From: Pyrinomonadaceae bacterium
GTDB taxonomy: Bacteria; Acidobacteriota; Blastocatellia; Pyrinomonadales; Pyrinomonadaceae
Direction of reading: 5' to 3'
Length of the DNA stretch: 64,000 nucleotides
Assembly (NCBI GenBank): GCA_026129865.1
Contig: JAHCHG010000001.1
Location: 372,001 to 436,000 of the forward strand
Positions within the stretch are counted from its first letter, which is position 1. Each line of letters opens with the position of its first letter. Below, one piece after another: positions 1-64,000 of the stretch. Both the position numbers and the translations under genes were made by a program. The notes beneath the pieces are model-generated. The model saw nothing but the letters and a program-made list of their open reading frames with translations. It was not told the DNA's origin and did not search any database.

Positions 1-2248
1 GCATCGAGACCATATGTGTGAAATTTTTATGCGAAAGCATAACCGCTTTCGGCGTTCCGGTCGTTCCGCTGGTAAAGATAAGCGACGCGACAGCGTTTGC
101 AATAGCTTTATCCGGAAGCAGCGCATTGCGCTTCGCTTCTTCGGTTTCCGACTGAAGTTCAAAAACCTCGTCAAACGACCAAACTTTAATTTTTAACTTT
201 TCCTTCTTGAATCTATCAGCCAGGTCCGGATTTTCTTCTGCTAATTTCGGCGAAAGAATGATCGCCGAAGCCTCGCCGGTGCGGGCAAAATTTACTATTT
301 CATCGATCGAGCTCGCCGGATCGATCGGAATAGCGGTCGCGCCGGCTTTTAATATCCCAAAATATGACAATCCCCATTCGGGCATATTATGGGAAAACAG
401 TATGACGCGGTCGTTCGGTTCGATCTTGTTATGCGCCAAAAAAGCCGCAGCGCGCGTGGCTAGTTCGCGTGCATCCTGAAAAGTGTATTGTTCTTTTTTA
501 CCGTTTCGCTCGATGCGCATTGCAACGCGTGTCGGAAAACGCTTCGTCGCGGTATCGAATAGATCGACAAGGTCGCGGTAAGTGTAAGCACGGCGCTCCT
601 GAACTTTCAGATCTTCTTCAAGCTGCGGCAGAACCCATTTTTTCATTCCCGGAAAATGGACTTCGAGCCAATAGTTATACCAATCGATCTCCGCCGGATA
701 CCACGGAAGCAAGTCTTTCTCGCCGTTTTTCACAACAGACATCAAAGCGTGCACATTATCTGCGCGGTAATGATATTCATTATCGATCATGAACGGTTTG
801 AAAAGCTCAAACGCCTGCATCGTTTCCCGGGTTGTATGCTCGAACGACCTAGCCGATTTCTTCAGATCTGAAACGATGTTCCCGATCCGCCCGCCGCCCC
901 AGTTCGGTGCGGCTTTTTCGAGCGCGCTGTTCGCGACTTTGGCAAGTTTATTGAACATCGGCGCGCTTGTCATTTCATAAGCTTTTTGCGTCACCGGAGT
1001 CGCCTCGACCATCGAATTTACGCGGTTGACCAGCTTGTTTCCGGTTTCTTTGTCTTTGAAATAGCGGCGTTTATAAAGCCCGACCAGCCCGACAATGCGC
1101 TTCATATCGTTCGGATTCGAATCGCCGGTGCATGCCTGGAAAACAAGCGGCGGTTTATCGTCGATCAACGCATTCATCGCCGCGCCGAGCATCGCGCCGG
1201 CGACCATATCGACCGGAATTATATCCAGGACCAGCTTTTCATTGACAGGAAAGATCGGCTGTCCGCGAAGCGCGATAAGTATTAATGGTGCGGTCGTCGT
1301 AAATCCTTCGTTCCAGCCCGGAAACGGGTAGTTCAGCGAGGATTCGACGATCGAAGGGCGGACGATCGTTTTAACGATATCGTCCTGCTGGGCGATTATC
1401 TGCTCGGCGAGCGATTTCGAGTATGTGTAAATATTCGTCCAGCCCCAGTAAAGCGCGCGTTCTTCACCGAGTTCCGTTGTTCTTTCGCGAATCCACATTT
1501 TCCGTTCACGGAAAATGGCGGATTTAAGCGCGGATTCGTCGTCCGGATCGCGACCTTCTTCGATAAATCGCTCGCGGGCGAGCTCTCGAAATTTTGCAAT
1601 TTGAACGGCGTCATCAGCTTCCTGACGCGCTTGCTCGGAAAGCCGCGCACAATCGGCAACCTCTTGATTAACGTCAAAAGTAGTGCCGACCAGCTCGTTC
1701 TTTCGCGGAAAATATCCAACAACAGGTTCGTTTTCCCATATCGAACCGCTTCGTTTTCCGGCGACGAAACAGGTCGAAACATGTACCAGACAAGGACGCT
1801 TCATCATCCGAGCAAGATTGAGAACATTATTTGTCCCGACAACATTTGTCCTCAAAGCGCTTTCAAGCGGCGGGTTGAATGTAACGTTGCCGGCGGAATT
1901 GATGATCACATCGCATTCCTCCATTATCCCGCGCGCCTGATCTTCGCTCATGCCGAGAAATTCATTGCCGACATCGCCGTTTACCGGCACTACCTTTTCG
2001 CGAATATAATCTTCAAATTTATCGCCGTATTTTTCCCTTAATGGATCAAAAGTAGGCGACGTAACAATGCTTGACCAAAATCGCGTATTCGACTCGTTTT
2101 CGTCGCGCGCACGGACGATCGCATAAACTTTCCCGACGTCAGGAAAATTATGCAGCAGCATCGAAAGCGTAACCTTGCCCACAAAGCCGGTGCCGCCGAT
2201 GAAGAAGATCTTTTTATTTTTAAATATTTCTGTTGGTGATAATTTCAT
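1..2248 (-). CDS. Fatty acyl-CoA reductase / AMP-dependent acyl-CoA ligase fusion (partial, runs off left edge)
   Basis: The reading frame is open from the ATG at 2248 to the window edge, so at least 749 residues are present and the C-terminus is missing. The N-terminus has a Rossmann motif (GGTGFVGK, about residues 18-25) and an SDR-type YSK (about residue 273), as in NAD_binding_4 thioester reductases. A section near residues 560-590 (DNVHAL, EIDWYNYW) resembles the FAR C-terminal region. Near residue 725 an AMP-binding P-loop (TSGTTGTPKAV) begins an adenylating domain. Inferred role: activation of a fatty acid as acyl-AMP/CoA and NAD(P)H reduction to aldehyde or alcohol for wax, ether-lipid or alkane-type products. 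An in-frame ATG at 2260 is an alternative start. A REP sequence lies immediately upstream. Confidence 0.85.
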   Translation of the reverse strand, partial: MKLSPTEIFKNKKIFFIGGTGFVGKVTLSMLLHNFPDVGKVYAIVRARDENESNTRFWSSIVTSPTFDPLREKYGDKFEDYIREKVVPVNGDVGNEFLGMSEDQARGIMEECDVIINSAGNVTFNPPLESALRTNVVGTNNVLNLARMMKRPCLVHVSTCFVAGKRSGSIWENEPVVGYFPRKNELVGTTFDVNQEVADCARLSEQARQEADDAVQIAKFRELARERFIEEGRDPDDESALKSAIFRERKMWIRERTTELGEERALYWGWTNIYTYSKSLAEQIIAQQDDIVKTIVRPSIVESSLNYPFPGWNEGFTTTAPLILIALRGQPIFPVNEKLVLDIIPVDMVAGAMLGAAMNALIDDKPPLVFQACTGDSNPNDMKRIVGLVGLYKRRYFKDKETGNKLVNRVNSMVEATPVTQKAYEMTSAPMFNKLAKVANSALEKAAPNWGGGRIGNIVSDLKKSARSFEHTTRETMQAFELFKPFMIDNEYHYRADNVHALMSVVKNGEKDLLPWYPAEIDWYNYWLEVHFPGMKKWVLPQLEEDLKVQERRAYTYRDLVDLFDTATKRFPTRVAMRIERNGKKEQYTFQDARELATRAAAFLAHNKIEPNDRVILFSHNMPEWGLSYFGILKAGATAIPIDPASSIDEIVNFARTGEASAIILSPKLAEENPDLADRFKKEKLKIKVWSFDEVFELQSETEEAKRNALLPDKAIANAVASLIFTSGTTGTPKAVMLSHKNFTHMVSM

Positions 2249-2259
2249 CTCAAAAAACA

Positions 2260-2313
2260 TTGTAGGGGCGACGGCTTGTCCTCGCCCGATGAGCGCGAAA
2301 GCGCGAAAAATGC
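2260..2313 (+). repeat. REP sequence, left copy flanking the RAYT gene
   Basis: The sequence beginning TGTAGGGGCGACGGCTTGTC and continuing through a GC-rich inner palindrome (GAGCGCGAAAGCGCG) recurs at 2893-2945 in inverted orientation. A shorter same-orientation copy starts at 2828. Such palindromic repeats next to a Y1 transposase-like gene are typical of REP/BIME elements mobilised by RAYTs. Confidence 0.85.
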
Positions 2314-2360
2314 GTCAATAATAATTCAACATTGAATTTAATTAACGGCGGGCGACCTTT

Positions 2361-2825
2361 TTATCGCAAATAATCAACGCGCCCGACAAATTCCCAATTC
2401 TCTAAATTTTTCTTCGACGGATTTTCTTTCGTATATTTCAAACACTCGAAAAAGTCCGTTTCGTTGCGAATAATATGATCGAAAAAACCGCGCTGCCACA
2501 ATTTACCTTCGCCGTATTTCCAAAAAATGCGCGTCGTCAAACTCTTAAACGCCCCGCAAATCCTTCCCAAATCTTTTGCCGATTCGCCGATGCCGATCAA
2601 TGCGTGAAAATGGTTCGGCATCAAACAATATCCGTAAAGATTAAATTTCAATTCTTCGCGCAGATTCAAAAGACAATCAACGACTTCTTTGCCGAATTGT
2701 TTGTTATAAAAAAGGTTTCGGCGACCTTCAACGACGATTGTTACGAAATAAACACGGCGGAGTGAATAATCGAATTCTTTCAACCGTAGAGAATTTTTTC
2801 TCGTGTAAATTTCGTCGTGTTCCAT
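2361..2825 (-). CDS. rayT: REP-associated tyrosine transposase (RAYT, IS200-like Y1 family)
   Basis: About 154 residues from the ATG at 2825; a longer frame starts at 2858 but its first 11 residues are translated REP sequence. The protein has the HUH motif of Y1 transposases (PNHFHALI), the family pattern YFVTIVVEGRR near the N-terminus, and a candidate catalytic Tyr in LKYTKENP near the C-terminus. RAYTs nick and rejoin single-stranded REP hairpins and are normally single-copy, immobile relatives of IS200/IS605 transposases. REP sequences lie on both sides (2260-2313, 2828-2856, 2893-2945), which supports the assignment more strongly than the protein alone. The length is normal for the family and I see no truncation. 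Confidence 0.9.
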   Translation of the reverse strand: MEHDEIYTRKNSLRLKEFDYSLRRVYFVTIVVEGRRNLFYNKQFGKEVVDCLLNLREELKFNLYGYCLMPNHFHALIGIGESAKDLGRICGAFKSLTTRIFWKYGEGKLWQRGFFDHIIRNETDFFECLKYTKENPSKKNLENWEFVGRVDYLR

Positions 2826-2827
2826 AT

Positions 2828-2856
2828 TGTAGGGGCGACGGCTTGTTCTCGCCCGC
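2828..2856 (+). repeat. REP sequence, short copy at the RAYT 5' end
   Basis: Same orientation as the 2260 copy and nearly identical over its first 29 bases (one T/C difference), but it lacks the inner GAGCGCGAAAGCGC palindrome. It lies just upstream of the preferred RAYT start codon. Confidence 0.75.
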
Positions 2857-2892
2857 AACGTCCGAATTAAATCAACTTTGATTAAATTTAAC

Positions 2893-2945
2893 CGCTTTTT
2901 CGCGCTTTGCGCTCATCGGGCGAGGACAAGCCGTCGCCCCTACAA
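2893..2945 (-). repeat. REP sequence, right inverted copy
   Basis: Reverse complement of the 2260-2313 copy, including the inner palindrome, ending in GCCGTCGCCCCTACA. Together with the left copy it brackets the RAYT gene as an inverted pair about 580 bp apart. It lies 17 bp beyond the stop codon of the LarA-like gene. Confidence 0.85.
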
Positions 2946-2962
2946 ATAATCCAGCAAATTAA

Positions 2963-4564
2963 TTAATCGCTCACATTACACAATCCAATGATCGGCTGAT
3001 GAAGCATCGTGATCTCCGCATTTCTTCCCATATAACTTCTTGCCTGCGCGATCGCTTCGGTCAGATTATCGGCGCGTTCCCAGCCGAGCATTTCGGGGAC
3101 GTGCGCGTTTTCCGCTCCGGCGACGATTACTTTGCCGACGTGTTGGCGACCGTTTTCGCCCCAATACCACATAAAGAACGGGTGCGCTCCGTGATAGGCG
3201 TTGCCGCGCCGATACATTTCGATGTAGGCGGGATTTTCGGCAAATTCGCGTTCGTATTTTTCGCGCAGGTAAAACGCATCACGCGATTCGGGCAGTAATC
3301 TGTGAAAAAATTCGATATACGACGGGTGAAAATTATGATCGAATTCGTCAAAACACGGGTGCGTAATAATCATTACGCCGCCTTTTCGCAGAAGCGGTTT
3401 GTTGCGGTACATATTGAAATGATAGCCGAGAGCCATCACCTGCACGAGCAACGGATTAAGGGCGGAATAGACGTTATACGGCGAAATGTCGGGAATTCCC
3501 GAGATCAAAATGTCGCACTGACCTTTGACCGGAATTTCGTATTGTTGGTAATTTTTCTCCAAAATCTTGTCGTGAACGGGTTCGGTTTTTCCGGCGTAAC
3601 AGGCGATCAATTCATACTGCGCCGGAATTGCGTGGAGAAGTTTGCGCCGCGCTCCTCTGGGCAGTTTTGAAAATGTCTTGTTCATCGCTTCCCATTTCAT
3701 GCGGTCCATGAACGTAAATTCGTCTTCGTTGCGCGTCAAAATGTCGTAACCGTCGGAAAACATTTTGTTGTTGAGCGCGGTTTCGATGTGAAAAACCTTG
3801 CAATGCTCGTCAACCAATTTTCCCAGACGAATGACTTTGTGATTGAGTTCCGACGCGGGCGGATCCATATAAGAATCGGAATCGAGAATCGTCTGCGGCT
3901 CGTGATGCGCCCGCAGAGATTCGTAATCGCACAGCCCGACGGCAACCGATTTATGCCCGCCGTCCATCGGCACGAGATTTATATTCAGATAGATCAGCAA
4001 ATCGCTCTCAGCGGCGCGGCGATTGATCCGCAAAGGTTCGTCGTGGCGAGTATGCCCCAAAGTAATAAGATTTTCGTCGTCTTCCGCATCGTGATTATAA
4101 TAACGATCCGGGTAAAATTCGTTATGAATCTTATCGCCGACCATCCGCCTCATTTCCCACTCGGTCATCTTGCGGTGCAAAGAATTGGCGATTATCAAAT
4201 GAACATCGTCCACGCCGTTCGCCGCGCACATATCGAGAACGACTTCGAGCATCGTCTGCCGCAAATCCGGCGTTTGCATCGGCGGCAAAGGCAGAGAAAT
4301 ATCGTCCATCGCAACCGTCACGCGCATTCCCGGCTCAAGCAGAGCGTAAAGCGGCTCCATTTCGAGCGGGTGATTGACCGCGTAACGAATCGCCGCCTCA
4401 CGATTCGGCAAACCTTTGATCGGCGGATTCGGATAGATCACGCGCGTCCCGATAGGAATGTCTTCGAGAATAAAATCCTCGCCCATCGGCATAATCCGCG
4501 GCGCACTGTCGCGGTCAATGTAAATAATTGATTCGTGTGTTTTTCGTCTTAGCTGTAATGCCAT
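2963..4564 (-). CDS. LarA-like (DUF2088) nickel-pincer-enzyme family protein
   Basis: 533 residues, longer than the usual 420-440 of lactate racemase LarA. The N-terminal half has the LarA pattern: VAMDDIS (near 85), [15 protein letters not shown] (near 125, matching ATGTHRPMTEEE with its His and Arg), and [15 protein letters not shown] (near 205, the Lys-containing segment that carries the cofactor in LarA). LarA family members racemise or epimerise 2-hydroxy acids using a nickel-pincer nucleotide. No larB, larC or larE maturation gene is visible in this window, so whether it holds the cofactor is unknown. The C-terminal half contains PEMLGWERA and is less familiar. The substrate cannot be inferred. 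It lies 3 bp downstream of the broken retropepsin-like gene and may be cotranscribed with it. Confidence 0.75.
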
Positions 4565-4567
4565 ATT

Positions 4568-5068
4568 TTAAATTTCGTCTAAAATCTTTTGTCTTCGCGT
4601 TTCGTATTCTTCTTCGCTGATTAAACTTTTCTCTTTTAGTTCTAATCCATAAGCACTCAACAAAAGTTTGCCTTCGTAATCAATCAAACCGAGTTTCACG
4701 CGGTCAAGCCAGCCTTGTCTGCCTAAAATATTGAGATAAAAACTTTCATCCGCCGCAAAATAAACGGTTGATTCGGTTTCGATGCCGAGAACGGAAAGAT
4801 TTATCGTGTGTCCGAAAGTGTCGAACGGTCCCGTCGCTGTCAGCATTCTCAAAGGACTTCCCCATTTCAATATCCAAGCCGAGTCTTTCGCCGTGGTTTC
4901 TTTCAAAAACACAAAACGCCGAGCCTGTGTCGAGTTTTGTTCTTACATCGGATTCTTCTTCGCCTAAAATTAATTTGGCGGGAAGAACGATGCCCGTTTC
5001 GAGCGTATTGTAATCAAACTCGATTTCAAAAAATCAAACTCGATTTCAAAAAATATTTCCCGCGCCAT
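4568..5068 (-). pseudogene. Retropepsin-like aspartic protease, broken copy
   Basis: Starting at the ATG at 5068, which directly abuts the upstream stop codon, the frame begins MAREIFFEIEFD and is then thrown off by a 20-bp tandem duplication (5014-5053). With one 20-bp unit removed, the frame reads on through TKLDTGSAFCVFERNHGERLG, containing the DTG catalytic triplet of retropepsins. A second shift near 4875 returns to the frame of the open 4568-4912 segment (LGRQGWLDRVKLGLIDYEGK). That C-terminal part is nearly identical to the neighbouring paralogue at 5408-5746. Clan AA aspartic proteases act as dimers. This copy is unlikely to be functional. Confidence 0.75.
5014..5053. repeat. 20-bp perfect tandem duplication inside the retropepsin-like gene
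   Basis: The unit TCAAACTCGATTTCAAAAAA occurs twice without spacer (5014-5033 and 5034-5053). Twenty is not a multiple of three, so it shifts the frame of the gene on the minus strand. Two base-perfect copies suggest a recent slippage event. Confidence 0.95.
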
Positions 5069-5398
5069 TTATAGCCACGCTCCGACAAAATTTTCAGGTT
5101 CTTCGATAACTCTAACGAGATACGGCGACTTGATTCCTTTTTCTTTTGCTTGACGATGAACTTTCATCCCGTCTTCACCGTGCGCGATGAGTTCGTCGCC
5201 GTAAAGACAAACCCATTGTCCGAGATATTCGGCGCGGTTTTCTTTGAGCCATTTTTCGGCGGCTTTGAAACGCTCGACTTGTGCTTCGACTTCCCTGCGC
5301 TTTTCCAATTTTTCCTGTTCAAGAATTTTGCCGATTTTCTCCTGCTCGCTTTTCGGTAAATTGTGAATCGCTTCGACTATTTCATTTACAGATTGCAT
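5069..5398 (-). CDS. DUF5678-like small protein, copy 2
   Basis: 109 residues. A charged helical N-terminus (EIVEAIHNLPKSEQEKIGKILEQEK) is followed by a compact domain with QWVCLYGDELIAHGEDGMKVHRQAKEKG, the pattern of DUF5678 proteins. It is paralogous to the gene at 5817-6152, which has the same layout and about half the residues identical by eye. Each copy is followed immediately by a retropepsin-like gene, so the pair is a duplicated two-gene module. The N-terminal helices with the fixed QWV-L-GDELIAH core suggest an antitoxin-like or adaptor role, but no function is established from sequence. Two or more bases of A/T-rich spacer and GGAGG (5402-5406) precede its start. Confidence 0.75.
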   Translation of the reverse strand: MQSVNEIVEAIHNLPKSEQEKIGKILEQEKLEKRREVEAQVERFKAAEKWLKENRAEYLGQWVCLYGDELIAHGEDGMKVHRQAKEKGIKSPYLVRVIEEPENFVGAWL

Positions 5399-5407
5399 AA
5401 AATCCTC

Positions 5408-5746
5408 CTATTCGCTATTTTCACTCAACAAAAGTTTGCCTTCGTAATCAATCACACAGAGTTTCACGCGGTCGAGCCAGCCTTGTCTGCCGAGAACATT
5501 GCGTGTGAAAAAATCTTCTTTGGCGAAATAGACGGTTGAGAATATTTCAAAGTCTAAAACTTTAATCGTCAATTCATGTGCGTATGTAATAAAAGACGCG
5601 GTCACAGTTGAAAATACTTTTTCTTCGCCCGATTCAACTTCTAATCCAAGCGTTTCGCCGTGCCTGCGCTCGAAAATGCAATTTTCCGCGCCCGTGTCAA
5701 TTTTCGCTTCGAGTTCGACGAGTTTTTCGTTCAGCTGCAAAATCAC
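5408..5746 (-). CDS. Retropepsin-like aspartic protease, N-terminally damaged copy
   Basis: 112 residues from a GTG at 5746. The catalytic DTG is at residues 17-19 (AKIDTGAENCIFE), followed by the family's LG-L-EVESG and, near the end, VLGRQGWLDRVKLCVIDYEGKLLLSE. The natural start is probably the GTG at 5814, two bases after the upstream stop codon, which begins VAEEISFDETYFYNTLKRG and aligns with the start of the other copy. That frame meets a TGA near 5745, so a one- or two-base indel lies near 5750-5760. The shorter product still contains DTG but lacks the first strand. It may be a pseudogene or a trimmed active copy. Confidence 0.6.
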   Translation of the reverse strand: MILQLNEKLVELEAKIDTGAENCIFERRHGETLGLEVESGEEKVFSTVTASFITYAHELTIKVLDFEIFSTVYFAKEDFFTRNVLGRQGWLDRVKLCVIDYEGKLLLSENSE

Positions 5747-5816
5747 TGGAACGGTACGCCTCTTTTCAAAGTGTTGTAAAAATATGTTTCGTCAAAAGAA
5801 ATTTCTTCCGCCACTT

Positions 5817-6152
5817 TTACCAGCCTCCGAACGGTATGCTTTCGTCAACGATATGGTGAATAAAAGGAATTTCGATTCCCGCATCCTTGGCTTTTTGATA
5901 AAGATCGCGTCCATCTTGGCTGTGCGCGATAAGTTTGTCGCCGTCCAGACAAACCCATTGATTCATATACTTTTCGCCGTTTTCCTCAAGCCATTTTCGC
6001 GCCTTTTTGTATCTTTCGATTTGCCAATTCGATTTTTCTTTTTTCTCGCGTTTGATTTGTGTTTCTTCATCAAGAACCTCGCGCACTTTTTCTAAAGCTT
6101 CAAGCGGCAAAGCGCGAATAATATTCGTAACTTGTTCGATATTTGTTTGCAT
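5817..6152 (-). CDS. DUF5678-like small protein, copy 1
   Basis: 111 residues, first gene of the duplicated module. It shares the layout of the 5069-5398 protein: helical N-terminus (EQVTNIIRALPLEALEKVREVLDEE), a charged middle, then WLEENGEKYMNQWVCLDGDKLIAHSQDG and an aliphatic end. Its stop codon is two bases from the likely GTG start of the adjacent retropepsin-like gene, indicating translational coupling. It shows no signal peptide or membrane segment. Function is unknown; the repeated pairing with a protease-like gene suggests the two products work together. Confidence 0.75.
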   Translation of the reverse strand: MQTNIEQVTNIIRALPLEALEKVREVLDEETQIKREKKEKSNWQIERYKKARKWLEENGEKYMNQWVCLDGDKLIAHSQDGRDLYQKAKDAGIEIPFIHHIVDESIPFGGW

Positions 6153-6170
6153 AACTCAAAAACCTCCAAA

Positions 6171-6845
6171 TTATTTCAAATCTAAAATCGCCCAATCGTG
6201 TTGAAGCGCGGTTTGTTTGAGTCGAAAATCTGGACTGACGGCAACCGGATGACCGACGATGGAAAGCATCGGCAGATCGGAGATCGAATCGGAATAAGCG
6301 TAAGATTCGCTTAAGTTTATGTCGTGTTTCTCGGCGTATTCGCGTATCCATTTTGCTTTCGTTGCCGACGCCATTACGGGCGGCAGAAGTCTTCCGGTTG
6401 CGTAGCCGTTGACGAATTCCAGACGGTTCGCGGCAAAATCGTCGATGCCGAGATAATCGCAAAGCGGTTTTACAGAAAAATCGAGCGCGCCCGTTATGAC
6501 GATCTGCCGGTGACCGAGTTTTTTCGATTGTTTGATCAGATCGGGCGTTCCGTCGAATATCGCAGGTTTTAAGATCTCTTCAAAAAGTTCTTCCGAAAAA
6601 TAGCGCAGACGGTCTTCCGACTCGCCTTCGTAGCTTCTAAAGAAAAATTCGTTGAAAACATTTCGCGAATAAAGATCTGTCGCGCCAAAAAGCGGTAATT
6701 TTGCCAATGTTCCTACGCTTTTCTTGACCGTGCTGAAAAAGCCCTGCTGACGGCGCGCATAAAACCCTAGCGTATGCACAAGATTTGTGCTGACAAGGGT
6801 TCCCTCGAGATCGTAAAATGATGCCGCCTTCCCGTTTTTGTTCAT
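6171..6845 (-). CDS. HAD-superfamily IB (SerB-like) phosphatase
   Basis: 224 residues. HAD motifs are in order: motif I YDLEGTLV (residues 11-18), motif II ITGA (about 117-120), motif III Lys in SATKAKW, and motif IV YSDSISDLPML (about 183-193). Members of HAD subfamily IB hydrolyse small phosphomonoesters such as phosphoserine or lysophospholipid phosphates. Motif I is unusual: the second Asp of DxD, the general acid/base, is Glu (DLEGT). The nucleophile Asp and both C-terminal Asp residues are kept. It is the last gene of a minus-strand run, 18 bp upstream of the DUF5678-like gene. The start at 6845 is the only good ATG. Confidence 0.8.
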   Translation of the reverse strand: MNKNGKAASFYDLEGTLVSTNLVHTLGFYARRQQGFFSTVKKSVGTLAKLPLFGATDLYSRNVFNEFFFRSYEGESEDRLRYFSEELFEEILKPAIFDGTPDLIKQSKKLGHRQIVITGALDFSVKPLCDYLGIDDFAANRLEFVNGYATGRLLPPVMASATKAKWIREYAEKHDINLSESYAYSDSISDLPMLSIVGHPVAVSPDFRLKQTALQHDWAILDLK

Positions 6846-6930
6846 TTTGTCCGTTTATGAAATAATCGTTTGAATTAATCGCTTTGCAAAAACATAAAAT
6901 ATAGCAAAATTTTACCATTTTCGTAACTTG

Positions 6931-7725
6931 ATGCAGATCGGCACATTTAGAAATTACGCTTTTATTACAATCAGTTTGCTTGCCGTTTTAACAGCATCCT
7001 GTGCTTTTCAAAGCGAGGCAACCGACCAGATCTCGGAACTGCCGAAGGATTATGATGCGGCGAAGACGCTTGCGACAGCAGATGAACTTTTCAACCAGCG
7101 TGAAGATATAGCAAAGCTTCGTGAAGCGGTTCAAACGCTAAACGAAGCGCGTATTGCCGATCACCGGGTTTTTGAGATCGAATGGAAATTTGCGAAATAC
7201 AGCTATTTTCTTGGAAAGCGCACTGACAGTGAAAAGGAAACCGAGAAAGTTTTGAAGGAAGGCGAAAAGGCGGCGATGATCGCAATTCGGATGGAACCGG
7301 AAAAACCGGACGGATATTTCTGGTTTGCAGCAAATCTCGGCGAGGAGGCAAGACTTTCTCCGATGACAGTCGGTCTAAAGCGCGTCGATGAAATAAGAAC
7401 TGCGCTTAAAAAAGTGATCGAACTTCAACCCGATTATCAAGGTGCAAGCGCGTACGACGGACTTGCGCGGATCGAATTGGAAACAGGTCTGATCGGCGGG
7501 AAATCAAGAAAAGCGATCGAATATCTCGAAAAGGCTCTGGAACTTGAAAAGAACAATTCGAACATTCGCATTAACCTTGCGAAAGCATATTTGCGGGTCG
7601 ACCGCGACGGCGAAGCCAAGAAACAACTGGAATACGTCGTGTCGATGAAGCCGGATGAAGATTATAAATTTGAATATGAAGAAAATCTGAAAGAAGCCAA
7701 ACGATTGCTTGAAACGCGATTTTGA
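6931..7725 (+). CDS. TPR lipoprotein resembling the TRAP-transporter T-component (TatT)
   Basis: 264 residues from the ATG at 6931. The N-terminus is a lipoprotein signal with lipobox LTASC near residue 24. The rest is helical with TPR-like repeats, including KALELEKNNSNIRINLAKAYLRVDRDGEAKKQLEYVV near the C-terminus. The central part (MEPEKPDGYFWFAANLG, IELQPDY) resembles periplasmic T-component proteins, which form helical scaffolds beside TRAP uptake systems in spirochaetes. No TRAP permease or binding protein is nearby, so a generic TPR scaffold lipoprotein is as likely. It is divergently transcribed from the HAD gene. Confidence 0.65.
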   Translation: MQIGTFRNYAFITISLLAVLTASCAFQSEATDQISELPKDYDAAKTLATADELFNQREDIAKLREAVQTLNEARIADHRVFEIEWKFAKYSYFLGKRTDSEKETEKVLKEGEKAAMIAIRMEPEKPDGYFWFAANLGEEARLSPMTVGLKRVDEIRTALKKVIELQPDYQGASAYDGLARIELETGLIGGKSRKAIEYLEKALELEKNNSNIRINLAKAYLRVDRDGEAKKQLEYVVSMKPDEDYKFEYEENLKEAKRLLETRF

Positions 7726-7791
7726 GCGTTTCATTACTGCATTTAATATCCGATCACGACATTTCGGTAAATTAGCTTTGGTACAAAACAA

Positions 7792-8289
7792 ATGAAAACA
7801 CGCCGTGCCATTTTTCCAGGTTCCTTCGATCCTCTGACCAACGGTCATCTCGACATTATCAAACGAAGTTCGCCGCTTTTTGACGAAATTATTATCGCGG
7901 TATTGAATAATCCTGACAAAAACCCTATGTTTTCCGTAGAAGAGCGCTGCGAAATGATAGCGGACATTCTTCCGGCGATCGGCGGAAACGGCTGCAAACT
8001 GGTCGTTGACAGTTTTTCCGGTTTGACCGCAGATTTTGCGTTGGAAAAAAATGCCGGAGCGATCGTTCGCGGAATCCGTGCCGTGTCGGATTATGAATAT
8101 GAACTTCGAATGGCGTTGATGAACAGGCGGCTTCAGCCGGATATTGAAACGGTATTTTTAATGGCGGCGGAAGAATATTCTTATGTATCGTCGGCGTTGA
8201 TGAAGCAGGTTTTCACGCTCGGCGGTCGGGTTGAAGGACTTGTTCCCGAATCTATCGAACGCAAAATGCGTGAGAAACTCGGCACTTAA
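7792..8289 (+). CDS. coaD: Phosphopantetheine adenylyltransferase
   Basis: 165 residues, the normal CoaD length. It has FPGSFDPLTNGHLDII (residues 8-23, the nucleotidyl-transferase T/HxGH motif), VRGIRAVSDYEYE (near 92), and YSYVSSALMKQVFTLGG near the C-terminus, all diagnostic of CoaD. It catalyses ATP plus 4'-phosphopantetheine to dephospho-CoA and pyrophosphate, the penultimate step of CoA synthesis, in the cytosol. Followed after 24 bp by the aminotransferase gene, probably cotranscribed. Confidence 0.97.
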   Translation: MKTRRAIFPGSFDPLTNGHLDIIKRSSPLFDEIIIAVLNNPDKNPMFSVEERCEMIADILPAIGGNGCKLVVDSFSGLTADFALEKNAGAIVRGIRAVSDYEYELRMALMNRRLQPDIETVFLMAAEEYSYVSSALMKQVFTLGGRVEGLVPESIERKMREKLGT

Positions 8290-8313
8290 AATTGATTGTA
8301 ATTTATATTAACT

Positions 8314-9519
8314 ATGACTTCCTTTCCGGTATCTGACAGCGCTGCGCGAATGCAGTCTTCTTCAACTTTCAAGGCGATGCAGGCGGCGGCTAATCTTCGC
8401 GAACAGGGTTTTGACGTGATCGATCTTACGGTTGGCGAGCCCGATTTTCCGACTCCGCAGTTTATCAAAGATCTTGCGGTTGAGGGATTGAACAAAGGTT
8501 TTACTAAATATACTCCGTCCGCCGGTTTGAAAACATTCGTCGAATCTGTTGCAGATTTTTACAACGAGCAGTTCGGAGCTACTGTTCTTCCGACCGAGGT
8601 CGCTGCTTCCTGCGGCGGAAAACAGGCGCTTTTCAATGCAGTCTGCACGCTTGTAAATCCGGGCGACGACGTTTTGATACCGAAACCGTACTGGGTGACT
8701 TTCCCGGAAATCGTGAATTTTTGCGGCGCAAATAATGTTTTCATTGAGACGGAAGAAACAGATTTTATTTTGACTGCCGATCAGGTAAGGGACGCGATCA
8801 CGGAGAAAACCAAGCTTTTAATTGTCAATTCTCCAAGCAATCCGAGCGGTCGGGTCATTCCGACCGATGAAATGCGGAAGATCATCGAACTTTGTGCGGA
8901 GCGCGAAATTTATGTTTTGACCGATGAATGTTACCTGTTTTTCGTTTATCCGCCGGCAGAGGTTTTCAGTTCGGCGGCACTTCCCGAAGAACTCAGAAAA
9001 TACGTCTGTATCGCGGGTTCGTTTTCAAAAACTTACGCGATGACGGGCTGGCGCATCGGCTACACGATCGCGCCCGAAAGCTGGACAAAGGCGATGACGA
9101 AACTGCAAAGCCATTCCGCTTCGCATCCGACCGCGTTTGTTCAATACGCGTGCGCAAAAGCGCTGCAGCAGCCCGAGCGGTCGCTTGCGGAAGTTCAAAC
9201 AATGCTGTCCGAATACAAAAAACGGCGCGATTGGCTGATTCCTAAGATCAACGAAATAAACGGTTTGAAATGTGCAATGCCGGAAGGAGCGTTTTATGCC
9301 TTTGTCGATGTTCGCGGTTTGTTCGGCGATCGATATTCAACTTCGGAACAAGTGTCAGATCACCTTTTAAACGAAAAGCACGTCGTCGCGACCGACGGTG
9401 CTGCATTTGGTTCGGAAGGATTCCTGCGTTTTTCCTACGCTACGTCGCTCGAAAACCTTGAAACCGCCGTTGAACGAATGAGCAGCCTTTTTGGAATCGA
9501 TAGAGCGCTCGCCACCTAA
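8314..9519 (+). CDS. PLP-dependent class I aminotransferase (aspartate aminotransferase type)
   Basis: 401 residues, typical for the Ib subgroup of aspartate aminotransferases. Visible features are DLTVGEPDFPTP (near 40), SCGGKQALFNAV (near 98, cofactor phosphate region), NSPSNPSGRV (near 172), and the PLP-lysine motif SFSKTYAMTGWRIGY (near 238-252). It transfers the amino group between aspartate (or another amino acid) and 2-oxoglutarate; substrate range cannot be fixed from sequence. It lies between coaD and the SemiSWEET gene with short gaps, so a three-gene transcription unit is plausible. Confidence 0.9.
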   Translation: MTSFPVSDSAARMQSSSTFKAMQAAANLREQGFDVIDLTVGEPDFPTPQFIKDLAVEGLNKGFTKYTPSAGLKTFVESVADFYNEQFGATVLPTEVAASCGGKQALFNAVCTLVNPGDDVLIPKPYWVTFPEIVNFCGANNVFIETEETDFILTADQVRDAITEKTKLLIVNSPSNPSGRVIPTDEMRKIIELCAEREIYVLTDECYLFFVYPPAEVFSSAALPEELRKYVCIAGSFSKTYAMTGWRIGYTIAPESWTKAMTKLQSHSASHPTAFVQYACAKALQQPERSLAEVQTMLSEYKKRRDWLIPKINEINGLKCAMPEGAFYAFVDVRGLFGDRYSTSEQVSDHLLNEKHVVATDGAAFGSEGFLRFSYATSLENLETAVERMSSLFGIDRALAT

Positions 9520-9538
9520 TCGAACGGTCTAAAATTGT

Positions 9539-9817
9539 ATGACTGAAATTATCGGTTGGGCTAGTTCATTTATCCTTCTGCTCACGCTGGTAAAGCAGGT
9601 TTATAAACAATGGAAGGACGGCAAAACGGAAGGCGTTTCTAAATGGCTCTTTATCGGGCAGCTTTTTGCGTCTATTGGGTTTACGACTTACAGCTTTCTT
9701 GTCGGAAACTGGGTCTTCACGATAACTAACGGGCTTCTTACGATTAATAACATTATTGGAATCTCGCTATATTTTTATTTTTTGAAGAAAAACAAAAAGG
9801 AACGAGCAGGTGCATAA
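9539..9817 (+). CDS. SemiSWEET-type sugar transporter (PQ-loop family)
   Basis: 92 residues with three predicted membrane helices (about 4-20, 38-57, 62-83), the size and layout of bacterial SemiSWEETs. These dimerise to form a small sugar uniporter in the inner membrane. The TLVKQVYKQWKDGKTEGVSKWLF segment after helix 1 fits the family's PQ-like loop, although the canonical PQ pair is replaced by KQ. It is 19 bp downstream of the aminotransferase gene and convergent with the ABC ATPase gene. Confidence 0.75.
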   Translation: MTEIIGWASSFILLLTLVKQVYKQWKDGKTEGVSKWLFIGQLFASIGFTTYSFLVGNWVFTITNGLLTINNIIGISLYFYFLKKNKKERAGA

Positions 9818-9876
9818 ATCGTTTCGTCAATCTTATCAAAACAAAAGAACTTAAATGTATTTGAATTAATGCCTGA

Positions 9877-11400
9877 TTACTCTGTGCGTCCTTCGGCAGA
9901 TTCAAAGTTCCCGCCGGTCATCAGCAACCCGATCTCTTCTTTTGTCGTCGTTTTCGGATCGACTTCCCCGACGATCTTTCCTTCCCGGATGATCAAAAGC
10001 CGGTCTGCCAGCGCTGTCACTTCCTCAAGTTCAGCCGACACCAGCAATATCGCGCTGCCGTTATCCCGAAGATCGATCAGTTTGCGGTGAATAAACTCGA
10101 TCGCGCCGATGTCGACTCCGCGGGTCGGCTGAGAAACGAGAAGAAGTTTCGGATTCAGTTCAAATTCACGACCGATGACAAGCTTTTGCTGATTTCCGCC
10201 GGAAAGGGACTTTGCGGAAAGATGTGGATTCGGAGGTCGGACGTCGAAATTTTCTATTAGTTCGCGTGTTCGCCTGTCAATATACGAAGTATTTAGCAAT
10301 CCGGCGGCAGACGAAACGGGCGCGCGGTAATGCACGCCGAGAATAGCATTTTCTTCAAGGTCGGAATCGAGAAGCAGCCCGCGTTTGTGGCGGTCTTCGG
10401 GAATGTGACCAATTCCTAATTCGATCCGTTTGCGGACCGAATATTTCGTAATTTCCGCTCCATTGAGCCTTATTGAGCCTCTTGCTACCGGACTTAATCC
10501 GGCAACTGCTTCGATCAGTTCGGTTTGACCGTTTCCTTCAATTCCGGCGATCCCGACGATCTCGCCGGCACGAACATTAAGCGAAACGCTGCGCAAGGCA
10601 TCACCATGTTTTCCGGATACTTCGAGTTCTTCTATTTCAAGAACAATATCTTTCGGATCGGCATCCGTTTTTTCTACCCGAAGCAGAACGTCGCGCCCGA
10701 CGATCATTCTAGCCAGGTCTTTTGAAGTGGTTTCCGCGGTTTTCGCTTCGCCGACAACTTTGCCGTCGCGCATTACCGTAACCCGATCGGAGATCGCCGA
10801 AACCTCCTCCAGCTTGTGGGTGATTATTACAACGGTTTTACCCTGATCCTTCATTCTACGAAGAATGTTGAAAAAATCTTCGGTTTCCTGCGGCGTCAAA
10901 ACAGCTGTCGGTTCATCCAATATTAAAAACGATGCATCACGGTAGAGAGCTTTCAAAAGTTCGACGCGCTGCTGAGCGCCGACGGAAATATCTTCAACAT
11001 ACGCCTTTGGATTTACCCCAAGACGCAATTCATTCGAAAGCGCCAAAATGTCGCGGTTCGCCTTTTCAATGTCAAGGTTAAACGCGCCGCCCGTTTCCGC
11101 ACCGAGAACGATATTTTCAGCAACCGTCATCGTATCGACAAGCATAAAGTGCTGGTGGACCATGCCTATGCCGAGCCTGATCGCGTCTTCCGGATTCTTT
11201 ATCTCAACCTGCTTTCCGTCAACATAGATCTCGCCGGAATCAGCCGTATAAAAACCGTATGCGATGCGCATAATCGTCGATTTTCCCGCACCGTTCTCTC
11301 CGACGATTGCGTGGATCGAACCTTTTTCGATCTTTATGGAAACGTTGTCGTTTGCAACGACATTCCCGAAAGTTTTTGTAACGTTTTTAAGTTCCAGCAT
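9877..11400 (-). CDS. Nucleoside-type ABC transporter ATPase with two nucleotide-binding domains (NupO/YufO-like)
   Basis: 507 residues with two fused ABC domains. Domain 1 has Walker [10 protein letters not shown] (near 34-42), Q-loop VHQHFM, a signature [10 protein letters not shown] in place of LSGGQ, and Walker [13 protein letters not shown]. Domain 2 has a degenerate Walker A ([10 protein letters not shown]), an intact signature [10 protein letters not shown] and Walker [13 protein letters not shown]. This pattern is normal for the ATPase of BMP-dependent nucleoside importers. It lies 5 bp downstream of the BMP lipoprotein gene. The two permease genes expected next are absent; the gene is followed by the convergent SemiSWEET. 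Confidence 0.9.
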
Positions 11401-11405
11401 ACGTT

Positions 11406-12458
11406 CTATTTCGCCATTGCGTCCGTAACCTTTATCTCGCCGGCGACGATCTTCGATTTAGCGTCCTCAACCTTTTTAATAACATCTTCGGGAATTAGCG
11501 CCCTATTATTTTCATCGACCGCATACGCAACGCCGTCTTTGTCGAGTCCAAAAACGTGGAAACCGCCCTGAAAATTATTATTCCGCACTTCTTCCACAAC
11601 GTTGTAAACCGCATTGTCAACTCGTTTAACCATTGAAGTTAGGACAAAACCGGGTTTGACCATGTTCTGATTCGAATCGACACCGATAACGAACTTTCGT
11701 GCCTCGCCGTTTTCGCCTTTTCCGAATTTTTCAACCGCGTCAAACGCGCCGAGCCCCGAATTTCCCGCGGCGGTAAAAATAACATCGGCACCTTTCTCGA
11801 TCTGCGACAAGGCTAATTCTTTACCTTTTCCCGGATCGTTCCAGGCATGATCGGTAACGCCGACGTAATTATCGACAACTTTTATGTTCGGATTGATCGA
11901 ACGTGCACCTTCCTCATATCCCGTCTTAAACCTATGAATTAGAGGAATATCCATCCCGCCGACGAATCCTAAAACACCGGTTTTCGATTTTTCCGCAGCG
12001 ATCATGCCGACCAGATACGACCCTTCATGTTCACGAAAAACGAGCGAAGCAACATTCGGAAACGGCTTCCCGTCTTTGTCCGTGATAACTCCGTCGACGA
12101 TCGCGAATTTAATATTAGGATAATCGCGCGCAACGCGTTCCATGATCGGTCCCTGCGCAAATCCGACGCCGATGATCAGATCGAAATTCTTTTCGGCAAA
12201 CGCCCTCATCGCCGGTTCGATCGAGGTCGGATTTCCCGGTTCAACATCGTAAAGACAGACATTCAGTTCCTTTTCGGCACGCTGAACGCCTTCCCACGCT
12301 GCTGCGTTGAACGAGCGGTCGTTTTTGCCGCCGATGTCGAAAACGATTCCGACTTTTGTTTTGCAATCCGTCCGCGCCTCGATCGGATCGCCGCAGGACG
12401 ACAGCAGCAGAACCGCCGAAAGCAAGACGATAATGAAAAGAAAAGATCGATTTTTCAT
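11406..12458 (-). CDS. BMP-family nucleoside-binding lipoprotein of an ABC importer
   Basis: 350 residues with a lipoprotein signal (lipobox LLSSC near residue 22). The Med/BMP fold is recognisable from [25 protein letters not shown] (about 36-60), [31 protein letters not shown] and GVDSNQN. Proteins of this family bind purine or pyrimidine nucleosides at the membrane surface and deliver them to a YufOPQ/NupNOPQ-type importer. The upstream pyrimidine-nucleoside phosphorylase gene supports a nucleoside substrate. Confidence 0.92.
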
Positions 12459-12522
12459 AAAGTAAATTCGTAAAGCAGGATGTCAAAAATTCTTCCGCGC
12501 CGTTTCAGCGCCATTCACAGAA

Positions 12523-13842
12523 CTAAGAAATAACTTCCTTCACCAATTCAAATTTGCGAACATTTTTTTCAAGCCCGATCTTGTAAGCCATCTGGAGTTT
12601 CGCCAGCACTTTCGCAGCCTGACCTTCATTGCGGCAATACAACGTTCCAAGCGGCTCATGCACGGTAACTCTGGAGCCGATCTTGCTGTCGCATGCATAG
12701 CCGACAAAATGATCGATCTTATCCGACGGAACGAATCGTCCGCCGCCGATCATTGCTACCGCTTTTCCGATCTCTGCCGCGTCGATCTCGGTAATAAAGC
12801 CGGTCTCCGGCGATTTTACCTTTACCTCGAGAAGACCTTTGTCGCAGAGCATTTCCGGCTTGTCGCATACTTTCGCGTTGCCGCCCTGTTGTTTTATGTT
12901 CAGCTTTAGAAGTTCCAGAGCTTTGCCGCTTTCCAGCGCATTTTTGACAATCGCTTTCGCTGCCTTTGCAGAGCTCGCGATCCGGGTCATTGTTAAGATC
13001 CTCGAAGTTAATTCCACGGAAAGATCCAGTGTCGGCTTCATCAATTTATCAAAATCGTTCTGAAGGATCTTGATGCATTCAAATATTTCAAGCGAATTAC
13101 CGACAAATTTCCCTAGCGGCTGATTCATATCTGTGATCAGCGCTTCCGTTTTTACACCGAAAGCTTTTCCGGTTCGCACAAGAGCGCGCGCAAGTTTTCT
13201 TGCATCGCGCTCCTGTTTCATAAATGCGCCTGAACCGGTTTTTACGTCCAACACCAGTGCATTTAATCCTTCAGCGAGCTTTTTCGACATTATCGAGCCG
13301 ACGATCATCGGAACCGATTCGATCGTCGAAGTCGCGTCGCGCAGCGAATAAAGCCGTTTGTCCGCCGGAGCGATGTCAACGGTTTGACCGGACATCGCAA
13401 ATCCGCATTTTTTCAGCGTTTTGTGAAATTCATCCGTCGAAAGATCTATGTTGTAACCGTCGATAGATTCGAGTTTGTCGAGCGTGCCGCCCGTGTGACC
13501 TAAACCGCGCCCCGAGATCATCGGGACGAAAACTCCGCAAGCAGCCGCGAGCGACGCTATCAGAATCGACGTTTTATCGCCAACGCCGCCGGTCGAATGC
13601 TTGTCCGCAACCGGACCGTCGAGATCGGAAAAATCGAAAGTTTTTCCTGAATTTAGCATTGCCTCGGTCAATGCGTTTTGTTCGCGAAGATTCAGCCCGT
13701 TGATAAACATCGCCATTAAAAGCGCGGCGATCTGATAATCGGACCACGAGCCGTCGGAAACACCATTTACAAATTCCTTGATCTCATCCGGTGAAAATCG
13801 TCCGTTGTCTCTTTTTTTTCTGATCAAATCTTGCGGGTTCAT
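12523..13842 (-). CDS. Pyrimidine-nucleoside / thymidine phosphorylase
   Basis: 439 residues from the ATG at 13842; a longer frame begins at 13932, but MNPQDLIRKKRDNGRFSPDEI is the usual start of this family. The phosphorylase signature SGRGLGHTGGTLDKLESIDG is at about 115-134, with SGQTVDIAPADKRLYSLRDATSTIES and KTGSGAF downstream. The enzyme splits thymidine, uridine or deoxyuridine with phosphate into base plus (deoxy)ribose-1-phosphate. First gene of the run phosphorylase, BMP lipoprotein, ABC ATPase, which links uptake with catabolism. DeoA and Pdp cannot be told apart here. Confidence 0.92.
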   Translation of the reverse strand: MNPQDLIRKKRDNGRFSPDEIKEFVNGVSDGSWSDYQIAALLMAMFINGLNLREQNALTEAMLNSGKTFDFSDLDGPVADKHSTGGVGDKTSILIASLAAACGVFVPMISGRGLGHTGGTLDKLESIDGYNIDLSTDEFHKTLKKCGFAMSGQTVDIAPADKRLYSLRDATSTIESVPMIVGSIMSKKLAEGLNALVLDVKTGSGAFMKQERDARKLARALVRTGKAFGVKTEALITDMNQPLGKFVGNSLEIFECIKILQNDFDKLMKPTLDLSVELTSRILTMTRIASSAKAAKAIVKNALESGKALELLKLNIKQQGGNAKVCDKPEMLCDKGLLEVKVKSPETGFITEIDAAEIGKAVAMIGGGRFVPSDKIDHFVGYACDSKIGSRVTVHEPLGTLYCRNEGQAAKVLAKLQMAYKIGLEKNVRKFELVKEVIS

Positions 13843-13944
13843 TACGCTCAACTTTATCAAAACTTCCTTGCTCCACATAACTTCCGCAAAGTATTTCGAG
13901 AAAATCTTTTCAAAACGGCGTTCATTTGGCATAATAGAACCACT

Positions 13945-14457
13945 ATGAAAAGATCAGTTTTATCCACTCTAGTTTTTGCACTAACTTTTGGAAGTTCGGT
14001 TTTATTGGTCGGGTTGATCTTTGGATTTCCATCGTTTACGGGAAAATTATTTTTTACAAATAGTTTATCAGCCGAAGAGCGGGTTGCGGTCAGAATCGAG
14101 CGTCTTTTAGAACGGGACCGCAGAAACGCTATTGTTCGAGATATGCGAATTTTAAGGCTTGAGCGGTCACTTGATCGAACGGCAACGCCGGCAGATTACG
14201 CTGGAATAATCGATCTTTACGCGACCGACATCGAACGGATCGATAGTAAACGCGTCCCGCACGAATTTCGTTCGTCGTGGAAAGCGCATGTAAAAGCGTG
14301 GCGCGAGTATTCTCTTTTTCTGAACAGCGTCAATGCCTCTTACGATTTTGAATCGGTTTATAGTCGTGAAAACGATCGCTTGAGCGGCGAAATTGAGCGG
14401 ACATGGTATGAAACGCTGAAGGTCGGACGGCTGCATGGTTCGAAATTCGTCGACTAA
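13945..14457 (+). CDS. Uncharacterised membrane-anchored protein
   Basis: 170 residues from the ATG at 13945. A hydrophobic segment (about 8-32) may be a membrane anchor or uncleaved signal. The rest is Arg/Glu-rich and helical (EERVAVRIERLLERDRRNAIVRDMRILRLERSL). No family was recognised. It is divergent from the phosphorylase gene across about 100 bp and ends 27 bp before a strong terminator. Confidence 0.6.
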   Translation: MKRSVLSTLVFALTFGSSVLLVGLIFGFPSFTGKLFFTNSLSAEERVAVRIERLLERDRRNAIVRDMRILRLERSLDRTATPADYAGIIDLYATDIERIDSKRVPHEFRSSWKAHVKAWREYSLFLNSVNASYDFESVYSRENDRLSGEIERTWYETLKVGRLHGSKFVD

Positions 14458-14483
14458 TTGTTAGTTTGAATAGATGATCTGGA

Positions 14484-14510
14484 AAGCCGGGCTGTCGTCC
14501 GGCTTTTTTT
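14484..14510 (+). terminator. Intrinsic terminator
   Basis: AAGCCGG and CCGGCTT arms around a short loop, followed by a run of seven T. It ends the plus-strand gene at 13945 and lies directly at the end of convergent ispF. Confidence 0.85.
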
Positions 14511-14988
14511 AATTGAAACGTCCGATCAGAACCACCGCTTCAGCTTTTACGGCTCCGCCAAGTCCGACCGAATCCAGCCCTTCATGAGTTTTCGCTTTAA
14601 CGCTTATCCGATCGACGGAAATCATTAAAATATTTGAAACGTTTTCGCGAATTTCCGAAATATACGGTTTTATTTTAGGCTGTTCGATGGTAATGATCGA
14701 ATCAATATTTTCAATTTCAAATTGCTCGGCTCGTACCAGTTCAATTGCGGATCTCAGAAAAACCGCGCTGTCAGCGTCTTTCCATTTTTCGTCCCGATCG
14801 GAAAAATGGCTGCCGATATCGCCGAGCGCCAGCGACCCGAGCAATGCGTCCGTTATTGCATGAAGCAATGCATCGGCATCGGAATGTCCGACGGCGCCCT
14901 TTTCGGAAGGTATCGGCACACCGCCGAGAATTAGCTTTCTTCCGACCTCAAGCCGGTGAATATCATTTCCGAAGCCTATTTTAAACAT
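14509..14988 (-). CDS. ispF: 2-C-methyl-D-erythritol 2,4-cyclodiphosphate synthase
   Basis: 159 residues, normal IspF length. It has GNDIHRLEVGRKLILGGV (metal-binding Asp and His, near 8-25), GHSDADALLHAITDALLGS (near 34-52) and the C-terminal KTHEGLDSVGLGGAVKAEAV. The enzyme cyclises CDP-ME-2-phosphate to MEcPP in the MEP isoprenoid pathway. It follows ispD with a one-base gap, a common arrangement. Confidence 0.97.
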   Translation of the reverse strand: MFKIGFGNDIHRLEVGRKLILGGVPIPSEKGAVGHSDADALLHAITDALLGSLALGDIGSHFSDRDEKWKDADSAVFLRSAIELVRAEQFEIENIDSIITIEQPKIKPYISEIRENVSNILMISVDRISVKAKTHEGLDSVGLGGAVKAEAVVLIGRFN

Positions 14989-14989
14989 T

Positions 14990-15673
14990 CTAATTCTGTT
15001 CCTGTTTGAGGATCATTTCCGCGAATTTCAGATCTTCCGGCGTCGTGATCTTAATGTTCCGTGCGCTTCCTTCAACGAATGCAATGTCAACGCCTGTTTG
15101 TTCGACCAGATAACATTCATCGGTCGCCGCTCCGGAAAGATCGGCATTTTTTATCGCATTTTCAAGTACGTGAAATTCAAAGCACTGCGGCGTCAGCGCA
15201 CGCCTAAGATCTTTTCTGTCAACCGTTTTAACGATCATTCCGTCTGAAACAAGTTTGATCGTGTCGTTTACGGGCGCCGTCAGGCACGCTGCGCCGAATG
15301 CGTGAGCGGCTTCAAAAACCTTTGTAATGTCTTCGCAGGTAACAAGCGGACGGGCGCCGTCGTGAACACCTACGATCGAAACGGCATCGCGGTCGACGGC
15401 TCTTAAACCGTTCGCGACAGAATGCGCGCGTGTTTTTCCGCCCGATACGATCTTTGCTATCTTTTTCAGCCCGTATTCCGGCAGTTTTTCCTTAAATGTT
15501 CCGCTCATGCTCGGCGGCAGAACGAGAATGATCCGGTCGACCGCATCGCAATTTTCAAACCGGTCGATCGTGTGAAACAGAACAGGCTTCCCGGCAAGTT
15601 CAAGAAACTGTTTTGGAACTTCGCCGCCGAAACGTGTGCCTTTTCCCGCCGCAACTATGATCGCTGTGTTCAT
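14990..15673 (-). CDS. ispD: 2-C-methyl-D-erythritol 4-phosphate cytidylyltransferase
   Basis: 227 residues. N-terminal IIVAAGKGTRFGGEVPKQF (nucleotide-binding, residues 5-23), VGVHDGARPLV (near 101-111), and TAPVNDTIK and AATDECYLVE further on match IspD. It makes CDP-ME from CTP and MEP, one of the early steps of the MEP pathway. Adjacent to ispF; a terminator separates the pair from the PIN-TRAM gene upstream. Confidence 0.97.
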   Translation of the reverse strand: MNTAIIVAAGKGTRFGGEVPKQFLELAGKPVLFHTIDRFENCDAVDRIILVLPPSMSGTFKEKLPEYGLKKIAKIVSGGKTRAHSVANGLRAVDRDAVSIVGVHDGARPLVTCEDITKVFEAAHAFGAACLTAPVNDTIKLVSDGMIVKTVDRKDLRRALTPQCFEFHVLENAIKNADLSGAATDECYLVEQTGVDIAFVEGSARNIKITTPEDLKFAEMILKQEQN

Positions 15674-15701
15674 CCGACAATCTTCGTCTAATAATAAAAA
15701 G

Positions 15702-15738
15702 CGGTAAATGGAAAATTCAAAATAAGTCCATTTACCGG
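15702..15738 (-). terminator. Intrinsic terminator downstream of the PIN-TRAM gene
   Basis: An 11-bp perfect stem (CGGTAAATGGA with TCCATTTACCG) on the minus strand is followed by CTTTTTATTATT. It separates the PIN-TRAM gene from ispD. Confidence 0.8.
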
Positions 15739-15763
15739 CAGTTTCAATGAATAAAAAAAATAA

Positions 15764-16909
15764 TTAATCGATCTCTTCGATGATCGTGTTCTGACGCAGT
15801 TCGCGCGTCGCGGTTCGGAAATTTGCAGAACGCGAATCGTGAATGCTCGCCGTCGATTCTTCATTTTCGTTCGCTTCTTCCCACAGCCGACCAAAGATCA
15901 TTTTACCCGCGGTCGTCTGAAGAACGCTTGTAACCGCAATATCCGCAGTTTTCCCGATCAACCGCCGGGCGTTATCAACCACCACCATCGTTCCGTCGTC
16001 CAGATACGCGACCCCTTGATTATATTCTTTCCCTTCTTTCAAGATGAACACGCGCATCGCTTCCCCGGGCAGCACGACAGGTTTCAAAGCATTTGCCAGC
16101 TCGTTGATATTTAACACGCTTACGCCGCGAAGCTGCGAAACTTTGTTTAAATTGAAATCGTTTGTAACGATTACTGCTTCGAGCTGCTGTCCCAATTCTA
16201 TTAATTTCAGATCGACCTCTTTCACCTGCGGAAAATCGGTCTCGACGATTTGAATATCAAGCTGATTATTGTTTCGAAGCCGCTGAAGCATATCAAGCCC
16301 GCGCCTGCCGCGCTGGCGTTTTGAAGAGTCGGGAGAATCGGCAACCTGTTGAAGTTCGGTCAAAATGAATTGCGGAATTATCAAGGTTCCGCCCAAAAAA
16401 CCTGTTTCGGCAACGTCGGCAATTCGACCGTCGATGATCACCGATGTATCAAGGATCTTGTAATCACGCTTTAAATTTTTGTCCTCAAAAATCCCTCCAA
16501 GCGCGCTTAGATCGAGATAATCGCCTTTTGCCGCACCGACCATCAAGCCGACATAACCCATAAAAAACGCGAGCGCGATGGTCAAAAACGTCTGCATTTC
16601 GGCGGAAACGGCGTTTTCCTTCTGGATCGAGATCAAAATTCCGATTAGAAACGCTCCGATAATTCCCAGAATCGAACCGATTGCCGCGCCGATCAATGTT
16701 TTCAGAGATGCGCGCCTGACACGAACTTCGAATCCGAGGATCAATATACCGACAATTGCACCCAAAACTCCTGACAAAACCGGTCTGATATCTTCGGAAA
16801 ACGCTTCAAAACCGAGCCGCTTAGTTCCGCCGAGCGGATTCAAAATTACTCCAAGGAAGATGAGTAAGAGGACAAATCCAATTCTAATTATGAGAACGTC
16901 TACTTTCAT
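15764..16909 (-). CDS. PIN/TRAM-domain integral membrane protein (YacL-type)
   Basis: 381 residues. Four hydrophobic helices lie in the first 130 residues, then a PIN nuclease domain (YKILDTSVIIDGRIADV near 151; FILTELQQVAD near 180; VIVTNDFNLNKVS near 247), then a TRAM domain with EGKEYNQGVAYLDDGTMVVVDNARRLIGK. This order is that of the YacL family, often near isp genes. PIN acidic residues appear intact, suggesting an RNase. The C-terminal 40 residues are polar and probably disordered. Confidence 0.92.
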   Translation of the reverse strand: MKVDVLIIRIGFVLLLIFLGVILNPLGGTKRLGFEAFSEDIRPVLSGVLGAIVGILILGFEVRVRRASLKTLIGAAIGSILGIIGAFLIGILISIQKENAVSAEMQTFLTIALAFFMGYVGLMVGAAKGDYLDLSALGGIFEDKNLKRDYKILDTSVIIDGRIADVAETGFLGGTLIIPQFILTELQQVADSPDSSKRQRGRRGLDMLQRLRNNNQLDIQIVETDFPQVKEVDLKLIELGQQLEAVIVTNDFNLNKVSQLRGVSVLNINELANALKPVVLPGEAMRVFILKEGKEYNQGVAYLDDGTMVVVDNARRLIGKTADIAVTSVLQTTAGKMIFGRLWEEANENEESTASIHDSRSANFRTATRELRQNTIIEEID

Positions 16910-16975
16910 TACGTCGTAATTCTAGCACGAATAAACATCAACTTATAGCTTTCGCGCCGTAAACTAAAATATATT

Positions 16976-17674
16976 TCAGGCGGCATCAATCATTTGTCCG
17001 TTCACACTTTTTGCCTCGGAAGAAAGCAGGTAAACGGCAACTCTGGCAGCGTCATCCGGCGAAACCGCGCCGTCCGAGCGCAGCAGCAATTCGCCTTTCG
17101 GTTCATCGTTTTCCGATTTTGCGATCCTTATTCCATTCACGCGAAACTTTGACGATAACTCCCGCGCAAATGCCGCGGTCATTCCTGCAATTCCGAATTC
17201 AATCGCAACGGATGCCGGATTCGAACCCTCGAACGCGTAATTTACGATCGACGGTTTTGGTCGATCCTGCATTAAAACTATCGCAGCGCTGGTTGCAAAG
17301 TACGTTGCCTTTAGATCATTTAAAAACCGAGTTTCGAAATTTTCATCACCGTTTTTAAGAAATGCCGATTGCGCATCGGATTTCAAACAATTTACCAAAA
17401 GGTCGAGCCGTCCGAACGTTTCGTTTACAACTGAAACAAGATTTTCTGCGCCGGTTGCGGTTAAAAGATCGCATTCGACCGATTTTGCCAGCGTCCCGAG
17501 CGATGTTAGTTCATCCAGCGAAGATGCGTCGGCATCTGCGCCGGATCTTCTTCCGACGATCACATATGCGCCCAAAAGTGCTAATTGCAGCGCGACGGCG
17601 CGTCCAAACGGATTCGATCCGTCGGTGATCAAGGCGACCTTTTCTGAGAATGCATGAACGGAAGAAGTTGACAT
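16976..17674 (-). CDS. SDR-fold protein with degenerate catalytic site
   Basis: 232 residues, the size of a classical short-chain dehydrogenase. The fold is clear: VALITDGSNPFGRAVALQLALLGAYVIV at the N-terminus (the TGxxxGxG motif altered to TDGSNPFG), NETFGRLDLLVN near 84-95, ELSSKFRVNGIRI and a C-terminal DDAARVAVYLLSSEAKSVNGQMI. The catalytic YxxxK is missing: the aligned segment SVAIEFGIAGM (about 155-165) has no Tyr or Lys at those positions. It may bind a ligand or be a pseudo-enzyme. FabG/FabI-like origin is likely. Transcribed alone on the minus strand, divergent from radA. Confidence 0.8.
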   Translation of the reverse strand: MSTSSVHAFSEKVALITDGSNPFGRAVALQLALLGAYVIVGRRSGADADASSLDELTSLGTLAKSVECDLLTATGAENLVSVVNETFGRLDLLVNCLKSDAQSAFLKNGDENFETRFLNDLKATYFATSAAIVLMQDRPKPSIVNYAFEGSNPASVAIEFGIAGMTAAFARELSSKFRVNGIRIAKSENDEPKGELLLRSDGAVSPDDAARVAVYLLSSEAKSVNGQMIDAA

Positions 17675-17772
17675 AGCTTGAAATATACAAAAGCCGCGCG
17701 GAAATTAAAAATAGCCAAGTTTACCAATGTTTAAGAGTTTTACATTTTCGGCGATTTTGAGATTATTCATCT

Positions 17773-19149
17773 ATGGCAAAGACACCTTCTACTATCTACG
17801 TCTGTCAGGAATGCGGGCGGCAGGAGCGAAAATGGCACGGGCTCTGTTCCGATTGCGGAAAATATGACACGTTCGTCGAAGAAGCATTTCGCGTAACTGC
17901 GCAAACCGTGTCGAAAACCGGAGCAAAGATCGCGACGTTTCGAAATACTCAGCCGATCTCGTACAACGAGATCGAATCGCAGGACGATGCGCGGATCTCA
18001 AGCGGTATCGAAGAATTTGACCGCGTTTTAGGAGGCGGAATCGTCGGCGGTTCTTTGGTTTTGATCGGCGGAAGCCCCGGAATCGGAAAATCTACGATCA
18101 TTATTCAGATCGCAGATCGTTTGAGTCACGGCGGTAAAAACGTGCTGTATGTTTCAGGTGAAGAATCTGAAAGACAGATAAAAATGCGCGGCGAACGTTT
18201 GGGATTGAACGCGGACAATCTGTTTTTGCTGCCCGAAACTAATCTTGAAGCGATCTTAGATGAAATTGAACGTTTAAAACCCGATTACATCATCGTCGAT
18301 TCGATCCAAACGGTTTTCAGCGAAAAGCTTGAATCTGCGCCCGGTTCGGTTTCGCAGGTTCGCGAGGTCGCAGGTCAATTTATGATCTTTGCGAAATCGA
18401 CCGGAACGCCGGTTTTTCTGATCGGGCATGTTACGAAAGACGGTTCGATCGCCGGACCGAAAGCATTGGAGCATATTGTCGACACGGTTTTATATTTCGA
18501 AGGCGACCGTCATCATAATCATCGAATAATTCGCGCGACCAAAAATCGTTTCGGTGCTGCAAACGAGATCGGCGTTTTTGAGATGACGAACGAAGGTCTG
18601 ATTCCCGTCGGAAATCCTTCCGAAGTATTTCTGCAGGAACGCCCGGAAGGCGCAAGCGGTTCTGTTGTAACGGTATGCATGGAAGGAACGCGCCCGATGC
18701 TGGTCGAAGTCCAAGCGCTAGTATCAAGCACAAAATTCGGAACCGCGCGGCGCATGGCGCAGGGATTTGATTACAATCGAACTTCCCTGTTGATCGCTGT
18801 AATGGAGAAGAAACTCGGTTTCCAACTCGCCGGCGACGACGTCTACGTCAATATCGCCGGCGGTTTGGAGATCGACGAACCGGCTGCAGACCTCGGAGTC
18901 ATCGCCGCGATCGCTTCAAGTTTCAGAAACCTGCAGATTCCGCCCGAAACCGCCGTTTTCGGCGAAGTCGGTTTAACCGGCGAGGTCCGCGGAGTTCTGC
19001 AGGCTCAAAGCCGGGCAAGAGAAGCGCAAACTTTAGGATTCAAGAAATTAATTTTACCTGCGTCGAATAAGCGCGGTTTGGAAAAACTGCTGGGAATCAG
19101 AGTTGTTGGTGTAAGGAATTTAGAAGAGGCGTTGGATGAACTTTTTTAG
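17773..19149 (+). CDS. radA: DNA repair protein RadA (Sms)
   Basis: 458 residues. It has an N-terminal zinc finger CxxC...CxxC (residues 11-31), a RecA-type ATPase core with Walker A GGSPGIGKST (near 98-107), the RadA KNRFGAANEIG motif (near 256-266), and a C-terminal Lon-like domain (GGLEIDEPAADLGVIAAIASS). RadA drives branch migration of recombination intermediates. Its 3' end overlaps the start of the following methyltransferase pseudogene by 14 bp. Confidence 0.97.
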   Translation: MAKTPSTIYVCQECGRQERKWHGLCSDCGKYDTFVEEAFRVTAQTVSKTGAKIATFRNTQPISYNEIESQDDARISSGIEEFDRVLGGGIVGGSLVLIGGSPGIGKSTIIIQIADRLSHGGKNVLYVSGEESERQIKMRGERLGLNADNLFLLPETNLEAILDEIERLKPDYIIVDSIQTVFSEKLESAPGSVSQVREVAGQFMIFAKSTGTPVFLIGHVTKDGSIAGPKALEHIVDTVLYFEGDRHHNHRIIRATKNRFGAANEIGVFEMTNEGLIPVGNPSEVFLQERPEGASGSVVTVCMEGTRPMLVEVQALVSSTKFGTARRMAQGFDYNRTSLLIAVMEKKLGFQLAGDDVYVNIAGGLEIDEPAADLGVIAAIASSFRNLQIPPETAVFGEVGLTGEVRGVLQAQSRAREAQTLGFKKLILPASNKRGLEKLLGIRVVGVRNLEEALDELF

Positions 19150-19759
19150 TCGATTTAGAAAAACAATTCAAAAACCAAAGGATTGGAATGACCACGAAAA
19201 ATCGGAACAATATTTTGCTTCACTCTATCCAAAAGGCGAATTCAAAAATGAGAGCTTTTCGATTGGAACGATATCAATAGACAAGATTGCTGTTCTTGCG
19301 AACGAATTAAAAGAGAGCGGCGTAAGAAAGATCTGGGGTTTCCGGTTGTGGAATCTCACTTCTACCAAAAGCTTTGGCTCAACGTGGATTTGATGTATTC
19401 GCAGCCGACATCGCTCCGATAGCCGTTTCTTTTCAGACTTCCGACGACTCTCGGCTGCAAAATCTCATTGATCAAGAAATTGACTTAGCGATTGATGAAT
19501 CAGGTTCACTTCATGCTGAGATCCATGACTTTTGTCAGCCATTTAAACATGAGTTTTTTGATCTGATAATCAATGTAAATGCATTTCAGGGTTTTGATGT
19601 TAAGACCATGGCTAAGGTAGCGACGACCCATTTTAATTCGCTAAAGATGAAGCGGAAAAACTAAAACAACCAGATGCTAAAATTGCTTCTATTATTTATT
19701 CGACTGGTTGTATTACAAGCCTAAATACAGCTGAACCCAGAGTAAAATGGGATTTCGCT
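19136..19759 (+). pseudogene. SAM-dependent methyltransferase remnant with frameshifts
   Basis: The first frame (19136-19393) reads MNFFSRFRKTIQKPKDW and reaches RKIW, then shifts at a GGGG run near 19337. With one G removed it continues GVSGCGISLLPKALAQRGFDVFAADIAP, a class I methyltransferase motif I with the next strand's acidic residue. That second frame is open to 19664 (ending KMKRKN). A third frame goes on from about 19645 (AKDEAEKLKQPDAKIASIIYSTG) to a TGA at 19757-19759. At least two indels make a functional product unlikely. The methyl acceptor is unknown. Confidence 0.75.
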
Positions 19760-19769
19760 TGACCGAGAT

Positions 19770-20177
19770 TTACCAAACAGTTTTCACAAACGCAGAGTTT
19801 CGAATTCTCGTATCCGTTGTGATTAACTCAGCTGATAAATTCCTTGCTGTCGCGGCAATCAGGCGGTCGTGGAGTTCGGGAATGTCGGTTATTTGTGCGG
19901 CGGTTTCGACAATTGCTTGCGTCAGCGGAACCTCGCGGAAACTAGGATCGGTTTGAATAAGATTCTTTACATCACGTAAATTTGCACTAATTCGCCCTTT
20001 TTCTGATAAATAGAGAATTTCTGCAAAGACAATCGCTGGAATTTTAATAATCGTATTTGAGTTTTCGGCAGAATCGAAAATCGATTGCGAAATTGCACCC
20101 AGCTTTCTCTTTTCGAGAAAAACGACGAGTGCGACGCTGTCAGCGACGTATTCAGCGGCGAGGGTGAACGGACTCAT
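19770..20177 (-). CDS. PIN-domain toxin (VapC-like)
   Basis: 135 residues with the four PIN acidic positions: ADSVAL (D13), AEILYL (E53), LHDRLIA (near 104) and TTDTRI (near 121). VapC toxins are Mg-dependent RNases, often cutting tRNA or rRNA. Its start overlaps the 3' end of the candidate antitoxin gene by 26 bp, the usual translational coupling of type II modules. The spacing between Asp 1 and the N-terminus is normal. Confidence 0.85.
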   Translation of the reverse strand: MSPFTLAAEYVADSVALVVFLEKRKLGAISQSIFDSAENSNTIIKIPAIVFAEILYLSEKGRISANLRDVKNLIQTDPSFREVPLTQAIVETAAQITDIPELHDRLIAATARNLSAELITTDTRIRNSAFVKTVW

Positions 20178-20394
20178 AATCGGCGAATTCTTCTTCCAAA
20201 TGTCGCAATTCGGATTCGTCCAAGGAACCTAAATCGTCTTCGAGCAAAGCGCGGAACTGTTCTTCTTCAAAACCTTTTGGATCAATGTCTCGTCGGCGCA
20301 GAAAATAAACGAAATCAGCTATTTCCTGCAATGTCCGCTTTGGCAAACCCTTGATCCCTGAAACTATGATTTTTTCGTAATTTGTGGCTTCCAT
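20152..20394 (-). CDS. Candidate VapB-type antitoxin (DUF2281-like)
   Basis: 80 residues from the ATG at 20394 (MEATNYEKIIVSG); a longer frame from 20421 lacks a better signal. A short N-terminal strand is followed by helices (LPKRTLQEIADFVYFLRRR) resembling DUF2281 antitoxin-like proteins, and an acidic C-terminus (LDESELRHLEEEFADYE) that could occupy the toxin's active site. It partners with the overlapping PIN gene. Confidence 0.7.
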   Translation of the reverse strand: MEATNYEKIIVSGIKGLPKRTLQEIADFVYFLRRRDIDPKGFEEEQFRALLEDDLGSLDESELRHLEEEFADYESVHPRR

Positions 20395-20443
20395 ATCCAA
20401 ACTCCGTTTGCATTTTAGCACAAATCAGTATGAAAATTGCGAC

Positions 20444-20932
20444 ATGAAACAGGTTGAGCCAAGGGCTGGGCAAGAATCGGTCTGGGATTATCCGCGACCG
20501 CCGAAGCTTGAATTGACGAACAAACATCTGAGAATCGTTTTCAACAACGAAATTATTGCAGAAACAACCCGCGCTTTTCGAGTTTTGGAAACGAGCCATC
20601 CGCCGGTTTATTATTTTCCGCCGGAAGATGTAAAGATGGGATACCTCTCAAAAGCGTGCGGTTCGTCATTCTGTGAGTGGAAAGGTCGCGCCGGGTATTA
20701 CGATTTAAAAGCCGGCGAACGAGCGGTCGAAAAAGCCAGCTGGTCTTACCCGAATCCAACGGAAAGTTTTGCAGAAATAAAAGATCACATCGCTTTCTAC
20801 CCGTCAAAAATGGACGAATCTTACCTCAACGACGAGCTCGTTCAATTGCAGGAAGGCGATTTTTACGGCGGATGGATCACTTCTGAGATCGTCGGTCCAT
20901 TCAAAGGCGGAGTGGGAACCTTCGGTTGGTAA
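20444..20932 (+). CDS. DUF427 family protein
   Basis: 162 residues from the ATG at 20444; the frame upstream to 20384 is translated antisense of the antitoxin gene. It shows the DUF427 pattern: a strand with RVLETSHPPVYYFPPEDVKMGYL, then CEWKGRAGYYDL and ASWSYPNPT, and a C-terminal IAFYPSKMD and VQLQEGDFYGGWITSEI. Function of the family is not established. It is 32 bp upstream of the aldolase-like gene, so probably cotranscribed. Confidence 0.88.
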   Translation: MKQVEPRAGQESVWDYPRPPKLELTNKHLRIVFNNEIIAETTRAFRVLETSHPPVYYFPPEDVKMGYLSKACGSSFCEWKGRAGYYDLKAGERAVEKASWSYPNPTESFAEIKDHIAFYPSKMDESYLNDELVQLQEGDFYGGWITSEIVGPFKGGVGTFGW

Positions 20933-20964
20933 TCATCAAACAGTTTTATTCGAAATGTTTGACC

Positions 20965-22404
20965 ATGAAGAAAACGTTAGAAACAGGCAAATTGAATAAA
21001 ATATTGAAAAGACTTGCGGAAAGCGATCAACCGTCGACGATCCGGTCTATGGGACGCCAGCCGGTGCATGTCGTTTACGGCGGCGCGCATTTATTTTCCG
21101 CTGAAGCCACGGAAAAACTTGGAAGGATCGCACTCCGCTCGATCGAAACATATGCGCCGAATTTCGTCGAATTTGCCAGGGCAATGTGGTTGAACGGTGC
21201 TGATTCACTTCCGGTTTATGATAGCGCGATCCGATCGCTCGAACTTCGACTTGTCGAGAACCCCGAGGAAATAAAACGCGAAAACGTTCATGCTTGGTTT
21301 GCCTGGACCGTTTATCAAAAAACTCTTGAAAAGCTGAAACGCGAACCGATCGAAGATATTCGGATCGATTTTGAAGACGGTTACGGCATTCGGAGCGATA
21401 GCGAAGAAGATGAACATGCAATATTGGCTTCGAACGAGCTTGCTAAGGCGTTAGCGGCGAATCTTTTGCCGGAATTTTGCGGATTTCGGATCAAATCGTT
21501 GGCGCCGGAAACCCGAGCGAGGGCGATCAGAACGCTCGATCTGTTTTTGATAAATCTTCTTCAGCAGAGCCGCGGCAAATTGCCGCAAAATTTTGTCGTG
21601 ACTTTGCCGAAGATCACGCGCAAAGAAGAGGTAGAAGCGCTTTCAGAACTTCTCTCGGAATTTGAATCGAAAAACGATCTGCCAAACTGTTCGATCGGTA
21701 TAGAAATAATAGTTGAAACTCCGCAAGTTCTGATCGATCGAAACGGGCAGATCGCCCTTCGATCAATTGTCGATGCCGCGAACGGCAGATGCCGATCCGC
21801 GCATTTCGGTGCATATGATTTTACAGCGAGTTTTGGAATTGCTGGAAATCATCAGCATTTACAGCATGAATCATGCATCTTTGCCCGAAACATTATGCAG
21901 CTTGCGCTTGCGCCTCTTGATATCAGGCTCTCTGATTCGGTGACGACGGAAATGCCCGTCGCGGTTCATCGCGGCGAAGATCTTTCCGAAAAACAGATCG
22001 CGGAAAATGCTTTGTCTGTTCGACGTGCCTGGCGAACGCATTTCAACAATGTAACGAATTCGATGATAAACGGATTTTATCAAAGCTGGGATCTTCACCC
22101 TGCGCAGCTTGCCGCGCGGTACGCAGCCGTTTATTCATTTTTTCTGGAATCAAAAGACGATCAAGCGCGGCGCTTACGTGGTTTTTTGGACAAGGCAACG
22201 CAGGCGCTGACAACCGGAAATCAGTTTGACGATGCAGCGAGCGCTCAGGGACTTTTGAACTTTTTTAGCCGCGCATCTGATGTAAAAGCAATTTCCAACG
22301 ATGAGATCAAAGCCGGGACAGGCTTAAAACCGGAAGAACTGAAGCTGCGCAGTTTTGACGAAATTCTAAAAATGCGGAATAAAAGCAGTGCTGTTCATTC
22401 GTGA
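20965..22404 (+). CDS. HpcH/HpaI aldolase / citrate-lyase-related protein (DUF6986-like)
   Basis: 479 residues from the ATG at 20965. The sequence contains HVVYGGAHLF near 37, an acidic metal-site-like motif RIDFEDGYGIRSDSEED near 132, RIKSLAPETRARAIRTLDLF, and GRCRSAHFGAYDFTASFGI near 280, features of phosphoenolpyruvate/pyruvate-superfamily aldolases related to CitE and malate synthase. Annotated relatives are called aldolase or DUF6986. The substrate is unknown. The last 10 bp overlap the convergent PilZ gene's stop. Confidence 0.7.
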   Translation: MKKTLETGKLNKILKRLAESDQPSTIRSMGRQPVHVVYGGAHLFSAEATEKLGRIALRSIETYAPNFVEFARAMWLNGADSLPVYDSAIRSLELRLVENPEEIKRENVHAWFAWTVYQKTLEKLKREPIEDIRIDFEDGYGIRSDSEEDEHAILASNELAKALAANLLPEFCGFRIKSLAPETRARAIRTLDLFLINLLQQSRGKLPQNFVVTLPKITRKEEVEALSELLSEFESKNDLPNCSIGIEIIVETPQVLIDRNGQIALRSIVDAANGRCRSAHFGAYDFTASFGIAGNHQHLQHESCIFARNIMQLALAPLDIRLSDSVTTEMPVAVHRGEDLSEKQIAENALSVRRAWRTHFNNVTNSMINGFYQSWDLHPAQLAARYAAVYSFFLESKDDQARRLRGFLDKATQALTTGNQFDDAASAQGLLNFFSRASDVKAISNDEIKAGTGLKPEELKLRSFDEILKMRNKSSAVHS

Positions 22405-22850
22405 ATTGTCAGAATGTTATCCAAGATTCCGCTGACTGTTTCTTTTTCCGAAAGCATTTTCGCGTCGGTTTCCGATTCCGTCGAAAACGAACGTTTCGGC
22501 TGATCGAACGGGTCTATTTGAAGCGGCAGATTTTGCGCCCTCAAACTGTTCGAAATGATTTTTGCGAGCAGTTCCTGTTCAAACTTCGTGATGTCCATGA
22601 AGTTGATGCCGATGCCGATGCCGTCGAAAATATACAGCGCTTTTCCGTTTAGCGGAAGATAATTCCCGTTTTGCATCCGCGCGAGCAGGCGGATTTCGTC
22701 GCCGACGAAAATGTTCTCGTCCCATTCGAGCAGGCACCCGCCGATGCTGATCTGGTGAAGCAATGTTTCTACCGATTCCCCGTATTTTAACTGGCGAATT
22801 GCGGGAATATCCAATGAAAATCTAATGTGCTGGCGTTGAGCTATCGACAT
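22395..22850 (-). CDS. PilZ-domain protein (possible c-di-GMP effector)
   Basis: 151 residues. An N-terminal RQHIRFSLDIPA (residues 6-17, a RxxxR-like start) is followed by ISIGGCLLEW (near 34-43), corresponding to the D/NxSxxG part of PilZ, and strands KALYIFDGIGIGINFMDIT. The first Arg pair is spaced as R-x-x-x-R, but the Asp/Asn before S-x-G-G is Gln-Ile in this protein, so c-di-GMP binding is uncertain. The polar C-terminal 40 residues look disordered. Confidence 0.75.
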   Translation of the reverse strand: MSIAQRQHIRFSLDIPAIRQLKYGESVETLLHQISIGGCLLEWDENIFVGDEIRLLARMQNGNYLPLNGKALYIFDGIGIGINFMDITKFEQELLAKIISNSLRAQNLPLQIDPFDQPKRSFSTESETDAKMLSEKETVSGILDNILTIHE

Positions 22851-22942
22851 TTTAAGCAGGTTTTATTTAGAAACGACCAGGTCGTCGACCTGTTAACCAT
22901 TTTACAGACTTTCGCTCAAGCGTGGCAAGGACTTTAAAAATT

Positions 22943-22975
22943 AAAAGCGCCCACCGAAATTTAGCGGGCGCTTTT
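22943..22975 (-). terminator. Intrinsic terminator of the bacilliredoxin gene
   Basis: AAAAGCGCCC and GGGCGCTTTT form a 10-bp stem; on the minus strand it is followed by TTTTAATTTTTAAAG. Located 20 bp beyond the gene's stop codon. Confidence 0.88.
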
Positions 22976-22994
22976 GTGCTGGATTTAGCGTAAA

Positions 22995-23438
22995 TTAATT
23001 GTTTGCCGCTTCAGTTTTTTTGCAATGAGAATTGAACGCTTCGACCAATGCCTGTGCAATGACCTGCGGAGGACGACCCTCGAGATCTTTTCGTTCAAAC
23101 ATCTGCACAAGCTTTCCGCTTTTCAAAATTCCGATCGACGGCGACGAAGGCGCATAACCTTCGAAATAGTCGCGCGCCACATCAGTAGCATCGATGTCAG
23201 CCCCGGCAAAAACCGTGATCGATTCGTCCGGCTTTGCTTCCGCATGCTGCAGCGCCATTGCAATTCCCGGTCGAACTCCGCCCGCAGCACAGCCGCAAAC
23301 CGAATTGACGACGACCATTAACGTTCCGTCCGTTTTTTCAACGGCTTCTTTTACTTCTTCCGGATTCTTCGTTTCTTTGATCCCCAACTGCGCAAGTTCC
23401 TGTCGCATTCCCTGGATCATAATTTCTGGATATGGCAT
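22995..23438 (-). CDS. BrxA/BrxB family bacilliredoxin
   Basis: 147 residues, full length for the YphP/YqiW (DUF1094) family. The active-site motif VCGCAAGGVRPG is at about 48-59; CxC rather than CxxC is characteristic. These thioredoxin-fold proteins remove bacillithiol from mixed disulfides in bacillithiol-using bacteria; homologues occur in Acidobacteriota. MPYPEIMIQGMRQEL at the N-terminus and SPSIGILKSGKLVQMFERKDLEGR near the C-terminus are family hallmarks. Confidence 0.95.
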   Translation of the reverse strand: MPYPEIMIQGMRQELAQLGIKETKNPEEVKEAVEKTDGTLMVVVNSVCGCAAGGVRPGIAMALQHAEAKPDESITVFAGADIDATDVARDYFEGYAPSSPSIGILKSGKLVQMFERKDLEGRPPQVIAQALVEAFNSHCKKTEAANN

Positions 23439-23560
23439 GTATTTATAAAACCTCTCTTAAATTGATTAATCTTTACTTTAATTTCCAGTATTACGACTAA
23501 TTTACATTTCGTCAAGGAAGACACCAATTTTGAACGTCTTAAAATTCGCTGACGAAATTG

Positions 23561-25861
23561 TTAGAATCCTATCCGGGAAAGCAAAATTCGCAGCCGTTTC
23601 TTCGTTTTGAACCAAACATCGTCACTTAGGACCAATGCAGAGCTAAAACTACTGTGAAACGCCGACTTTACGATTTGGCTCTGATGATATTTGATCTCCA
23701 GAATTCCGGATTCAATAAGTTCGGATGTTAGATCCTCAGCTTTATTCGCACTTCCGTTCGCGTATCGATCATAAATTTTCAACCCGGTGTCCAGCAAAGA
23801 ATAGAATATTTGGTCAAAATCACCTAAAAATCGTATGTCGACACCTATAAAAGAATTAAACGCTGTTTCATAATCTCCGGCGTGAACAGCATCAAGACCA
23901 ATCATTAATTGGTGCCGGTTAATGGTGTCGTCTGCCGGCAGATCCAGCGCTTTTTTACTGACTTCATTCGCTTTTTTGATGTCACCGGAATTTCTAAGAG
24001 CTAGCACATAGTTCCAGAGCATCCAGGGTCGTACGTTTTCGCGCGATTCCCAATTTTCAAACCAGGAATCGGGGGAAACCATGTTGCCGCTTTCAACCAA
24101 AATGTAACCCGTAGAGCCCCAAATTTCTGAATTTCTCTGCAGATCGTCGTAATTTTTCCGGACAAAGTCCGCTACATTCGCTGCGCCGCCTCGCACCAGG
24201 AGCAATTCCATATATCTCGCTGCCGCTTTTGACCATACCATTTCTTTTGAATGGATCTCTTTGAGCGCATCCAGGCACGCGGAATCGTAGCCTTTCTCCC
24301 AACATTTCTCGATAAGATACGCTCCTATCATCGGATTTGCGGAGCGTTCCAGACTTGCCTGCTTTAGGGTTTCATAGACAAACTCGGCATCTTTTAAATG
24401 ACATTGCTGAAATTTTTCGAAAACGTAATTAAACTGCGCCGCATCGGCTTCTGCGGAAAAGCAAAGCTCCCGAAACAGCGCTTGCGCTCTTTCAAGATCT
24501 CCTTTCTTCGCGTTTAATGCGATCTCGCGGATCGACGTGTTGTCGGTCTTTACGAAGACCTTAAGAATATTTAAAACGGATTGGCATTCTTCGAATTCAT
24601 CATCGCGAAAATGCAGGTCGAACAATTGGAATCCGCTGAAAGCATATTCCGGCGACAGTTTTAGTGCCTGAGCAAACGCAAGTTTCGCCTCGCTGCGCTT
24701 ATTCATCAACAAAGACGCCTCGCCGAGAAAACCGTAAACGATCGGATTCTGCGGCAAAAGCCGAACCATGGCGCGCGTTACTCGGAGATACTCCGGTTTT
24801 TTCTCCGCCATCCGGCTGTAATATTCGGCGAGCCTTTCAAACGCCGGATAATAATCGGGAGCCGATCTGGTCAATTCTTCACATTGTCTAATGCATTCCT
24901 GATGGTTGCCCCGTGCTGCCTCGATCCCGGATTGGACGAACCGCAGTTGTTCGGAGATAAATCCGCTTTCGCTGCCTGTTTTGCATATCTCGAGGGCTTC
25001 TGCGAAGCGTCCTGCGTCCGCGAGCGCGTTCGCCTTTAAGGCAAGTGCGTTCACATTTTCCGGATCGAGTTTTAAGGAATTTTCAATTGCTTCCAGCCGT
25101 TGACCGATCAATTGTTCGCCGTCGAGCATTCGGGCGTAGATCAGCCAGGATCGCACGTCTTTCGGCTTCTCTTTCGTCAGATCTCGCGCCAGGTCGACCG
25201 CCAGTTCGGGATTTCCGATCTCCATCGACCAGTTTCTTACAACCTGCCACGCCCATTCATAATCGGGTTCCAGCGTAACGGCTTTTTTGGCGGCTTCTAT
25301 CGCTTCCTCTTTTCTATCCAATCGCCATAAAATATTCGCCAGATATCCGTAAAGAAAATGGTCGAGCGGCGTCCGCTTCAACGCGCCTTCGAGCAGGATT
25401 CGTGCATCCTCGAAGCGTCCCGAGCGCTCATACGCATCGGACAACTGCTGAAGCCCGAAACTCCAATTTGAAAAGATCTGCAGCGCGCGCTCGAGTGCTT
25501 CGATCTCTTTTTCACTTTCGCCTTTGAATTTGTAAACCAGTGAAAGATCGTGCCAGATCTGATAAACAAGCGGAAACTTTTCCGTCGTTTGCAATGCAAA
25601 GGTCAAAGCTTCGTCGATCTTGCCAAGATCAACAAGCTGTTGAACAATAACCGATGAAGCTTCCCAGAGGTCCGCGTTTGAATGAAATATTATGCGCAAA
25701 TTTTCGAGCAGGATCTCCGGTTTTAGAATGCGGCGGGCAGTTTCGTGATATACAAGAATTCCGCGACCAAAGTTTGTCTGTTTGCCGATTTCTTCGAATA
25801 TAAAATGGAGAATTTGCTGCTTTTCATCGTTCGATTGGGCATGAAAGACCCAGTCTGTCAT
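23561..25861 (-). CDS. TPR-repeat protein (apparent C-terminal half of a split TPR/C39 protein)
   Basis: 766 residues made almost wholly of TPR-like helical hairpins, for example ALERALQIFSNWSFGLQQLSDAYERSGRFEDAR near 120-155 and AKKAVTLEPDYEWAW. It is in the same frame as the upstream gene (25889-28555), separated from it by one TAA and nine codons; GLSIDADYA in that gap continues the TPR consensus that stops at EYFKKA. So a single protein of about 1660 residues may have been split by one nonsense change, or this half is re-initiated at the ATG at 25861. No signal peptide. Confidence 0.8.
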   Translation of the reverse strand: MTDWVFHAQSNDEKQQILHFIFEEIGKQTNFGRGILVYHETARRILKPEILLENLRIIFHSNADLWEASSVIVQQLVDLGKIDEALTFALQTTEKFPLVYQIWHDLSLVYKFKGESEKEIEALERALQIFSNWSFGLQQLSDAYERSGRFEDARILLEGALKRTPLDHFLYGYLANILWRLDRKEEAIEAAKKAVTLEPDYEWAWQVVRNWSMEIGNPELAVDLARDLTKEKPKDVRSWLIYARMLDGEQLIGQRLEAIENSLKLDPENVNALALKANALADAGRFAEALEICKTGSESGFISEQLRFVQSGIEAARGNHQECIRQCEELTRSAPDYYPAFERLAEYYSRMAEKKPEYLRVTRAMVRLLPQNPIVYGFLGEASLLMNKRSEAKLAFAQALKLSPEYAFSGFQLFDLHFRDDEFEECQSVLNILKVFVKTDNTSIREIALNAKKGDLERAQALFRELCFSAEADAAQFNYVFEKFQQCHLKDAEFVYETLKQASLERSANPMIGAYLIEKCWEKGYDSACLDALKEIHSKEMVWSKAAARYMELLLVRGGAANVADFVRKNYDDLQRNSEIWGSTGYILVESGNMVSPDSWFENWESRENVRPWMLWNYVLALRNSGDIKKANEVSKKALDLPADDTINRHQLMIGLDAVHAGDYETAFNSFIGVDIRFLGDFDQIFYSLLDTGLKIYDRYANGSANKAEDLTSELIESGILEIKYHQSQIVKSAFHSSFSSALVLSDDVWFKTKKRLRILLSRIGF

Positions 25862-25888
25862 TGCGTAATCGGCGTCGATCGAAAGACC

Positions 25889-28555
25889 TTAGGCTTTTTT
25901 GAAATATTCGGCGGCTTCCTCTTTTTTTCCGTTCAGAGCGAGAACGTTGGCTTTAGTCCAATGATTCAAAGGATCAGCCGGATCAATTTGAATTGCCGTA
26001 TCGGCGGATTCAACGGCGGTTTCAAATTTTTTCACCTTTGCGAGCCAGCGGGCGAGCTCTCTGTGTGACCATGCATCGCGCGGATTTAACTTGATCAAAT
26101 TCCTCAAAACGGCGATTGACTCCGTGGTCTTCTCGTTCAGGAAACTTAATCGTAATTTTTGCAGCTTACGATTGAAGGGAAAGGTTCCGGTTACCTTTTT
26201 CAAATAGGTTTGTGCCGATTCGATCCCTTCGATATACGAGATCATCAATGCAACGTTCTCGTGAGCATCGGCAGCGATCGGTTCGGACTTAATTATTTCT
26301 TCCCAATAGCTCAAACTTTTCTTCAGGTTTCCCTGAAGCTGCTCAAGAAGGGCGGCTTTTCTCAGCCAATTGCCGTGCTGGGCATTGTCTTTCGCTTTTT
26401 CCAGCAGAACTTTCGCGTCGTTGATCTTGCCATAGCGTGCATTTGCCTCGGCGGCGAACAGTTTTAATTCACCGTCGTCCGGTCGCTTTTCCAGCGCGTC
26501 CGCCAGGATCTCGAACGATTCGAGCGTTCGACCGAGATCGTTCAACGCGTGAAAAAGGCTTTCCGCCGGCTTATTCGATTGTTTTCCAAATCGTTCGAAA
26601 CGGTCGCGCAAAAACAGCAGAGCGTCGTCCGTTTTCTTTAGGTGTCGTGCCGCAAGAAAATATGAATATGCAAATTGTTCATCTTTATCGTTTAGACACG
26701 CCGCCAATCGATATAGTTTTTCTGCATCTTCAAAATTCCTTTGCGACCATAGAATGTCAGCGATAAAACGGTAAGTTGCGCCATCCGTCGGAAGTTTCCG
26801 CGCGGTTCTATACAGCAGCTTCATTGCCCGCGAATGTTCGCCGGCGTCAAAACCGAGTTCGAAACCGAACATCTGCCAGATCAACGGATCGGAACTTTTT
26901 TGATTGGAAAAATCTTCCAGTATTTTTAGGCGTTCTTCGCGTGAGAGATGTTCATTTGTGATGCTCAAATATGTCAACTTAAAGTTAACGTCATCCGGAA
27001 ATTTTTCCCGTAATTGTTCCACCGTTTCCAAAAGGTCTAAGCTGTTTGCGTCATAGCTTGCCAAAGCCCACCGGGCGTAAAGAGTGATACGATCGTTGGG
27101 AAACGCGGCTTCCATTTCGTCCAGTATTTTCCGCGCTTCGCTGCGATTAAATTTTTCTAGTTCAGTTTCAACTCGAAACAGAAAGTCATACTGTTTGGAC
27201 TCTTTAAGGTTTAGATCGCTTAATAATTGAGCTTTATCCTTTGGAACGAGAGCCATAGCTCGCGGACCGCTCGAAACTTGATCCTCTAAAAGGCTTTCGA
27301 TATTGCATTCGATAATGTTCCTGAAAAACGGATCGCGAATTAGTATCGTTCCCCGTGCTCCGTCATATCCCACAACCGCCTGCAAATGCCCGTTCCCCGG
27401 TTGGACCGTCGCAAGCGTAAACGGAACCTTTCTATCGATCAGCTTTTCCGTGTCATCCCAGTTAAGTGAAAATTCCCGTGTTTCCCAATCGTTTTGTTCA
27501 GCCCACAGTCGCTCTTTGTGCGCGGGCGTCCCGTTATATGAAATTTTTTCCGCAACTTCCAAATGCTCGGCAGGTTTCCCCCAAAACCGGCTAACATTCG
27601 CCAGAGTTGCGGGCGCACAGGTCATCTGATGCTGGCGTATAAAACCGGATCTCAATAGCTTCTTTTCTCCATTGCCGTTCCGGCTTTTTAGATTTTCTCT
27701 TATCTTTTTATGAAAAGGACTGTTGATCTTTTCCATAAATTCGACCGAACTTTCCAGATCGCCGCAAAAATAAGCCGCATCGGACAAGCTCGAATAGACC
27801 CATTCATCGAGATCATTTTCATTAAACGGCGTAAGCTCAAGTATTTTTTTGAAGGAAGAATACGCATCTTCGTGCAGTTCAAGTTCGGTCTGAAGATCTC
27901 CTAACTGTTTGAATATCCAAATATTCTCCAGACGGCTTGCAGCATCCTTTAATACGTCGAGGGCGCGTTCGTCTTGTTCGAGAAGCGTTGAAATATGACA
28001 ATAAGATTGAATCGCCGGGCGATTCGAAGGGTCAAGTTCATATGCTTTTCTGCTCGTTTCAAGGGCTTCCTGATAACGATCCTGGAGCTCTAAACTGCGC
28101 GAACGAACGACCCAAACCCAGGGTTCGTCCGGCAAAATCTCAACCGCTTTCAGATGCCAGAGGCTGGCTTCCTTGAAGTCTCGCAATACCGAATAGATAT
28201 CCGCATGAAGCGAGAACCACCATGCAGTTGTCCGATCGTCTGCCTTGAAGGTCTCTTCGTTCGCTCGCAAAAACAGCAAGGCGGACAAGATTCCGCGCGT
28301 GGATAATATTTCAATTGCGCGGTAAAAGATCGCTTTTGCATTGGTTTTACCGCTGCGCCACGCCTTTTGTGAGAGACGCCTGCTCAGCTTCTCAGCGCCC
28401 AGGTTATACGCGATCGAAGCCGCCGTTAAGGTTTCTTCCGTTCCTTCCCAATTCTCCAGCGGTAAAATGGAGCGGGCGAAATTGTATGATTGGAGAAAAA
28501 GTCCTTGTTCGTTTAGATCTCGGACTTTATCGAGAAATGTACTTGTAATTTGCAT
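25889..28555 (-). CDS. TPR protein with embedded C39-like cysteine peptidase domain
   Basis: 888 residues. TPR-type repeats (about 1-290) are followed by a papain-like C39 domain (about 300-440): catalytic Cys313 in RQHQMTCAPATLA, His390 in GNGHLQAVVGYD and Asp in IRDPFF (near 408). More TPRs follow to the end. C39_2 domains act as cysteine proteases or bind leader peptides. Here it sits in the middle of a TPR solenoid with no ABC transporter and no signal peptide, so a cytosolic role such as substrate capture is more plausible than export. The C-terminal stop lies in the middle of a TPR unit (EYFKKA), directly before the in-frame 23561-25861 gene. Confidence 0.85.
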   Translation of the reverse strand: MQITSTFLDKVRDLNEQGLFLQSYNFARSILPLENWEGTEETLTAASIAYNLGAEKLSRRLSQKAWRSGKTNAKAIFYRAIEILSTRGILSALLFLRANEETFKADDRTTAWWFSLHADIYSVLRDFKEASLWHLKAVEILPDEPWVWVVRSRSLELQDRYQEALETSRKAYELDPSNRPAIQSYCHISTLLEQDERALDVLKDAASRLENIWIFKQLGDLQTELELHEDAYSSFKKILELTPFNENDLDEWVYSSLSDAAYFCGDLESSVEFMEKINSPFHKKIRENLKSRNGNGEKKLLRSGFIRQHQMTCAPATLANVSRFWGKPAEHLEVAEKISYNGTPAHKERLWAEQNDWETREFSLNWDDTEKLIDRKVPFTLATVQPGNGHLQAVVGYDGARGTILIRDPFFRNIIECNIESLLEDQVSSGPRAMALVPKDKAQLLSDLNLKESKQYDFLFRVETELEKFNRSEARKILDEMEAAFPNDRITLYARWALASYDANSLDLLETVEQLREKFPDDVNFKLTYLSITNEHLSREERLKILEDFSNQKSSDPLIWQMFGFELGFDAGEHSRAMKLLYRTARKLPTDGATYRFIADILWSQRNFEDAEKLYRLAACLNDKDEQFAYSYFLAARHLKKTDDALLFLRDRFERFGKQSNKPAESLFHALNDLGRTLESFEILADALEKRPDDGELKLFAAEANARYGKINDAKVLLEKAKDNAQHGNWLRKAALLEQLQGNLKKSLSYWEEIIKSEPIAADAHENVALMISYIEGIESAQTYLKKVTGTFPFNRKLQKLRLSFLNEKTTESIAVLRNLIKLNPRDAWSHRELARWLAKVKKFETAVESADTAIQIDPADPLNHWTKANVLALNGKKEEAAEYFKKA

Positions 28556-28588
28556 GCTGAACCGAGAGGCACTTGACTCGCGCCTTGA

Positions 28589-29161
28589 TTAAGGTTGAAT
28601 TATTACGGGCGTTCCAACGGGAATCACATTAAAAAGCTGCTGTATTTCTTCGTTTCGAAGCGCGATGCACCCGTCGGTCCAATCGGCGATTATGCCGCCG
28701 CCGTGAATGTAGATCTCGCCGCCGAGCTTCGTTTTTTGCAGCGGCATCTTTTTTTCGGATATCGCGTCAATAATTTGATCGTGTTCCTGCTGAGAGATCA
28801 AATTTTCCGCTAGCCCGCGTTTCGCATCTTCGATCGACGGATAGCTTACCCCAAGCGAAAGAAAAAACCGGCTCTGATCGTTTTTCGTGAAAATGTAAAA
28901 CTCGCCTTCCGGTGTTCGACCGTCGCCTTCGATATCCTTATCTCCTGTCGGAGAAAAGCCCAAAACGATCGAGTAGGTTTTTACATGTTCTTCGCCGTCA
29001 AAAACCAGTAATTCTCGCTGTGCTTTTTTAATTACAAGCCGCGGATTTTGCAGATCTGGGAGAGCACTATTTTCAAAAGGCATAACGAAAAAATGTCCCG
29101 AAACATAAAATGCGGTCAATAAAACAACAAAAATTATCAGCGATATGATCAATTTTTTCAT
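28589..29161 (-). CDS. L,D-transpeptidase (YkuD family)
   Basis: 190 residues with an N-terminal membrane anchor or signal (about 3-23). The YkuD catalytic pattern is present near the C-terminus: IYIHGGG...DWTDGCIALRN (His near 153, Cys near 165). L,D-transpeptidases form 3-3 cross-links in peptidoglycan or attach lipoproteins; some members have other roles. The domain begins near residue 42 (PRLVIKKAQRELLVFDGEE). Convergent and divergent neighbours are unrelated. Confidence 0.92.
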   Translation of the reverse strand: MKKLIISLIIFVVLLTAFYVSGHFFVMPFENSALPDLQNPRLVIKKAQRELLVFDGEEHVKTYSIVLGFSPTGDKDIEGDGRTPEGEFYIFTKNDQSRFFLSLGVSYPSIEDAKRGLAENLISQQEHDQIIDAISEKKMPLQKTKLGGEIYIHGGGIIADWTDGCIALRNEEIQQLFNVIPVGTPVIIQP

Positions 29162-29212
29162 TGAATCTTGAGTAGTGCGCTATTTGACCGGCTAAAGAGT
29201 GATCCTAATGTT

Positions 29213-29704
29213 TTAGTTCGAGCTAAAAGAACTTAGATGAGAAGTTTCAATTTCGATAGTTCGAGGCTCATCTCCGTCGCCTATTATTTTTACCCGAAAA
29301 ACCTTGTTCGGAAAAGAAAAATCTTTCAGACGCTCGGACCACTCGATGATAACGATCGCATTTTCTTCTTCCAGGATTTCGTCTAAACCAACGGCAGAAG
29401 CGACATCGGAATTTTCGTTTAGCCGCCAAAGATCTATGTGATAAACATTGAAATCATGACATTTATAAAGATTGACAAGCGTAAAACTCGGGCTCGTAAC
29501 TTCGTCCACATCGTAGTGTAGTGCTTGTAAAACGCCCTTCGTAAAAAGAGTTTTTCCCGCGCCGAGATCGCCTTCAAGCAAAACGACTTCGCCGCCTTTT
29601 AGATCTTCGCCAAATATTTCGGCGATCTCGAAGGTTTGATCAGGCGAATTGCTGATCATCTCTTTGAACGTTGAACTTTGAATTTTGAACTTTTGAGTTG
29701 TCAT
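29213..29704 (-). CDS. tsaE: tRNA threonylcarbamoyladenosine biosynthesis ATPase TsaE
   Basis: 163 residues. Walker A LEGDLGAGKTLFTKG (near 42-56), SPSFTLVNLY (near 76-85), YHIDLWRL (near 94-101) and IIEWSERL (near 123-130) match TsaE. It works with TsaB and TsaD in making t6A37 on ANN-decoding tRNAs. Its start overlaps the SnoaL-like gene's stop by 4 bp (ATGA), so the two are coupled. Confidence 0.96.
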   Translation of the reverse strand: MTTQKFKIQSSTFKEMISNSPDQTFEIAEIFGEDLKGGEVVLLEGDLGAGKTLFTKGVLQALHYDVDEVTSPSFTLVNLYKCHDFNVYHIDLWRLNENSDVASAVGLDEILEEENAIVIIEWSERLKDFSFPNKVFRVKIIGDGDEPRTIEIETSHLSSFSSN

Positions 29705-30102
29705 TTCAATCCGATCTGCGCGAACCAGCTTAACTTGTCCCAGTAGCCGCGCTGCAGAATTATCTTTTCGTTCTCGAACTGAAAAAATCCGCAGCCGCGA
29801 ATTTCGAAAGATTTTCCGGTCGGCTCATTGCCGTAAAATTCGCCCTTGAATGTACCGCCGCCGGTCCATTCCCACGCCGCCCGGTCGCCGTCCGACATTA
29901 TATTTTCAACTTTTGACCAGGCATCGGGAAACCCTCGGAAAAATTCCGCCGTGTCTCTTCTTATCTGTTCTTTGCCGATCGATGGCTCGCCCGCCGCGAT
30001 CTGAAAATTTACAGCATTCTCAGCATAACACTCGACTACTGCGACCAAATCTCTTGTTTGAAAAGCATCGATCCAATTTTGTAAAAGCTGTTTTGAATTC
30101 AT
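29701..30102 (-). CDS. SnoaL-like / NTF2-fold protein
   Basis: 133 residues from the ATG at 30102; ten further in-frame codons upstream are inside a REP sequence, so this start is preferred. The pattern LLQNWIDAFQTRDLVAVVECYAENAVNFQ followed by SIGKEQIRRDTAEFFRGFPDAWSKV, WEWTGGGTFKGEFYG and GFFQFENEKIILQRGYWDKL is a typical SnoaL/polyketide-cyclase-like cone fold. Substrate unknown. It overlaps tsaE. Confidence 0.82.
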   Translation of the reverse strand: MNSKQLLQNWIDAFQTRDLVAVVECYAENAVNFQIAAGEPSIGKEQIRRDTAEFFRGFPDAWSKVENIMSDGDRAAWEWTGGGTFKGEFYGNEPTGKSFEIRGCGFFQFENEKIILQRGYWDKLSWFAQIGLK

Positions 30103-30107
30103 AAACC

Positions 30108-30191
30108 GGAGCGCGGGCAGTCTGCCCGCCACAAAACCGAATTTAATAATATCAATCTTTCAATTACTCGCGGGCAGCCTGCCCGCGCTCC
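30108..30191. repeat. Inverted pair of REP-like palindromes between nnr and the SnoaL-like gene
   Basis: GGAGCGCGGGCAG...CTGCCCGCC at 30108-30130 and GCGGGCAGCCTGCCCGCGCTCC at 30170-30191 are each palindromic and inverted relative to each other, a BIME-like pair. The right copy encodes the C-terminal residues of Nnr (RGQAARE and the stop codon). This family differs from the RAYT-linked one at 2.3 kb. Confidence 0.85.
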
Positions 30192-31798
30192 ATTTGGCGA
30201 AATGCTTTGCCCAGACAGTCGCGAACATCCGAAGCGAGCATTGTCGGTTTACCGAATTTTTCCGCCGCGATGTCGCCTGCCAGACCCGAAACGTAAACCG
30301 CCGCGCAGACGGTTTCGAAAATTTCAGCTTTCATCTGCACGGCTTGGGCAATGAAACCTGTAATGATTCCCGTCAGCGTGTCGCCGTTTCCAGCCTTTCC
30401 GAGACCGGAATTCCCCGTCGGATTTATCACGACGCGCCCGTCGGGTGCGCAGGTTAAAACTCTCTCGCCTTTTAAGACCAAAATGACTTTGTGTTTTTCG
30501 GCAAAATCGCGCGCGACCTTTACGCGGTCTTTTAAGACTTCTTTGTCTTTCGTTCCGAGCAGTTTTAAAAATTCGCCTTCGTGCGGCGTTAAAATTAAAG
30601 GCAGTTCTTCGTTTCCTTCGAGATCAAACGGCGCGAGCGAATTCAGACCGTCGGCATCAATGACGAGCGGCGTTTTTCTCTCTTTGACAATTTTTCGCAC
30701 GAGTTTTCTCGTGCTTTCTTCCGACGAGGAAAGACCGCTGCCGATCGCCACCGCGTCAATACTGCTTTCGATAAATTCGTTGATCTCTTCAAAAGCGTTT
30801 TCCGAAACTGCGCCGTTTTCGGTTTCCGCCACGCCGCGTGTCATAACTTCCGGCAAAACGCGCGAAGCGATTGCCGTCTGCGACGATTCGGGCGCGGCAA
30901 TTGTTACAAGTCCGACTCCCGAAACGATCGCCGCATTTCCCGACAAAACCGCCGCGCCCGCGTAATTTTTCGAACCGGCGATCAGCAGCGCGTGCCCGCG
31001 TTTATTTTTGTAAGAATCGGAGGAAAATCTTGTGTTATATATCCAATCTATTGCATCTTGTTTTTCAGCAACGAAAAGTTTGGATTTTGAATTGGTAATC
31101 AAATCTATCGGTGAACCGATATTTACTACACGAACTTCTCCGTTATCATGACAAATCGGTGGTAATACATTAGCAATTTTGGGTGCGGTAAAAGTGATTG
31201 TTAAATCTGAATCCAAATTAAATCCAATCGGCTCTGCCGAGTCTGCATTTACGCCCGACGGTAAATCTATTGAAACTAATAAAGAACGGTGATTATCTAT
31301 CGTATAATCTCTCGCAATATCAATAAATGTAATGTAAAGCTCTTCAAGCGGACGATATAAACCCGTTCCGAATACCGCATCAACAATTACATCGAACTTC
31401 ATTTCAGATTTATAATATTTCCATACCTCAATAATGTCGTCTCTGAATTGAATTTCATGAAAATTTACAGGTCGCTGTTGATTCTGATTTTGAATAATTT
31501 CAAAATTAGTTCGCGCATCACCTTTTGTTTCTGCAACTTTTCCAAGCAATAAAACTTTGACTCTGGCTCCATGAACGGATAAAATTCGCGCCAGAGCCGC
31601 GCCGTCGCCGCCGTTGTTGCCTTTGCCGCAGAGGATGAGAAATGATTTTCCGTCGACGCTTCCGCCGAGTTTTTCTTTTATCACATTGGCGGCGGCGTGA
31701 GCGGCGTTTTCCATTAATAGAATTGACGGAATGCCGTATTTTTCCGTCGTCAGGCGGTCGACCTCGCGAATTTCTTCTGCCGAAAGTACTTTTTGCAT
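30164..31798 (-). CDS. nnr: Bifunctional NAD(P)H-hydrate epimerase / ADP-dependent dehydratase
   Basis: 544 residues from the ATG at 31798 (MQKVLSAEEIREVD, a typical start); the longer frame to 31834 crosses a terminator and is rejected. The N-terminal YjeF_N epimerase domain has CGKGNNGGDGAALAR near 55-70 and DAVFGTGLYR. The C-terminal ribokinase-like dehydratase has KRGHALLIAGSKNYAGAAVL near 258, and GNSGLGKAGNGDTLTG near 480-495. Together they repair hydrated NADH and NADPH. The stretch 31040-31500 is more A/T-rich than the rest. The last residues come from a REP sequence that has extended the reading frame. Confidence 0.95.
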   Translation of the reverse strand: MQKVLSAEEIREVDRLTTEKYGIPSILLMENAAHAAANVIKEKLGGSVDGKSFLILCGKGNNGGDGAALARILSVHGARVKVLLLGKVAETKGDARTNFEIIQNQNQQRPVNFHEIQFRDDIIEVWKYYKSEMKFDVIVDAVFGTGLYRPLEELYITFIDIARDYTIDNHRSLLVSIDLPSGVNADSAEPIGFNLDSDLTITFTAPKIANVLPPICHDNGEVRVVNIGSPIDLITNSKSKLFVAEKQDAIDWIYNTRFSSDSYKNKRGHALLIAGSKNYAGAAVLSGNAAIVSGVGLVTIAAPESSQTAIASRVLPEVMTRGVAETENGAVSENAFEEINEFIESSIDAVAIGSGLSSSEESTRKLVRKIVKERKTPLVIDADGLNSLAPFDLEGNEELPLILTPHEGEFLKLLGTKDKEVLKDRVKVARDFAEKHKVILVLKGERVLTCAPDGRVVINPTGNSGLGKAGNGDTLTGIITGFIAQAVQMKAEIFETVCAAVYVSGLAGDIAAEKFGKPTMLASDVRDCLGKAFRQMERGQAARE

Positions 31799-31810
31799 CG
31801 CTTTGAGAAT

Positions 31811-31847
31811 AAAAAAATAGCCGCATATCGTCAACGAAATGCGGCTA
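31811..31847 (-). terminator. Intrinsic terminator after tRNA-Arg
   Basis: TAGCCGCAT and ATGCGGCTA form a 9-bp stem; on the minus strand TTTTTTTATT follows. It lies between tRNA-Arg and nnr, supporting a separate start for nnr at 31798. Confidence 0.85.
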
Positions 31848-32009
31848 AAAGGATTGTGTAATCGGAGAATGTGAATAACGAAAAAGAGAAAAACGTTTAG
31901 TCGTTTGCCACTGTGCTTTGATTTCCTTATTTTCCGTTAATTTTAGAAAGACCTATTCAAATTACTATTCCAGATTATCAAGAAAGTTTTTAGATCTTTT
32001 TTGAGAATG

Positions 32010-32082
32010 CTCCCGGCAAGATTCGAACTTGCGACCTTTCACTTAGGAGGCGAACGCTCTATCCAACTGAGCTACGGGAGCT
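32010..32082 (-). tRNA. tRNA-Arg, anticodon CCT
   Basis: 73 nt folding to a standard cloverleaf on the minus strand: acceptor GCTCCCG/CGGGAGC, D-arm GCTC/GAGC, anticodon stem TTCGC/GTGAA with loop CTCCTAA (CCT at 34-36), variable AGGTC, T-arm GCAAG TTCGAAT CTTGC. It decodes AGG. CCA is not encoded in the gene. Confidence 0.97.
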
Positions 32083-32127
32083 TGCACCGAAATTCGAATC
32101 AGAATTTCCGGCAATTGACCTATCAAC

Positions 32128-32649
32128 TTACGAATCGTAACGGATCAAAGATTCGACCTCATAACCGTTTAATCGCTCTCTTCCGTTCAAAAAGTTTAAT
32201 TCCACGACGAAAAGCATCTTTGCGATCGTCCCGCCGACCTTTTCGACGAGATCCGCAACAGCACGCGCTGTTCCGCCGGTAGCCAGCAGATCGTCGACTA
32301 TCAAAACGCGATGCCCGTCGCCGACCGCGTCTTTATGCATTTCGACAGTGTCCTGACCGTATTCCAGATCGTACGAAACCGCAACCTTTTCCCAAGGAAG
32401 TTTGTTGGGCTTTCGAACCGGTACAAATCCGGCTCCGAGTTGATAAGCGACGGGAGTTCCGAATATGAACCCGCGCGATTCTATCCCGATAACGGTGTCG
32501 ATCTTCTCATCTTTCACAGCATCAACCAGTGCGTCGATGGTTTGTTTGAAACCGTCGCTGTCCTGCAAAAGCGTCGTTATATCATAAAAATTGATGCCGG
32601 GTTTCGGAAAATCAGGCACCTCGCGAATTATCTTTTTTAATTGATCCAT
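32128..32649 (-). CDS. apt: Adenine phosphoribosyltransferase
   Basis: 173 residues, normal length. Near the N-terminus [48 protein letters not shown] (near 57-88); and the PRPP loop [17 protein letters not shown] (near 117-133). It forms AMP from adenine and PRPP in purine salvage. Confidence 0.97.
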
Positions 32650-32690
32650 AAATTAACAGAATTTTTTAATTTTCTTCCTTTTTAGATTTC

Positions 32691-32969
32691 TTAGCGCTCG
32701 ATCAAAAATGCAGTGTACCCGCCGATCGGATCAACTACTAATTCTTCAATATCTTGAACTCTGGCATACGTCGGACCGGCGGAAAGATCTTTCAGAAATT
32801 CAATCACAGATCGTTCATCGCCTTCGAAATAGCTTTCCACGCGTCCATCTTTAAGATTCTTAACATATCCGACAACCTGATGCCGCGCTGCTGAGCGCTG
32901 CGTGAAAAACCGAAATCCGACGCCCTGGACAAGACCCGATATGTAAACTTTCCTGGCGATCTTCATCAT
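32691..32969 (-). CDS. acyP: Acylphosphatase
   Basis: 92 residues, standard size. GLVQGVGFRFFTQRSAARHQVVGYVKNLKDGRVE includes the catalytic Arg (GVGFR) and Asn (KNLKDG). Hydrolyses acyl phosphates. It is 2 bp from the HemQ-like gene upstream, so they are transcribed together. Confidence 0.97.
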   Translation of the reverse strand: MMKIARKVYISGLVQGVGFRFFTQRSAARHQVVGYVKNLKDGRVESYFEGDERSVIEFLKDLSAGPTYARVQDIEELVVDPIGGYTAFLIER

Positions 32970-32971
32970 TG

Positions 32972-33742
32972 TTATCCGACCGAATCAAGACATTCCATCA
33001 ATGTTTTCTGACGGCAGGTGTAAACCGGCATTCCGCGCAAGGTAAATTTGCTTGCAGGCGTTTCACGTAATTCTTCTGCCAAAGCCAGAAAATCTTTAGG
33101 TTCGTCCGTTTCAAACGACACAATAAATTCCTGATCGGAAAAGCCAAAAGCATGCGACAAATGGATCTTTATATTTTCAAACTTCTTCCCGACCATGAAG
33201 TTTTCTTCGACAAGTGCCTCGCGCTCTTCGCCCGATTGAACGTACCATTCGCTGCTTTTCGAACACGGATACACAAAGTGATACTTTTTCGCGCCGGCAA
33301 CAACGTGATAACGATCTTCCGTATCTTTCGCAGCCTCTGCCGGAATGAACATCATTCGTTTTGTGATCGACAGGTAATTATCGGTAGTTTCAAGAAAACT
33401 GCCCAAATTTGTCCGGTATAGCTGCGCTGTCATTTCCTGGATCAGATCGAGCGATGTGCTCACCCGCCAAAGCATAAGATCTGCTTTCGAATCAAAACCG
33501 ACAAGCGAATATGCGTAAAGCAGCATGTTGCCGGTAAATTTCTTATAAACGCTTTGAAATTCCGCTTTAAAAATCCGTTTTGTTTCCTGATTAAGCTTTC
33601 GCCAGTCCGGATGGACGCGCAAAAACATAAAATTCACAAATTGTTTCTCAATTGCGGGGAATTTCTCGAGATTCTTATTATCAGAAACTAGCCGAAGACC
33701 GCCCGCCTCGGTATTTGTTTTATCCAAATCAATCAACTCCAT
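32972..33742 (-). CDS. Chlorite dismutase-like heme protein (coproheme decarboxylase HemQ type)
   Basis: 256 residues. The Cld-fold pattern includes FVNFMFLRVHPDWRKL, AYSLVGFDSKADLMLWRVS, KKYHFVYPCSKSSEWYV near 155-172 and HLSHAFGFSDQEFIVSFETDEPKDFL near 205-230. HemQ/ChdC converts coproheme III to heme b in the coproporphyrin-dependent pathway; true chlorite dismutases have a distal Arg after the catalytic Gln. I could not assign that position, so HemQ versus Cld is left open, with HemQ favoured by the phylum. The downstream acylphosphatase is a common neighbour. Confidence 0.82.
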   Translation of the reverse strand: MELIDLDKTNTEAGGLRLVSDNKNLEKFPAIEKQFVNFMFLRVHPDWRKLNQETKRIFKAEFQSVYKKFTGNMLLYAYSLVGFDSKADLMLWRVSTSLDLIQEMTAQLYRTNLGSFLETTDNYLSITKRMMFIPAEAAKDTEDRYHVVAGAKKYHFVYPCSKSSEWYVQSGEEREALVEENFMVGKKFENIKIHLSHAFGFSDQEFIVSFETDEPKDFLALAEELRETPASKFTLRGMPVYTCRQKTLMECLDSVG

Positions 33743-34119
33743 TTAATAATTACTTAAGTGTATCCGTGCCGGGTAAGGGACTCGGTACGACCAAAAAGGC
33801 TCATTCGAAAAGGGGTCGGTCTAAATATTCTTTGCGAACGCGAAATGATCCAAGATCAGCCCACGCATATTTTGTCAAGTTTTTATCCAAAACCCAAATC
33901 ACCGATATATTTTGTTGTATTTGAAGAAATTAGAGTTATAATATGCCCACGATTAAATGAGTATTCTGCGCGGGTCGACCTCGTTGAGGTTGGATCGGCA
34001 GAAATCTATGGAAATGGGCTGACGGATTCCCTACGCTTTCGCACATTTCGCTGGGTCGAAGTCACGGTGCTTCTTTGAAGATCATCGTGTTCGATCATTT
34101 ACATTTGGAGGAGTTTATT
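33743..34119. other. 377-bp intergenic region with long leader of the CHRD gene
   Basis: No gene is convincing in this stretch. It includes two imperfect hairpins, CGTGCCG/CGGTACG (33768-33792) and GACCTC-GTT-GAGGTT (33978-33992). A GGAGGAG ribosome-binding site lies at 34108-34114, before the ATG at 34120. Nothing matches a riboswitch class I know. Confidence 0.5.
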
Positions 34120-35502
34120 ATGAAGAATGGAATTTGGCGAATATTAATGATAGCGATCATTGCCGGCGCGGCGTCAATAAGTGCAAATGCAGACACATTT
34201 TCGGCGCATATCAATTCCGCGCAGGAAGTTCCGATGAACTCGACGACGGGAACGGGTTGGGCTCGGATGAACTACAACGAAAGTACTCAAACTTTGAGCT
34301 GGACAGTATTTTTTACGGGACTGTCGAGCAATCAAACTGCTGCGCATATTCACGCAGCCGCCCCGGTGGGATCAAATGCGGGAGTTGCGGTCAATCTTGG
34401 ATCAGTTGGCGGAACTACCGGCACGATCACCGGTTCTATGGTCATCAGTTCGACATTGCGAGATCAGCTGAGGGCAAATCTAGCGTATGTGAACATCCAT
34501 ACCTCTGATAATCCCGGCGGAGAGATCCGCGGACAGCTCGCCCGGCGGCGTGTTGTTGACTATGACGGCGACGGGAGAACTGACTATAGTGTTCTTCGAT
34601 TTCCTGCGGGAACGTGCCCCGGTACGCCGCGTCAGATCACTTATTGGAATCGAAATTCCTTAGGCATTAGCTCGAATCAAACCATACCTTGGGGAGATGC
34701 GTGCACAGATTTCCCGTCTCCCGGCGATTATGACGGTGATGGCAAAGACGATCTGGCGGTATACCGAGCCGGCGCGGCTGCGGGACAACAGAGCACTTTT
34801 CTGATTCTTAGAAGTTCCGATAATACTGCACAGTTCGTCGCCTACGGACTATTTGGCGATCAAGCCGTTTCGCGAGATTACGACGGCGACGGAATCACAG
34901 ATCTGGCGGTTTTCCGGCGAAGTGCGACGCAAACGGACCCGACGACATGGTTTATCCGCCAAAGTACGAGCGGTGTAACCAGGATCGAAACATTCGGGCT
35001 GAGCGGCAACGGATCAAGCACATTTGACACCCCGATTCCGGGCGATTACGACGGCGACGGTAAGTTTGACCTCGCGGTTTATCGGTTTGGACTGACGCCG
35101 GCGAATAATTACATCGTCAAACAAAGTTCGAACAACGCGGTCATTTATACGCAATGGGGCAACTTTACTACCGATTACATTGTTCCGGGCGATTATGATG
35201 GTGACGGAAAATTCGAGGTCGCCGCAGCGCGGACGGGCGCGACAGGAACATCCCCTATGGTGTGGTATATCCGCCGGAGTTCTGACAGCGTCGTAACCAT
35301 CCAGCAGTGGGGTCAGAGCAGCGACGTTCCGTCACAGGGCGACTATAACGGCGACGGAGCGACGGACATTTCGGTCTTCCGCGCAAATAACAGCGGCGGC
35401 AATAGTGCCTATTTTACGCTCCAGAGCCAGTTCAACACGCCTTTGGTCAATAACTGGGGTGTTAATGGTGATTTTTCGGTCAACACTTTTGATGCCCGTT
35501 AA
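34120..35502 (+). CDS. Secreted CHRD-domain protein with FG-GAP/VCBS-type repeats
   Basis: 460 residues from the ATG at 34120, which has a clear SD. A signal peptide covers about 1-22. A CHRD domain follows (FSAHINSAQEVPMNSTTGTG, AAHIHAAAPVGSNAG and NIHTSDNPGGEIRGQLARR, residues 25-145). Then come six DYDGDG/DYNGDG-type calcium-binding repeats, about 50-70 residues apart (VVDYDGDGRTDYSV, SPGDYDGDGKDDLAV, and so on), typical of FG-GAP beta-propeller blades. Such a propeller is usually extracellular or surface-attached and may bind ligands. CHRD resembles domains in BMP antagonists and bacterial secreted proteins; its bacterial role is unknown. No C-terminal sorting signal seen. Confidence 0.85.
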   Translation: MKNGIWRILMIAIIAGAASISANADTFSAHINSAQEVPMNSTTGTGWARMNYNESTQTLSWTVFFTGLSSNQTAAHIHAAAPVGSNAGVAVNLGSVGGTTGTITGSMVISSTLRDQLRANLAYVNIHTSDNPGGEIRGQLARRRVVDYDGDGRTDYSVLRFPAGTCPGTPRQITYWNRNSLGISSNQTIPWGDACTDFPSPGDYDGDGKDDLAVYRAGAAAGQQSTFLILRSSDNTAQFVAYGLFGDQAVSRDYDGDGITDLAVFRRSATQTDPTTWFIRQSTSGVTRIETFGLSGNGSSTFDTPIPGDYDGDGKFDLAVYRFGLTPANNYIVKQSSNNAVIYTQWGNFTTDYIVPGDYDGDGKFEVAAARTGATGTSPMVWYIRRSSDSVVTIQQWGQSSDVPSQGDYNGDGATDISVFRANNSGGNSAYFTLQSQFNTPLVNNWGVNGDFSVNTFDAR

Positions 35503-35526
35503 TTTTACTTCGTATCTTTTAAGTTC

Positions 35527-35556
35527 GGTCCCGGTTATGCCGGGACCCTTTTTATT
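35527..35556 (+). terminator. Intrinsic terminator of the CHRD gene
   Basis: GGTCCCGG and CCGGGACC form an 8-bp GC-rich stem with a TTATG loop, followed by CTTTTTATTT. Confidence 0.88.
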
Positions 35557-35609
35557 TCCTACCGGCTGAGGATTTACAACAAACTCAAATCGTGCAAGAA
35601 TTACCAGCA

Positions 35610-36476
35610 ATGATCCGAGTAAGTCTTTTAACAATTCTGCTTTGCATTTTTGCCCCCATAGGCTATTCGCAGCAGCGTCCTTTGATCACGGAAGATGTCG
35701 ATATAACAACTGCGGGAACGGTCGAGATCTCCGCCGGCGTCGATTTTCAGCAAAATGTGAAATTTCCGCTTTCGGGTTTAAAAGGCGATCTGACCCGGGT
35801 CGGCGATATCCGAATAAGACAGGGATTTGCGTCGAATGTCGAGATACAGATCGAAGGCGTGCTTCAAAATTTTCTTGCGATCAACAGCCGGACAGATCCA
35901 TCGCCGATACCGCTGAATATAAACGGGCAATCGACCAACGATTTCGACGATTTTACGATCTCGGCAAAGATCAAACTGAGAAATGAAACGCGAAATCTGC
36001 CTGCATTTGGTATGAAATTCGGTTTTCAAATGCCGAACACCGACCAGGCAAAAGGCATCGGAACAAATCAGATCAACGTTTTCAGCAAGATCCTTTTACA
36101 GAAAAAATTCGGCAAAATCGCTGGCAAAACCCCGCGCGCGAACGTTTACGGAAATCTCGGACTCGGAATAATGAGCGCGCCTCTCGCCGATTTTTCGCAG
36201 AACGACGTATTGCTTTACGGACTCGCCGGGATCGTTCGGGTTACCGATAGGATAAATATCGCTTCGGAGATAAACGGTCGAATCAGCACTAGAAGCGGCG
36301 ACGCGCCTCTCGGGACGGAAAGCGTCGGTCAATTTCGGATCGGAACTCAAATAAAAGCATCGGGACTTCGTTTTGACACTGCTGCGATCCTTGGACTGAC
36401 GAAATTCAGCCCGCGTTCGGGAATCACATTTGGCGTTACTTATCAATCGCCAAACATATTCACGCCTGCGAAATAA
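35610..36476 (+). CDS. Outer-membrane beta-barrel-like protein (transporter-like, MetA-type)
   Basis: 288 residues from the ATG at 35610. A signal peptide (about 1-19, cut near YSQQRP) is followed by alternating amphipathic strands, e.g. TVEISAGVDFQQN, DIRIRQGFASNVEIQIEGVLQ, FTISAKIKLRNE, NVYGNLGLG, INIASEINGRISTRSG and FRIGTQIKASGLRFDTAAILGLTKFSPRSGITFGVTYQ at the end. The layout is like the Phenol_MetA_deg family of putative porins. Function is not known; the downstream convergent thiD gene is unrelated. Confidence 0.65.
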   Translation: MIRVSLLTILLCIFAPIGYSQQRPLITEDVDITTAGTVEISAGVDFQQNVKFPLSGLKGDLTRVGDIRIRQGFASNVEIQIEGVLQNFLAINSRTDPSPIPLNINGQSTNDFDDFTISAKIKLRNETRNLPAFGMKFGFQMPNTDQAKGIGTNQINVFSKILLQKKFGKIAGKTPRANVYGNLGLGIMSAPLADFSQNDVLLYGLAGIVRVTDRINIASEINGRISTRSGDAPLGTESVGQFRIGTQIKASGLRFDTAAILGLTKFSPRSGITFGVTYQSPNIFTPAK

Positions 36477-36482
36477 TTACCT

Positions 36483-37307
36483 TCAGTTTAATTCTTGAAC
36501 GTTTACGAAATGGTTGACCGGACCGTTTCCTCCGCCTAATTTTGGCGCGGAACGAATCGCCGCAGTAACAAATCGTTTTGCAATAATTATCGAATCTTGC
36601 AAATTCCTTCCAATAGCCAAATTTGCTGCGATAGCCGATGCAAGTGTGCATCCGGTGCCGTGAGTAGAACTTGAATCGATAAAATCGGAAACAAATTCCG
36701 TCATTTTTCCGCCGGAAAAAAATCTGTCGACGGCATTCGTCGACGAAGCATTTTTCAATTTATGCCCGCCTTTGATCAGCACATTCTTGGCGCCGGAATC
36801 GTGCATTATATTTGCCGCGCGCTGCATATCTTCTAAATTTTCTATCGAAAAGCCGGCTATTCTTTCAGCTTCGGCAAGATTCGGCGTAATGATGTCGGCA
36901 ATTGGGAAAAGATCTTTGACAAGAGCGTCAAGCGCTTTTTGATCGATCAGATCGAATCCCGAAGTGGAACGAACGACCGGATCAACAACCAAATATTCAG
37001 GTTTTCGCGACGTGAAGATCTCTGCGACCGTTTCGATAACTTCAACTGTCGGCAGCATTCCTGTTTTTACTGCATCGACGTTTAGATCGGCGATGACAGG
37101 TTCAATTTGTTTGCGGACGCTTTCGGCAGACTGATTTACAGCGCCGTAAACGCCTAACGTGTTTTGAAAAGTTAAAGATGTGATCGCCGCGGCGCCGTAA
37201 CAACCGAATGCAGCGAACGTCTTCAGATCAGCGATAACTCCTGCGCCGCCCGACGGATCGACTCCGGCGACCGTTAAACAAACCGGATTTTTTGAATTTC
37301 TTTCCAT
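36483..37307 (-). CDS. thiD: Hydroxymethylpyrimidine / phosphomethylpyrimidine kinase
   Basis: 274 residues. VAGVDPSGGAGVIADLKTFAAFGCYGAAAIT (near 14-44), VVDPVVRSTSG near 141-151, KGGHKL near 200, and SSTHGTGCTLASAIAANLA near 228 are ThiD hallmarks. It phosphorylates HMP and HMP-P in thiamine synthesis. Its start codon directly follows thiE's stop codon. Confidence 0.96.
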   Translation of the reverse strand: MERNSKNPVCLTVAGVDPSGGAGVIADLKTFAAFGCYGAAAITSLTFQNTLGVYGAVNQSAESVRKQIEPVIADLNVDAVKTGMLPTVEVIETVAEIFTSRKPEYLVVDPVVRSTSGFDLIDQKALDALVKDLFPIADIITPNLAEAERIAGFSIENLEDMQRAANIMHDSGAKNVLIKGGHKLKNASSTNAVDRFFSGGKMTEFVSDFIDSSSTHGTGCTLASAIAANLAIGRNLQDSIIIAKRFVTAAIRSAPKLGGGNGPVNHFVNVQELN

Positions 37308-37928
37308 TTAGATAAATCGCTCGGGTTTTGAAAAAAGACGGATCGCGGCAATTCCGCCGGCGCCCGCGCTTTTTATTTCCTTAATATTGTCATGTCCGAT
37401 TCCGCCAATTGCAATCACGGGAAATTTTTCTGCTGCTTTGCAAACCGATCTCAATCGATCTATCCCTTGCGGATCGCCGAATTTTTCCTTCGAAGGCGTA
37501 CGAAACACGGGACCAAAAGTAACGAAATCGGCACCGGACTCGGACGCTGCAATAACTTCTTCCGAAGAATGCGTCGAAACACCGACAAGTAAATTTGGAA
37601 AATACTCTCGAATCTTTGATGCCGGGATCGAATTTGCGGGAAGATGCACGCCGTCAGCGCCGCAGGCTTCGGCAATGTCCGCGCGGTCGTTTAAAAGTAT
37701 TGCCGTCTGCGACCCATGCGCGATCTCGACCGCGGCTTGTCCGAGCGCCAGTTGAAGCCGTGCAGATAATCGCTTTTCACGTATCTGGACGATCTCGAAA
37801 CCTGCTTCGACGGCAGCCCTGATCTGATCTAATAATTGTTTGGAATGTCCTTGATAATTTTCGGCGCGGGTTTCGCCTGACGTGATCAAATAACGGACAA
37901 ATGCGGATTTTTCGAAAAGTGGTTTCAA
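37308..37928 (-). CDS. thiE: Thiamine-phosphate synthase
   Basis: 206 residues. It has VQIREKRLSARLQLALGQ (near 48-65), LLNDRADIAEACGADGVHLP (near 78-97), LVGVSTHSSEEV, FGPVFRTPSKEKFGDPQGID (near 138-157) and VIAIGGIG. It joins HMP-PP and thiazole phosphate to thiamine phosphate. Its start overlaps the previous gene by 4 bp. I looked for a THI-box/TPP riboswitch in the 38245-38290 leader and did not see one. Confidence 0.96.
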   Translation of the reverse strand: MKPLFEKSAFVRYLITSGETRAENYQGHSKQLLDQIRAAVEAGFEIVQIREKRLSARLQLALGQAAVEIAHGSQTAILLNDRADIAEACGADGVHLPANSIPASKIREYFPNLLVGVSTHSSEEVIAASESGADFVTFGPVFRTPSKEKFGDPQGIDRLRSVCKAAEKFPVIAIGGIGHDNIKEIKSAGAGGIAAIRLFSKPERFI

Positions 37929-38245
37929 TTTGTTTTCAGATTTTCAGCTCTCAAACGCGCGTCGCCTTCTTCTACGGTTTTCACGCTTTTATCAAAATGA
38001 GCTAATTCCCAAAACGCCAGCATCAAATTTAAGACGCCCAAACCGGTTACCGCACCGCGAAACCATCCCGAAGCCACGACCGATTTAATAGAAGCCAGAC
38101 CGGTCGTTCGGACGATCAAATTCAAAAAATAATTATCGCTCCATTCGACCAAACCGCCAAAATTGGTCCAGGGCAGCAATGTGAGAAAAATGCCGACCAT
38201 CAAACATAAGGCAATAAAGAAAATGACGGTAAGTTTTGCAACCAT
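37925..38245 (-). CDS. Small inner-membrane protein of unknown function
   Basis: 106 residues with two clear membrane helices (about 4-26 and 62-84) and a charged C-terminal tail (HFDKSVKTVEEGDARLRAENLKTN). It is coupled to thiE by a 4-bp overlap, making a three-gene unit with thiE and thiD. No family recognised; a link to thiamine uptake is only suggested by position. Confidence 0.65.
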   Translation of the reverse strand: MVAKLTVIFFIALCLMVGIFLTLLPWTNFGGLVEWSDNYFLNLIVRTTGLASIKSVVASGWFRGAVTGLGVLNLMLAFWELAHFDKSVKTVEEGDARLRAENLKTN

Positions 38246-38286
38246 ACCGTCAGATTATACATTCAGCGAGTTATTGTAAACAATGA

Positions 38287-40590
38287 TCAGTTGATCATCG
38301 ACGACGAATAATTTTCGCGTAAATTTTGGATCCGCTGACCTATATCGCGAAAATCGACGTCGAGGGCATAGACCTGTTCGAAATGCCGGAAGGCTTTATC
38401 CTTCTCGCCGCCGGCTTCGTATGCGCTTGCCAGTTCGTAGTGAAGCGCCTGAATCTCTTCATCGTCGAGTCCGGCTGTTTCAAGCGCGCGCTGAAACCAC
38501 GTTATCGCCAGATTCGGCATGCCTTTCATCATAAAACAATGCCCGAGCAGGTTCGCGCATTGAAAATATCTGCGCGTTCCGTCATTCATTTCGACCAGAT
38601 TTATCGCATCCTGAAATTCTTTGATCGCGTCTTCGAGCAATCCCATCTCTTTGTATGCGATCGCCGTGTGATAAAGAGTCGAATAATCGCCTTCATTATC
38701 TTCTTCAACGTCTTCGAGCCCGAGATCGCTGCGGAACTGTTCGAAAACATTGACAGCCGGGCTCATCATTTCATCGACGTGAGTTGACTCTTGTTCGAAA
38801 GTTCCAAGTTGAACGGTTTCTTCAACGACTTCTACTTCGTGGTAATCGGCGACGACATCTGCGGATTCTAAAACTGGCGCGGCTTCAACATATTCCGTGG
38901 CTTTCGCCGCGAAAGTTCCGGGATCGCCATTGATGTCGAATTCGCCGGAATATGCCGCAGTCTCTCCATGATCTTCAAATCCCTGCATGCTCAAACTGAG
39001 TTCGCTGAATTTATCATTCGGACCAAATTCGTCAACCAAAGCTTCAAGACATTTCGACGCCAAATCGATATATCCCTGATTTATGTAAAATTCGACGCTT
39101 TCGATCTCTTTTTGCATGCGAAGTTCATCCGCATGACTCATTTGACTATTTTGCGCTGAACCTTCTGCAACGATCGCGGCTTCGAGGCTAACCTGCTCGT
39201 TTTGGTCAAATCCTGCCGGTGCGTCTTCGTAAAAGGCGAAACTTGTATCGTTCTCATCCGGCGCTGATAAGTCTCCGGTCGATTCCTCGTGGTTCGAATC
39301 AAATCTCTCGACGATATCGCCATAGTCAACATCGACTTCGGCGTCATGATTTAACCCGACAAAAGTTTCAAATTCCGGCATTTCGCCGATCATCGGAACC
39401 GTTTCAACCGGCGCAGCGCCGTGTTTTTCCTTAAGTTCGTCGAGCCGTTTCGAATATTCCGTCTGCAGCGGCGTCATTGCTGCCAGCTGCCCGAGCGCAA
39501 ACCTTTCGTCTTCGACCGATTCGGTCATCCGCGCTGTTTCTGCCAGACGTTCGAGCGATTTTCTGATCTCGGCTCCGTCGCGGTGCCAGGTATGGAATTT
39601 TACGGAAAGACGAAGTCCGTCGATAAATTCCGGCGCGCGCGTAAGAATCTCATTGATCCAACCGTTTACGACATCTGAATGTCCGCCGCCTAACAGATGC
39701 TCGAAAGCAATGTTTAGAACGCGAACAGACGATTCAAGATCGTCGTCTTTCATATATGCTTTGACCAGGTCGAGAAATTTAGGGAAATGAATAGGTTCCT
39801 GCTGAACAAGCGTTATTAAAGTATCTTCCGCTTTGCCCGGCGAGTTCATATCGAGATAACAATCTGCCAAAAGGATCAAAAGATCGCGGCTGTACGGATT
39901 ATCGGCTAGCGCTTTTTCCAATGTCGCCGCCGCTTCATCGGCGCAGCCGAGTCCGATCTTTGCTTCGACAAAACCTTTTAATGTCCGCGGATCATGCGGT
40001 TGGATCAAGATCGCCTTTGAAAACGCGGCAACTGCCGATTCAAACTGCTGCTGCTGATTAAATCTGCAGCCCGCCTCGGCAAAAGCGTCGACTGCATCCG
40101 CTTTTTGATTTTCCTGCAGACACGCCTTTCCGATCGTCAAATAAACTTCCGTGTTATTGGGGTCGAGCGACGCGATCTTTTTCAAGATCTCAAGCGCTTC
40201 AAGCTTCTGTCCCGTTTTTTGATAAGTTTCCGCGAGTTTTGTATAAAGTTCACGCGCTTCTGCAAGCGAACCGCGCGACTGATATAATTGTGCGAGCCGC
40301 TCGCAGACTTCTATGTTCGAATCGTCCAACTTGGCTATTTTGTTATAAATAGCGATCGCTTTATTGGCAAACCCCTGCTCAAAATAATGCTCGGCAACCC
40401 TCAGAAAACACTTTATCGCTTCCCCGTTTTCGGAGTTTTTCACGTACAGATCACCCATCATGTTCAGCGTGCTGAAATCATTTGGGTTTTCGGTTACCAC
40501 TTTCTTGTATTCGCCGATTGCCGCGCGCAGTTTTCCTTGGGAAAGGAAACGCTCAGCACTCTTCATCGCTCTTGTTTTATCAAAACTCAT
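38287..40590 (-). CDS. TPR-repeat protein
   Basis: 767 residues. The first 300 hold about eight TPR units (for example GKLRAAIGEYKKVVTENPNDFSTLNMMGDLY and ELYTKLAETYQKTGQKLEALEILKKIASLDPNNTEVYLTIGKA). An acidic linker of about 200 residues follows (e.g. PEFETFVGLNHDAEVDVDYGD, EVVEETVQLG). A second TPR group lies at the C-terminus (STLYHTAIAYKEMGLLEDAIKEFQDAI). No signal peptide. It is a cytosolic scaffold of unknown partner. It is divergent from the nucleotidyltransferase across 249 bp. Confidence 0.85.
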   Translation of the reverse strand: MSFDKTRAMKSAERFLSQGKLRAAIGEYKKVVTENPNDFSTLNMMGDLYVKNSENGEAIKCFLRVAEHYFEQGFANKAIAIYNKIAKLDDSNIEVCERLAQLYQSRGSLAEARELYTKLAETYQKTGQKLEALEILKKIASLDPNNTEVYLTIGKACLQENQKADAVDAFAEAGCRFNQQQQFESAVAAFSKAILIQPHDPRTLKGFVEAKIGLGCADEAAATLEKALADNPYSRDLLILLADCYLDMNSPGKAEDTLITLVQQEPIHFPKFLDLVKAYMKDDDLESSVRVLNIAFEHLLGGGHSDVVNGWINEILTRAPEFIDGLRLSVKFHTWHRDGAEIRKSLERLAETARMTESVEDERFALGQLAAMTPLQTEYSKRLDELKEKHGAAPVETVPMIGEMPEFETFVGLNHDAEVDVDYGDIVERFDSNHEESTGDLSAPDENDTSFAFYEDAPAGFDQNEQVSLEAAIVAEGSAQNSQMSHADELRMQKEIESVEFYINQGYIDLASKCLEALVDEFGPNDKFSELSLSMQGFEDHGETAAYSGEFDINGDPGTFAAKATEYVEAAPVLESADVVADYHEVEVVEETVQLGTFEQESTHVDEMMSPAVNVFEQFRSDLGLEDVEEDNEGDYSTLYHTAIAYKEMGLLEDAIKEFQDAINLVEMNDGTRRYFQCANLLGHCFMMKGMPNLAITWFQRALETAGLDDEEIQALHYELASAYEAGGEKDKAFRHFEQVYALDVDFRDIGQRIQNLRENYSSSMIN

Positions 40591-40839
40591 TGTGAATCAA
40601 GTGACCGCTTCTGATTGTTCGTAAAGTTTGGGTAATTGTTAACAGGGGATCAACGGCAAAGTCAGAAATATCTGCCAAGTCTTCAGGTATAAAACTAGCA
40701 TGCAGCGACGGAATATGTCAACAAGTTTTAACAATTTTTGTCAACTTTGAGCCAATACCTCGATTCCAAACGCGGCTTTGATTTTTTTCGATTTTTTGCC
40801 TAGTCTAAGCGTTTGTAACCCTTGAAAAAATAGAATTTT
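40591..40839. other. 249-bp divergent promoter region
   Basis: No gene seen. A/T-rich middle section with two TGTCAAC-type sequences (40716 and 40738) around a TTTTAACAATTTT core; they look like a spaced repeat and could be an operator, but this is only a pattern by eye. Confidence 0.35.
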
Positions 40840-41880
40840 ATGCAGGCAATAATACTAGCGGGCGGCAAAGGAACGCGACTTCGACCGCTGACCGTATACA
40901 CTCCGAAACCTATCGTTCCGTTCGCCAATCGACCGTTTTTACTTTATCAGATCGATCTGCTGAAACGCGCGGGTATAACGGACATCACCCTTTCGTTAAA
41001 TTATCAGCCGGACAAGATCGAACACCAGCTCGGTTACGGTCCGGAGTTCGGCGTTGAACTGAAATATGTAACCGAACCTTCGCCGATGGGCACGGGCGGT
41101 GCCTATAAGTACGCCTCGAACGCCATTACAGACACGACCGTTGTCTTTAACGGCGATATTTTGACCGATCTCGATCTTGCGCGCGCGATAGAGTTTCACC
41201 GCGCAAAAAAAGCGGAAGCAACGATCGTCCTGACACCTGTGGAAAATCCGTCGGCTTACGGGCTTGTCGATTCCGATGAGGAAGATCGCGTGCTGCGTTT
41301 TTTGGAAAAACCGAAAGGCGAAGAGCTTGAAAGTCTTACGACTAACAACATCAATGCGGGAATTTATATTCTTGAACCCGGCATTCTCGATCTGATCCCG
41401 GAAAACGAAAACTACTCTTTCGAATACGATGTTTTTCCGTCTTTGCTGGAGAAAAAGAAGAGTTTTTACGCATTCGTTCTGGAAAATGAATATTGGCGCG
41501 ATATTGGAAATCCCGTCAATTATCTCTCGGCGCATTTGGATCTTCTGAAAGGCGACATCACAGGTTTCGAGATCGACCGTTCGGGCGAATCGGACATTGC
41601 AACCTCGACGGAGATCGACCGGTTGTCCGTCATCGGCGAAAACTGCACTATCAAACCCGGCGTTTCTATTAGAAATTCGGTGATCGGCGAAGGCGTCCAT
41701 ATTGAGGAAAAGGCGCAAATAGAAGATTCGGTTATCTGGGCTCACACGCGGATAAATTCTTCCGCCGAAATTCACGGATCGATCATCGGACGCGGATGCT
41801 ACATTGGCAGAAACGCGGTCGTGAGCACCGGCTGCGTGCTCGGCGACAAGACTTCGCTGACGGATTATACAAAGGTCTAA
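40840..41880 (+). CDS. Sugar-1-phosphate nucleotidyltransferase
   Basis: 346 residues. N-terminal AIILAGGKGTRLRPLTVYTPKPIVPFANRPFL (nucleotidyltransferase motif), EPSPMGTGGAYKYA, VFNGDIL and EKPK, then a C-terminal left-handed beta-helix with hexapeptide-type repeats (IGENCTIKPGVSIRNSVIGEGVHIEEKAQIEDSVI). This matches mannose-1-phosphate guanylyltransferase or glucose-1-phosphate thymidylyltransferase-like enzymes; the nucleotide and sugar cannot be fixed by eye. It is followed 20 bp later by mutM. Confidence 0.88.
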   Translation: MQAIILAGGKGTRLRPLTVYTPKPIVPFANRPFLLYQIDLLKRAGITDITLSLNYQPDKIEHQLGYGPEFGVELKYVTEPSPMGTGGAYKYASNAITDTTVVFNGDILTDLDLARAIEFHRAKKAEATIVLTPVENPSAYGLVDSDEEDRVLRFLEKPKGEELESLTTNNINAGIYILEPGILDLIPENENYSFEYDVFPSLLEKKKSFYAFVLENEYWRDIGNPVNYLSAHLDLLKGDITGFEIDRSGESDIATSTEIDRLSVIGENCTIKPGVSIRNSVIGEGVHIEEKAQIEDSVIWAHTRINSSAEIHGSIIGRGCYIGRNAVVSTGCVLGDKTSLTDYTKV

Positions 41881-41900
41881 ATTGAACGTTTAATAATTTT

Positions 41901-42734
41901 ATGCCGGAATTGCCGGAAGTAGAACTCGTCGCGAAAACGCTGTCTAAACTGGTTGCCGGACGACGAATTCGTTTCGCTTCTCTGCTTCGCCAGCGTCTGG
42001 CACCGCATTGTTCGCCGGAAGAATTCGCTTCGCGATTGTCGGGATCGCAAATCGAAAAGATCTCGCGGCGGGGAAAACATATCTTGATAGATCTCGACCG
42101 CGGCTCAACGCTGATCGTTCATCTTAGAATGAGCGGCAAATTTTTGCTGACCGACGCCGAGATCGAACTTCCGAAATTTTCGCACGCAGTTTTCGAACTC
42201 GACGGTGACCAAAGATTGGTTTTTGTCGATCAAAGGCATTTCGGATTTATGAGGATTGTCGATTCAGCGGCAGCCTCAAATTCACAGGAACTTGCAAAGC
42301 TGGCACCCGAACCGTTTTCCGATGAATTTTCCGCGCAATATTTAAAGAACGTACTTCAGAATTCCTCACGAAGCATCAAAGAATTGCTTCTCGATCAAAC
42401 GAAGGTTTGCGGTTTGGGCAACATCTACGCGGCAGAAGCAATGTTTCTCGCACGGATAAACCCTTTGACGCCGGCAAACCGCGTTTCTACGGTTAAAACG
42501 AACCGGCTTTTTTCATCCATTCGGGATGTTCTTCGCGAAGCCGTAGCGTTCGGCGAAACTTCGAAGGTCGATCCGGAAAACATCGACGGCAGCTATTTCA
42601 GCGGCGGATTCGAAGACCGATGGTTTGTTTACGACCGCGAGAACAAACCTTGCCCGCGATGCAAGACGATGATCAAGCGAACGAAACAAGCCGGGCGGTC
42701 GAGCTATTTTTGCCCGAAATGCCAGCGGCGCTAG
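41901..42734 (+). CDS. mutM: Formamidopyrimidine-DNA glycosylase
   Basis: 277 residues. It has the catalytic N-terminal PELPEVE (Pro2, Glu3), the H2TH-region sequence KELLLDQTKVCGLGNIYAAEAMFLA near 157-181, and a C-terminal zinc finger (CPRC...CPKC). It excises 8-oxoG and FaPy lesions and cuts the backbone by beta,delta-elimination. Confidence 0.97.
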   Translation: MPELPEVELVAKTLSKLVAGRRIRFASLLRQRLAPHCSPEEFASRLSGSQIEKISRRGKHILIDLDRGSTLIVHLRMSGKFLLTDAEIELPKFSHAVFELDGDQRLVFVDQRHFGFMRIVDSAAASNSQELAKLAPEPFSDEFSAQYLKNVLQNSSRSIKELLLDQTKVCGLGNIYAAEAMFLARINPLTPANRVSTVKTNRLFSSIRDVLREAVAFGETSKVDPENIDGSYFSGGFEDRWFVYDRENKPCPRCKTMIKRTKQAGRSSYFCPKCQRR

Positions 42735-42762
42735 CAACTTTTTTTATTAATGAGGAGAGATT

Positions 42763-43410
42763 ATGAAGATCAGATTTTTACCAGCCGCAGTTGTTCTAGC
42801 AGTGATTCTTTTAATTCCGGCGAATCTTTTTGCCTGCGCATGCTGCGCTGAAAAAGGGTTTTACAGCATTTGGAACGGCAAACCCGACAGGTATAATTTG
42901 GAAGTCTTGCACAAGATCGATTTCTCCAAAAATGCGGAACTCTATTCCGATGCTGCCGGTTTTGACAATCTAAAGGGGCTGGGAGATCTTTTCGCAAATT
43001 CGCAAGACAGCGATCTTTCTCAGTTTGAACTCGCAGATTCGTTTGCCGCTAAAACCTGGACTTTCGCCTTTACGGGATCAAATGGAAAACCGGGCAAATT
43101 GACGCTGCCGCTTCCCGCGACTATGTTGTCATATAAGGTCGATATTCACGACGGAAAACCGAGCGCGGGCGGCGGACCGCTGCTTTATAAAGAATGGCGA
43201 TTTAAGGGAAACGTCCGATCCGGTTCCGGTTTTTTTAAATCCGGAATTGTTAATCCGACCACCTATTTCCTGGTTTTGCAGGGGCGCGGCAACGCTTGCG
43301 ATAACGCGGAAGATTTCACCAATTGGACGCTTGAGATCAACGGAAAGCGTGCGAATTACCGGTTTATGGGAACGCTCGCATCGGGCAAAACTGCCGATTC
43401 GGACGGCTAA
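42763..43410 (+). CDS. Secreted protein of unknown function
   Basis: 215 residues with a signal peptide (about 1-24), cleaved near the Cys-rich start LFACACCAEKGFYS. There is a good SD (GAGGAG, 42751-42756). A repeated aromatic/polar pattern (TWTFAFTGSNGKPGKLTLPLP, LLYKEWRFKGNVRSGSG, YFLVLQGRGNACDN) suggests a beta-sandwich. Cys-Ala-Cys-Cys at the mature N-terminus may bind metal or form a disulfide. No family recognised. Terminated 95 bp later by a strong hairpin. Confidence 0.65.
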   Translation: MKIRFLPAAVVLAVILLIPANLFACACCAEKGFYSIWNGKPDRYNLEVLHKIDFSKNAELYSDAAGFDNLKGLGDLFANSQDSDLSQFELADSFAAKTWTFAFTGSNGKPGKLTLPLPATMLSYKVDIHDGKPSAGGGPLLYKEWRFKGNVRSGSGFFKSGIVNPTTYFLVLQGRGNACDNAEDFTNWTLEINGKRANYRFMGTLASGKTADSDG

Positions 43411-43504
43411 TCTTTAGATTCGAAGGTTATCCGATGTAATGATAGAGATAGGTGAATGGGACGAACCTTCCATCGCTTCCTCAAAAAACAATTGAACAAG
43501 GGAA

Positions 43505-43550
43505 ATCCCGGATGAGCGAATGTTTTCGCCCGTCCGGGATCTTTGTTTTT
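43505..43550 (+). terminator. Intrinsic terminator of the secreted-protein gene
   Basis: ATCCCGGA and TCCGGGAT, with an inner GCGAA/TTCGC stem, followed by CTTTGTTTTT. Confidence 0.85.
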
Positions 43551-43561
43551 AAGCAAACGGT

Positions 43562-46339
43562 TTACTTCTGAACCGGATTTCCCTCGACATCCAGAACAAC
43601 GATTTCGCCGAGATTCAGTTCGCGAATTCCCGATTCGATCTTTGCCAGGTCGCCCACAAGAAGAAGCGTCGTGCCCGCCGGAGCGGCATATTTGGCTGCC
43701 GTGTTGTTCACATCGATCAATGTAAGCCGCGCCATTTCATCGGTTTCGCGCTGCAGATCTGTCATCGGAAGACCTTCCTGCCAGAGCGAAATTATTTGCT
43801 GCGCAATTCGTCCGTATGATTCAAATTGCTGAGCATATCCGCGGATCTTACCCAAACGCGCCGTTTCAAGTTCCTTCGCAGAGATCGGCTTCGCACCGGC
43901 AAGATTCTTCAATTCCTGCACAAATTCGACCACCGATTCCTTGGTTTTGTCCGTTTGAACTCCGCCCGAAGCGATCCATACTCCAGCTTTTGAATATTGC
44001 TGCGGAAATGCGAAAACGCCGTAGGAATAGCCCTTGTCTTCGCGCAGATTCAAATTGAGCCGCGTTCCGAAACCGCCGCCATAAACCGCATTTGCCAGAT
44101 TCAGCGAATAATAATCGTCCGATTTCCTTTGCGGAGCCGGAAGAATATGATTGACGACGGTTTGAGCGGCGTCCTGCCGGTTGATCAGGAAGACCTTTCC
44201 GACACCGACCGGTTTAGCCGGCGGAATGCTGACCGTCGGAGCGGAACCGCCCGACCATGAACCGAAATGCTTTCGCGCGAGCGCCGTCGCTTCGGCAAGC
44301 GAGACATTTCCGACAAATACTATCGCCGAACTTGCCGGTTTCCAATACGTTTTATGGAAATTAACTAGATCTTCGCGGGTTATCGCCTGAACCGTTGACG
44401 GCAAACCGCCGGTCGGTTTTCCGTACGGATGATCTTTACCAAAAGCGAGCATAAATGCTGCACGGTTGGCGATCTGATTCGGATTATTCGCCGCCTGTGC
44501 CAGACCGTCGAGCATCTGCTTTTTCTCTCGTTCAAATTCCTCGGCAGGGAATGACGGATTGAGAACGACGTCCGACATTACCGTCATCGCCTGATCGAGA
44601 TTTCGCGTCAAAACCTCCATATTCAAGCCGCCCGCTTCCTTCGACGCGCCGCCTGAAATGCTCGTACCAAGATTTCCAAGCGTTTCATCGATCTGCAGCG
44701 CATTTCGAGTTGCCGTTCCGCGGCGCATGACGCGATTCGTCAAAACGGCGGTTCCGGCTTTTCCGTTTGGATCTGCAACACTGCCCGCGCGGGTCGCCAG
44801 CGAAACCGCCACTTTCGGAAGTTCCGGTTTTTCAACTACATAAACGTCAATTCCGTTTTCAAGCTTTGCGGTTTTCACATCGGGAGCCTTAAACGGTTTG
44901 TCGCCGCCAAGCGGCGGTTCGACCGATCGGTCGATCGCGACGTTTGACGGCGGACCGGCTTTTGTCGGACTAAACCGGACAAGCAATCGATTTTTCGTGT
45001 TCAAATATGTGTTGACAGCGTTCTTGACGCTCTCGACCGTCACATTTCTATGCCGCTCAAGATCGTCGACAAATTTTCCGGGATCGCCCAGGAAAGTGTT
45101 GTACTGATTCAAAAGATCGCTCTTTCCGCCAAATCCGCCGATTCGTTCGAGTCCGGCGACGAAATTAAATTCCCATTTTGTTTTTGCGCGATCGAGTTCT
45201 TCCGAAGTGGGACCATCCTTGGCGAGCCGTGCAATTTCCTGATCGATCGTTTTTTCGATCTCTTTGATATCGACACCCGGTCGCGCCGTCGCCCACATCA
45301 GAAACGCGCCGGAAAGCGGTTGTCCGCCGCCAAACGCGACAACGTCCGAAGCGAGCTGTTTGTCATACATCAGAGCCTTGTTCAAACGCGCCGAAAGTCC
45401 ATCGGTCAAAATGGTCCCGACAAGTTCAAGTTCCGCATCGCTCTTACCAAAATATGCAGGTGCGGTGTAAGCAAAATATGTTCGCGCCAGAGGAACGCGG
45501 TCGGTTACTTCAACAACCTTTTCGCCGTCGAGCTTTGGAACCGATTTAACCGGTCTTGCAAGCGTTGGACCCGCAGGAATGGTTCCGAAATATTTTTCGA
45601 TCCATTTTTTCGTTTGTTCGACATCGAAATCGCCGGCTATAACAAGTGACAAATTGTTCGGCGTGTAGTATTCCCGGAAAAATTCGCGAACATCGTCTTC
45701 CGTCGCGGCGGTCAGATCTTCATGCGATCCGATGACATCGGTAGAATAAGGATGACCTTTCGGAAAAAGGTTTTCCGAGATCAATTTGAACCAGCGTCCG
45801 TACGGCTGATTTTCGAGTCCCTGACGGCGTTCGTTCTTAACGACCGCGCGCTGATTGTCGAGATTTTCCTTTGTCAGCGCTTCCGGCAAGGTTGCGAGCC
45901 GGTCGGCTTCGACCCACAACAGATTTTCCAGATTTCCCGAAGGAACAGTTGCGAAATAATTTGTCCGGTCCTGATTTGTCGTACCGTTCACGCCGCCTTC
46001 GAGAAGATTTGCACCGGCGGCTTCGACATATTCCAGATAATCGCGGCTGGCGTTTTTCGAACCCTGGAACATCATATGTTCAAAAAGATGCGCGAAACCG
46101 CTTCTACCAGGTCGTTCGTTTGCCGAACCTACGTGAAACCATTGGTTTACATGGACGATGGGAAGCTTGCGGTCAACATGCAAGATCACGTCCAATCCGT
46201 TTGAAAGGGTATATTTTTCAAATTCGATCTTCGGAACCGAACTCTGCGTCTGAGCGCTGATCGACATCGGCACAAACGGCGCCAACGCAAGCGCAAACGC
46301 AAAGTTCAGCGCCAGAAATCCTTTAAAGAAACTCTTCAT
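43562..46339 (-). CDS. Exported tandem M16 (pitrilysin-like) metallopeptidase
   Basis: 925 residues from the ATG at 46339, whose N-terminus is a signal peptide (about 1-28). The first M16 domain has the inverted zinc motif HLFEHMMF (HxxEH) with NGTTNQDRTNYFAT further on. The second domain (from about residue 480) begins NGIDVYVVEKPELPKVAVSLATRAG and lacks HxxEH, as usual for the inactive half. These clam-shell peptidases degrade short peptides in the periplasm. Upstream is a non-coding region with a plus-strand leader RNA. Confidence 0.92.
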   Translation of the reverse strand: MKSFFKGFLALNFAFALALAPFVPMSISAQTQSSVPKIEFEKYTLSNGLDVILHVDRKLPIVHVNQWFHVGSANERPGRSGFAHLFEHMMFQGSKNASRDYLEYVEAAGANLLEGGVNGTTNQDRTNYFATVPSGNLENLLWVEADRLATLPEALTKENLDNQRAVVKNERRQGLENQPYGRWFKLISENLFPKGHPYSTDVIGSHEDLTAATEDDVREFFREYYTPNNLSLVIAGDFDVEQTKKWIEKYFGTIPAGPTLARPVKSVPKLDGEKVVEVTDRVPLARTYFAYTAPAYFGKSDAELELVGTILTDGLSARLNKALMYDKQLASDVVAFGGGQPLSGAFLMWATARPGVDIKEIEKTIDQEIARLAKDGPTSEELDRAKTKWEFNFVAGLERIGGFGGKSDLLNQYNTFLGDPGKFVDDLERHRNVTVESVKNAVNTYLNTKNRLLVRFSPTKAGPPSNVAIDRSVEPPLGGDKPFKAPDVKTAKLENGIDVYVVEKPELPKVAVSLATRAGSVADPNGKAGTAVLTNRVMRRGTATRNALQIDETLGNLGTSISGGASKEAGGLNMEVLTRNLDQAMTVMSDVVLNPSFPAEEFEREKKQMLDGLAQAANNPNQIANRAAFMLAFGKDHPYGKPTGGLPSTVQAITREDLVNFHKTYWKPASSAIVFVGNVSLAEATALARKHFGSWSGGSAPTVSIPPAKPVGVGKVFLINRQDAAQTVVNHILPAPQRKSDDYYSLNLANAVYGGGFGTRLNLNLREDKGYSYGVFAFPQQYSKAGVWIASGGVQTDKTKESVVEFVQELKNLAGAKPISAKELETARLGKIRGYAQQFESYGRIAQQIISLWQEGLPMTDLQRETDEMARLTLIDVNNTAAKYAAPAGTTLLLVGDLAKIESGIRELNLGEIVVLDVEGNPVQK

Positions 46340-46482
46340 AAATTCTCCTAATAGCTCGCTGCTCCGCATGTTTCTCAAATAAAGCTGCTGCGAAGCGCGT
46401 AAAGTTATATCTAATTTATTCTCTTCTTAATACTGGAATTTTTTTCCGAAAGTTTCAAATGATAAGGCTTTCGCGGCATGGC

Positions 46483-46511
46483 TTGACAGTCTTCGGAATA
46501 GGAAGCATTAT
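46483..46511 (+). promoter_or_regulatory. Candidate sigma-70 promoter for the leader upstream of the methionine gene
   Basis: A consensus -35 TTGACA (46483-46488) and CATTAT (46506-46511) are separated by 17 bp. The start site would be near 46518, followed by about 115 nt to a terminator-like hairpin. Confidence 0.55.
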
Positions 46512-46517
46512 AGGTTG

Positions 46518-46638
46518 CATATCGTTCGTGGTGAGTTATAGCAACTTGCGACCACGTTAAATAAACTGCTAAACAGCCGATTCGACAGTTCACATTTTCC
46601 GAAGGTCTCGCGTTGTTTAGGACGTGAGACCTTTTTTT
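46518..46638 (+). ncRNA. Candidate structured leader RNA ending in a terminator hairpin (possible attenuator)
   Basis: Between the promoter-like sequence and the start codon at 46680 there are three hairpins: CGTGGT...ACCACG (46527-46556) with an inner GAGTT/AACTT pairing, AACTG...CAGTT (46564-46589), and GGTCTCGCGT...ACGTGAGACC (46604-46631), the last followed by seven T. No plus-strand gene lies upstream to be terminated, so the hairpin more likely controls the downstream homocysteine methyltransferase gene or ends a small RNA. It does not match the SAM-I, SAM-II, SAH, THF, cobalamin or T-box patterns that I know. Confidence 0.5.
46604..46638 (+). terminator. Intrinsic-terminator hairpin 42 bp before the methionine-pathway gene
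   Basis: A 10-bp stem (GGTCTCGCGT with ACGTGAGACC, one G-U pair) and TTTTTTT. Its position just upstream of the coding sequence is what suggests attenuation. Confidence 0.8.
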
Positions 46639-46679
46639 GTTTTCGCGGTAGAATATCGGTTGATCAAGTTTTCAAAAAT

Positions 46680-48575
46680 ATGAGAAATTTTCGTGAAATT
46701 TTGGAAAACGACAGTGTATACGTTTTCGACGGGGCGATAGGGACGCGGTTTTATGATAAGGGAATTTATATAAACCGTTCCTACGACGAACTTAACCTCA
46801 ACGCGCCGGATCTTGTGCGCGAAGTTCACGAAGAATATGTCCGCGCCGGTGCCGACATTATTGAAACCAACAGCTTCGGTGCGACGCGGCATAAACTTAA
46901 GCAATATAGTCTGGAAAATAAGCTGCACGAGATAAATTTGGCGGCAGCGCAGATCGCACGTCAGGCTGCCGGTGAAGATATTTTCGTCGCCGGTGCGATC
47001 GGTCCGCTCGATCTTAGGATCGAACCTTACGGTCCGACATCGTTCGAAGAAGCCCAGGAGATGTTTGCCGAACAGGTGCGTCCATTGTTAGAAGGCGGCG
47101 TCGATCTGTTTATTTTGGAGACGTTTTCCGATCTTTCTGAAATTCAGCAGGCGATACGCGCTGTTCGAAATCTCTGCGATCTGCCGATCGTAGCGCAGAT
47201 TACCATTCAAACCGACGGAAAAACCGTTTTCGGCGCGACGCCCGAAATTTTCACAAAACGCCTGGAAGATTGGGGCGCGGATGTTGTCGGGGTAAACTGC
47301 GGCGTCGGACCGACGCATATTCTGAACGCGCTCGAAACAATGCGCGGCGTAACAGATCTGAAACTTTCAGCTCAGCCAAACGCTGGACTTCCCCGCGACG
47401 TCCAGGGACGCCAGTTTTACATGTGTTCGCCGGAATATATGTCGAAATTTGCGAAGCGGTTCATTAAGGCAGGCGCAAAGTTCATCGGCGGATGCTGCGG
47501 CACGACGCCGAAACATATCAAATTGATCGCGGATTCGGTTAGAGCCGTCAGCCCGCGCGCCTCGCGTTCGGCGCCGTCGCAGCCCGCGAAGGTGATCGAA
47601 ACTAAAATTCCGGTCGTCGAAGTAGAACCGATTTCGCCGCTCGTGCGTTCCCATTGGTCGCGGAAGGTCGCGCTCGGTGAATTTGTAACATCGGTCGAAG
47701 TTTTGCCGCCGAAAGGCATCGCGGCTGAAAATACTTTAAAGAACATAGCGCTTTTAAAAGACGCCGGTGTCGACGCCGTAAATATTCCCGACGGACCGCG
47801 CGCGCAGACGCGTATGAGCGCGCAGGCGACCGCAATTTTGGTCGAACAAAAACTCGGCATCGAAGCCGTTCTTCACTACTGCTGCCGCGACCGAAATCTT
47901 CTGGGAATGATGTCCGATCTGCTCGGCGCAGCAGCTTTAGGACTGCATAATCTTCTGATCATCACCGGCGATCCGCCGAAAATGGGTCCGTATCCGGACG
48001 CGACGGCGGTTTTCGATATCGATTCGATCGGTCTCACGAACATGGTCAACAAGCTCAATCACGGGCTCGATCTAGGCAACAATCCGATCGGCGAACCGAC
48101 CGCGTTTTCTATCGGTGTGGGTGTAAATCCGGGCGCGCTGAATTTGGAAGAAGAGATCCGCCGATTTGAATGGAAGGTCGAAGCAGGCGCGGAGTACGCC
48201 ATCACCCAGCCGGTTTACGACACCGAGCAGCTTCGCGAATTTATGGAAAAGATCGCGCATGTGAAGATCCCGATCATCGCCGGAATTTTCCCGCTGGTGT
48301 CGAGCCGGAACGCCGAATTTATGCATAACGAGGTTCCGGGCGTTCGCGTTACTCAGGATATCTTGGACAGAATGCGCAAGGCTTCGGACATTTCAAAGGA
48401 ACATGCGCGCGAAGAAGGCTTGCAGATCGCCCGCGAAGCCCTGACCGAGGTCCGCGATCTCATCCACGGCGTGCAGGTTTCGGCACCGTTCGGCAACGTA
48501 AAATACGCGCTGCAGGTTTTCGATGTTTTAGAAGAATTCCGAACCCGCCGCGCCGAAACAGTCGCGATCCCGTGA
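46680..48575 (+). CDS. Bifunctional homocysteine S-methyltransferase / methylenetetrahydrofolate reductase
   Basis: 631 residues, the layout of YitJ-type fusions. The N-terminal Hcy-methyltransferase domain (about 1-300) has FDGAIGTRFY near 13-22 and the zinc-binding cysteines in GVNCGVGP and FIGGCCGTTP (near 270-279). The C-terminal MTHFR domain (about 325-620) starts EFVTSVEVLPPKG and carries LLIITGDPPK (near 427) and GAEYAITQPVYD. Known function of fused proteins: forming 5-methyl-THF and transferring a methyl group to homocysteine to give methionine; the methyl donor of this form is not fixed by sequence. The gene follows a putative attenuator leader. Confidence 0.92.
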   Translation: MRNFREILENDSVYVFDGAIGTRFYDKGIYINRSYDELNLNAPDLVREVHEEYVRAGADIIETNSFGATRHKLKQYSLENKLHEINLAAAQIARQAAGEDIFVAGAIGPLDLRIEPYGPTSFEEAQEMFAEQVRPLLEGGVDLFILETFSDLSEIQQAIRAVRNLCDLPIVAQITIQTDGKTVFGATPEIFTKRLEDWGADVVGVNCGVGPTHILNALETMRGVTDLKLSAQPNAGLPRDVQGRQFYMCSPEYMSKFAKRFIKAGAKFIGGCCGTTPKHIKLIADSVRAVSPRASRSAPSQPAKVIETKIPVVEVEPISPLVRSHWSRKVALGEFVTSVEVLPPKGIAAENTLKNIALLKDAGVDAVNIPDGPRAQTRMSAQATAILVEQKLGIEAVLHYCCRDRNLLGMMSDLLGAAALGLHNLLIITGDPPKMGPYPDATAVFDIDSIGLTNMVNKLNHGLDLGNNPIGEPTAFSIGVGVNPGALNLEEEIRRFEWKVEAGAEYAITQPVYDTEQLREFMEKIAHVKIPIIAGIFPLVSSRNAEFMHNEVPGVRVTQDILDRMRKASDISKEHAREEGLQIAREALTEVRDLIHGVQVSAPFGNVKYALQVFDVLEEFRTRRAETVAIP

Positions 48576-48691
48576 TCCGTCAGAACCACCTGCGTAAGCG
48601 GGTGGTAAATTCTGCACAATTAAATACCTACTGCAACGCAATAAAACGCTATTGAATCTACCAAGATACGCGGCGCGGTTAGGTCATTTTT

Positions 48692-48812
48692 TTACCGCAA
48701 AGGAGGCGCAAAGTACGCAGAGGTTTTCAAGATTGAGAAAAGCTGCAAAAACCTGCCGTCGAGCAATTCTTCGCGACCTTTGCGTAAAACTTTTCGCCCT
48801 TTGCGGTTAAAA
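48692..48812. repeat. Imperfect inverted repeat (REP-like, TTTGCGG-type)
   Basis: Left arm TACCGCAAAGGAGGCGCAAAG...CGCAGAGGTTTT (48692-48726), right arm GCGACCTTTGCGTAAAAC...GCCCTTTGCGGTTAAAA (48772-48812). About 45 bp separate the arms. Repeats of this type are common as dispersed intergenic elements in many bacteria. Confidence 0.65.
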
Positions 48813-48867
48813 GTTTTTCGCGTACCAAATGAGCCGCGAGGGACCCAGATTTTTAGGAGTTTCTAAA

Positions 48868-49320
48868 ATGAGAAAACAGCATTTCGTTACCAAAATCGCC
48901 CTATCATTTGCGATAACTTTTCTCTTATCCGTTCCCGCCATCGCCTCCGGCGGCGAATTTCGAAATTCGAGCGGCAACACGATCGGTTCGTTAAAATCCG
49001 ACGGATCGGTGAGAAACTCCGCCGGAAACACCATCGGCTATTTCAAAGACAACGGCGACGTCCGCAACGCGAGCGGCAACACGATCGGCAAGATCGACAG
49101 CGACGGAACGGTCCGAAACTCGAGCGGAAACACCATCGGCAAGATCAATTCAAACGGCGACGTCCGCAACTCAAGCGGCAACACCATCGGCAAAGTAACC
49201 TCCAGCGGCGACGTCCGCAACGCCAGCGGCAACACCATCGGCTCAACCCGCGGCGACATCTCCATTCATCAAGCTGCTGCATTTTTCTTCTTTTTCTTTA
49301 CAGAACAGGCGGCAAAATAA
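48868..49320 (+). CDS. Secreted 17-residue tandem-repeat protein
   Basis: 150 residues from the ATG at 48868, with SD TAGGAG. A signal peptide (about 1-27, cleaved near IASGG) is followed by six copies, the first one partial, of a 17-residue repeat with core VRNSSGNTIGKI and alternating GD/GT/GS starts. The strict spacing and Asn/Gly turns suggest a beta-helix or stacked beta-solenoid. A C-terminal hydrophobic stretch (HQAAAFFFFFFTEQAAK) could be a membrane-insertion tail. No function known; similar repeats occur in uncharacterised secreted proteins. Confidence 0.75.
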   Translation: MRKQHFVTKIALSFAITFLLSVPAIASGGEFRNSSGNTIGSLKSDGSVRNSAGNTIGYFKDNGDVRNASGNTIGKIDSDGTVRNSSGNTIGKINSNGDVRNSSGNTIGKVTSSGDVRNASGNTIGSTRGDISIHQAAAFFFFFFTEQAAK

Positions 49321-49527
49321 GCTCGCTGCCTGTTTTCCGCCGTCGTAAAAAATCTTGACATTATTCCCGTAAAACGATTATTTTTCTTCTGCCATAAACA
49401 ATTTTCTTCTTCGCGGCGCCCCATTGATCAAAAGCCGCAGAAGACCGTATTTGAAGCAGATTTCAGCTGGCATTTATTAAATTTGATGCGCCATTGATCC
49501 CTGCCGATATCGCGCCGGAAGAATTTT

Positions 49528-50118
49528 ATGAACCTCAAACTCGCTCCACTTCGATTTGCCGTAATTATCTTAGTCTTTTCCGGTTACGGTTTTTCTCAGG
49601 AAAACAAAGCTATCGAACTCGATTACTCGTGGGAGCGCTTAATTCTGCTTGTTTCGAAAGAAGCGGACGTTCGGCAGCTTTTGGGCGAACCTTATCTTGA
49701 TTCAGGTCAGGTTAAGGTGTACCGCGTGAATTCTTTCGGATTTCGAGTTCTTTACAACGGAAGTCGGGAGTCGGGCAAGCAAGTCTGTGATTCCGATCAA
49801 ATCTCGGCTGACACCGTTTACGGGATTTCTGTAACTCTGTCCAGCCCGTTGCCGTTTACGGAATTTAAAATACGACCCGAGACTAGAGAATTGGCGGATT
49901 ATGAGCGGATCGAAAGCGATTCGGGAACTGTCGAATAAATAAATACAAAACAGGGCTTTGGATTTCATACCGCCGCGCAAGAGGACTTCGGAGAGGAATT
50001 TGTCAGGGGAATGATGTATTTTCCGAGTGATTCCGTTAGAAAAATTAAATGTAAAGAGACAACTGAAAATGCGGTTTCCGGTTACTTCACTAGGGAGCGC
50101 AAAGGCTACGACGGATGA
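49528..50118 (+). pseudogene. Secreted candidate immunity-type protein (family A) interrupted by one TAA
   Basis: The open part (49528-49938, 136 residues) has a signal peptide (1-23, SQENKA) and the start of a family seen again at 52912: W-x-R/K-I-L-x-S-x-x-D-V-R/E-Q-L-L/F-G. The same frame continues after the TAA at 49936-49938 up to 50118 and includes GFGFHTAAQEDFGEEFV and MYFPSDSVRKIKCK, which aligns with the C-terminal GVSITYDKFLDQVLHIKFYPSEHERKLRDCK of the 52912 protein. So one in-frame stop splits a gene of about 196 codons. It could be a recent nonsense mutation or an assembly error. Confidence 0.65.
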
Positions 50119-50140
50119 AGAGATTTTGAGGGTGTTGTTT

Positions 50141-50623
50141 ATGAAGAAGTTCAATATCGTTCTAATTCTAATGCTTTCAGCGATATACGTTTATCACCTT
50201 ACACTTTCGATTTATTTTTTTGAAAAGCATAGTGAAAGTGTAAAACTGTCGATGTCCAATCACGGAAGTCTTAATTCAGATGTGGGCTTAATTCATTTCT
50301 TACTGTTTATCACCACTTTGCTGTTCTCTTTTTTGCTGACCCGCAAAAGCCTGGCTGCCCGGATAGGTTCAGTGATAACCGGAATCCTTGCCCTTTTTGT
50401 TTATAGAAGCTGGTATCTTTTAACACACACTTATATTCGGGTTTGGGAGCTTAAGCCTGAGAATCCGAAAGATCAAATTAAGATCGAAGAAATCGGCTAT
50501 TTTGTCGGCTCAGTTTCTGGCGATTATGCGGTCTTCGTTGTAACGGTTTTTCTAACGCTCTTTGCCGTTGCGGCGTTGATTTCAAAAGTGGGACATTCCA
50601 TCGGCGCGGTAAAACTAAAATGA
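50141..50623 (+). CDS. Small multi-pass membrane protein
   Basis: 160 residues from the ATG at 50141 (the longer frame to 50027 overlaps the preceding gene). Four membrane helices (about 5-24, 50-65, 71-88, 128-150). Charged loop WELKPENPKDQIKIEE. It resembles the 60167 protein in size and topology but not obviously in sequence. Unknown function. In the toxin-cassette region. Confidence 0.6.
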   Translation: MKKFNIVLILMLSAIYVYHLTLSIYFFEKHSESVKLSMSNHGSLNSDVGLIHFLLFITTLLFSFLLTRKSLAARIGSVITGILALFVYRSWYLLTHTYIRVWELKPENPKDQIKIEEIGYFVGSVSGDYAVFVVTVFLTLFAVAALISKVGHSIGAVKLK

Positions 50624-50760
50624 AATTGCGCCTAATTCGCTGGAATATCAGCGTTCGAAAATATTAAGCAGATTGGAGGCGGTCGCAGGCGCGCCGTTTA
50701 CGTTCCATTGGTGATGTCGTTTTTTGGGTATCGCAACTAGGTAGAAAGGGGTTTCAGCTA

Positions 50761-51432
50761 ATGCCTAAATTGCTTCTTGTTGTTCTATCTTTATTCCTTT
50801 TTTATTGGTCCGCCTGTTCATTCGCGTCGGCGCAAAAGGACGAATCAATAAACCGAACAATTGAAAATCCAGCGTCCAGTTCCGATGTTTCCGAAGGAAT
50901 CATGACGATAAGCGACGGACACGGAATTGATTCGTTAAATCTGGGAATGTCGGTAGAATCTGTTGTGAAAAACCAAAGAGAGCCTTCGAATAAATTTTCG
51001 CATGTTTGCAGAGACAAAAGCATTTTACTTTTTCAGTGGCTAAGATCGGAAAAGGCGGGAAACTTGGAAGAAGGAGATGGCATTTTTGCTTATTTTCGCG
51101 ACAACAGGTTGTCTTTGCTGAGCTTCTCAAGCCCGCGCGCCGTCACCACGGACGGAATAACTTTCGGGACTCCGTGGAATTCACTTTTGAAGGCACGACC
51201 GGAATTGCAAGTCTATTTGCTCACCCGCAGTTCCTCGGAAGCGACGAACGGGACAAATCGCATTTATGCAATAGACACTTCCAGAGGAGTCGCATTTCGA
51301 TCAGGCGAGAATGCTGTTGGTGAGAGAATTGTGGATTCAATCGAAATATTCAATGTCGGGGAAGATTTTGAACCGAATGCATGTAAAGCGGATGATCAAA
51401 AATTCAAGCCTTACACATTAGACAGACCCTAA
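50761..51432 (+). CDS. Secreted protein of unknown function
   Basis: 223 residues. An N-terminal signal peptide (1-24, cut near FASAQKDE) contains a Cys at residue 19 but no good lipobox. The middle has DSLNLGMSVESVVKNQREPSNK, similar in feel to the S-x-x-x-V-x-x-L-x-G start of family A. A GAAAGGGG sequence lies 5' of the start. It is just upstream of the first full RHS-tail cassette; it could be another immunity protein of a lost cassette. I do not recognise a family. Confidence 0.6.
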   Translation: MPKLLLVVLSLFLFYWSACSFASAQKDESINRTIENPASSSDVSEGIMTISDGHGIDSLNLGMSVESVVKNQREPSNKFSHVCRDKSILLFQWLRSEKAGNLEEGDGIFAYFRDNRLSLLSFSSPRAVTTDGITFGTPWNSLLKARPELQVYLLTRSSSEATNGTNRIYAIDTSRGVAFRSGENAVGERIVDSIEIFNVGEDFEPNACKADDQKFKPYTLDRP

Positions 51433-51575
51433 ACATGTCAGACAAAAGCGTACTATATGAAGCGTATTTAGATTGCAGTATGCCCTGCGTTTTCCCTGTC
51501 CTTGTGATCTAAAGCGAAGATTTTTGATTTTCGGTCAGAAGGATCGAGACAATTAGAACTTAAATCGAATTATCC

Positions 51576-52859
51576 ATGACGAACTGTTCAAATCATATTT
51601 GGGATGTAAAAGGATATTTATTGAATATGCGTTTTGACATTTCGCTGATTGAGATCGACCAACATGGGAACAAGATGGAGACGAGAGTTTTCGCAGGCGG
51701 AGCGGTTATTGCGAAGCAGAAACGGGCGATCGACGGCGGGCAGACTTACGATTCGATCGAGTGGCTCACCGCCGATCCGGTAACCGGGACCGAAGCGCGT
51801 TTCATTTACACAGACCTCGGCACCGCCCGCGCAACGGAAGAACAGGAACCGCTCGGGCAGCAGGTCTTTGCCCAAGACCCGGCGGAATTCCCCGACCCGC
51901 CGCCGAATGAAATGGTCAGTTTTTGGGAAGATATGCAGTGGCAATGCTCGATACCACAGGAATTTTATGGCGGATTCGAAGAAATGCCGTGGCATTGTCA
52001 AAATTCTTCATTGCTGAGCCGTTCTCTCAACGGAGACAAACTTTACGAAATCGTCGAGGGTGAATCGAGCCCAAAGAAAGTGAGAATCGGAAAAAACCCG
52101 AAGTCCGATCCGGAAGGCGAAGCTGCTCCTTCTCCGTCTGAAAAGATCCTGAGTTTCTCTCTCTCATCTTCGACAAAGCCGATCGCCCTCGATGATGATG
52201 AGGATGAAATTATCGCGGTTATACAAAACCAAAAGACCAAAGCGTTAACGATGCCGGACGATTTCAAAGACGCAAGTAACAGTGGACCTAGAATTGATCC
52301 TCGACTCGTAACCATTGTCGGTGATTTGAGGAAACGAGTTCAAGATATTACCTCGCGTCCCAGATGTGCTTGGGCGCTCGCACAGTTTTTTGGATCATTG
52401 GAAGGGATGAAAATGAAAACGAAAGACAATTTTGTAAATTCCAATGGGTTCACTGAAATACTGGACCTTTTTGATAGATTAAAATCAATTAAAATTAGTT
52501 CTTCCGTCAGCGCGAAGGCGGATGTTGATTCTGAAAGAAATGTAAGAATCTCCCGTCATAACCCTCAATCACGAGAAAATGCTGTAATAAATTGGTATGT
52601 AACAGCGACAATCGCTGAGATCATTCACACGGCAAAGCGGAAAGGTAATTATAGTGATAGCGATCTAGATAAAGCAGCATTAATTGCATTGGAAGATTTT
52701 GACGCAATTGGAAGTCTAAGTTATGACGGGGAGATTTCGCGTCGCGAAATTGAAATCAAAAATAAGACCTATGACGTTGGCTCCATGGGACATCGCTTTG
52801 TTAGTCAGTATTGCCAATATTCCGAAGAAGAAGTAAACCGCTCAACCCGGCTGCCGTAA
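51576..52859 (+). CDS. RHS-tail cassette 1: orphan RHS tip with C-terminal ExxH domain
   Basis: 427 residues. The N-terminal part resembles an RHS tail: FAGGAVIAKQ near 45, then SIEWLTADPVTGTEARFIYTDLGTARATEEQEPLGQ (near 68-100), the D-LG-x-R...PLG pattern of RHS cores, without the usual YYDPxxGRF motif. It continues DPPPNEMVSFWEDMQWQC and MPWHCQNSSLLSRSLNG. Boundary motif LTMPDDFKDAS is near 225-235. The C-terminal domain (about 236-427) has ATIAEIIHTA (E348, H351), an ExxH with the first His of HExxH replaced by Ala. The region 52400-52860 is more A/T-rich than the tail. The next gene (52912) is the likely partner. Confidence 0.65.
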   Translation: MTNCSNHIWDVKGYLLNMRFDISLIEIDQHGNKMETRVFAGGAVIAKQKRAIDGGQTYDSIEWLTADPVTGTEARFIYTDLGTARATEEQEPLGQQVFAQDPAEFPDPPPNEMVSFWEDMQWQCSIPQEFYGGFEEMPWHCQNSSLLSRSLNGDKLYEIVEGESSPKKVRIGKNPKSDPEGEAAPSPSEKILSFSLSSSTKPIALDDDEDEIIAVIQNQKTKALTMPDDFKDASNSGPRIDPRLVTIVGDLRKRVQDITSRPRCAWALAQFFGSLEGMKMKTKDNFVNSNGFTEILDLFDRLKSIKISSSVSAKADVDSERNVRISRHNPQSRENAVINWYVTATIAEIIHTAKRKGNYSDSDLDKAALIALEDFDAIGSLSYDGEISRREIEIKNKTYDVGSMGHRFVSQYCQYSEEEVNRSTRLP

Positions 52860-52911
52860 TCCGGCGATCGGCGAGCATGACCCTTACTTCGAGTAACTGG
52901 AGGACCGAACT

Positions 52912-53460
52912 ATGAACTTTCGTTTAATTTGCATTTCGTTTATTTTCTTCTCTTTCTTTGCCCTTAAAACTCTTGCTCAAGATCAAGGAGAGTTAACGCA
53001 TTGGCAAAAAATCAAGATATTTTTAAGTACAAAAGACGAAGTTGAACAGCTCTTTGGAAAATCTCAGAATAATGAGTTTCGCGTACTTAAAGGCGAGCAA
53101 ACACCGACCTATGCGCGAATTTATGAACTTGCAGATGCGACGGTATTCGTTGTTTATTCCTCAGGCGGCTGTGAGAAAAATCCGGAACTTTGGGATGTTT
53201 CGGAATGGACTGTTTTAGAAATTGAGTATTCACCGAACGAGGACACGATCAAATTGATAGATATTTTGCCTGACAAAACCCGATATAAATCGAAACAAGC
53301 CGGCGATGTGGTCGACCACATCGAGTATTTCGACGATCAGCGGGGTGTGTCGATTACTTACGATAAATTTTTAGATCAAGTTTTACATATCAAGTTCTAC
53401 CCGTCTGAACACGAACGTAAACTGCGCGACTGCAAGCGAAAAGAAATACAAATAAAGTGA
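52912..53460 (+). CDS. Candidate immunity protein of cassette 1 (family A, secreted)
   Basis: 182 residues with signal peptide (1-20, TLAQDQ), SD GGAGG before the start. It shares with the 49528 gene the segment WQKIKIFLSTKDEVEQLFGKS and a C-terminal IKFYPSEHERKLRDCK. Central VVYSSGGCEKNPELWDVSEWTVLEIEYSPNED is typical of a family of uncharacterised secreted Acidobacteriota proteins. Its location right after the toxin-like gene, with 52 bp between, is the basis for the immunity proposal. No biochemical evidence. Confidence 0.55.
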   Translation: MNFRLICISFIFFSFFALKTLAQDQGELTHWQKIKIFLSTKDEVEQLFGKSQNNEFRVLKGEQTPTYARIYELADATVFVVYSSGGCEKNPELWDVSEWTVLEIEYSPNEDTIKLIDILPDKTRYKSKQAGDVVDHIEYFDDQRGVSITYDKFLDQVLHIKFYPSEHERKLRDCKRKEIQIK

Positions 53461-53572
53461 TCAGAAAGACTCACGCGGACGAGTTAGATTAGGTTTGCAT
53501 TCGTTACGATCTTGCCGTTAACAATCTTCCTTCGAAGTTGAGCACAAAAGAAGAAGTAACACTCTGAAAATT

Positions 53573-54678
53573 ATGTCGAACACTATTAACTGGTTTCACG
53601 CGTTTATGGTCGAACCTGCTCCAAAGTCCTACTTATTCAATGATCTAGGCAGCGCGCGGAGCACTGAAGAATTCGAACCGCTCGGGCAAAGAGTTTTTGC
53701 CCAAGACCCGGCGGAATTCCCCGACCCGCCGCCGAATGACATGGTCAGCTTTTGGGAAGATATGCAGTGGCAATGTGAGCCCGGCGAGGCATTTTACGGG
53801 TCATTTGATCAAATGCCGTGGCACTGCCAGAATTCGTCGCTGCTCAGTCGCTCGCTTAACGGCGATACTTTATACAAGATCATCGAAGTCGGATCGAGCC
53901 CAAAGAAAGTTAGGGCACCAAAGAACCCAAAAACGGACCCGGAAGGCGAATCCGTTCCCTCACCGACCGAGAAAATCCTCAGTTTCGCGATATCGTCTTC
54001 TGCAAAACCGATCGAGCTGACGTCAACGGGAGCCGATTTCTTCGCGGTTATCCAAAAACCTAAGATCAGCATGCCTGACGATTACAAAGATGCGAGTTGG
54101 TCGGCAACTTCATTCTTCAATTTCAACAACAAAAGTTCAGGAGTGCAGTTGCCTAAATGCATTCGGGATTTCCTTCGACCTCACTTTCCCAGCATTAAGG
54201 TAAATGGCACCGAGTACAACCCAGTCGACGATGCGAGATTCATTTCCGGCATGCCCAGTTTTGCGAAGGACAAAACTGCAATTGTTCTTGGACTTTTTGA
54301 TATTCATTACAATAGCAACGATTTTATTTTTCGGGCGGACAGGACAAATCATCAATAGGAATACTTGCCGAAGAAATATTTCACGCAACACAGTTCCTCG
54401 TTCTCTGGGCTGGAATGGGCACGATTGGGGATCGACCCGGTAAGTTCCCAACTTACGGTCAGGCGAAAATTTCGTGGGGCGCTGAGTATTTGGGGGAATC
54501 TGCCACGATCATAGCCGGCAATATTGGTAAAGGAATAATAAACGCAATTGCAGGAGTTCCGGTACTGAAACCGAAAAATAGCTATTCCGACAATAAGTAC
54601 GAGGACGACGCTAAAAAGGTTAGACGAACGATTCAGGAAATTGCCAAAAAATTACTAAAAAGTCCGTGTTACCCGTAA
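53573..54678 (+). pseudogene. RHS-tail cassette 2: RHS tip with C-terminal EExxH domain, one frameshift
   Basis: The first frame (53573-54358, 261 residues) has FNDLGSARSTEEFEPLGQ, DPAEFPDPPPNDMVSFWEDMQWQC, MPWHCQNSSLLSRSLNG and the boundary SMPDDYKDASW (near 170-180), then a distinct C-terminal domain. Near 54323-54327, within a T5 run, the frame is lost; adding one T restores FIFSGGQDKSSIGILAEEIFHATQ, with Glu-Glu-x-x-His at 54370-54384. The second frame runs to the TAA at 54676. A single missing base therefore separates it from an intact 368-residue protein. It may be a sequencing error or a recent mutation. Confidence 0.7.
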
Positions 54679-54691
54679 CACCGTGAAATGT

Positions 54692-55204
54692 ATGAAGACT
54701 ATTCTTTTTATTGCGCTGATCCAATCTTGCCTTTTGTTTGGTTGCTCATCGATCTTTGAATGCGGGGATTCAAAAGGGGCGGAGGAATACAAGAAATTTG
54801 TCCGGACACATTCCGAGAATTTGCTCACTCCGCTAACACCGGAAAGCAAAGCGCTTAGGGACTTTTCGGCGTTTTCTGTAGAGCAGCAGATCGACGTTTA
54901 TCTTTATGCGATGGGATGTCCAAACAATCCGCAGATCACTAAGTTTTTAGCTTATGACGGCGAGAGAAAAGTTCAGCCGATCGTTAACCGCATCAAGAGG
55001 TCGAATTTTTACGATAAGGGTAATCTTGTTTACGCGCTCATTAAGATCAATGAGGAATGCCGGTGCATTACAAAAGAGTCTATCGATACCGAATCGCTCC
55101 GTCCAAAGGATAACGGATCGAAAGCATCTCAAGATTCATACCGTGAAATTTACGAGCAGAATTTGAGATGGCTGGAGGAGGAGATCGAACAAAGTTCTCA
55201 ATAG
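54692..55204 (+). CDS. Candidate immunity lipoprotein of cassette 2 (family B)
   Basis: 170 residues from the ATG at 54692. A lipoprotein signal ends at lipobox LLFGC (near 18). It is paralogous to the 58320-58898 protein: FSVEQQIDVYLYAMGCPNNPQITKFL versus YSVPEQIEIYLLAEIHRAPSDTVFL, and KINEECRC versus NIDRDCDC. The start codon is 14 bp from the toxin cassette's stop codon. Immunity assignment rests on position and on the existence of a paralogue in the same array. Confidence 0.6.
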   Translation: MKTILFIALIQSCLLFGCSSIFECGDSKGAEEYKKFVRTHSENLLTPLTPESKALRDFSAFSVEQQIDVYLYAMGCPNNPQITKFLAYDGERKVQPIVNRIKRSNFYDKGNLVYALIKINEECRCITKESIDTESLRPKDNGSKASQDSYREIYEQNLRWLEEEIEQSSQ

Positions 55205-55248
55205 ACAAGTTCGGTGCGGCAACGTCAAAGCAAGATTGACTTTGTTAT

Positions 55249-55860
55249 GGCGGGAAAACTTAAGATTCGATCGAGTGGCTGACCGCTGATCCCGTAACCG
55301 GAACCGAGGCGCGTTTTATCTACACCGATCTCGGCACCGCCCGCGCAACGGAAGAACAGGAACCGCTCGGGCAGCAGGTCTTTGCCCAAGACCCGGCGGA
55401 ATTCCCCGACCCGCCGCCGAATGAGATGGTTAGTTTTTGGGAAGATATGCAGTGGCAATGCGAAGCCGGAAATGATTTCTACGGCGGCATTGTAGGAATG
55501 CCGTTTCATTGCCAGATGGCGGTCTTGAGGAATTTCTCGGGCGACATTCCGTGGGAAACCCCTCCCGCTGAGAAAAAGGAAAGCGATCCGAAAAAGATTC
55601 CGGATCATGAAGACCACGGCGGGCAGCCCTCGGATCAATTTTCGCTGTCGCAGGCGGTTACCTCAGCTGCGCTGACCTCTACGATGAAGTTCACAGCCGA
55701 CGACGATATTTCTGAGGACGACGAGCCGCCGATCGACATGGGTGGAGCTTTTGCGCCGCGCTGGCGGTCAGCATGCCGGACGATTTCAAAGACGCGAGCT
55801 GGGATGGAGATGGCGATATCTTCAATCTACAAGATATTATTAGCGACGCACGAAAAGTAA
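55249..55860 (+). pseudogene. RHS-tail cassette 3, degraded N-terminal tail
   Basis: The sequence 55249-55455 is nearly identical to 51736-51943 of cassette 1 (about 200 bp). It encodes DSIEWLTADPVTGTEARFIYTDLGTARATEEQEPLGQ, but the codon matching TAC before DSIEW is TAA (55261-55263), and no start codon is present upstream. The frame continues past MVSFWEDMQWQCEAGNDFY and an acidic linker, and then is lost just before the boundary motif, near 55740-55765, so that the C-terminal domain (55773-56366) is in another frame. Confidence 0.7.
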
Positions 55861-56366
55861 TCGTGTCTGCGTTGAACTATCAGCAAAATGACAAAGCCAC
55901 AAAAGATCAAAAAAAATGTGTGGATTTATTTGGGGATAACGCTTTGGAAACATTCGATAAACTCTCAGCTAATATCTCGTATGATGAAACTGGCAACGTT
56001 GTCGGAGATATGAGCGCGGTAACGACGAACGAGGGTATATTTCTAAATCCTCACGATAAAGTATTCAATTCTGCTGCTAGAGAATTAGTGCCGAATGTTA
56101 CCAAAAGGTCTCACGAGTATCTTATCCAAAAAAATGAGTCTATTAACGATTATGGAAATTTCATAAATCAATCCGGGATTTCATTTTACGACAATGCGGT
56201 AGCGACATTGCTTCATGAAGTATTGCATAAAATCGGGAAATTTCCTGCTGATGTTCGAATAACAACTTACGCAGACGGAACGGTGTCGCGATCTAGCTCA
56301 AAAAGCCGCGAGCACCAAAAGGAGTTAATCAAAAAATATTTTACCTATCTTACGGCAAGTGATTGA
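55773..56366 (+). CDS. Cassette 3 C-terminal domain with HExxH zinc-peptidase motif
   Basis: 197 residues from the boundary motif ATG (MPDDFKDASW). The frame is intact to a TGA at 56364. It contains ATLLHEVLHKIGKF, an HExxH at residues 148-152, and resembles cassette 1's domain at this position (ATIAEIIH). It also shares LDLFDRL / LETFDKLS-type sequence earlier. Predicted role: secreted or delivered metallopeptidase toxin, by analogy with HExxH-bearing polymorphic toxins; not demonstrated. Base composition is A/T-rich compared with the RHS tail. Followed 50 bp later by the candidate immunity gene. Confidence 0.65.
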   Translation: MPDDFKDASWDGDGDIFNLQDIISDARKVIVSALNYQQNDKATKDQKKCVDLFGDNALETFDKLSANISYDETGNVVGDMSAVTTNEGIFLNPHDKVFNSAARELVPNVTKRSHEYLIQKNESINDYGNFINQSGISFYDNAVATLLHEVLHKIGKFPADVRITTYADGTVSRSSSKSREHQKELIKKYFTYLTASD

Positions 56367-56416
56367 TAAGAGGTAGCTGTTAATGCAGTTTCATGCATGG
56401 TAACAAGTCTAAAAAT

Positions 56417-56932
56417 ATGAATATTAAGCGTTTTGCATTATCGATTCTTTTAATTTTCGGCGGAGTTGTTTACATTCGGGCTCAAACGACAGAATCAATT
56501 GCTAAAATTAACTGTCTAAATATTGAGCAATCAACACTTAAAATCTTTTCCGACTCAAAAGTTTTGCGCCGTGAATTTGACGATGACGAATGCATTTTGG
56601 ACTTCGAGGCAGGATTAGAATCATTTCGAATTCACGCTGAACGATTTGAAAACGAAGTGTCGTCCAAAAGCCAGTTTGAAAAGCTTTTCGACCAATATAC
56701 CTTGAACGAAACATATCCGGAGAATGTTAAAAGACCAGCGCTTGGCGAAATGTGGAGCGATTCGATCGGATATTCGAGTTTGACCGATACTCTGCTTCTA
56801 TTGCGTGTTCAAAACGTAAACGTCTATCTATTTGGCGGCGAATTTGGATCTCTGGTGAAGATTGCGTTAGTGCTGGAAAACATAAACCTTCTCGACGAAC
56901 CGCAGGTCCGGCAGTTTCAGCAGAAACGTTGA
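56417..56932 (+). CDS. Candidate immunity protein of cassette 3 (secreted)
   Basis: 171 residues from the ATG at 56417. A signal peptide (1-22, YIRAQTTE) is followed by INCLNIEQSTLKIFSDSKVLRREFDDDECILDF; the two cysteines could form a disulfide. The last residues (DEPQVRQFQQKR) overlap, in another frame, sequence that reads AGPAVSAETLTMPNEFNNAS, i.e. the cassette boundary motif that follows. The gene end may have been created by recombination. No family recognised. Confidence 0.55.
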   Translation: MNIKRFALSILLIFGGVVYIRAQTTESIAKINCLNIEQSTLKIFSDSKVLRREFDDDECILDFEAGLESFRIHAERFENEVSSKSQFEKLFDQYTLNETYPENVKRPALGEMWSDSIGYSSLTDTLLLLRVQNVNVYLFGGEFGSLVKIALVLENINLLDEPQVRQFQQKR

Positions 56933-56934
56933 CG

Positions 56935-57093
56935 ATGCCAAATGAATTCAATAACGCGAGTACGACATTTTCGTTCCGATCGGATTTGGATCTAGATTCT
57001 AAGGATAAGAGGCCCGGCTTGAAGGAATGCGTAAGGTCTCACCCGGTCGGCGGTCGTTACTCAGATGTGAAAGGACTCTTTAACTCGATTTGA
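56935..57093 (+). pseudogene. Boundary-motif scar of a lost RHS-tail cassette
   Basis: 52 codons beginning MPNEFNNAST, matching MPDDFKDASW of the cassettes, preceded by AETLT as in cassette 1's KALT. The remainder (FRSDLDLDSKDKRPGLKECVRSHPVGGRYS) is a new C-terminal domain fragment with no HExxH before the TGA. Likely a recombination remnant; no start codon signal. Confidence 0.55.
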
Positions 57094-57161
57094 AAGAGGT
57101 ATATCGTCGCCAATTAAACTAACGCGGAAATTGCACTTTACGATTTTAATTGAAAAGTGAA

Positions 57162-57902
57162 ATGTCGGATTCAAAGATCATGAGACTTAATTCAACTTGG
57201 GAAAAAGCAGCGGCATTGTTCAAACATTTCAGTTTGTCATTTGCGATTCTATCACTTGCTTTAGCCGCCGGATGCGGTTCTCATGACCAAAGGGCAGAAC
57301 ATCAAGCGAACGTTCCTGTGCCGAGCAATCAATCTAAAAATGAAAGCGAAGTTCGCCGGGGTAAAGCCGCGGAAGAAATCATAGAATTCCACTCGGAAAA
57401 GGTTCTTCAGCAGTTTTCAGAAGCATCGGGAATCAGTCCGATTAATGAGAATGAACGGAGCGCGGAATTCGATTTCCGCCTTTTGATAAATTTTGGAATG
57501 CCCGGCGATGAACGAATGCTTCGCATTAATAGCGAATCCGGTGAAAATTCGGCGAGTTTTTATGAAATTTATTCCGGCTCTGAAAAAGTGAATTTTACAA
57601 AAACTGCGTTGTCAGAACCGAGGTCCGGATGGACTGATCTGAAAGCGCACATCGAATCGACGGTCGGACCCGAGTCATCGCTTGAGTCCGACCCAAACTT
57701 CACTATTGCGCGTCATGAAGGAATGTTGTGGTTAGATTTCGTTAATCGCGGAAATTACATCCGCAGATATTACGGTACGAGATCGGAATTTCCCGACGGC
57801 ATCCGCCTCAGAAAACTATGCGAGCATTTGTCCCTGGAATTCTCTTTGGAAATAGACTGCCGCGGTGATAGAACGCGCCTCGGACCGGTTGGCGGGCGGT
57901 AA
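57162..57902 (+). CDS. Lipoprotein of unknown function
   Basis: 246 residues from the ATG at 57162 (alternative ATG at 57180). A lipoprotein signal ends at LAAGC. The mature part is acidic and hydrophilic, with FSEASGISPINENERSAEFDFRLLINFGMPGDERMLR and an Arg-rich GNYIRRYYGTRSEFPDGIRLRKLCEHL. It follows the boundary scar at 56935. It may be the immunity protein for that lost cassette. No family recognised. Confidence 0.55.
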   Translation: MSDSKIMRLNSTWEKAAALFKHFSLSFAILSLALAAGCGSHDQRAEHQANVPVPSNQSKNESEVRRGKAAEEIIEFHSEKVLQQFSEASGISPINENERSAEFDFRLLINFGMPGDERMLRINSESGENSASFYEIYSGSEKVNFTKTALSEPRSGWTDLKAHIESTVGPESSLESDPNFTIARHEGMLWLDFVNRGNYIRRYYGTRSEFPDGIRLRKLCEHLSLEFSLEIDCRGDRTRLGPVGGR

Positions 57903-58319
57903 AAGAGTGGTGAATGCGCCCCGAACGGTTCGGACGCCGGTCTCCCGGGTGTGGCTTCCCCCATGTACCGGAATGGCTTTTGAAATATAAGATTGGATAC
58001 AGGGTGATTTTAGAAACTTCCGAACGATTGCGGATAACACGTTTGGCATAACCCGCCCTTACGATAGCCGTGGCTTTCGGACAATTCAGATCCTAGTTGG
58101 GCGCAGTTCAAGAAAATCGTGGAAAATGGATCGCATGAAAGGCAGTTCTTAGAAAGTTCCGAACGAGGTGTAGGGTTTTTATGGTTTGTGTGGGCGATTA
58201 AGAATAGCCAAGGCTTTTGATTTGGAACTTTAGAAAGAGAGTGCAGATCGCAGCCAATCCAAAAAGATATTCCCAGACTCAATGTAAGATCGGCACGCTT
58301 TTAACCTGCTTAAAAGGTA
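57903..58319. other. 417-bp region without an intact gene; contains a short coding remnant
   Basis: No complete gene. In one plus frame, from a TAG at 58070 to a TGA at 58218-58220, there are about 48 open codons with no start; they read SDNSDPSWAQFKKIVENG and then HERQFLESSERGVGFLWFVW, which looks like a protein C-terminus. It could be the end of a lost cassette. Minus-strand reading frames in this stretch show no coding features. Confidence 0.4.
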
Positions 58320-58898
58320 ATGAGAAGAAACCCTTATTTACTCTTCGTATTCGCATTGGTAGTAGCATTGTACTGCTCTGGATGTTGGATGTTTGAAAAT
58401 AATGGATCCTTCCCGGGCGAAACTGGATACCACGAAATTTCATCATTGCCTAAAGATCATAACGAAGAGCGGCAGAAACTTTTTAACCGCTATTCAGTGC
58501 CTGAGCAAATTGAGATTTATTTACTCGCCGAGATCCACCGCGCTCCATCGGACACTGTTTTTCTGGAATATCTAAAAGAAAACGGGGCAGAGAAAACCCT
58601 GAAAATCGCCCGTAGAATAAAGTCCATAGAAAGCCTAAATGCAAAGGCAGTCCTGATGAAAGCATTGTGGAATATTGATCGGGATTGTGATTGTGTCGGG
58701 AGAGATTCGGCTGTTATGGAAATCCTTGAAGATTCCAAAGACAAGTTGGGCAATCCGCTCGACGAAGGCGATCAGATGGCGATACGAAACTATAATTTTT
58801 TTCTTGACGATTTGAAATTGAAAAAAGAAGGCAAGGATCTTCATCCCGATGATCGTCGCTCGATACCAAATGAAAACGGAAATGTCGTTTCACCTTGA
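58320..58898 (+). CDS. Candidate immunity lipoprotein (family B paralogue)
   Basis: 192 residues. A lipoprotein signal ends at LYCSGC (near 22). Paralogue of the 54692 protein, with conserved EQIEIYLLAE, FLEYLKENGAEKTLKIARRIKSIESLNAKAVLMKALWNIDRDCDCVGRDS. The C-terminus is charged and variable. No complete cassette stands immediately upstream; a coding remnant lies at 58070-58220, suggesting the toxin partner was lost. Confidence 0.6.
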   Translation: MRRNPYLLFVFALVVALYCSGCWMFENNGSFPGETGYHEISSLPKDHNEERQKLFNRYSVPEQIEIYLLAEIHRAPSDTVFLEYLKENGAEKTLKIARRIKSIESLNAKAVLMKALWNIDRDCDCVGRDSAVMEILEDSKDKLGNPLDEGDQMAIRNYNFFLDDLKLKKEGKDLHPDDRRSIPNENGNVVSP

Positions 58899-59056
58899 GT
58901 TTTGACGCCTAGTCGAGGCACGATAACTCTTATCTTAGAATTCTCGCCCGTCGTCAGGCGACAAGTTAATTCTTGATAAAATAAAACTCATACCCATGAA
59001 AGCATCTCCAATTTGAATTTGATGACGGATGCAAAAGATAGTAATCGGAGATAACT

Positions 59057-59773
59057 ATGAATTTCCAAAAAATGTCGAGAAAAACAGTCTTCACCTTGCT
59101 TTGGGTATGCACGATAGTTCTGTCCGGATCCGTTTGCTCAAAATCGCAAGGATCGAATCCGAATCGTGAAAACGATGCGAACAAACGTTCCAAGGTTCAA
59201 GCCACAAATTCGAATGCGTACGAAAAAGAGCAAGGAATTATCGTGGAAACGGCGTCAATGAAATTTTGGTGGTGGACCGAGGAAGATGTTCGGCTGGGCG
59301 TTTACAGGGACGATCCGCCGGTGAAATCTCGGTATCTTGAGCTTACGAAATGGCGTTATGACGGAGACAAAATTGCGACTTCACCGCACGAGATCGATCT
59401 GATCGGCGAATTCGCAAATCCCGGACCGGACGAATTTAGCGGGAAGGTGATATTTCGACTTTCCGGAAAGTATGAAGATTATGAAAACCTCTATTCCGAA
59501 GAATTAACGATTTATGAAGTTACGTCCGGCAGGGATATTTTCAAGGATCTGGCGTGGAAAAACGAAAAATCGGTTTATGAAACGAATCTGATTGTTGCCG
59601 CGGGCGGACATCGTACCGTGAAGTTTCCAAACTATGACCTAACGGGGTTCTTAAACTCGAAATTCGACGGTAAACCCCTGGCTGCCCTGCGGTTAGAGGT
59701 AGAGGTGAAATCCGTAGCCGGTGAAACACTTTCGAAGAAACAAATTGCGGTGCCGGTGATTTTAGGGGACTAA
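59057..59773 (+). CDS. Secreted/lipoprotein-like protein of unknown function
   Basis: 238 residues with SD GGAGA. The signal segment (8-25) ends near LSGSVC, a plausible lipobox. The mature protein has DLIGEFANPGPDEFSGKVIFRLSGKYEDYE and DGKPLAALRLEVEVKSVAGETLSKKQIAVPV, an Ig-like beta-sandwich look. It precedes cassette 4, and its role is unknown. Confidence 0.6.
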   Translation: MNFQKMSRKTVFTLLWVCTIVLSGSVCSKSQGSNPNRENDANKRSKVQATNSNAYEKEQGIIVETASMKFWWWTEEDVRLGVYRDDPPVKSRYLELTKWRYDGDKIATSPHEIDLIGEFANPGPDEFSGKVIFRLSGKYEDYENLYSEELTIYEVTSGRDIFKDLAWKNEKSVYETNLIVAAGGHRTVKFPNYDLTGFLNSKFDGKPLAALRLEVEVKSVAGETLSKKQIAVPVILGD

Positions 59774-60127
59774 TTGTTAACAGGAATTTTGAAGGTGAGT
59801 CAGGTCAGCATCGGTAATCTGTCTTTACGGCATCGGGCAGAATTCCCCGCCCCGCCGCCGAATGAAATGGTCAGCTTTTGGGAAGATATGCAGTGGCAGT
59901 GCTCGATCGTGCAGAAGTTTTACGGCGGGTTCGAAGAAATGCCGTGGCATTTCCAGAATTGGTCGCTGCTCGAGCGTTCGTTTTCGTTTGATGAAATTAT
60001 GATTCACGAGGGACTCCATCGTGCCTGGAAAAAGTCAGACTGGGCTTGGTGGCAATGGATACCGTTTACTGAGGGTCGCGACTTAAGGGGATTCGACGAG
60101 TATAAGACGAGTATAAAAGGATACTAG
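59774..60127 (+). CDS. RHS-tail cassette 4: short tail joined to an HEGLH domain
   Basis: About 117 residues from a TTG at 59774; the true start is unclear. RAEFPAPPPNEMVSFWEDMQWQCSIVQKFYGGFEEMPWHFQNWSLLERSF is the RHS tail, then the frame goes directly into FDEIMIHEGLHRAWKK with HExxH at residues 78-82. The linker and boundary motif present in cassettes 1 to 3 are missing, so a deletion has joined the tail to the last part of a toxin domain. It may be a remnant or a compact form. Confidence 0.55.
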   Translation: MLTGILKVSQVSIGNLSLRHRAEFPAPPPNEMVSFWEDMQWQCSIVQKFYGGFEEMPWHFQNWSLLERSFSFDEIMIHEGLHRAWKKSDWAWWQWIPFTEGRDLRGFDEYKTSIKGY

Positions 60128-60166
60128 AAGATTGCTACGTACCTAGAATGTAACGAGGAAATTCAC

Positions 60167-60598
60167 ATGAGAAAACCTTTCGCTCAGTCGCTGATTTTGC
60201 TTGCGTTCGGAATAAACTTATTCCTTCTCGGTTTTCATCTGGGATTCACTTACAATTCACCAGAATATGGATTTTCAGGTCGTAATTTTACGTCTAAAAC
60301 ATATTTCGAAATCCTCATTTTGCTGTCAATTTTTAAGTTCGCTTCCCGTTTTGAGAATCGCATGGGAGCGATGATAATTTCTGTTTTATCGCTTATAGCA
60401 AGTTTGCTGCTCTATTTCGGCTATATTTTCCCATTCCGTCGGCTAATGTTAGGCGAAATCGAACCCTGGGCTAAACTTTCGTTCTATTTCATGTTTTTGG
60501 ACGGAACCAGTTTCATCTTGATTCTAATGTCGCTTTGCTTTCTGGTATGGAAACTGATCAGGTCAAGAATGGGTGAGGATGACCGATCGAATGGCTGA
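60167..60598 (+). CDS. Small multi-pass membrane protein
   Basis: 143 residues with about four membrane helices (8-28, 47-60, 68-88, 105-130). SD AGGAA before the start. Its last residues (EDDRSNG) come from the start of RHS-tail remnant 5 read in another frame, so the gene end has been fused with that remnant. Topology resembles the 50141 protein. Candidate inner-membrane immunity protein of cassette 4, by position only. Confidence 0.5.
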   Translation: MRKPFAQSLILLAFGINLFLLGFHLGFTYNSPEYGFSGRNFTSKTYFEILILLSIFKFASRFENRMGAMIISVLSLIASLLLYFGYIFPFRRLMLGEIEPWAKLSFYFMFLDGTSFILILMSLCFLVWKLIRSRMGEDDRSNG

Positions 60599-60765
60599 CT
60601 GCCGATCCGGTAACCGACACCGAGGCGCGGTTTATTTAAATAAACTTGGGCGCCGCGCGGAGCACGGAAGAATTCGAACCGCTCGGACAACAGTTCTTTG
60701 CCCAGGACCCGGCAGAATTCCCCGCCCCGAATGAAAGGGTCATTTTTTGAGAAGATCTGCAGTGG
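60584..60765 (+). pseudogene. RHS-tail remnant 5
   Basis: Reads IEWLTADPVTDTEARFI, then a TAA (60637-60639) in place of the TAC of cassette 1, then INLGAARSTEEFEPLGQQFFAQDPAEFPAPNERVIF and a TGA. Only the RHS tail is left; the C-terminal domain is absent. Together with cassettes 1-4 this shows at least five copies of the tail in 11 kb. Confidence 0.75.
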
Positions 60766-60937
60766 CGACAAGTGTTTCTATATTTGAGATAGATGAGCTA
60801 ACCATAATCGAATGCAGGCGAAGCGATGAGTGAAGAGTTGCAAATGATGAAAAAGCTGCGAGAACCTTCGCGGGCTCGCGCAGCGATCACTGTTTAGACC
60901 GATTTTACGAAATATCGCCTCCGCGTTTGAACGGTTG

Positions 60938-61492
60938 TTAATAAGACGAAAAGACCTTTGAATTCCCTTCCTTGTCGAATGCAAGAACGTCATATCCCGA
61001 GGGTTTTTCGCCGTCGGGCTGCATTCCCGGCGATTTTGCCGGCATTCCCGGTGCGGCGAGTCCTGCGATGCCTTCGGGACGTTCCTTCAAGAGCCGTTTC
61101 ACATCGTCCGCCGGGACATGTCCTTCGATAACGTAACCGCCGATTAGCCCCGTGTGGCAAGACTGCATTTTATCCGGCACGCCGAGTTCCTTGCGGACCT
61201 CGGTCATGTTTTCGACCGGTTTCGAGGCGACGGTGAAACCTGCTTTTTCCAGATGATTTTCCCACATCGTGCAGCATCCGCAGGTCGGCGATTTATAGAC
61301 AGTAAGGGTTTTGTCATCGCCTTCGAAGTTCACTTTTTCAGACGTTTCCGCCGATTTTTCCTTTGTTTCTTTTGCCAGTTCCGGGTTTGACGCATGCGAA
61401 TCGGCGCTGTGCGATGATCCTTAATCGGCGCATCCAAGCGCCGCAATGCTAATTATTAAGGTTGCGATAAAAGCAAATTTATAGAAATTCAT
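60938..61492 (-). pseudogene. DUF411 lipoprotein with an in-frame TAA after the lipobox
   Basis: From the ATG at 61492 the frame gives a lipoprotein signal (MNFYKFAFIATLIISIAALGCAD) and then a TAA at 61421-61423. The same frame continues without further interruption: GSSHSADSHASNPELAKETKEK and the DUF411 domain (VYKSPTCGCCTMWENHLEKAGF near 62-83, MQSCHTGLIGGYVIEGHVPADDVKRLL). A GTG at 61333 could start a shortened cytosolic form. DUF411 proteins are often linked to metal (copper) handling. The TAA could have come from CAA by a single C to T change. Confidence 0.75.
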
Positions 61493-61511
61493 ATCAGGTT
61501 ATTTTCCGATA

Positions 61512-61799
61512 TTATCTTCCACCTTTCGGATGATCGATCTGGTAGATAATGCCCGGTTTCAGCTTATCGGGATTCTTTTTCGGCGGTGTTACGAGCGTAA
61601 AGCGGTGATTGTAATTTTCATTGGCTGATTTGCCGGGAAAGCTTCGCCATTCGTATTTGATGAATGCGCCGTCGGTGATCTCATATTCGCGGGCGATATA
61701 ATCGTCGCCGTGGTCGAGTGTTTCTTCCCAGGCGATCTGGTTGAGATCGTCTTCCATAATAATGCGGGCGTATTTTTCGGCACTGTCGGTTTTTTTCAT
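61512..61799 (-). CDS. Small protein of unknown function
   Basis: 95 residues from the ATG at 61799 (MKKTDSAEKYARIIMED), SD-like GAGAT nearby. Acidic-to-aromatic composition, with AREYEITDGAFIKYEWRSFPGKSANENYNHRFTLVTPP and a basic, Pro-rich end. No domain recognised. The 61840 hairpin upstream isolates it from the hemerythrin gene. Confidence 0.55.
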   Translation of the reverse strand: MKKTDSAEKYARIIMEDDLNQIAWEETLDHGDDYIAREYEITDGAFIKYEWRSFPGKSANENYNHRFTLVTPPKKNPDKLKPGIIYQIDHPKGGR

Positions 61800-61837
61800 T
61801 GAGATTTCTCCGCGAAGATCGATTTTATACAAAATAA

Positions 61838-61875
61838 GAAACAGCCGCAAAATTCAAATGAATTTCGCGGCTGTT
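61838..61875 (-). terminator. Intrinsic terminator of the hemerythrin gene
   Basis: ACAGCCGC...GCGGCTGT stem extended by AAATTC/GAATTT, followed on the minus strand by TTTCTTATTTTGT. Confidence 0.85.
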
Positions 61876-61901
61876 CGCTTCCTTCCTGTTTCTTCGTTTA
61901 A

Positions 61902-62360
61902 CTACTTGCCCGCGCCGGCTGATTGAGATTTCTGGAAGCTTTTCTTTTCCGCTTCCATTTTCGAACCCATTTCTTCAAGCTCCTGGTCGCTGAAATTTTC
62001 CTTTACCTTTGGAAACATTTCACCTTCTTCTTCCTGAATATGATGCTCGACGTTTTCGATCAAAACCTTGGCTTTCGGTTCAAACTTTTCGCTGTCGCCG
62101 ACAAGATTATCGATCTCGCGGAAAAGCACATCGACTACATGATGTTCTTCGATTCCTTCGAGCGTAATGTCTTCAAGTTCCTTCTTTTCCTTTAGTGCCG
62201 GATAAAAAATTGTTTCCTCGATGTGTGTATGGACCTCGATCTCCTTTTTGAATTTTTCGTAGATCTTCTCCTTCTCGCTGTCGCTGTCGGTCGCCTCAAA
62301 TTGGTTAAAGAGAGTTTTAACCTTTGTATGGTCTTCTTTTAAAAGTTGTATCGCGTTCAT
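61902..62360 (-). CDS. Hemerythrin HHE-domain protein
   Basis: 152 residues from the ATG at 62360 (MNAIQLLKEDHTKV); the longer frame to 62420 has no signal. The metal ligands are seen in LKEDHTKVK, VHTHIEETIFYP, HHVVDVLFREID and VEHHIQEEEGEMFP. Such di-iron four-helix proteins bind oxygen or sense redox and iron. The C-terminus is Lys/Gln-rich. Confidence 0.93.
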   Translation of the reverse strand: MNAIQLLKEDHTKVKTLFNQFEATDSDSEKEKIYEKFKKEIEVHTHIEETIFYPALKEKKELEDITLEGIEEHHVVDVLFREIDNLVGDSEKFEPKAKVLIENVEHHIQEEEGEMFPKVKENFSDQELEEMGSKMEAEKKSFQKSQSAGAGK

Positions 62361-62509
62361 TTCTGATTTTCTCCTCAAAATTTTTAATCTAACTGCTGTG
62401 AAGTCAGAATCTGCAAGCACCGTGCCTGATTTTTAACTTGTTGAGAAAATTGGATTTACGCGACCCATGAATTTGACCGTTTAATTTTTCGTATTGAAGT
62501 AAGACAGTT

Positions 62510-63466
62510 TTAAGGAATAAGAACGATCTTTCCGAATGCCTTGTCTTCGATCACTGCGCGGTGCGCTTCCGAAGCTTGCGCAAGGGGAAAAGTTCGCCCG
62601 ACTGCCGGATCGAGGTAGCCCTTTTCAAGACCGTCGTAAATGGCACCGTAGATCTCGCACATCGCTTCCGGCGGCGCATTAAAAAGCGACATTCCAAGAA
62701 TCGACGCGTCTTTTCCCATCGCAAGCCGCGGGTTAAAGTCGAGACTTCCGCGATTTCCGATCACGACGATGCGACCGAATTGCGCCAGAACTTCAAAGTC
62801 TCGTACAAGATTTTCGTTTGCAAGCATTTCGAGAATGATGTCGACTTCGCCGACCGTTTCTTTTATCGCGGAAAGATAATTTTCGGAAGAATGATCGAAA
62901 ACAAAATCGGCACCGGTTTCTTTTACAAGTTTTTTCCCATCGTCCGAACTTCCCGTTCCGACTACGCGAAGTCCCGCGTTCTTTGCCCATTGTGTCGCTG
63001 CCACGCCGACACCGCCTGACGCACCGTGGATCAAAACCGTCTCGCCGCTCTGCGCCTTTGCGCGGTGAAAAAGCGCGCGGTAGGAAGTCGCATACGGAAC
63101 GAAAACTCCGGCTCCTTTTTCAAACGAAACATTTTCCGGCAATTTTATCAGCTGATCCGGCGAGCATAAACAAAATTCGGCGTAAGTTCCGGTTAACGAA
63201 CCCGTTGTCAAAACACGATCGCCAGGTTTGAAATTTTCAACATTTTTGCCGACTGATTCGACGATTCCCGCCGCATCTTTGCCAGGTGTGTATGGAAGAG
63301 CGGGTCTCTGCGCGTGTGTTCCGGTTCGAATATATGTATCGACCGGATTTACGCCTGCGGCTTTAACACGCACAAGAAGCTGATCCGCCGAGGGTTTAAG
63401 CATTTCAGTTTCGCGGTATTGCAGAACATCTTCCGCGCCGAACTCTTCAATTATTACTGCCTTCAT
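62510..63466 (-). CDS. NADPH:quinone oxidoreductase-like MDR-family protein
   Basis: 318 residues, normal size. It has the GroES-like start (MKAVIIEEFGAEDVLQYRE), PGKDAAGIVESVG near 61-73, and the nucleotide-binding loop HGASGGVGVAATQWAKNAGLRVVG near 149. It lacks the zinc-binding Cys set, as expected for zeta-crystallin-type quinone reductases. It likely reduces quinones or small electrophiles with NADPH. Confidence 0.93.
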   Translation of the reverse strand: MKAVIIEEFGAEDVLQYRETEMLKPSADQLLVRVKAAGVNPVDTYIRTGTHAQRPALPYTPGKDAAGIVESVGKNVENFKPGDRVLTTGSLTGTYAEFCLCSPDQLIKLPENVSFEKGAGVFVPYATSYRALFHRAKAQSGETVLIHGASGGVGVAATQWAKNAGLRVVGTGSSDDGKKLVKETGADFVFDHSSENYLSAIKETVGEVDIILEMLANENLVRDFEVLAQFGRIVVIGNRGSLDFNPRLAMGKDASILGMSLFNAPPEAMCEIYGAIYDGLEKGYLDPAVGRTFPLAQASEAHRAVIEDKAFGKIVLIP

Positions 63467-63495
63467 AGATTTAAAAATAAATTTCCCGCGAAATT

Positions 63496-63540
63496 GGCAG
63501 AAAACGCAGACGATTTCCGCGAATTCCGCGTTTTCCGCGG
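63496..63540. repeat. Imperfect inverted repeat downstream of trxA
   Basis: GCAGAAAACGCAGA and TCCGCGTTTTCCGC arms 15 bp apart; resembles dispersed A/C-rich palindromes of many bacteria. It may also assist termination of trxA transcripts. Confidence 0.55.
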
Positions 63541-63553
63541 GAATAAAGAAAAA

Positions 63554-63880
63554 CTAAACGTACTTATCAATTACCTTCGCGATCGCTTCGCGGGTTACCG
63601 CGCCGACGATACGTTCCTGTTCCTGACCGCCCTTAAAAACGATCAAAGTCGGAATTCCGCGAATGCCGAATCGCTGCGGAACGTTCATATTTTCATCAAC
63701 GTTCATCTTATAAACGCCCGCTTTTCCTTCGTAATCCTGCGCCACGGCTTCGACCGACGGAGCGATCATCCGGCACGGTCCGCACCATTCCGCCCAAAAA
63801 TCGACCAGAACCGGCTTGTCCGAACCGAGGACATCCTTTTCAAAATTTGCATCAGTTGCTGTTTTAGTAAAATCTCCCAT
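63554..63880 (-). CDS. trxA: Thioredoxin
   Basis: 108 residues, typical length. VLVDFWAEWCGPCRMIAPSVE (WCGPC at about 32-36), VDENMNVPQRFGIRGIPTLIVFKGGQ with the cis-Pro. Cytosolic disulfide reductase. The 120 bp upstream (63881-64000) carry its promoter region and no other gene is seen there. Confidence 0.97.
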   Translation of the reverse strand: MGDFTKTATDANFEKDVLGSDKPVLVDFWAEWCGPCRMIAPSVEAVAQDYEGKAGVYKMNVDENMNVPQRFGIRGIPTLIVFKGGQEQERIVGAVTREAIAKVIDKYV

Positions 63881-64000
63881 TGTTTACTCCTATAAATAAT
63901 AATTTAATTCCTTAACTTTGCCCGAAAGAATTTCTGAAATCAAACATTCGTGAAACTCAATAAACAGACAAATTTTCAATGTTTTGATTGTAACACTCAC

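Follow-up and report, generated by a model that had tools for sequence, protein, structure and literature searches.

A SAM-II riboswitch ahead of an HMT/MTHFR gene in a Pyrinomonadaceae bacterium, and a probable antiterminator formed by its SAM-pocket strand

What controls the methionine-pathway gene that starts at position 46680 of the window, the 64,000-nucleotide stretch of Pyrinomonadaceae DNA that we analysed as a whole? The gene (46680..48575, plus strand) encodes a homocysteine S-methyltransferase fused to methylenetetrahydrofolate reductase (HMT/MTHFR; PF02574 and PF02219). It is matched by NF006396 with 754.6 bits (cut-off 453), which bears out the pathway assigned to it in the original prediction. 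That prediction described the leader of the gene as an attenuator with a promoter, hairpins and a terminator, and saw in it none of the known riboswitch consensus motifs. Beyond the gene, at 48829-49320, the window encodes a short Bflower_2 beta-flower protein (PF21785) with repeats of the form RNSSGNTIGxxxxDG and a run of phenylalanines close to its C-terminus.

The sigma-70-type promoter is present as described (46483..46511, plus strand): TTGACA (46483-46488) and CATTAT (46506-46511) are separated by a 17-bp spacer and match the consensus at 10 of 12 positions. Of 127 related aptamers, 117 have a promoter-like pair with at least 9 of 12 matches in the 75 nt that precede them, usually one that ends 13-17 nt ahead of P1, as against 3 of 148 random 75-mers taken from the same loci, so the promoter reflects more than chance. 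The upstream neighbour, an M16 peptidase gene ending near 46378, lies on the minus strand, in agreement with the claim that no plus-strand gene stands just upstream.

A cmscan of the whole window gave only two Rfam matches, one tRNA and SAM-II (SAM_alpha, RF00521), the latter at 46518..46592 on the plus strand with 39.3 bits, above the gathering score of 36. The supposed lack of a known motif is thereby refuted by the criterion that came with the prediction itself, a covariance match to a known class; SAM as a natural ligand, one of those originally suggested, is supported. The alignment to RF00521 retains P1, both pocket elements, CUUGC (46545-46549) and GCUAAA (46568-46573), and the GUUAAA linker. 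The P1 hairpin (46527..46556, plus strand; from the Rfam alignment and folding) pairs CGTGG (46527-46531) with CCACG (46552-46556), a pairing kept in relatives. Its loop contains the 5′ strand of the P2 pseudoknot, GCAACTTGC (46541..46549, plus strand), which we assigned by hand from the CTTGC and GCTAAA elements of SAM-II. The 3′ strand of P2 is the SAM-pocket strand, GCTAAACAGC (46568..46577, plus strand), proposed from complementarity statistics to serve also as an antiterminator arm. In our assignment GC at 46548-46549 pairs with GC at 46568-46569, and GC at 46541-46542 with GC at 46576-46577. The P2 strands are conserved in relatives; the hand-assigned pairs, about 2+2 Watson-Crick, are near-invariant across the family, and covariation is therefore uninformative for P2. 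The folding z-score of the leader is −2.24.

Other classes fared worse. SAM-II long loop (RF01726) reached 18.8 bits, below its gathering score of 44. SAM-I, SAM-V, SAH and THF riboswitches had no Rfam match at gathering within the window and none in the leader up to E = 1, and no SAM-I riboswitch (RF00162) was found in this genome. The initial proposal of a new riboswitch class with a ligand from the methionine pathway could appeal to nothing beyond the divergence from the Rfam consensus, namely a loop shorter by three bases and a weak distal P2. Set against these departures are the RF00521 match above gathering, the retained core (CTTGC, GCTAAA and P1) and RF00521 scores of up to 53.6 bits in relatives. 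Because of this match and of the conservation of the element in 58 of 60 family genomes, we rejected a new class, which we consider highly improbable. By its sequence, then, the leader is an ordinary SAM-II riboswitch, predicted to bind SAM.

Of the 60 family genomes (Pyrinomonadaceae-like Acidobacteriota), the 58 with RF00521 matches usually have two each; none of 14 control genomes has a match, and a sample of 297 genomes from across the phylum includes 40 that have one. Among the named relatives with a SAM-II pattern are Pyrinomonas methylaliphatogenes (Blastocatellia, Pyrinomonadaceae) and several Blastocatellia/Pyrinomonadaceae MAGs. A homocysteine-methyltransferase-like frame follows SAM-II at 107 of 116 loci, being either a fusion of about 65-80% identity or a metH-type domain of about 30-35% identity. 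Within a single acidobacterial family, then, SAM-II control is almost universal and extends to both metH and the HMT/MTHFR fusion; a search of the open-access literature for SAM-II in Acidobacteria or Pyrinomonas found nothing relevant.

The present genome (4.4 Mb) also has a second SAM-II copy (42 bits); the metH-like frame downstream of it is 1201 codons long, and two small reading frames stand between them. At this locus (L001, G000:C12:413475-416549), as at L073, L083 and L092, several hundred extra bases lie between the metH-type riboswitch and metH; here they contain a gene for an HNH endonuclease and another frame that has no Pfam match. Since such genes sit between riboswitch and metH, they seem to have come under riboswitch control. 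Further families of the same taxonomic class have tandem SAM-II aptamers (L127/L259 in G273, L248 in G115, and G104:C64:9738-9950), at L127 with a terminator for each aptamer; tandem SAM-II arrangements as such are already known (PMC9481103). Elsewhere in the phylum, at L120, L124 and L125, a second element, SAM-II/SAM-V-like, comes after a SAM-II-like aptamer; at L120 this arrangement precedes a metK-like start, and at L124 the second GCTAAAAGGAGG includes a Shine-Dalgarno-like sequence. This arrangement suggests transcriptional plus translational control.

Between the aptamer and the start codon lies the predicted intrinsic terminator with its seven T (46601..46638, plus strand), made up of arms at 46601-46614 and 46621-46634, a loop at 46615-46620 and a T-run at 46632-46638. 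The hairpin (46601-46634) has 14 pairs including G-U and an energy of −21.7 kcal/mol. A scan of the region found 2 such hairpin sites with 5.5 expected, which is not above chance by itself; the significance of the terminator comes instead from its conservation, a terminator-type hairpin being found downstream of 137 of 141 related aptamers. Chance hairpins were ruled out on this ground. The expected terminated transcript is about 120 nt long, as originally anticipated, and the attenuator architecture is supported. We conclude that the leader very probably stops transcription when S-adenosylmethionine is sufficient.

How could the aptamer govern this terminator? A 9-bp complementarity exists between the terminator loop region (46612-46620) and the SAM-pocket strand at 46569-46577. 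When leaders of relatives were compared next to one another, the stems of the downstream hairpins varied and the loops were shared (for example GUUGUUUAG or CUGUUUGG), and these loops are complementary to the aptamer strand GCUAAACAG. Contiguous Watson-Crick pairing reached at least 6 pairs in 83 of 129 distinct related hairpins, at least 7 in 68 and at least 8 in 52, leaving 46 without 6 contiguous pairs. The number expected with at least 6 pairs was far smaller, with a mean of 4.3 (maximum 10) after shuffling of the loop and 4.6 (maximum 11) after shuffling of the strand. As a control from the window, 4 of 196 terminator-like hairpins reached 6 pairs, one of them the terminator at 46601-46634 itself. 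Among the related hairpins there are 115 distinct 5′ arms, so the loop has been retained although the stems differ.

Variation in the pocket strand points the same way. At one variable position the aptamer:loop combination is C:G in 60 cases and G:C in five, with no C:C or G:G. The five G:C cases represent no more than about two lineages, and ancestry does not enter into the Fisher test. Aptamers with G in place of C often have the matching loop base, and several have no clear partner; at L126, GCUAAAGAA pairs with UUCUUUAGC over 9 bp. Eight variant loci give a better fit with their own strand than with the common one, and two A-variants and L128 give a worse fit; the A-variants L100 and L107 retain an unmatched loop. 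In other acidobacterial classes (L252-L258) no clear loop pairing was seen, and L124 has a 10-bp pairing with the terminator 5′ arm.

These data bear on two other uses of the complementarity. One is a classical antiterminator acting through the terminator 5′ arm, for which loop complementarity would be incidental or an accessory nucleation site. The pairing predicted in the window does reach the 5′ arm (46608-46610 and 46605-46607), and sampled Alphaproteobacteria pair the distal P2 strand with that arm. In the relatives, however, the loop is the centre of the conserved pairing (mean 3.7 nt in the loop, 2.6 nt in the arm), which starts mostly at the first base of GCUAAA, the arms are variable, and the G/C compensation sits in the loop; we therefore regard this scheme as unlikely. 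The other would have a released riboswitch RNA pair in trans with the other SAM-II leader, as might be imagined from the presence in each genome of two leaders whose loops match and from the SAM-II-derived sRNAs of Sinorhizobium, for which no trans function was shown (PMC9373788). Yet the complementary loop is also kept in leaders (L003 and L004) whose genomes showed only one copy, and most G-variant aptamers fit their own loop, making pairing in trans scarcely credible. On balance we favour a distinct SAM-II expression platform in Blastocatellia, in which GCUAAACAG would be both pocket and antiterminator strand and would be captured by the terminator loop.

Folding of the nascent RNA illustrates this platform. 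The proposed antiterminator (46569..46620, plus strand), which pairs 46569-46577 with 46612-46620 and is extended by 46578-46580/46608-46610 and 46584-46586/46605-46607, is the minimum-energy fold of RNAs ending at about 46616-46628. For an RNA ending at 46622 it has −25.5 kcal/mol, versus −13.0 kcal/mol with the pocket strand blocked. From 46631 onwards the minimum-energy fold is the terminator, which forms already from 46625 when the pocket strand is blocked to mimic SAM. Since the full-length fold is also the terminator (−33.7 kcal/mol), read-through must be kinetic. The antiterminator was preferred at some nascent length at 122 of 129 real loci versus 116 of 258 strand-shuffled trials; because 45% of shuffled strands pass, the test is weakly specific, and we rejected it as proof of antitermination and use it only as an illustration.

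The analysis establishes the class match with its conservation and gene context, the promoter and the terminator, and a conserved complementarity with compensatory change; SAM binding, termination, co-transcriptional kinetics and the direction of regulation are inferred. We consider the riboswitch likely to be a transcriptional OFF switch of HMT/MTHFR that works through the pocket-strand antiterminator. Without SAM, the strand 46569-46580 would pair with the emerging terminator loop and 5′ arm (46608-46620); with its parts thus captured, the terminator would form too late and the HMT/MTHFR gene would be transcribed. With SAM, the pocket strand would be locked around the ligand in the P2 pseudoknot, the hairpin 46601-46634 would form, and an RNA of about 120 nt would be released.

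SAM-dependent attenuation of methionine genes, including those of the HMT/MTHFR (yitJ) family, is the function of Bacillus SAM-I (RF00162), which would share this outcome with the present leader but uses a different aptamer. In the guanidine-IV riboswitch, antitermination also involves pairing of the terminator loop (PMC11611296, PMC7736828) and provides a precedent (PMC11611296; PMC10907184), but there the ligand promotes the pairing (ON, kissing loop), whereas here it would prevent it (OFF). Within SAM-II, terminators after the aptamer have been known since the discovery of the class (PMC1273637), and the mechanism was described in 2007 as not experimentally established (PMC2258182). The metZ leader of Sinorhizobium meliloti is likewise predicted to terminate with SAM and release a short RNA (PMC9373788), differing from the present case in host phylum and gene. 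No description of loop-directed SAM-II antitermination was found in the open-access papers searched, and the probable use of the SAM-pocket strand as antiterminator with the terminator loop as its target is modestly new as a variant.

The SAM-II riboswitches of Alphaproteobacteria (SAM_alpha, metA motif, RF00521) share the aptamer, the nearby promoter, the downstream terminator and the methionine genes (PMC1273637; PMC2258182). Unlike theirs, the distal P2 here is only about 2 bp. In a set of 95 loci, most of them alphaproteobacterial, the complementary stretch is found 7-8 bases further along and falls within the 5′ arm of the terminator (mean 6.0 nt in the arm, 0.5 in the loop), so that the distal P2 strand would pair with the 5′ arm there and the pocket strand with the terminator loop here. 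Blastocatellia and Alphaproteobacteria thus appear, as judged from their leaders, to link a shared aptamer to its terminator in different ways, and the comparison yields two explicit, testable pairing schemes, one for each group.
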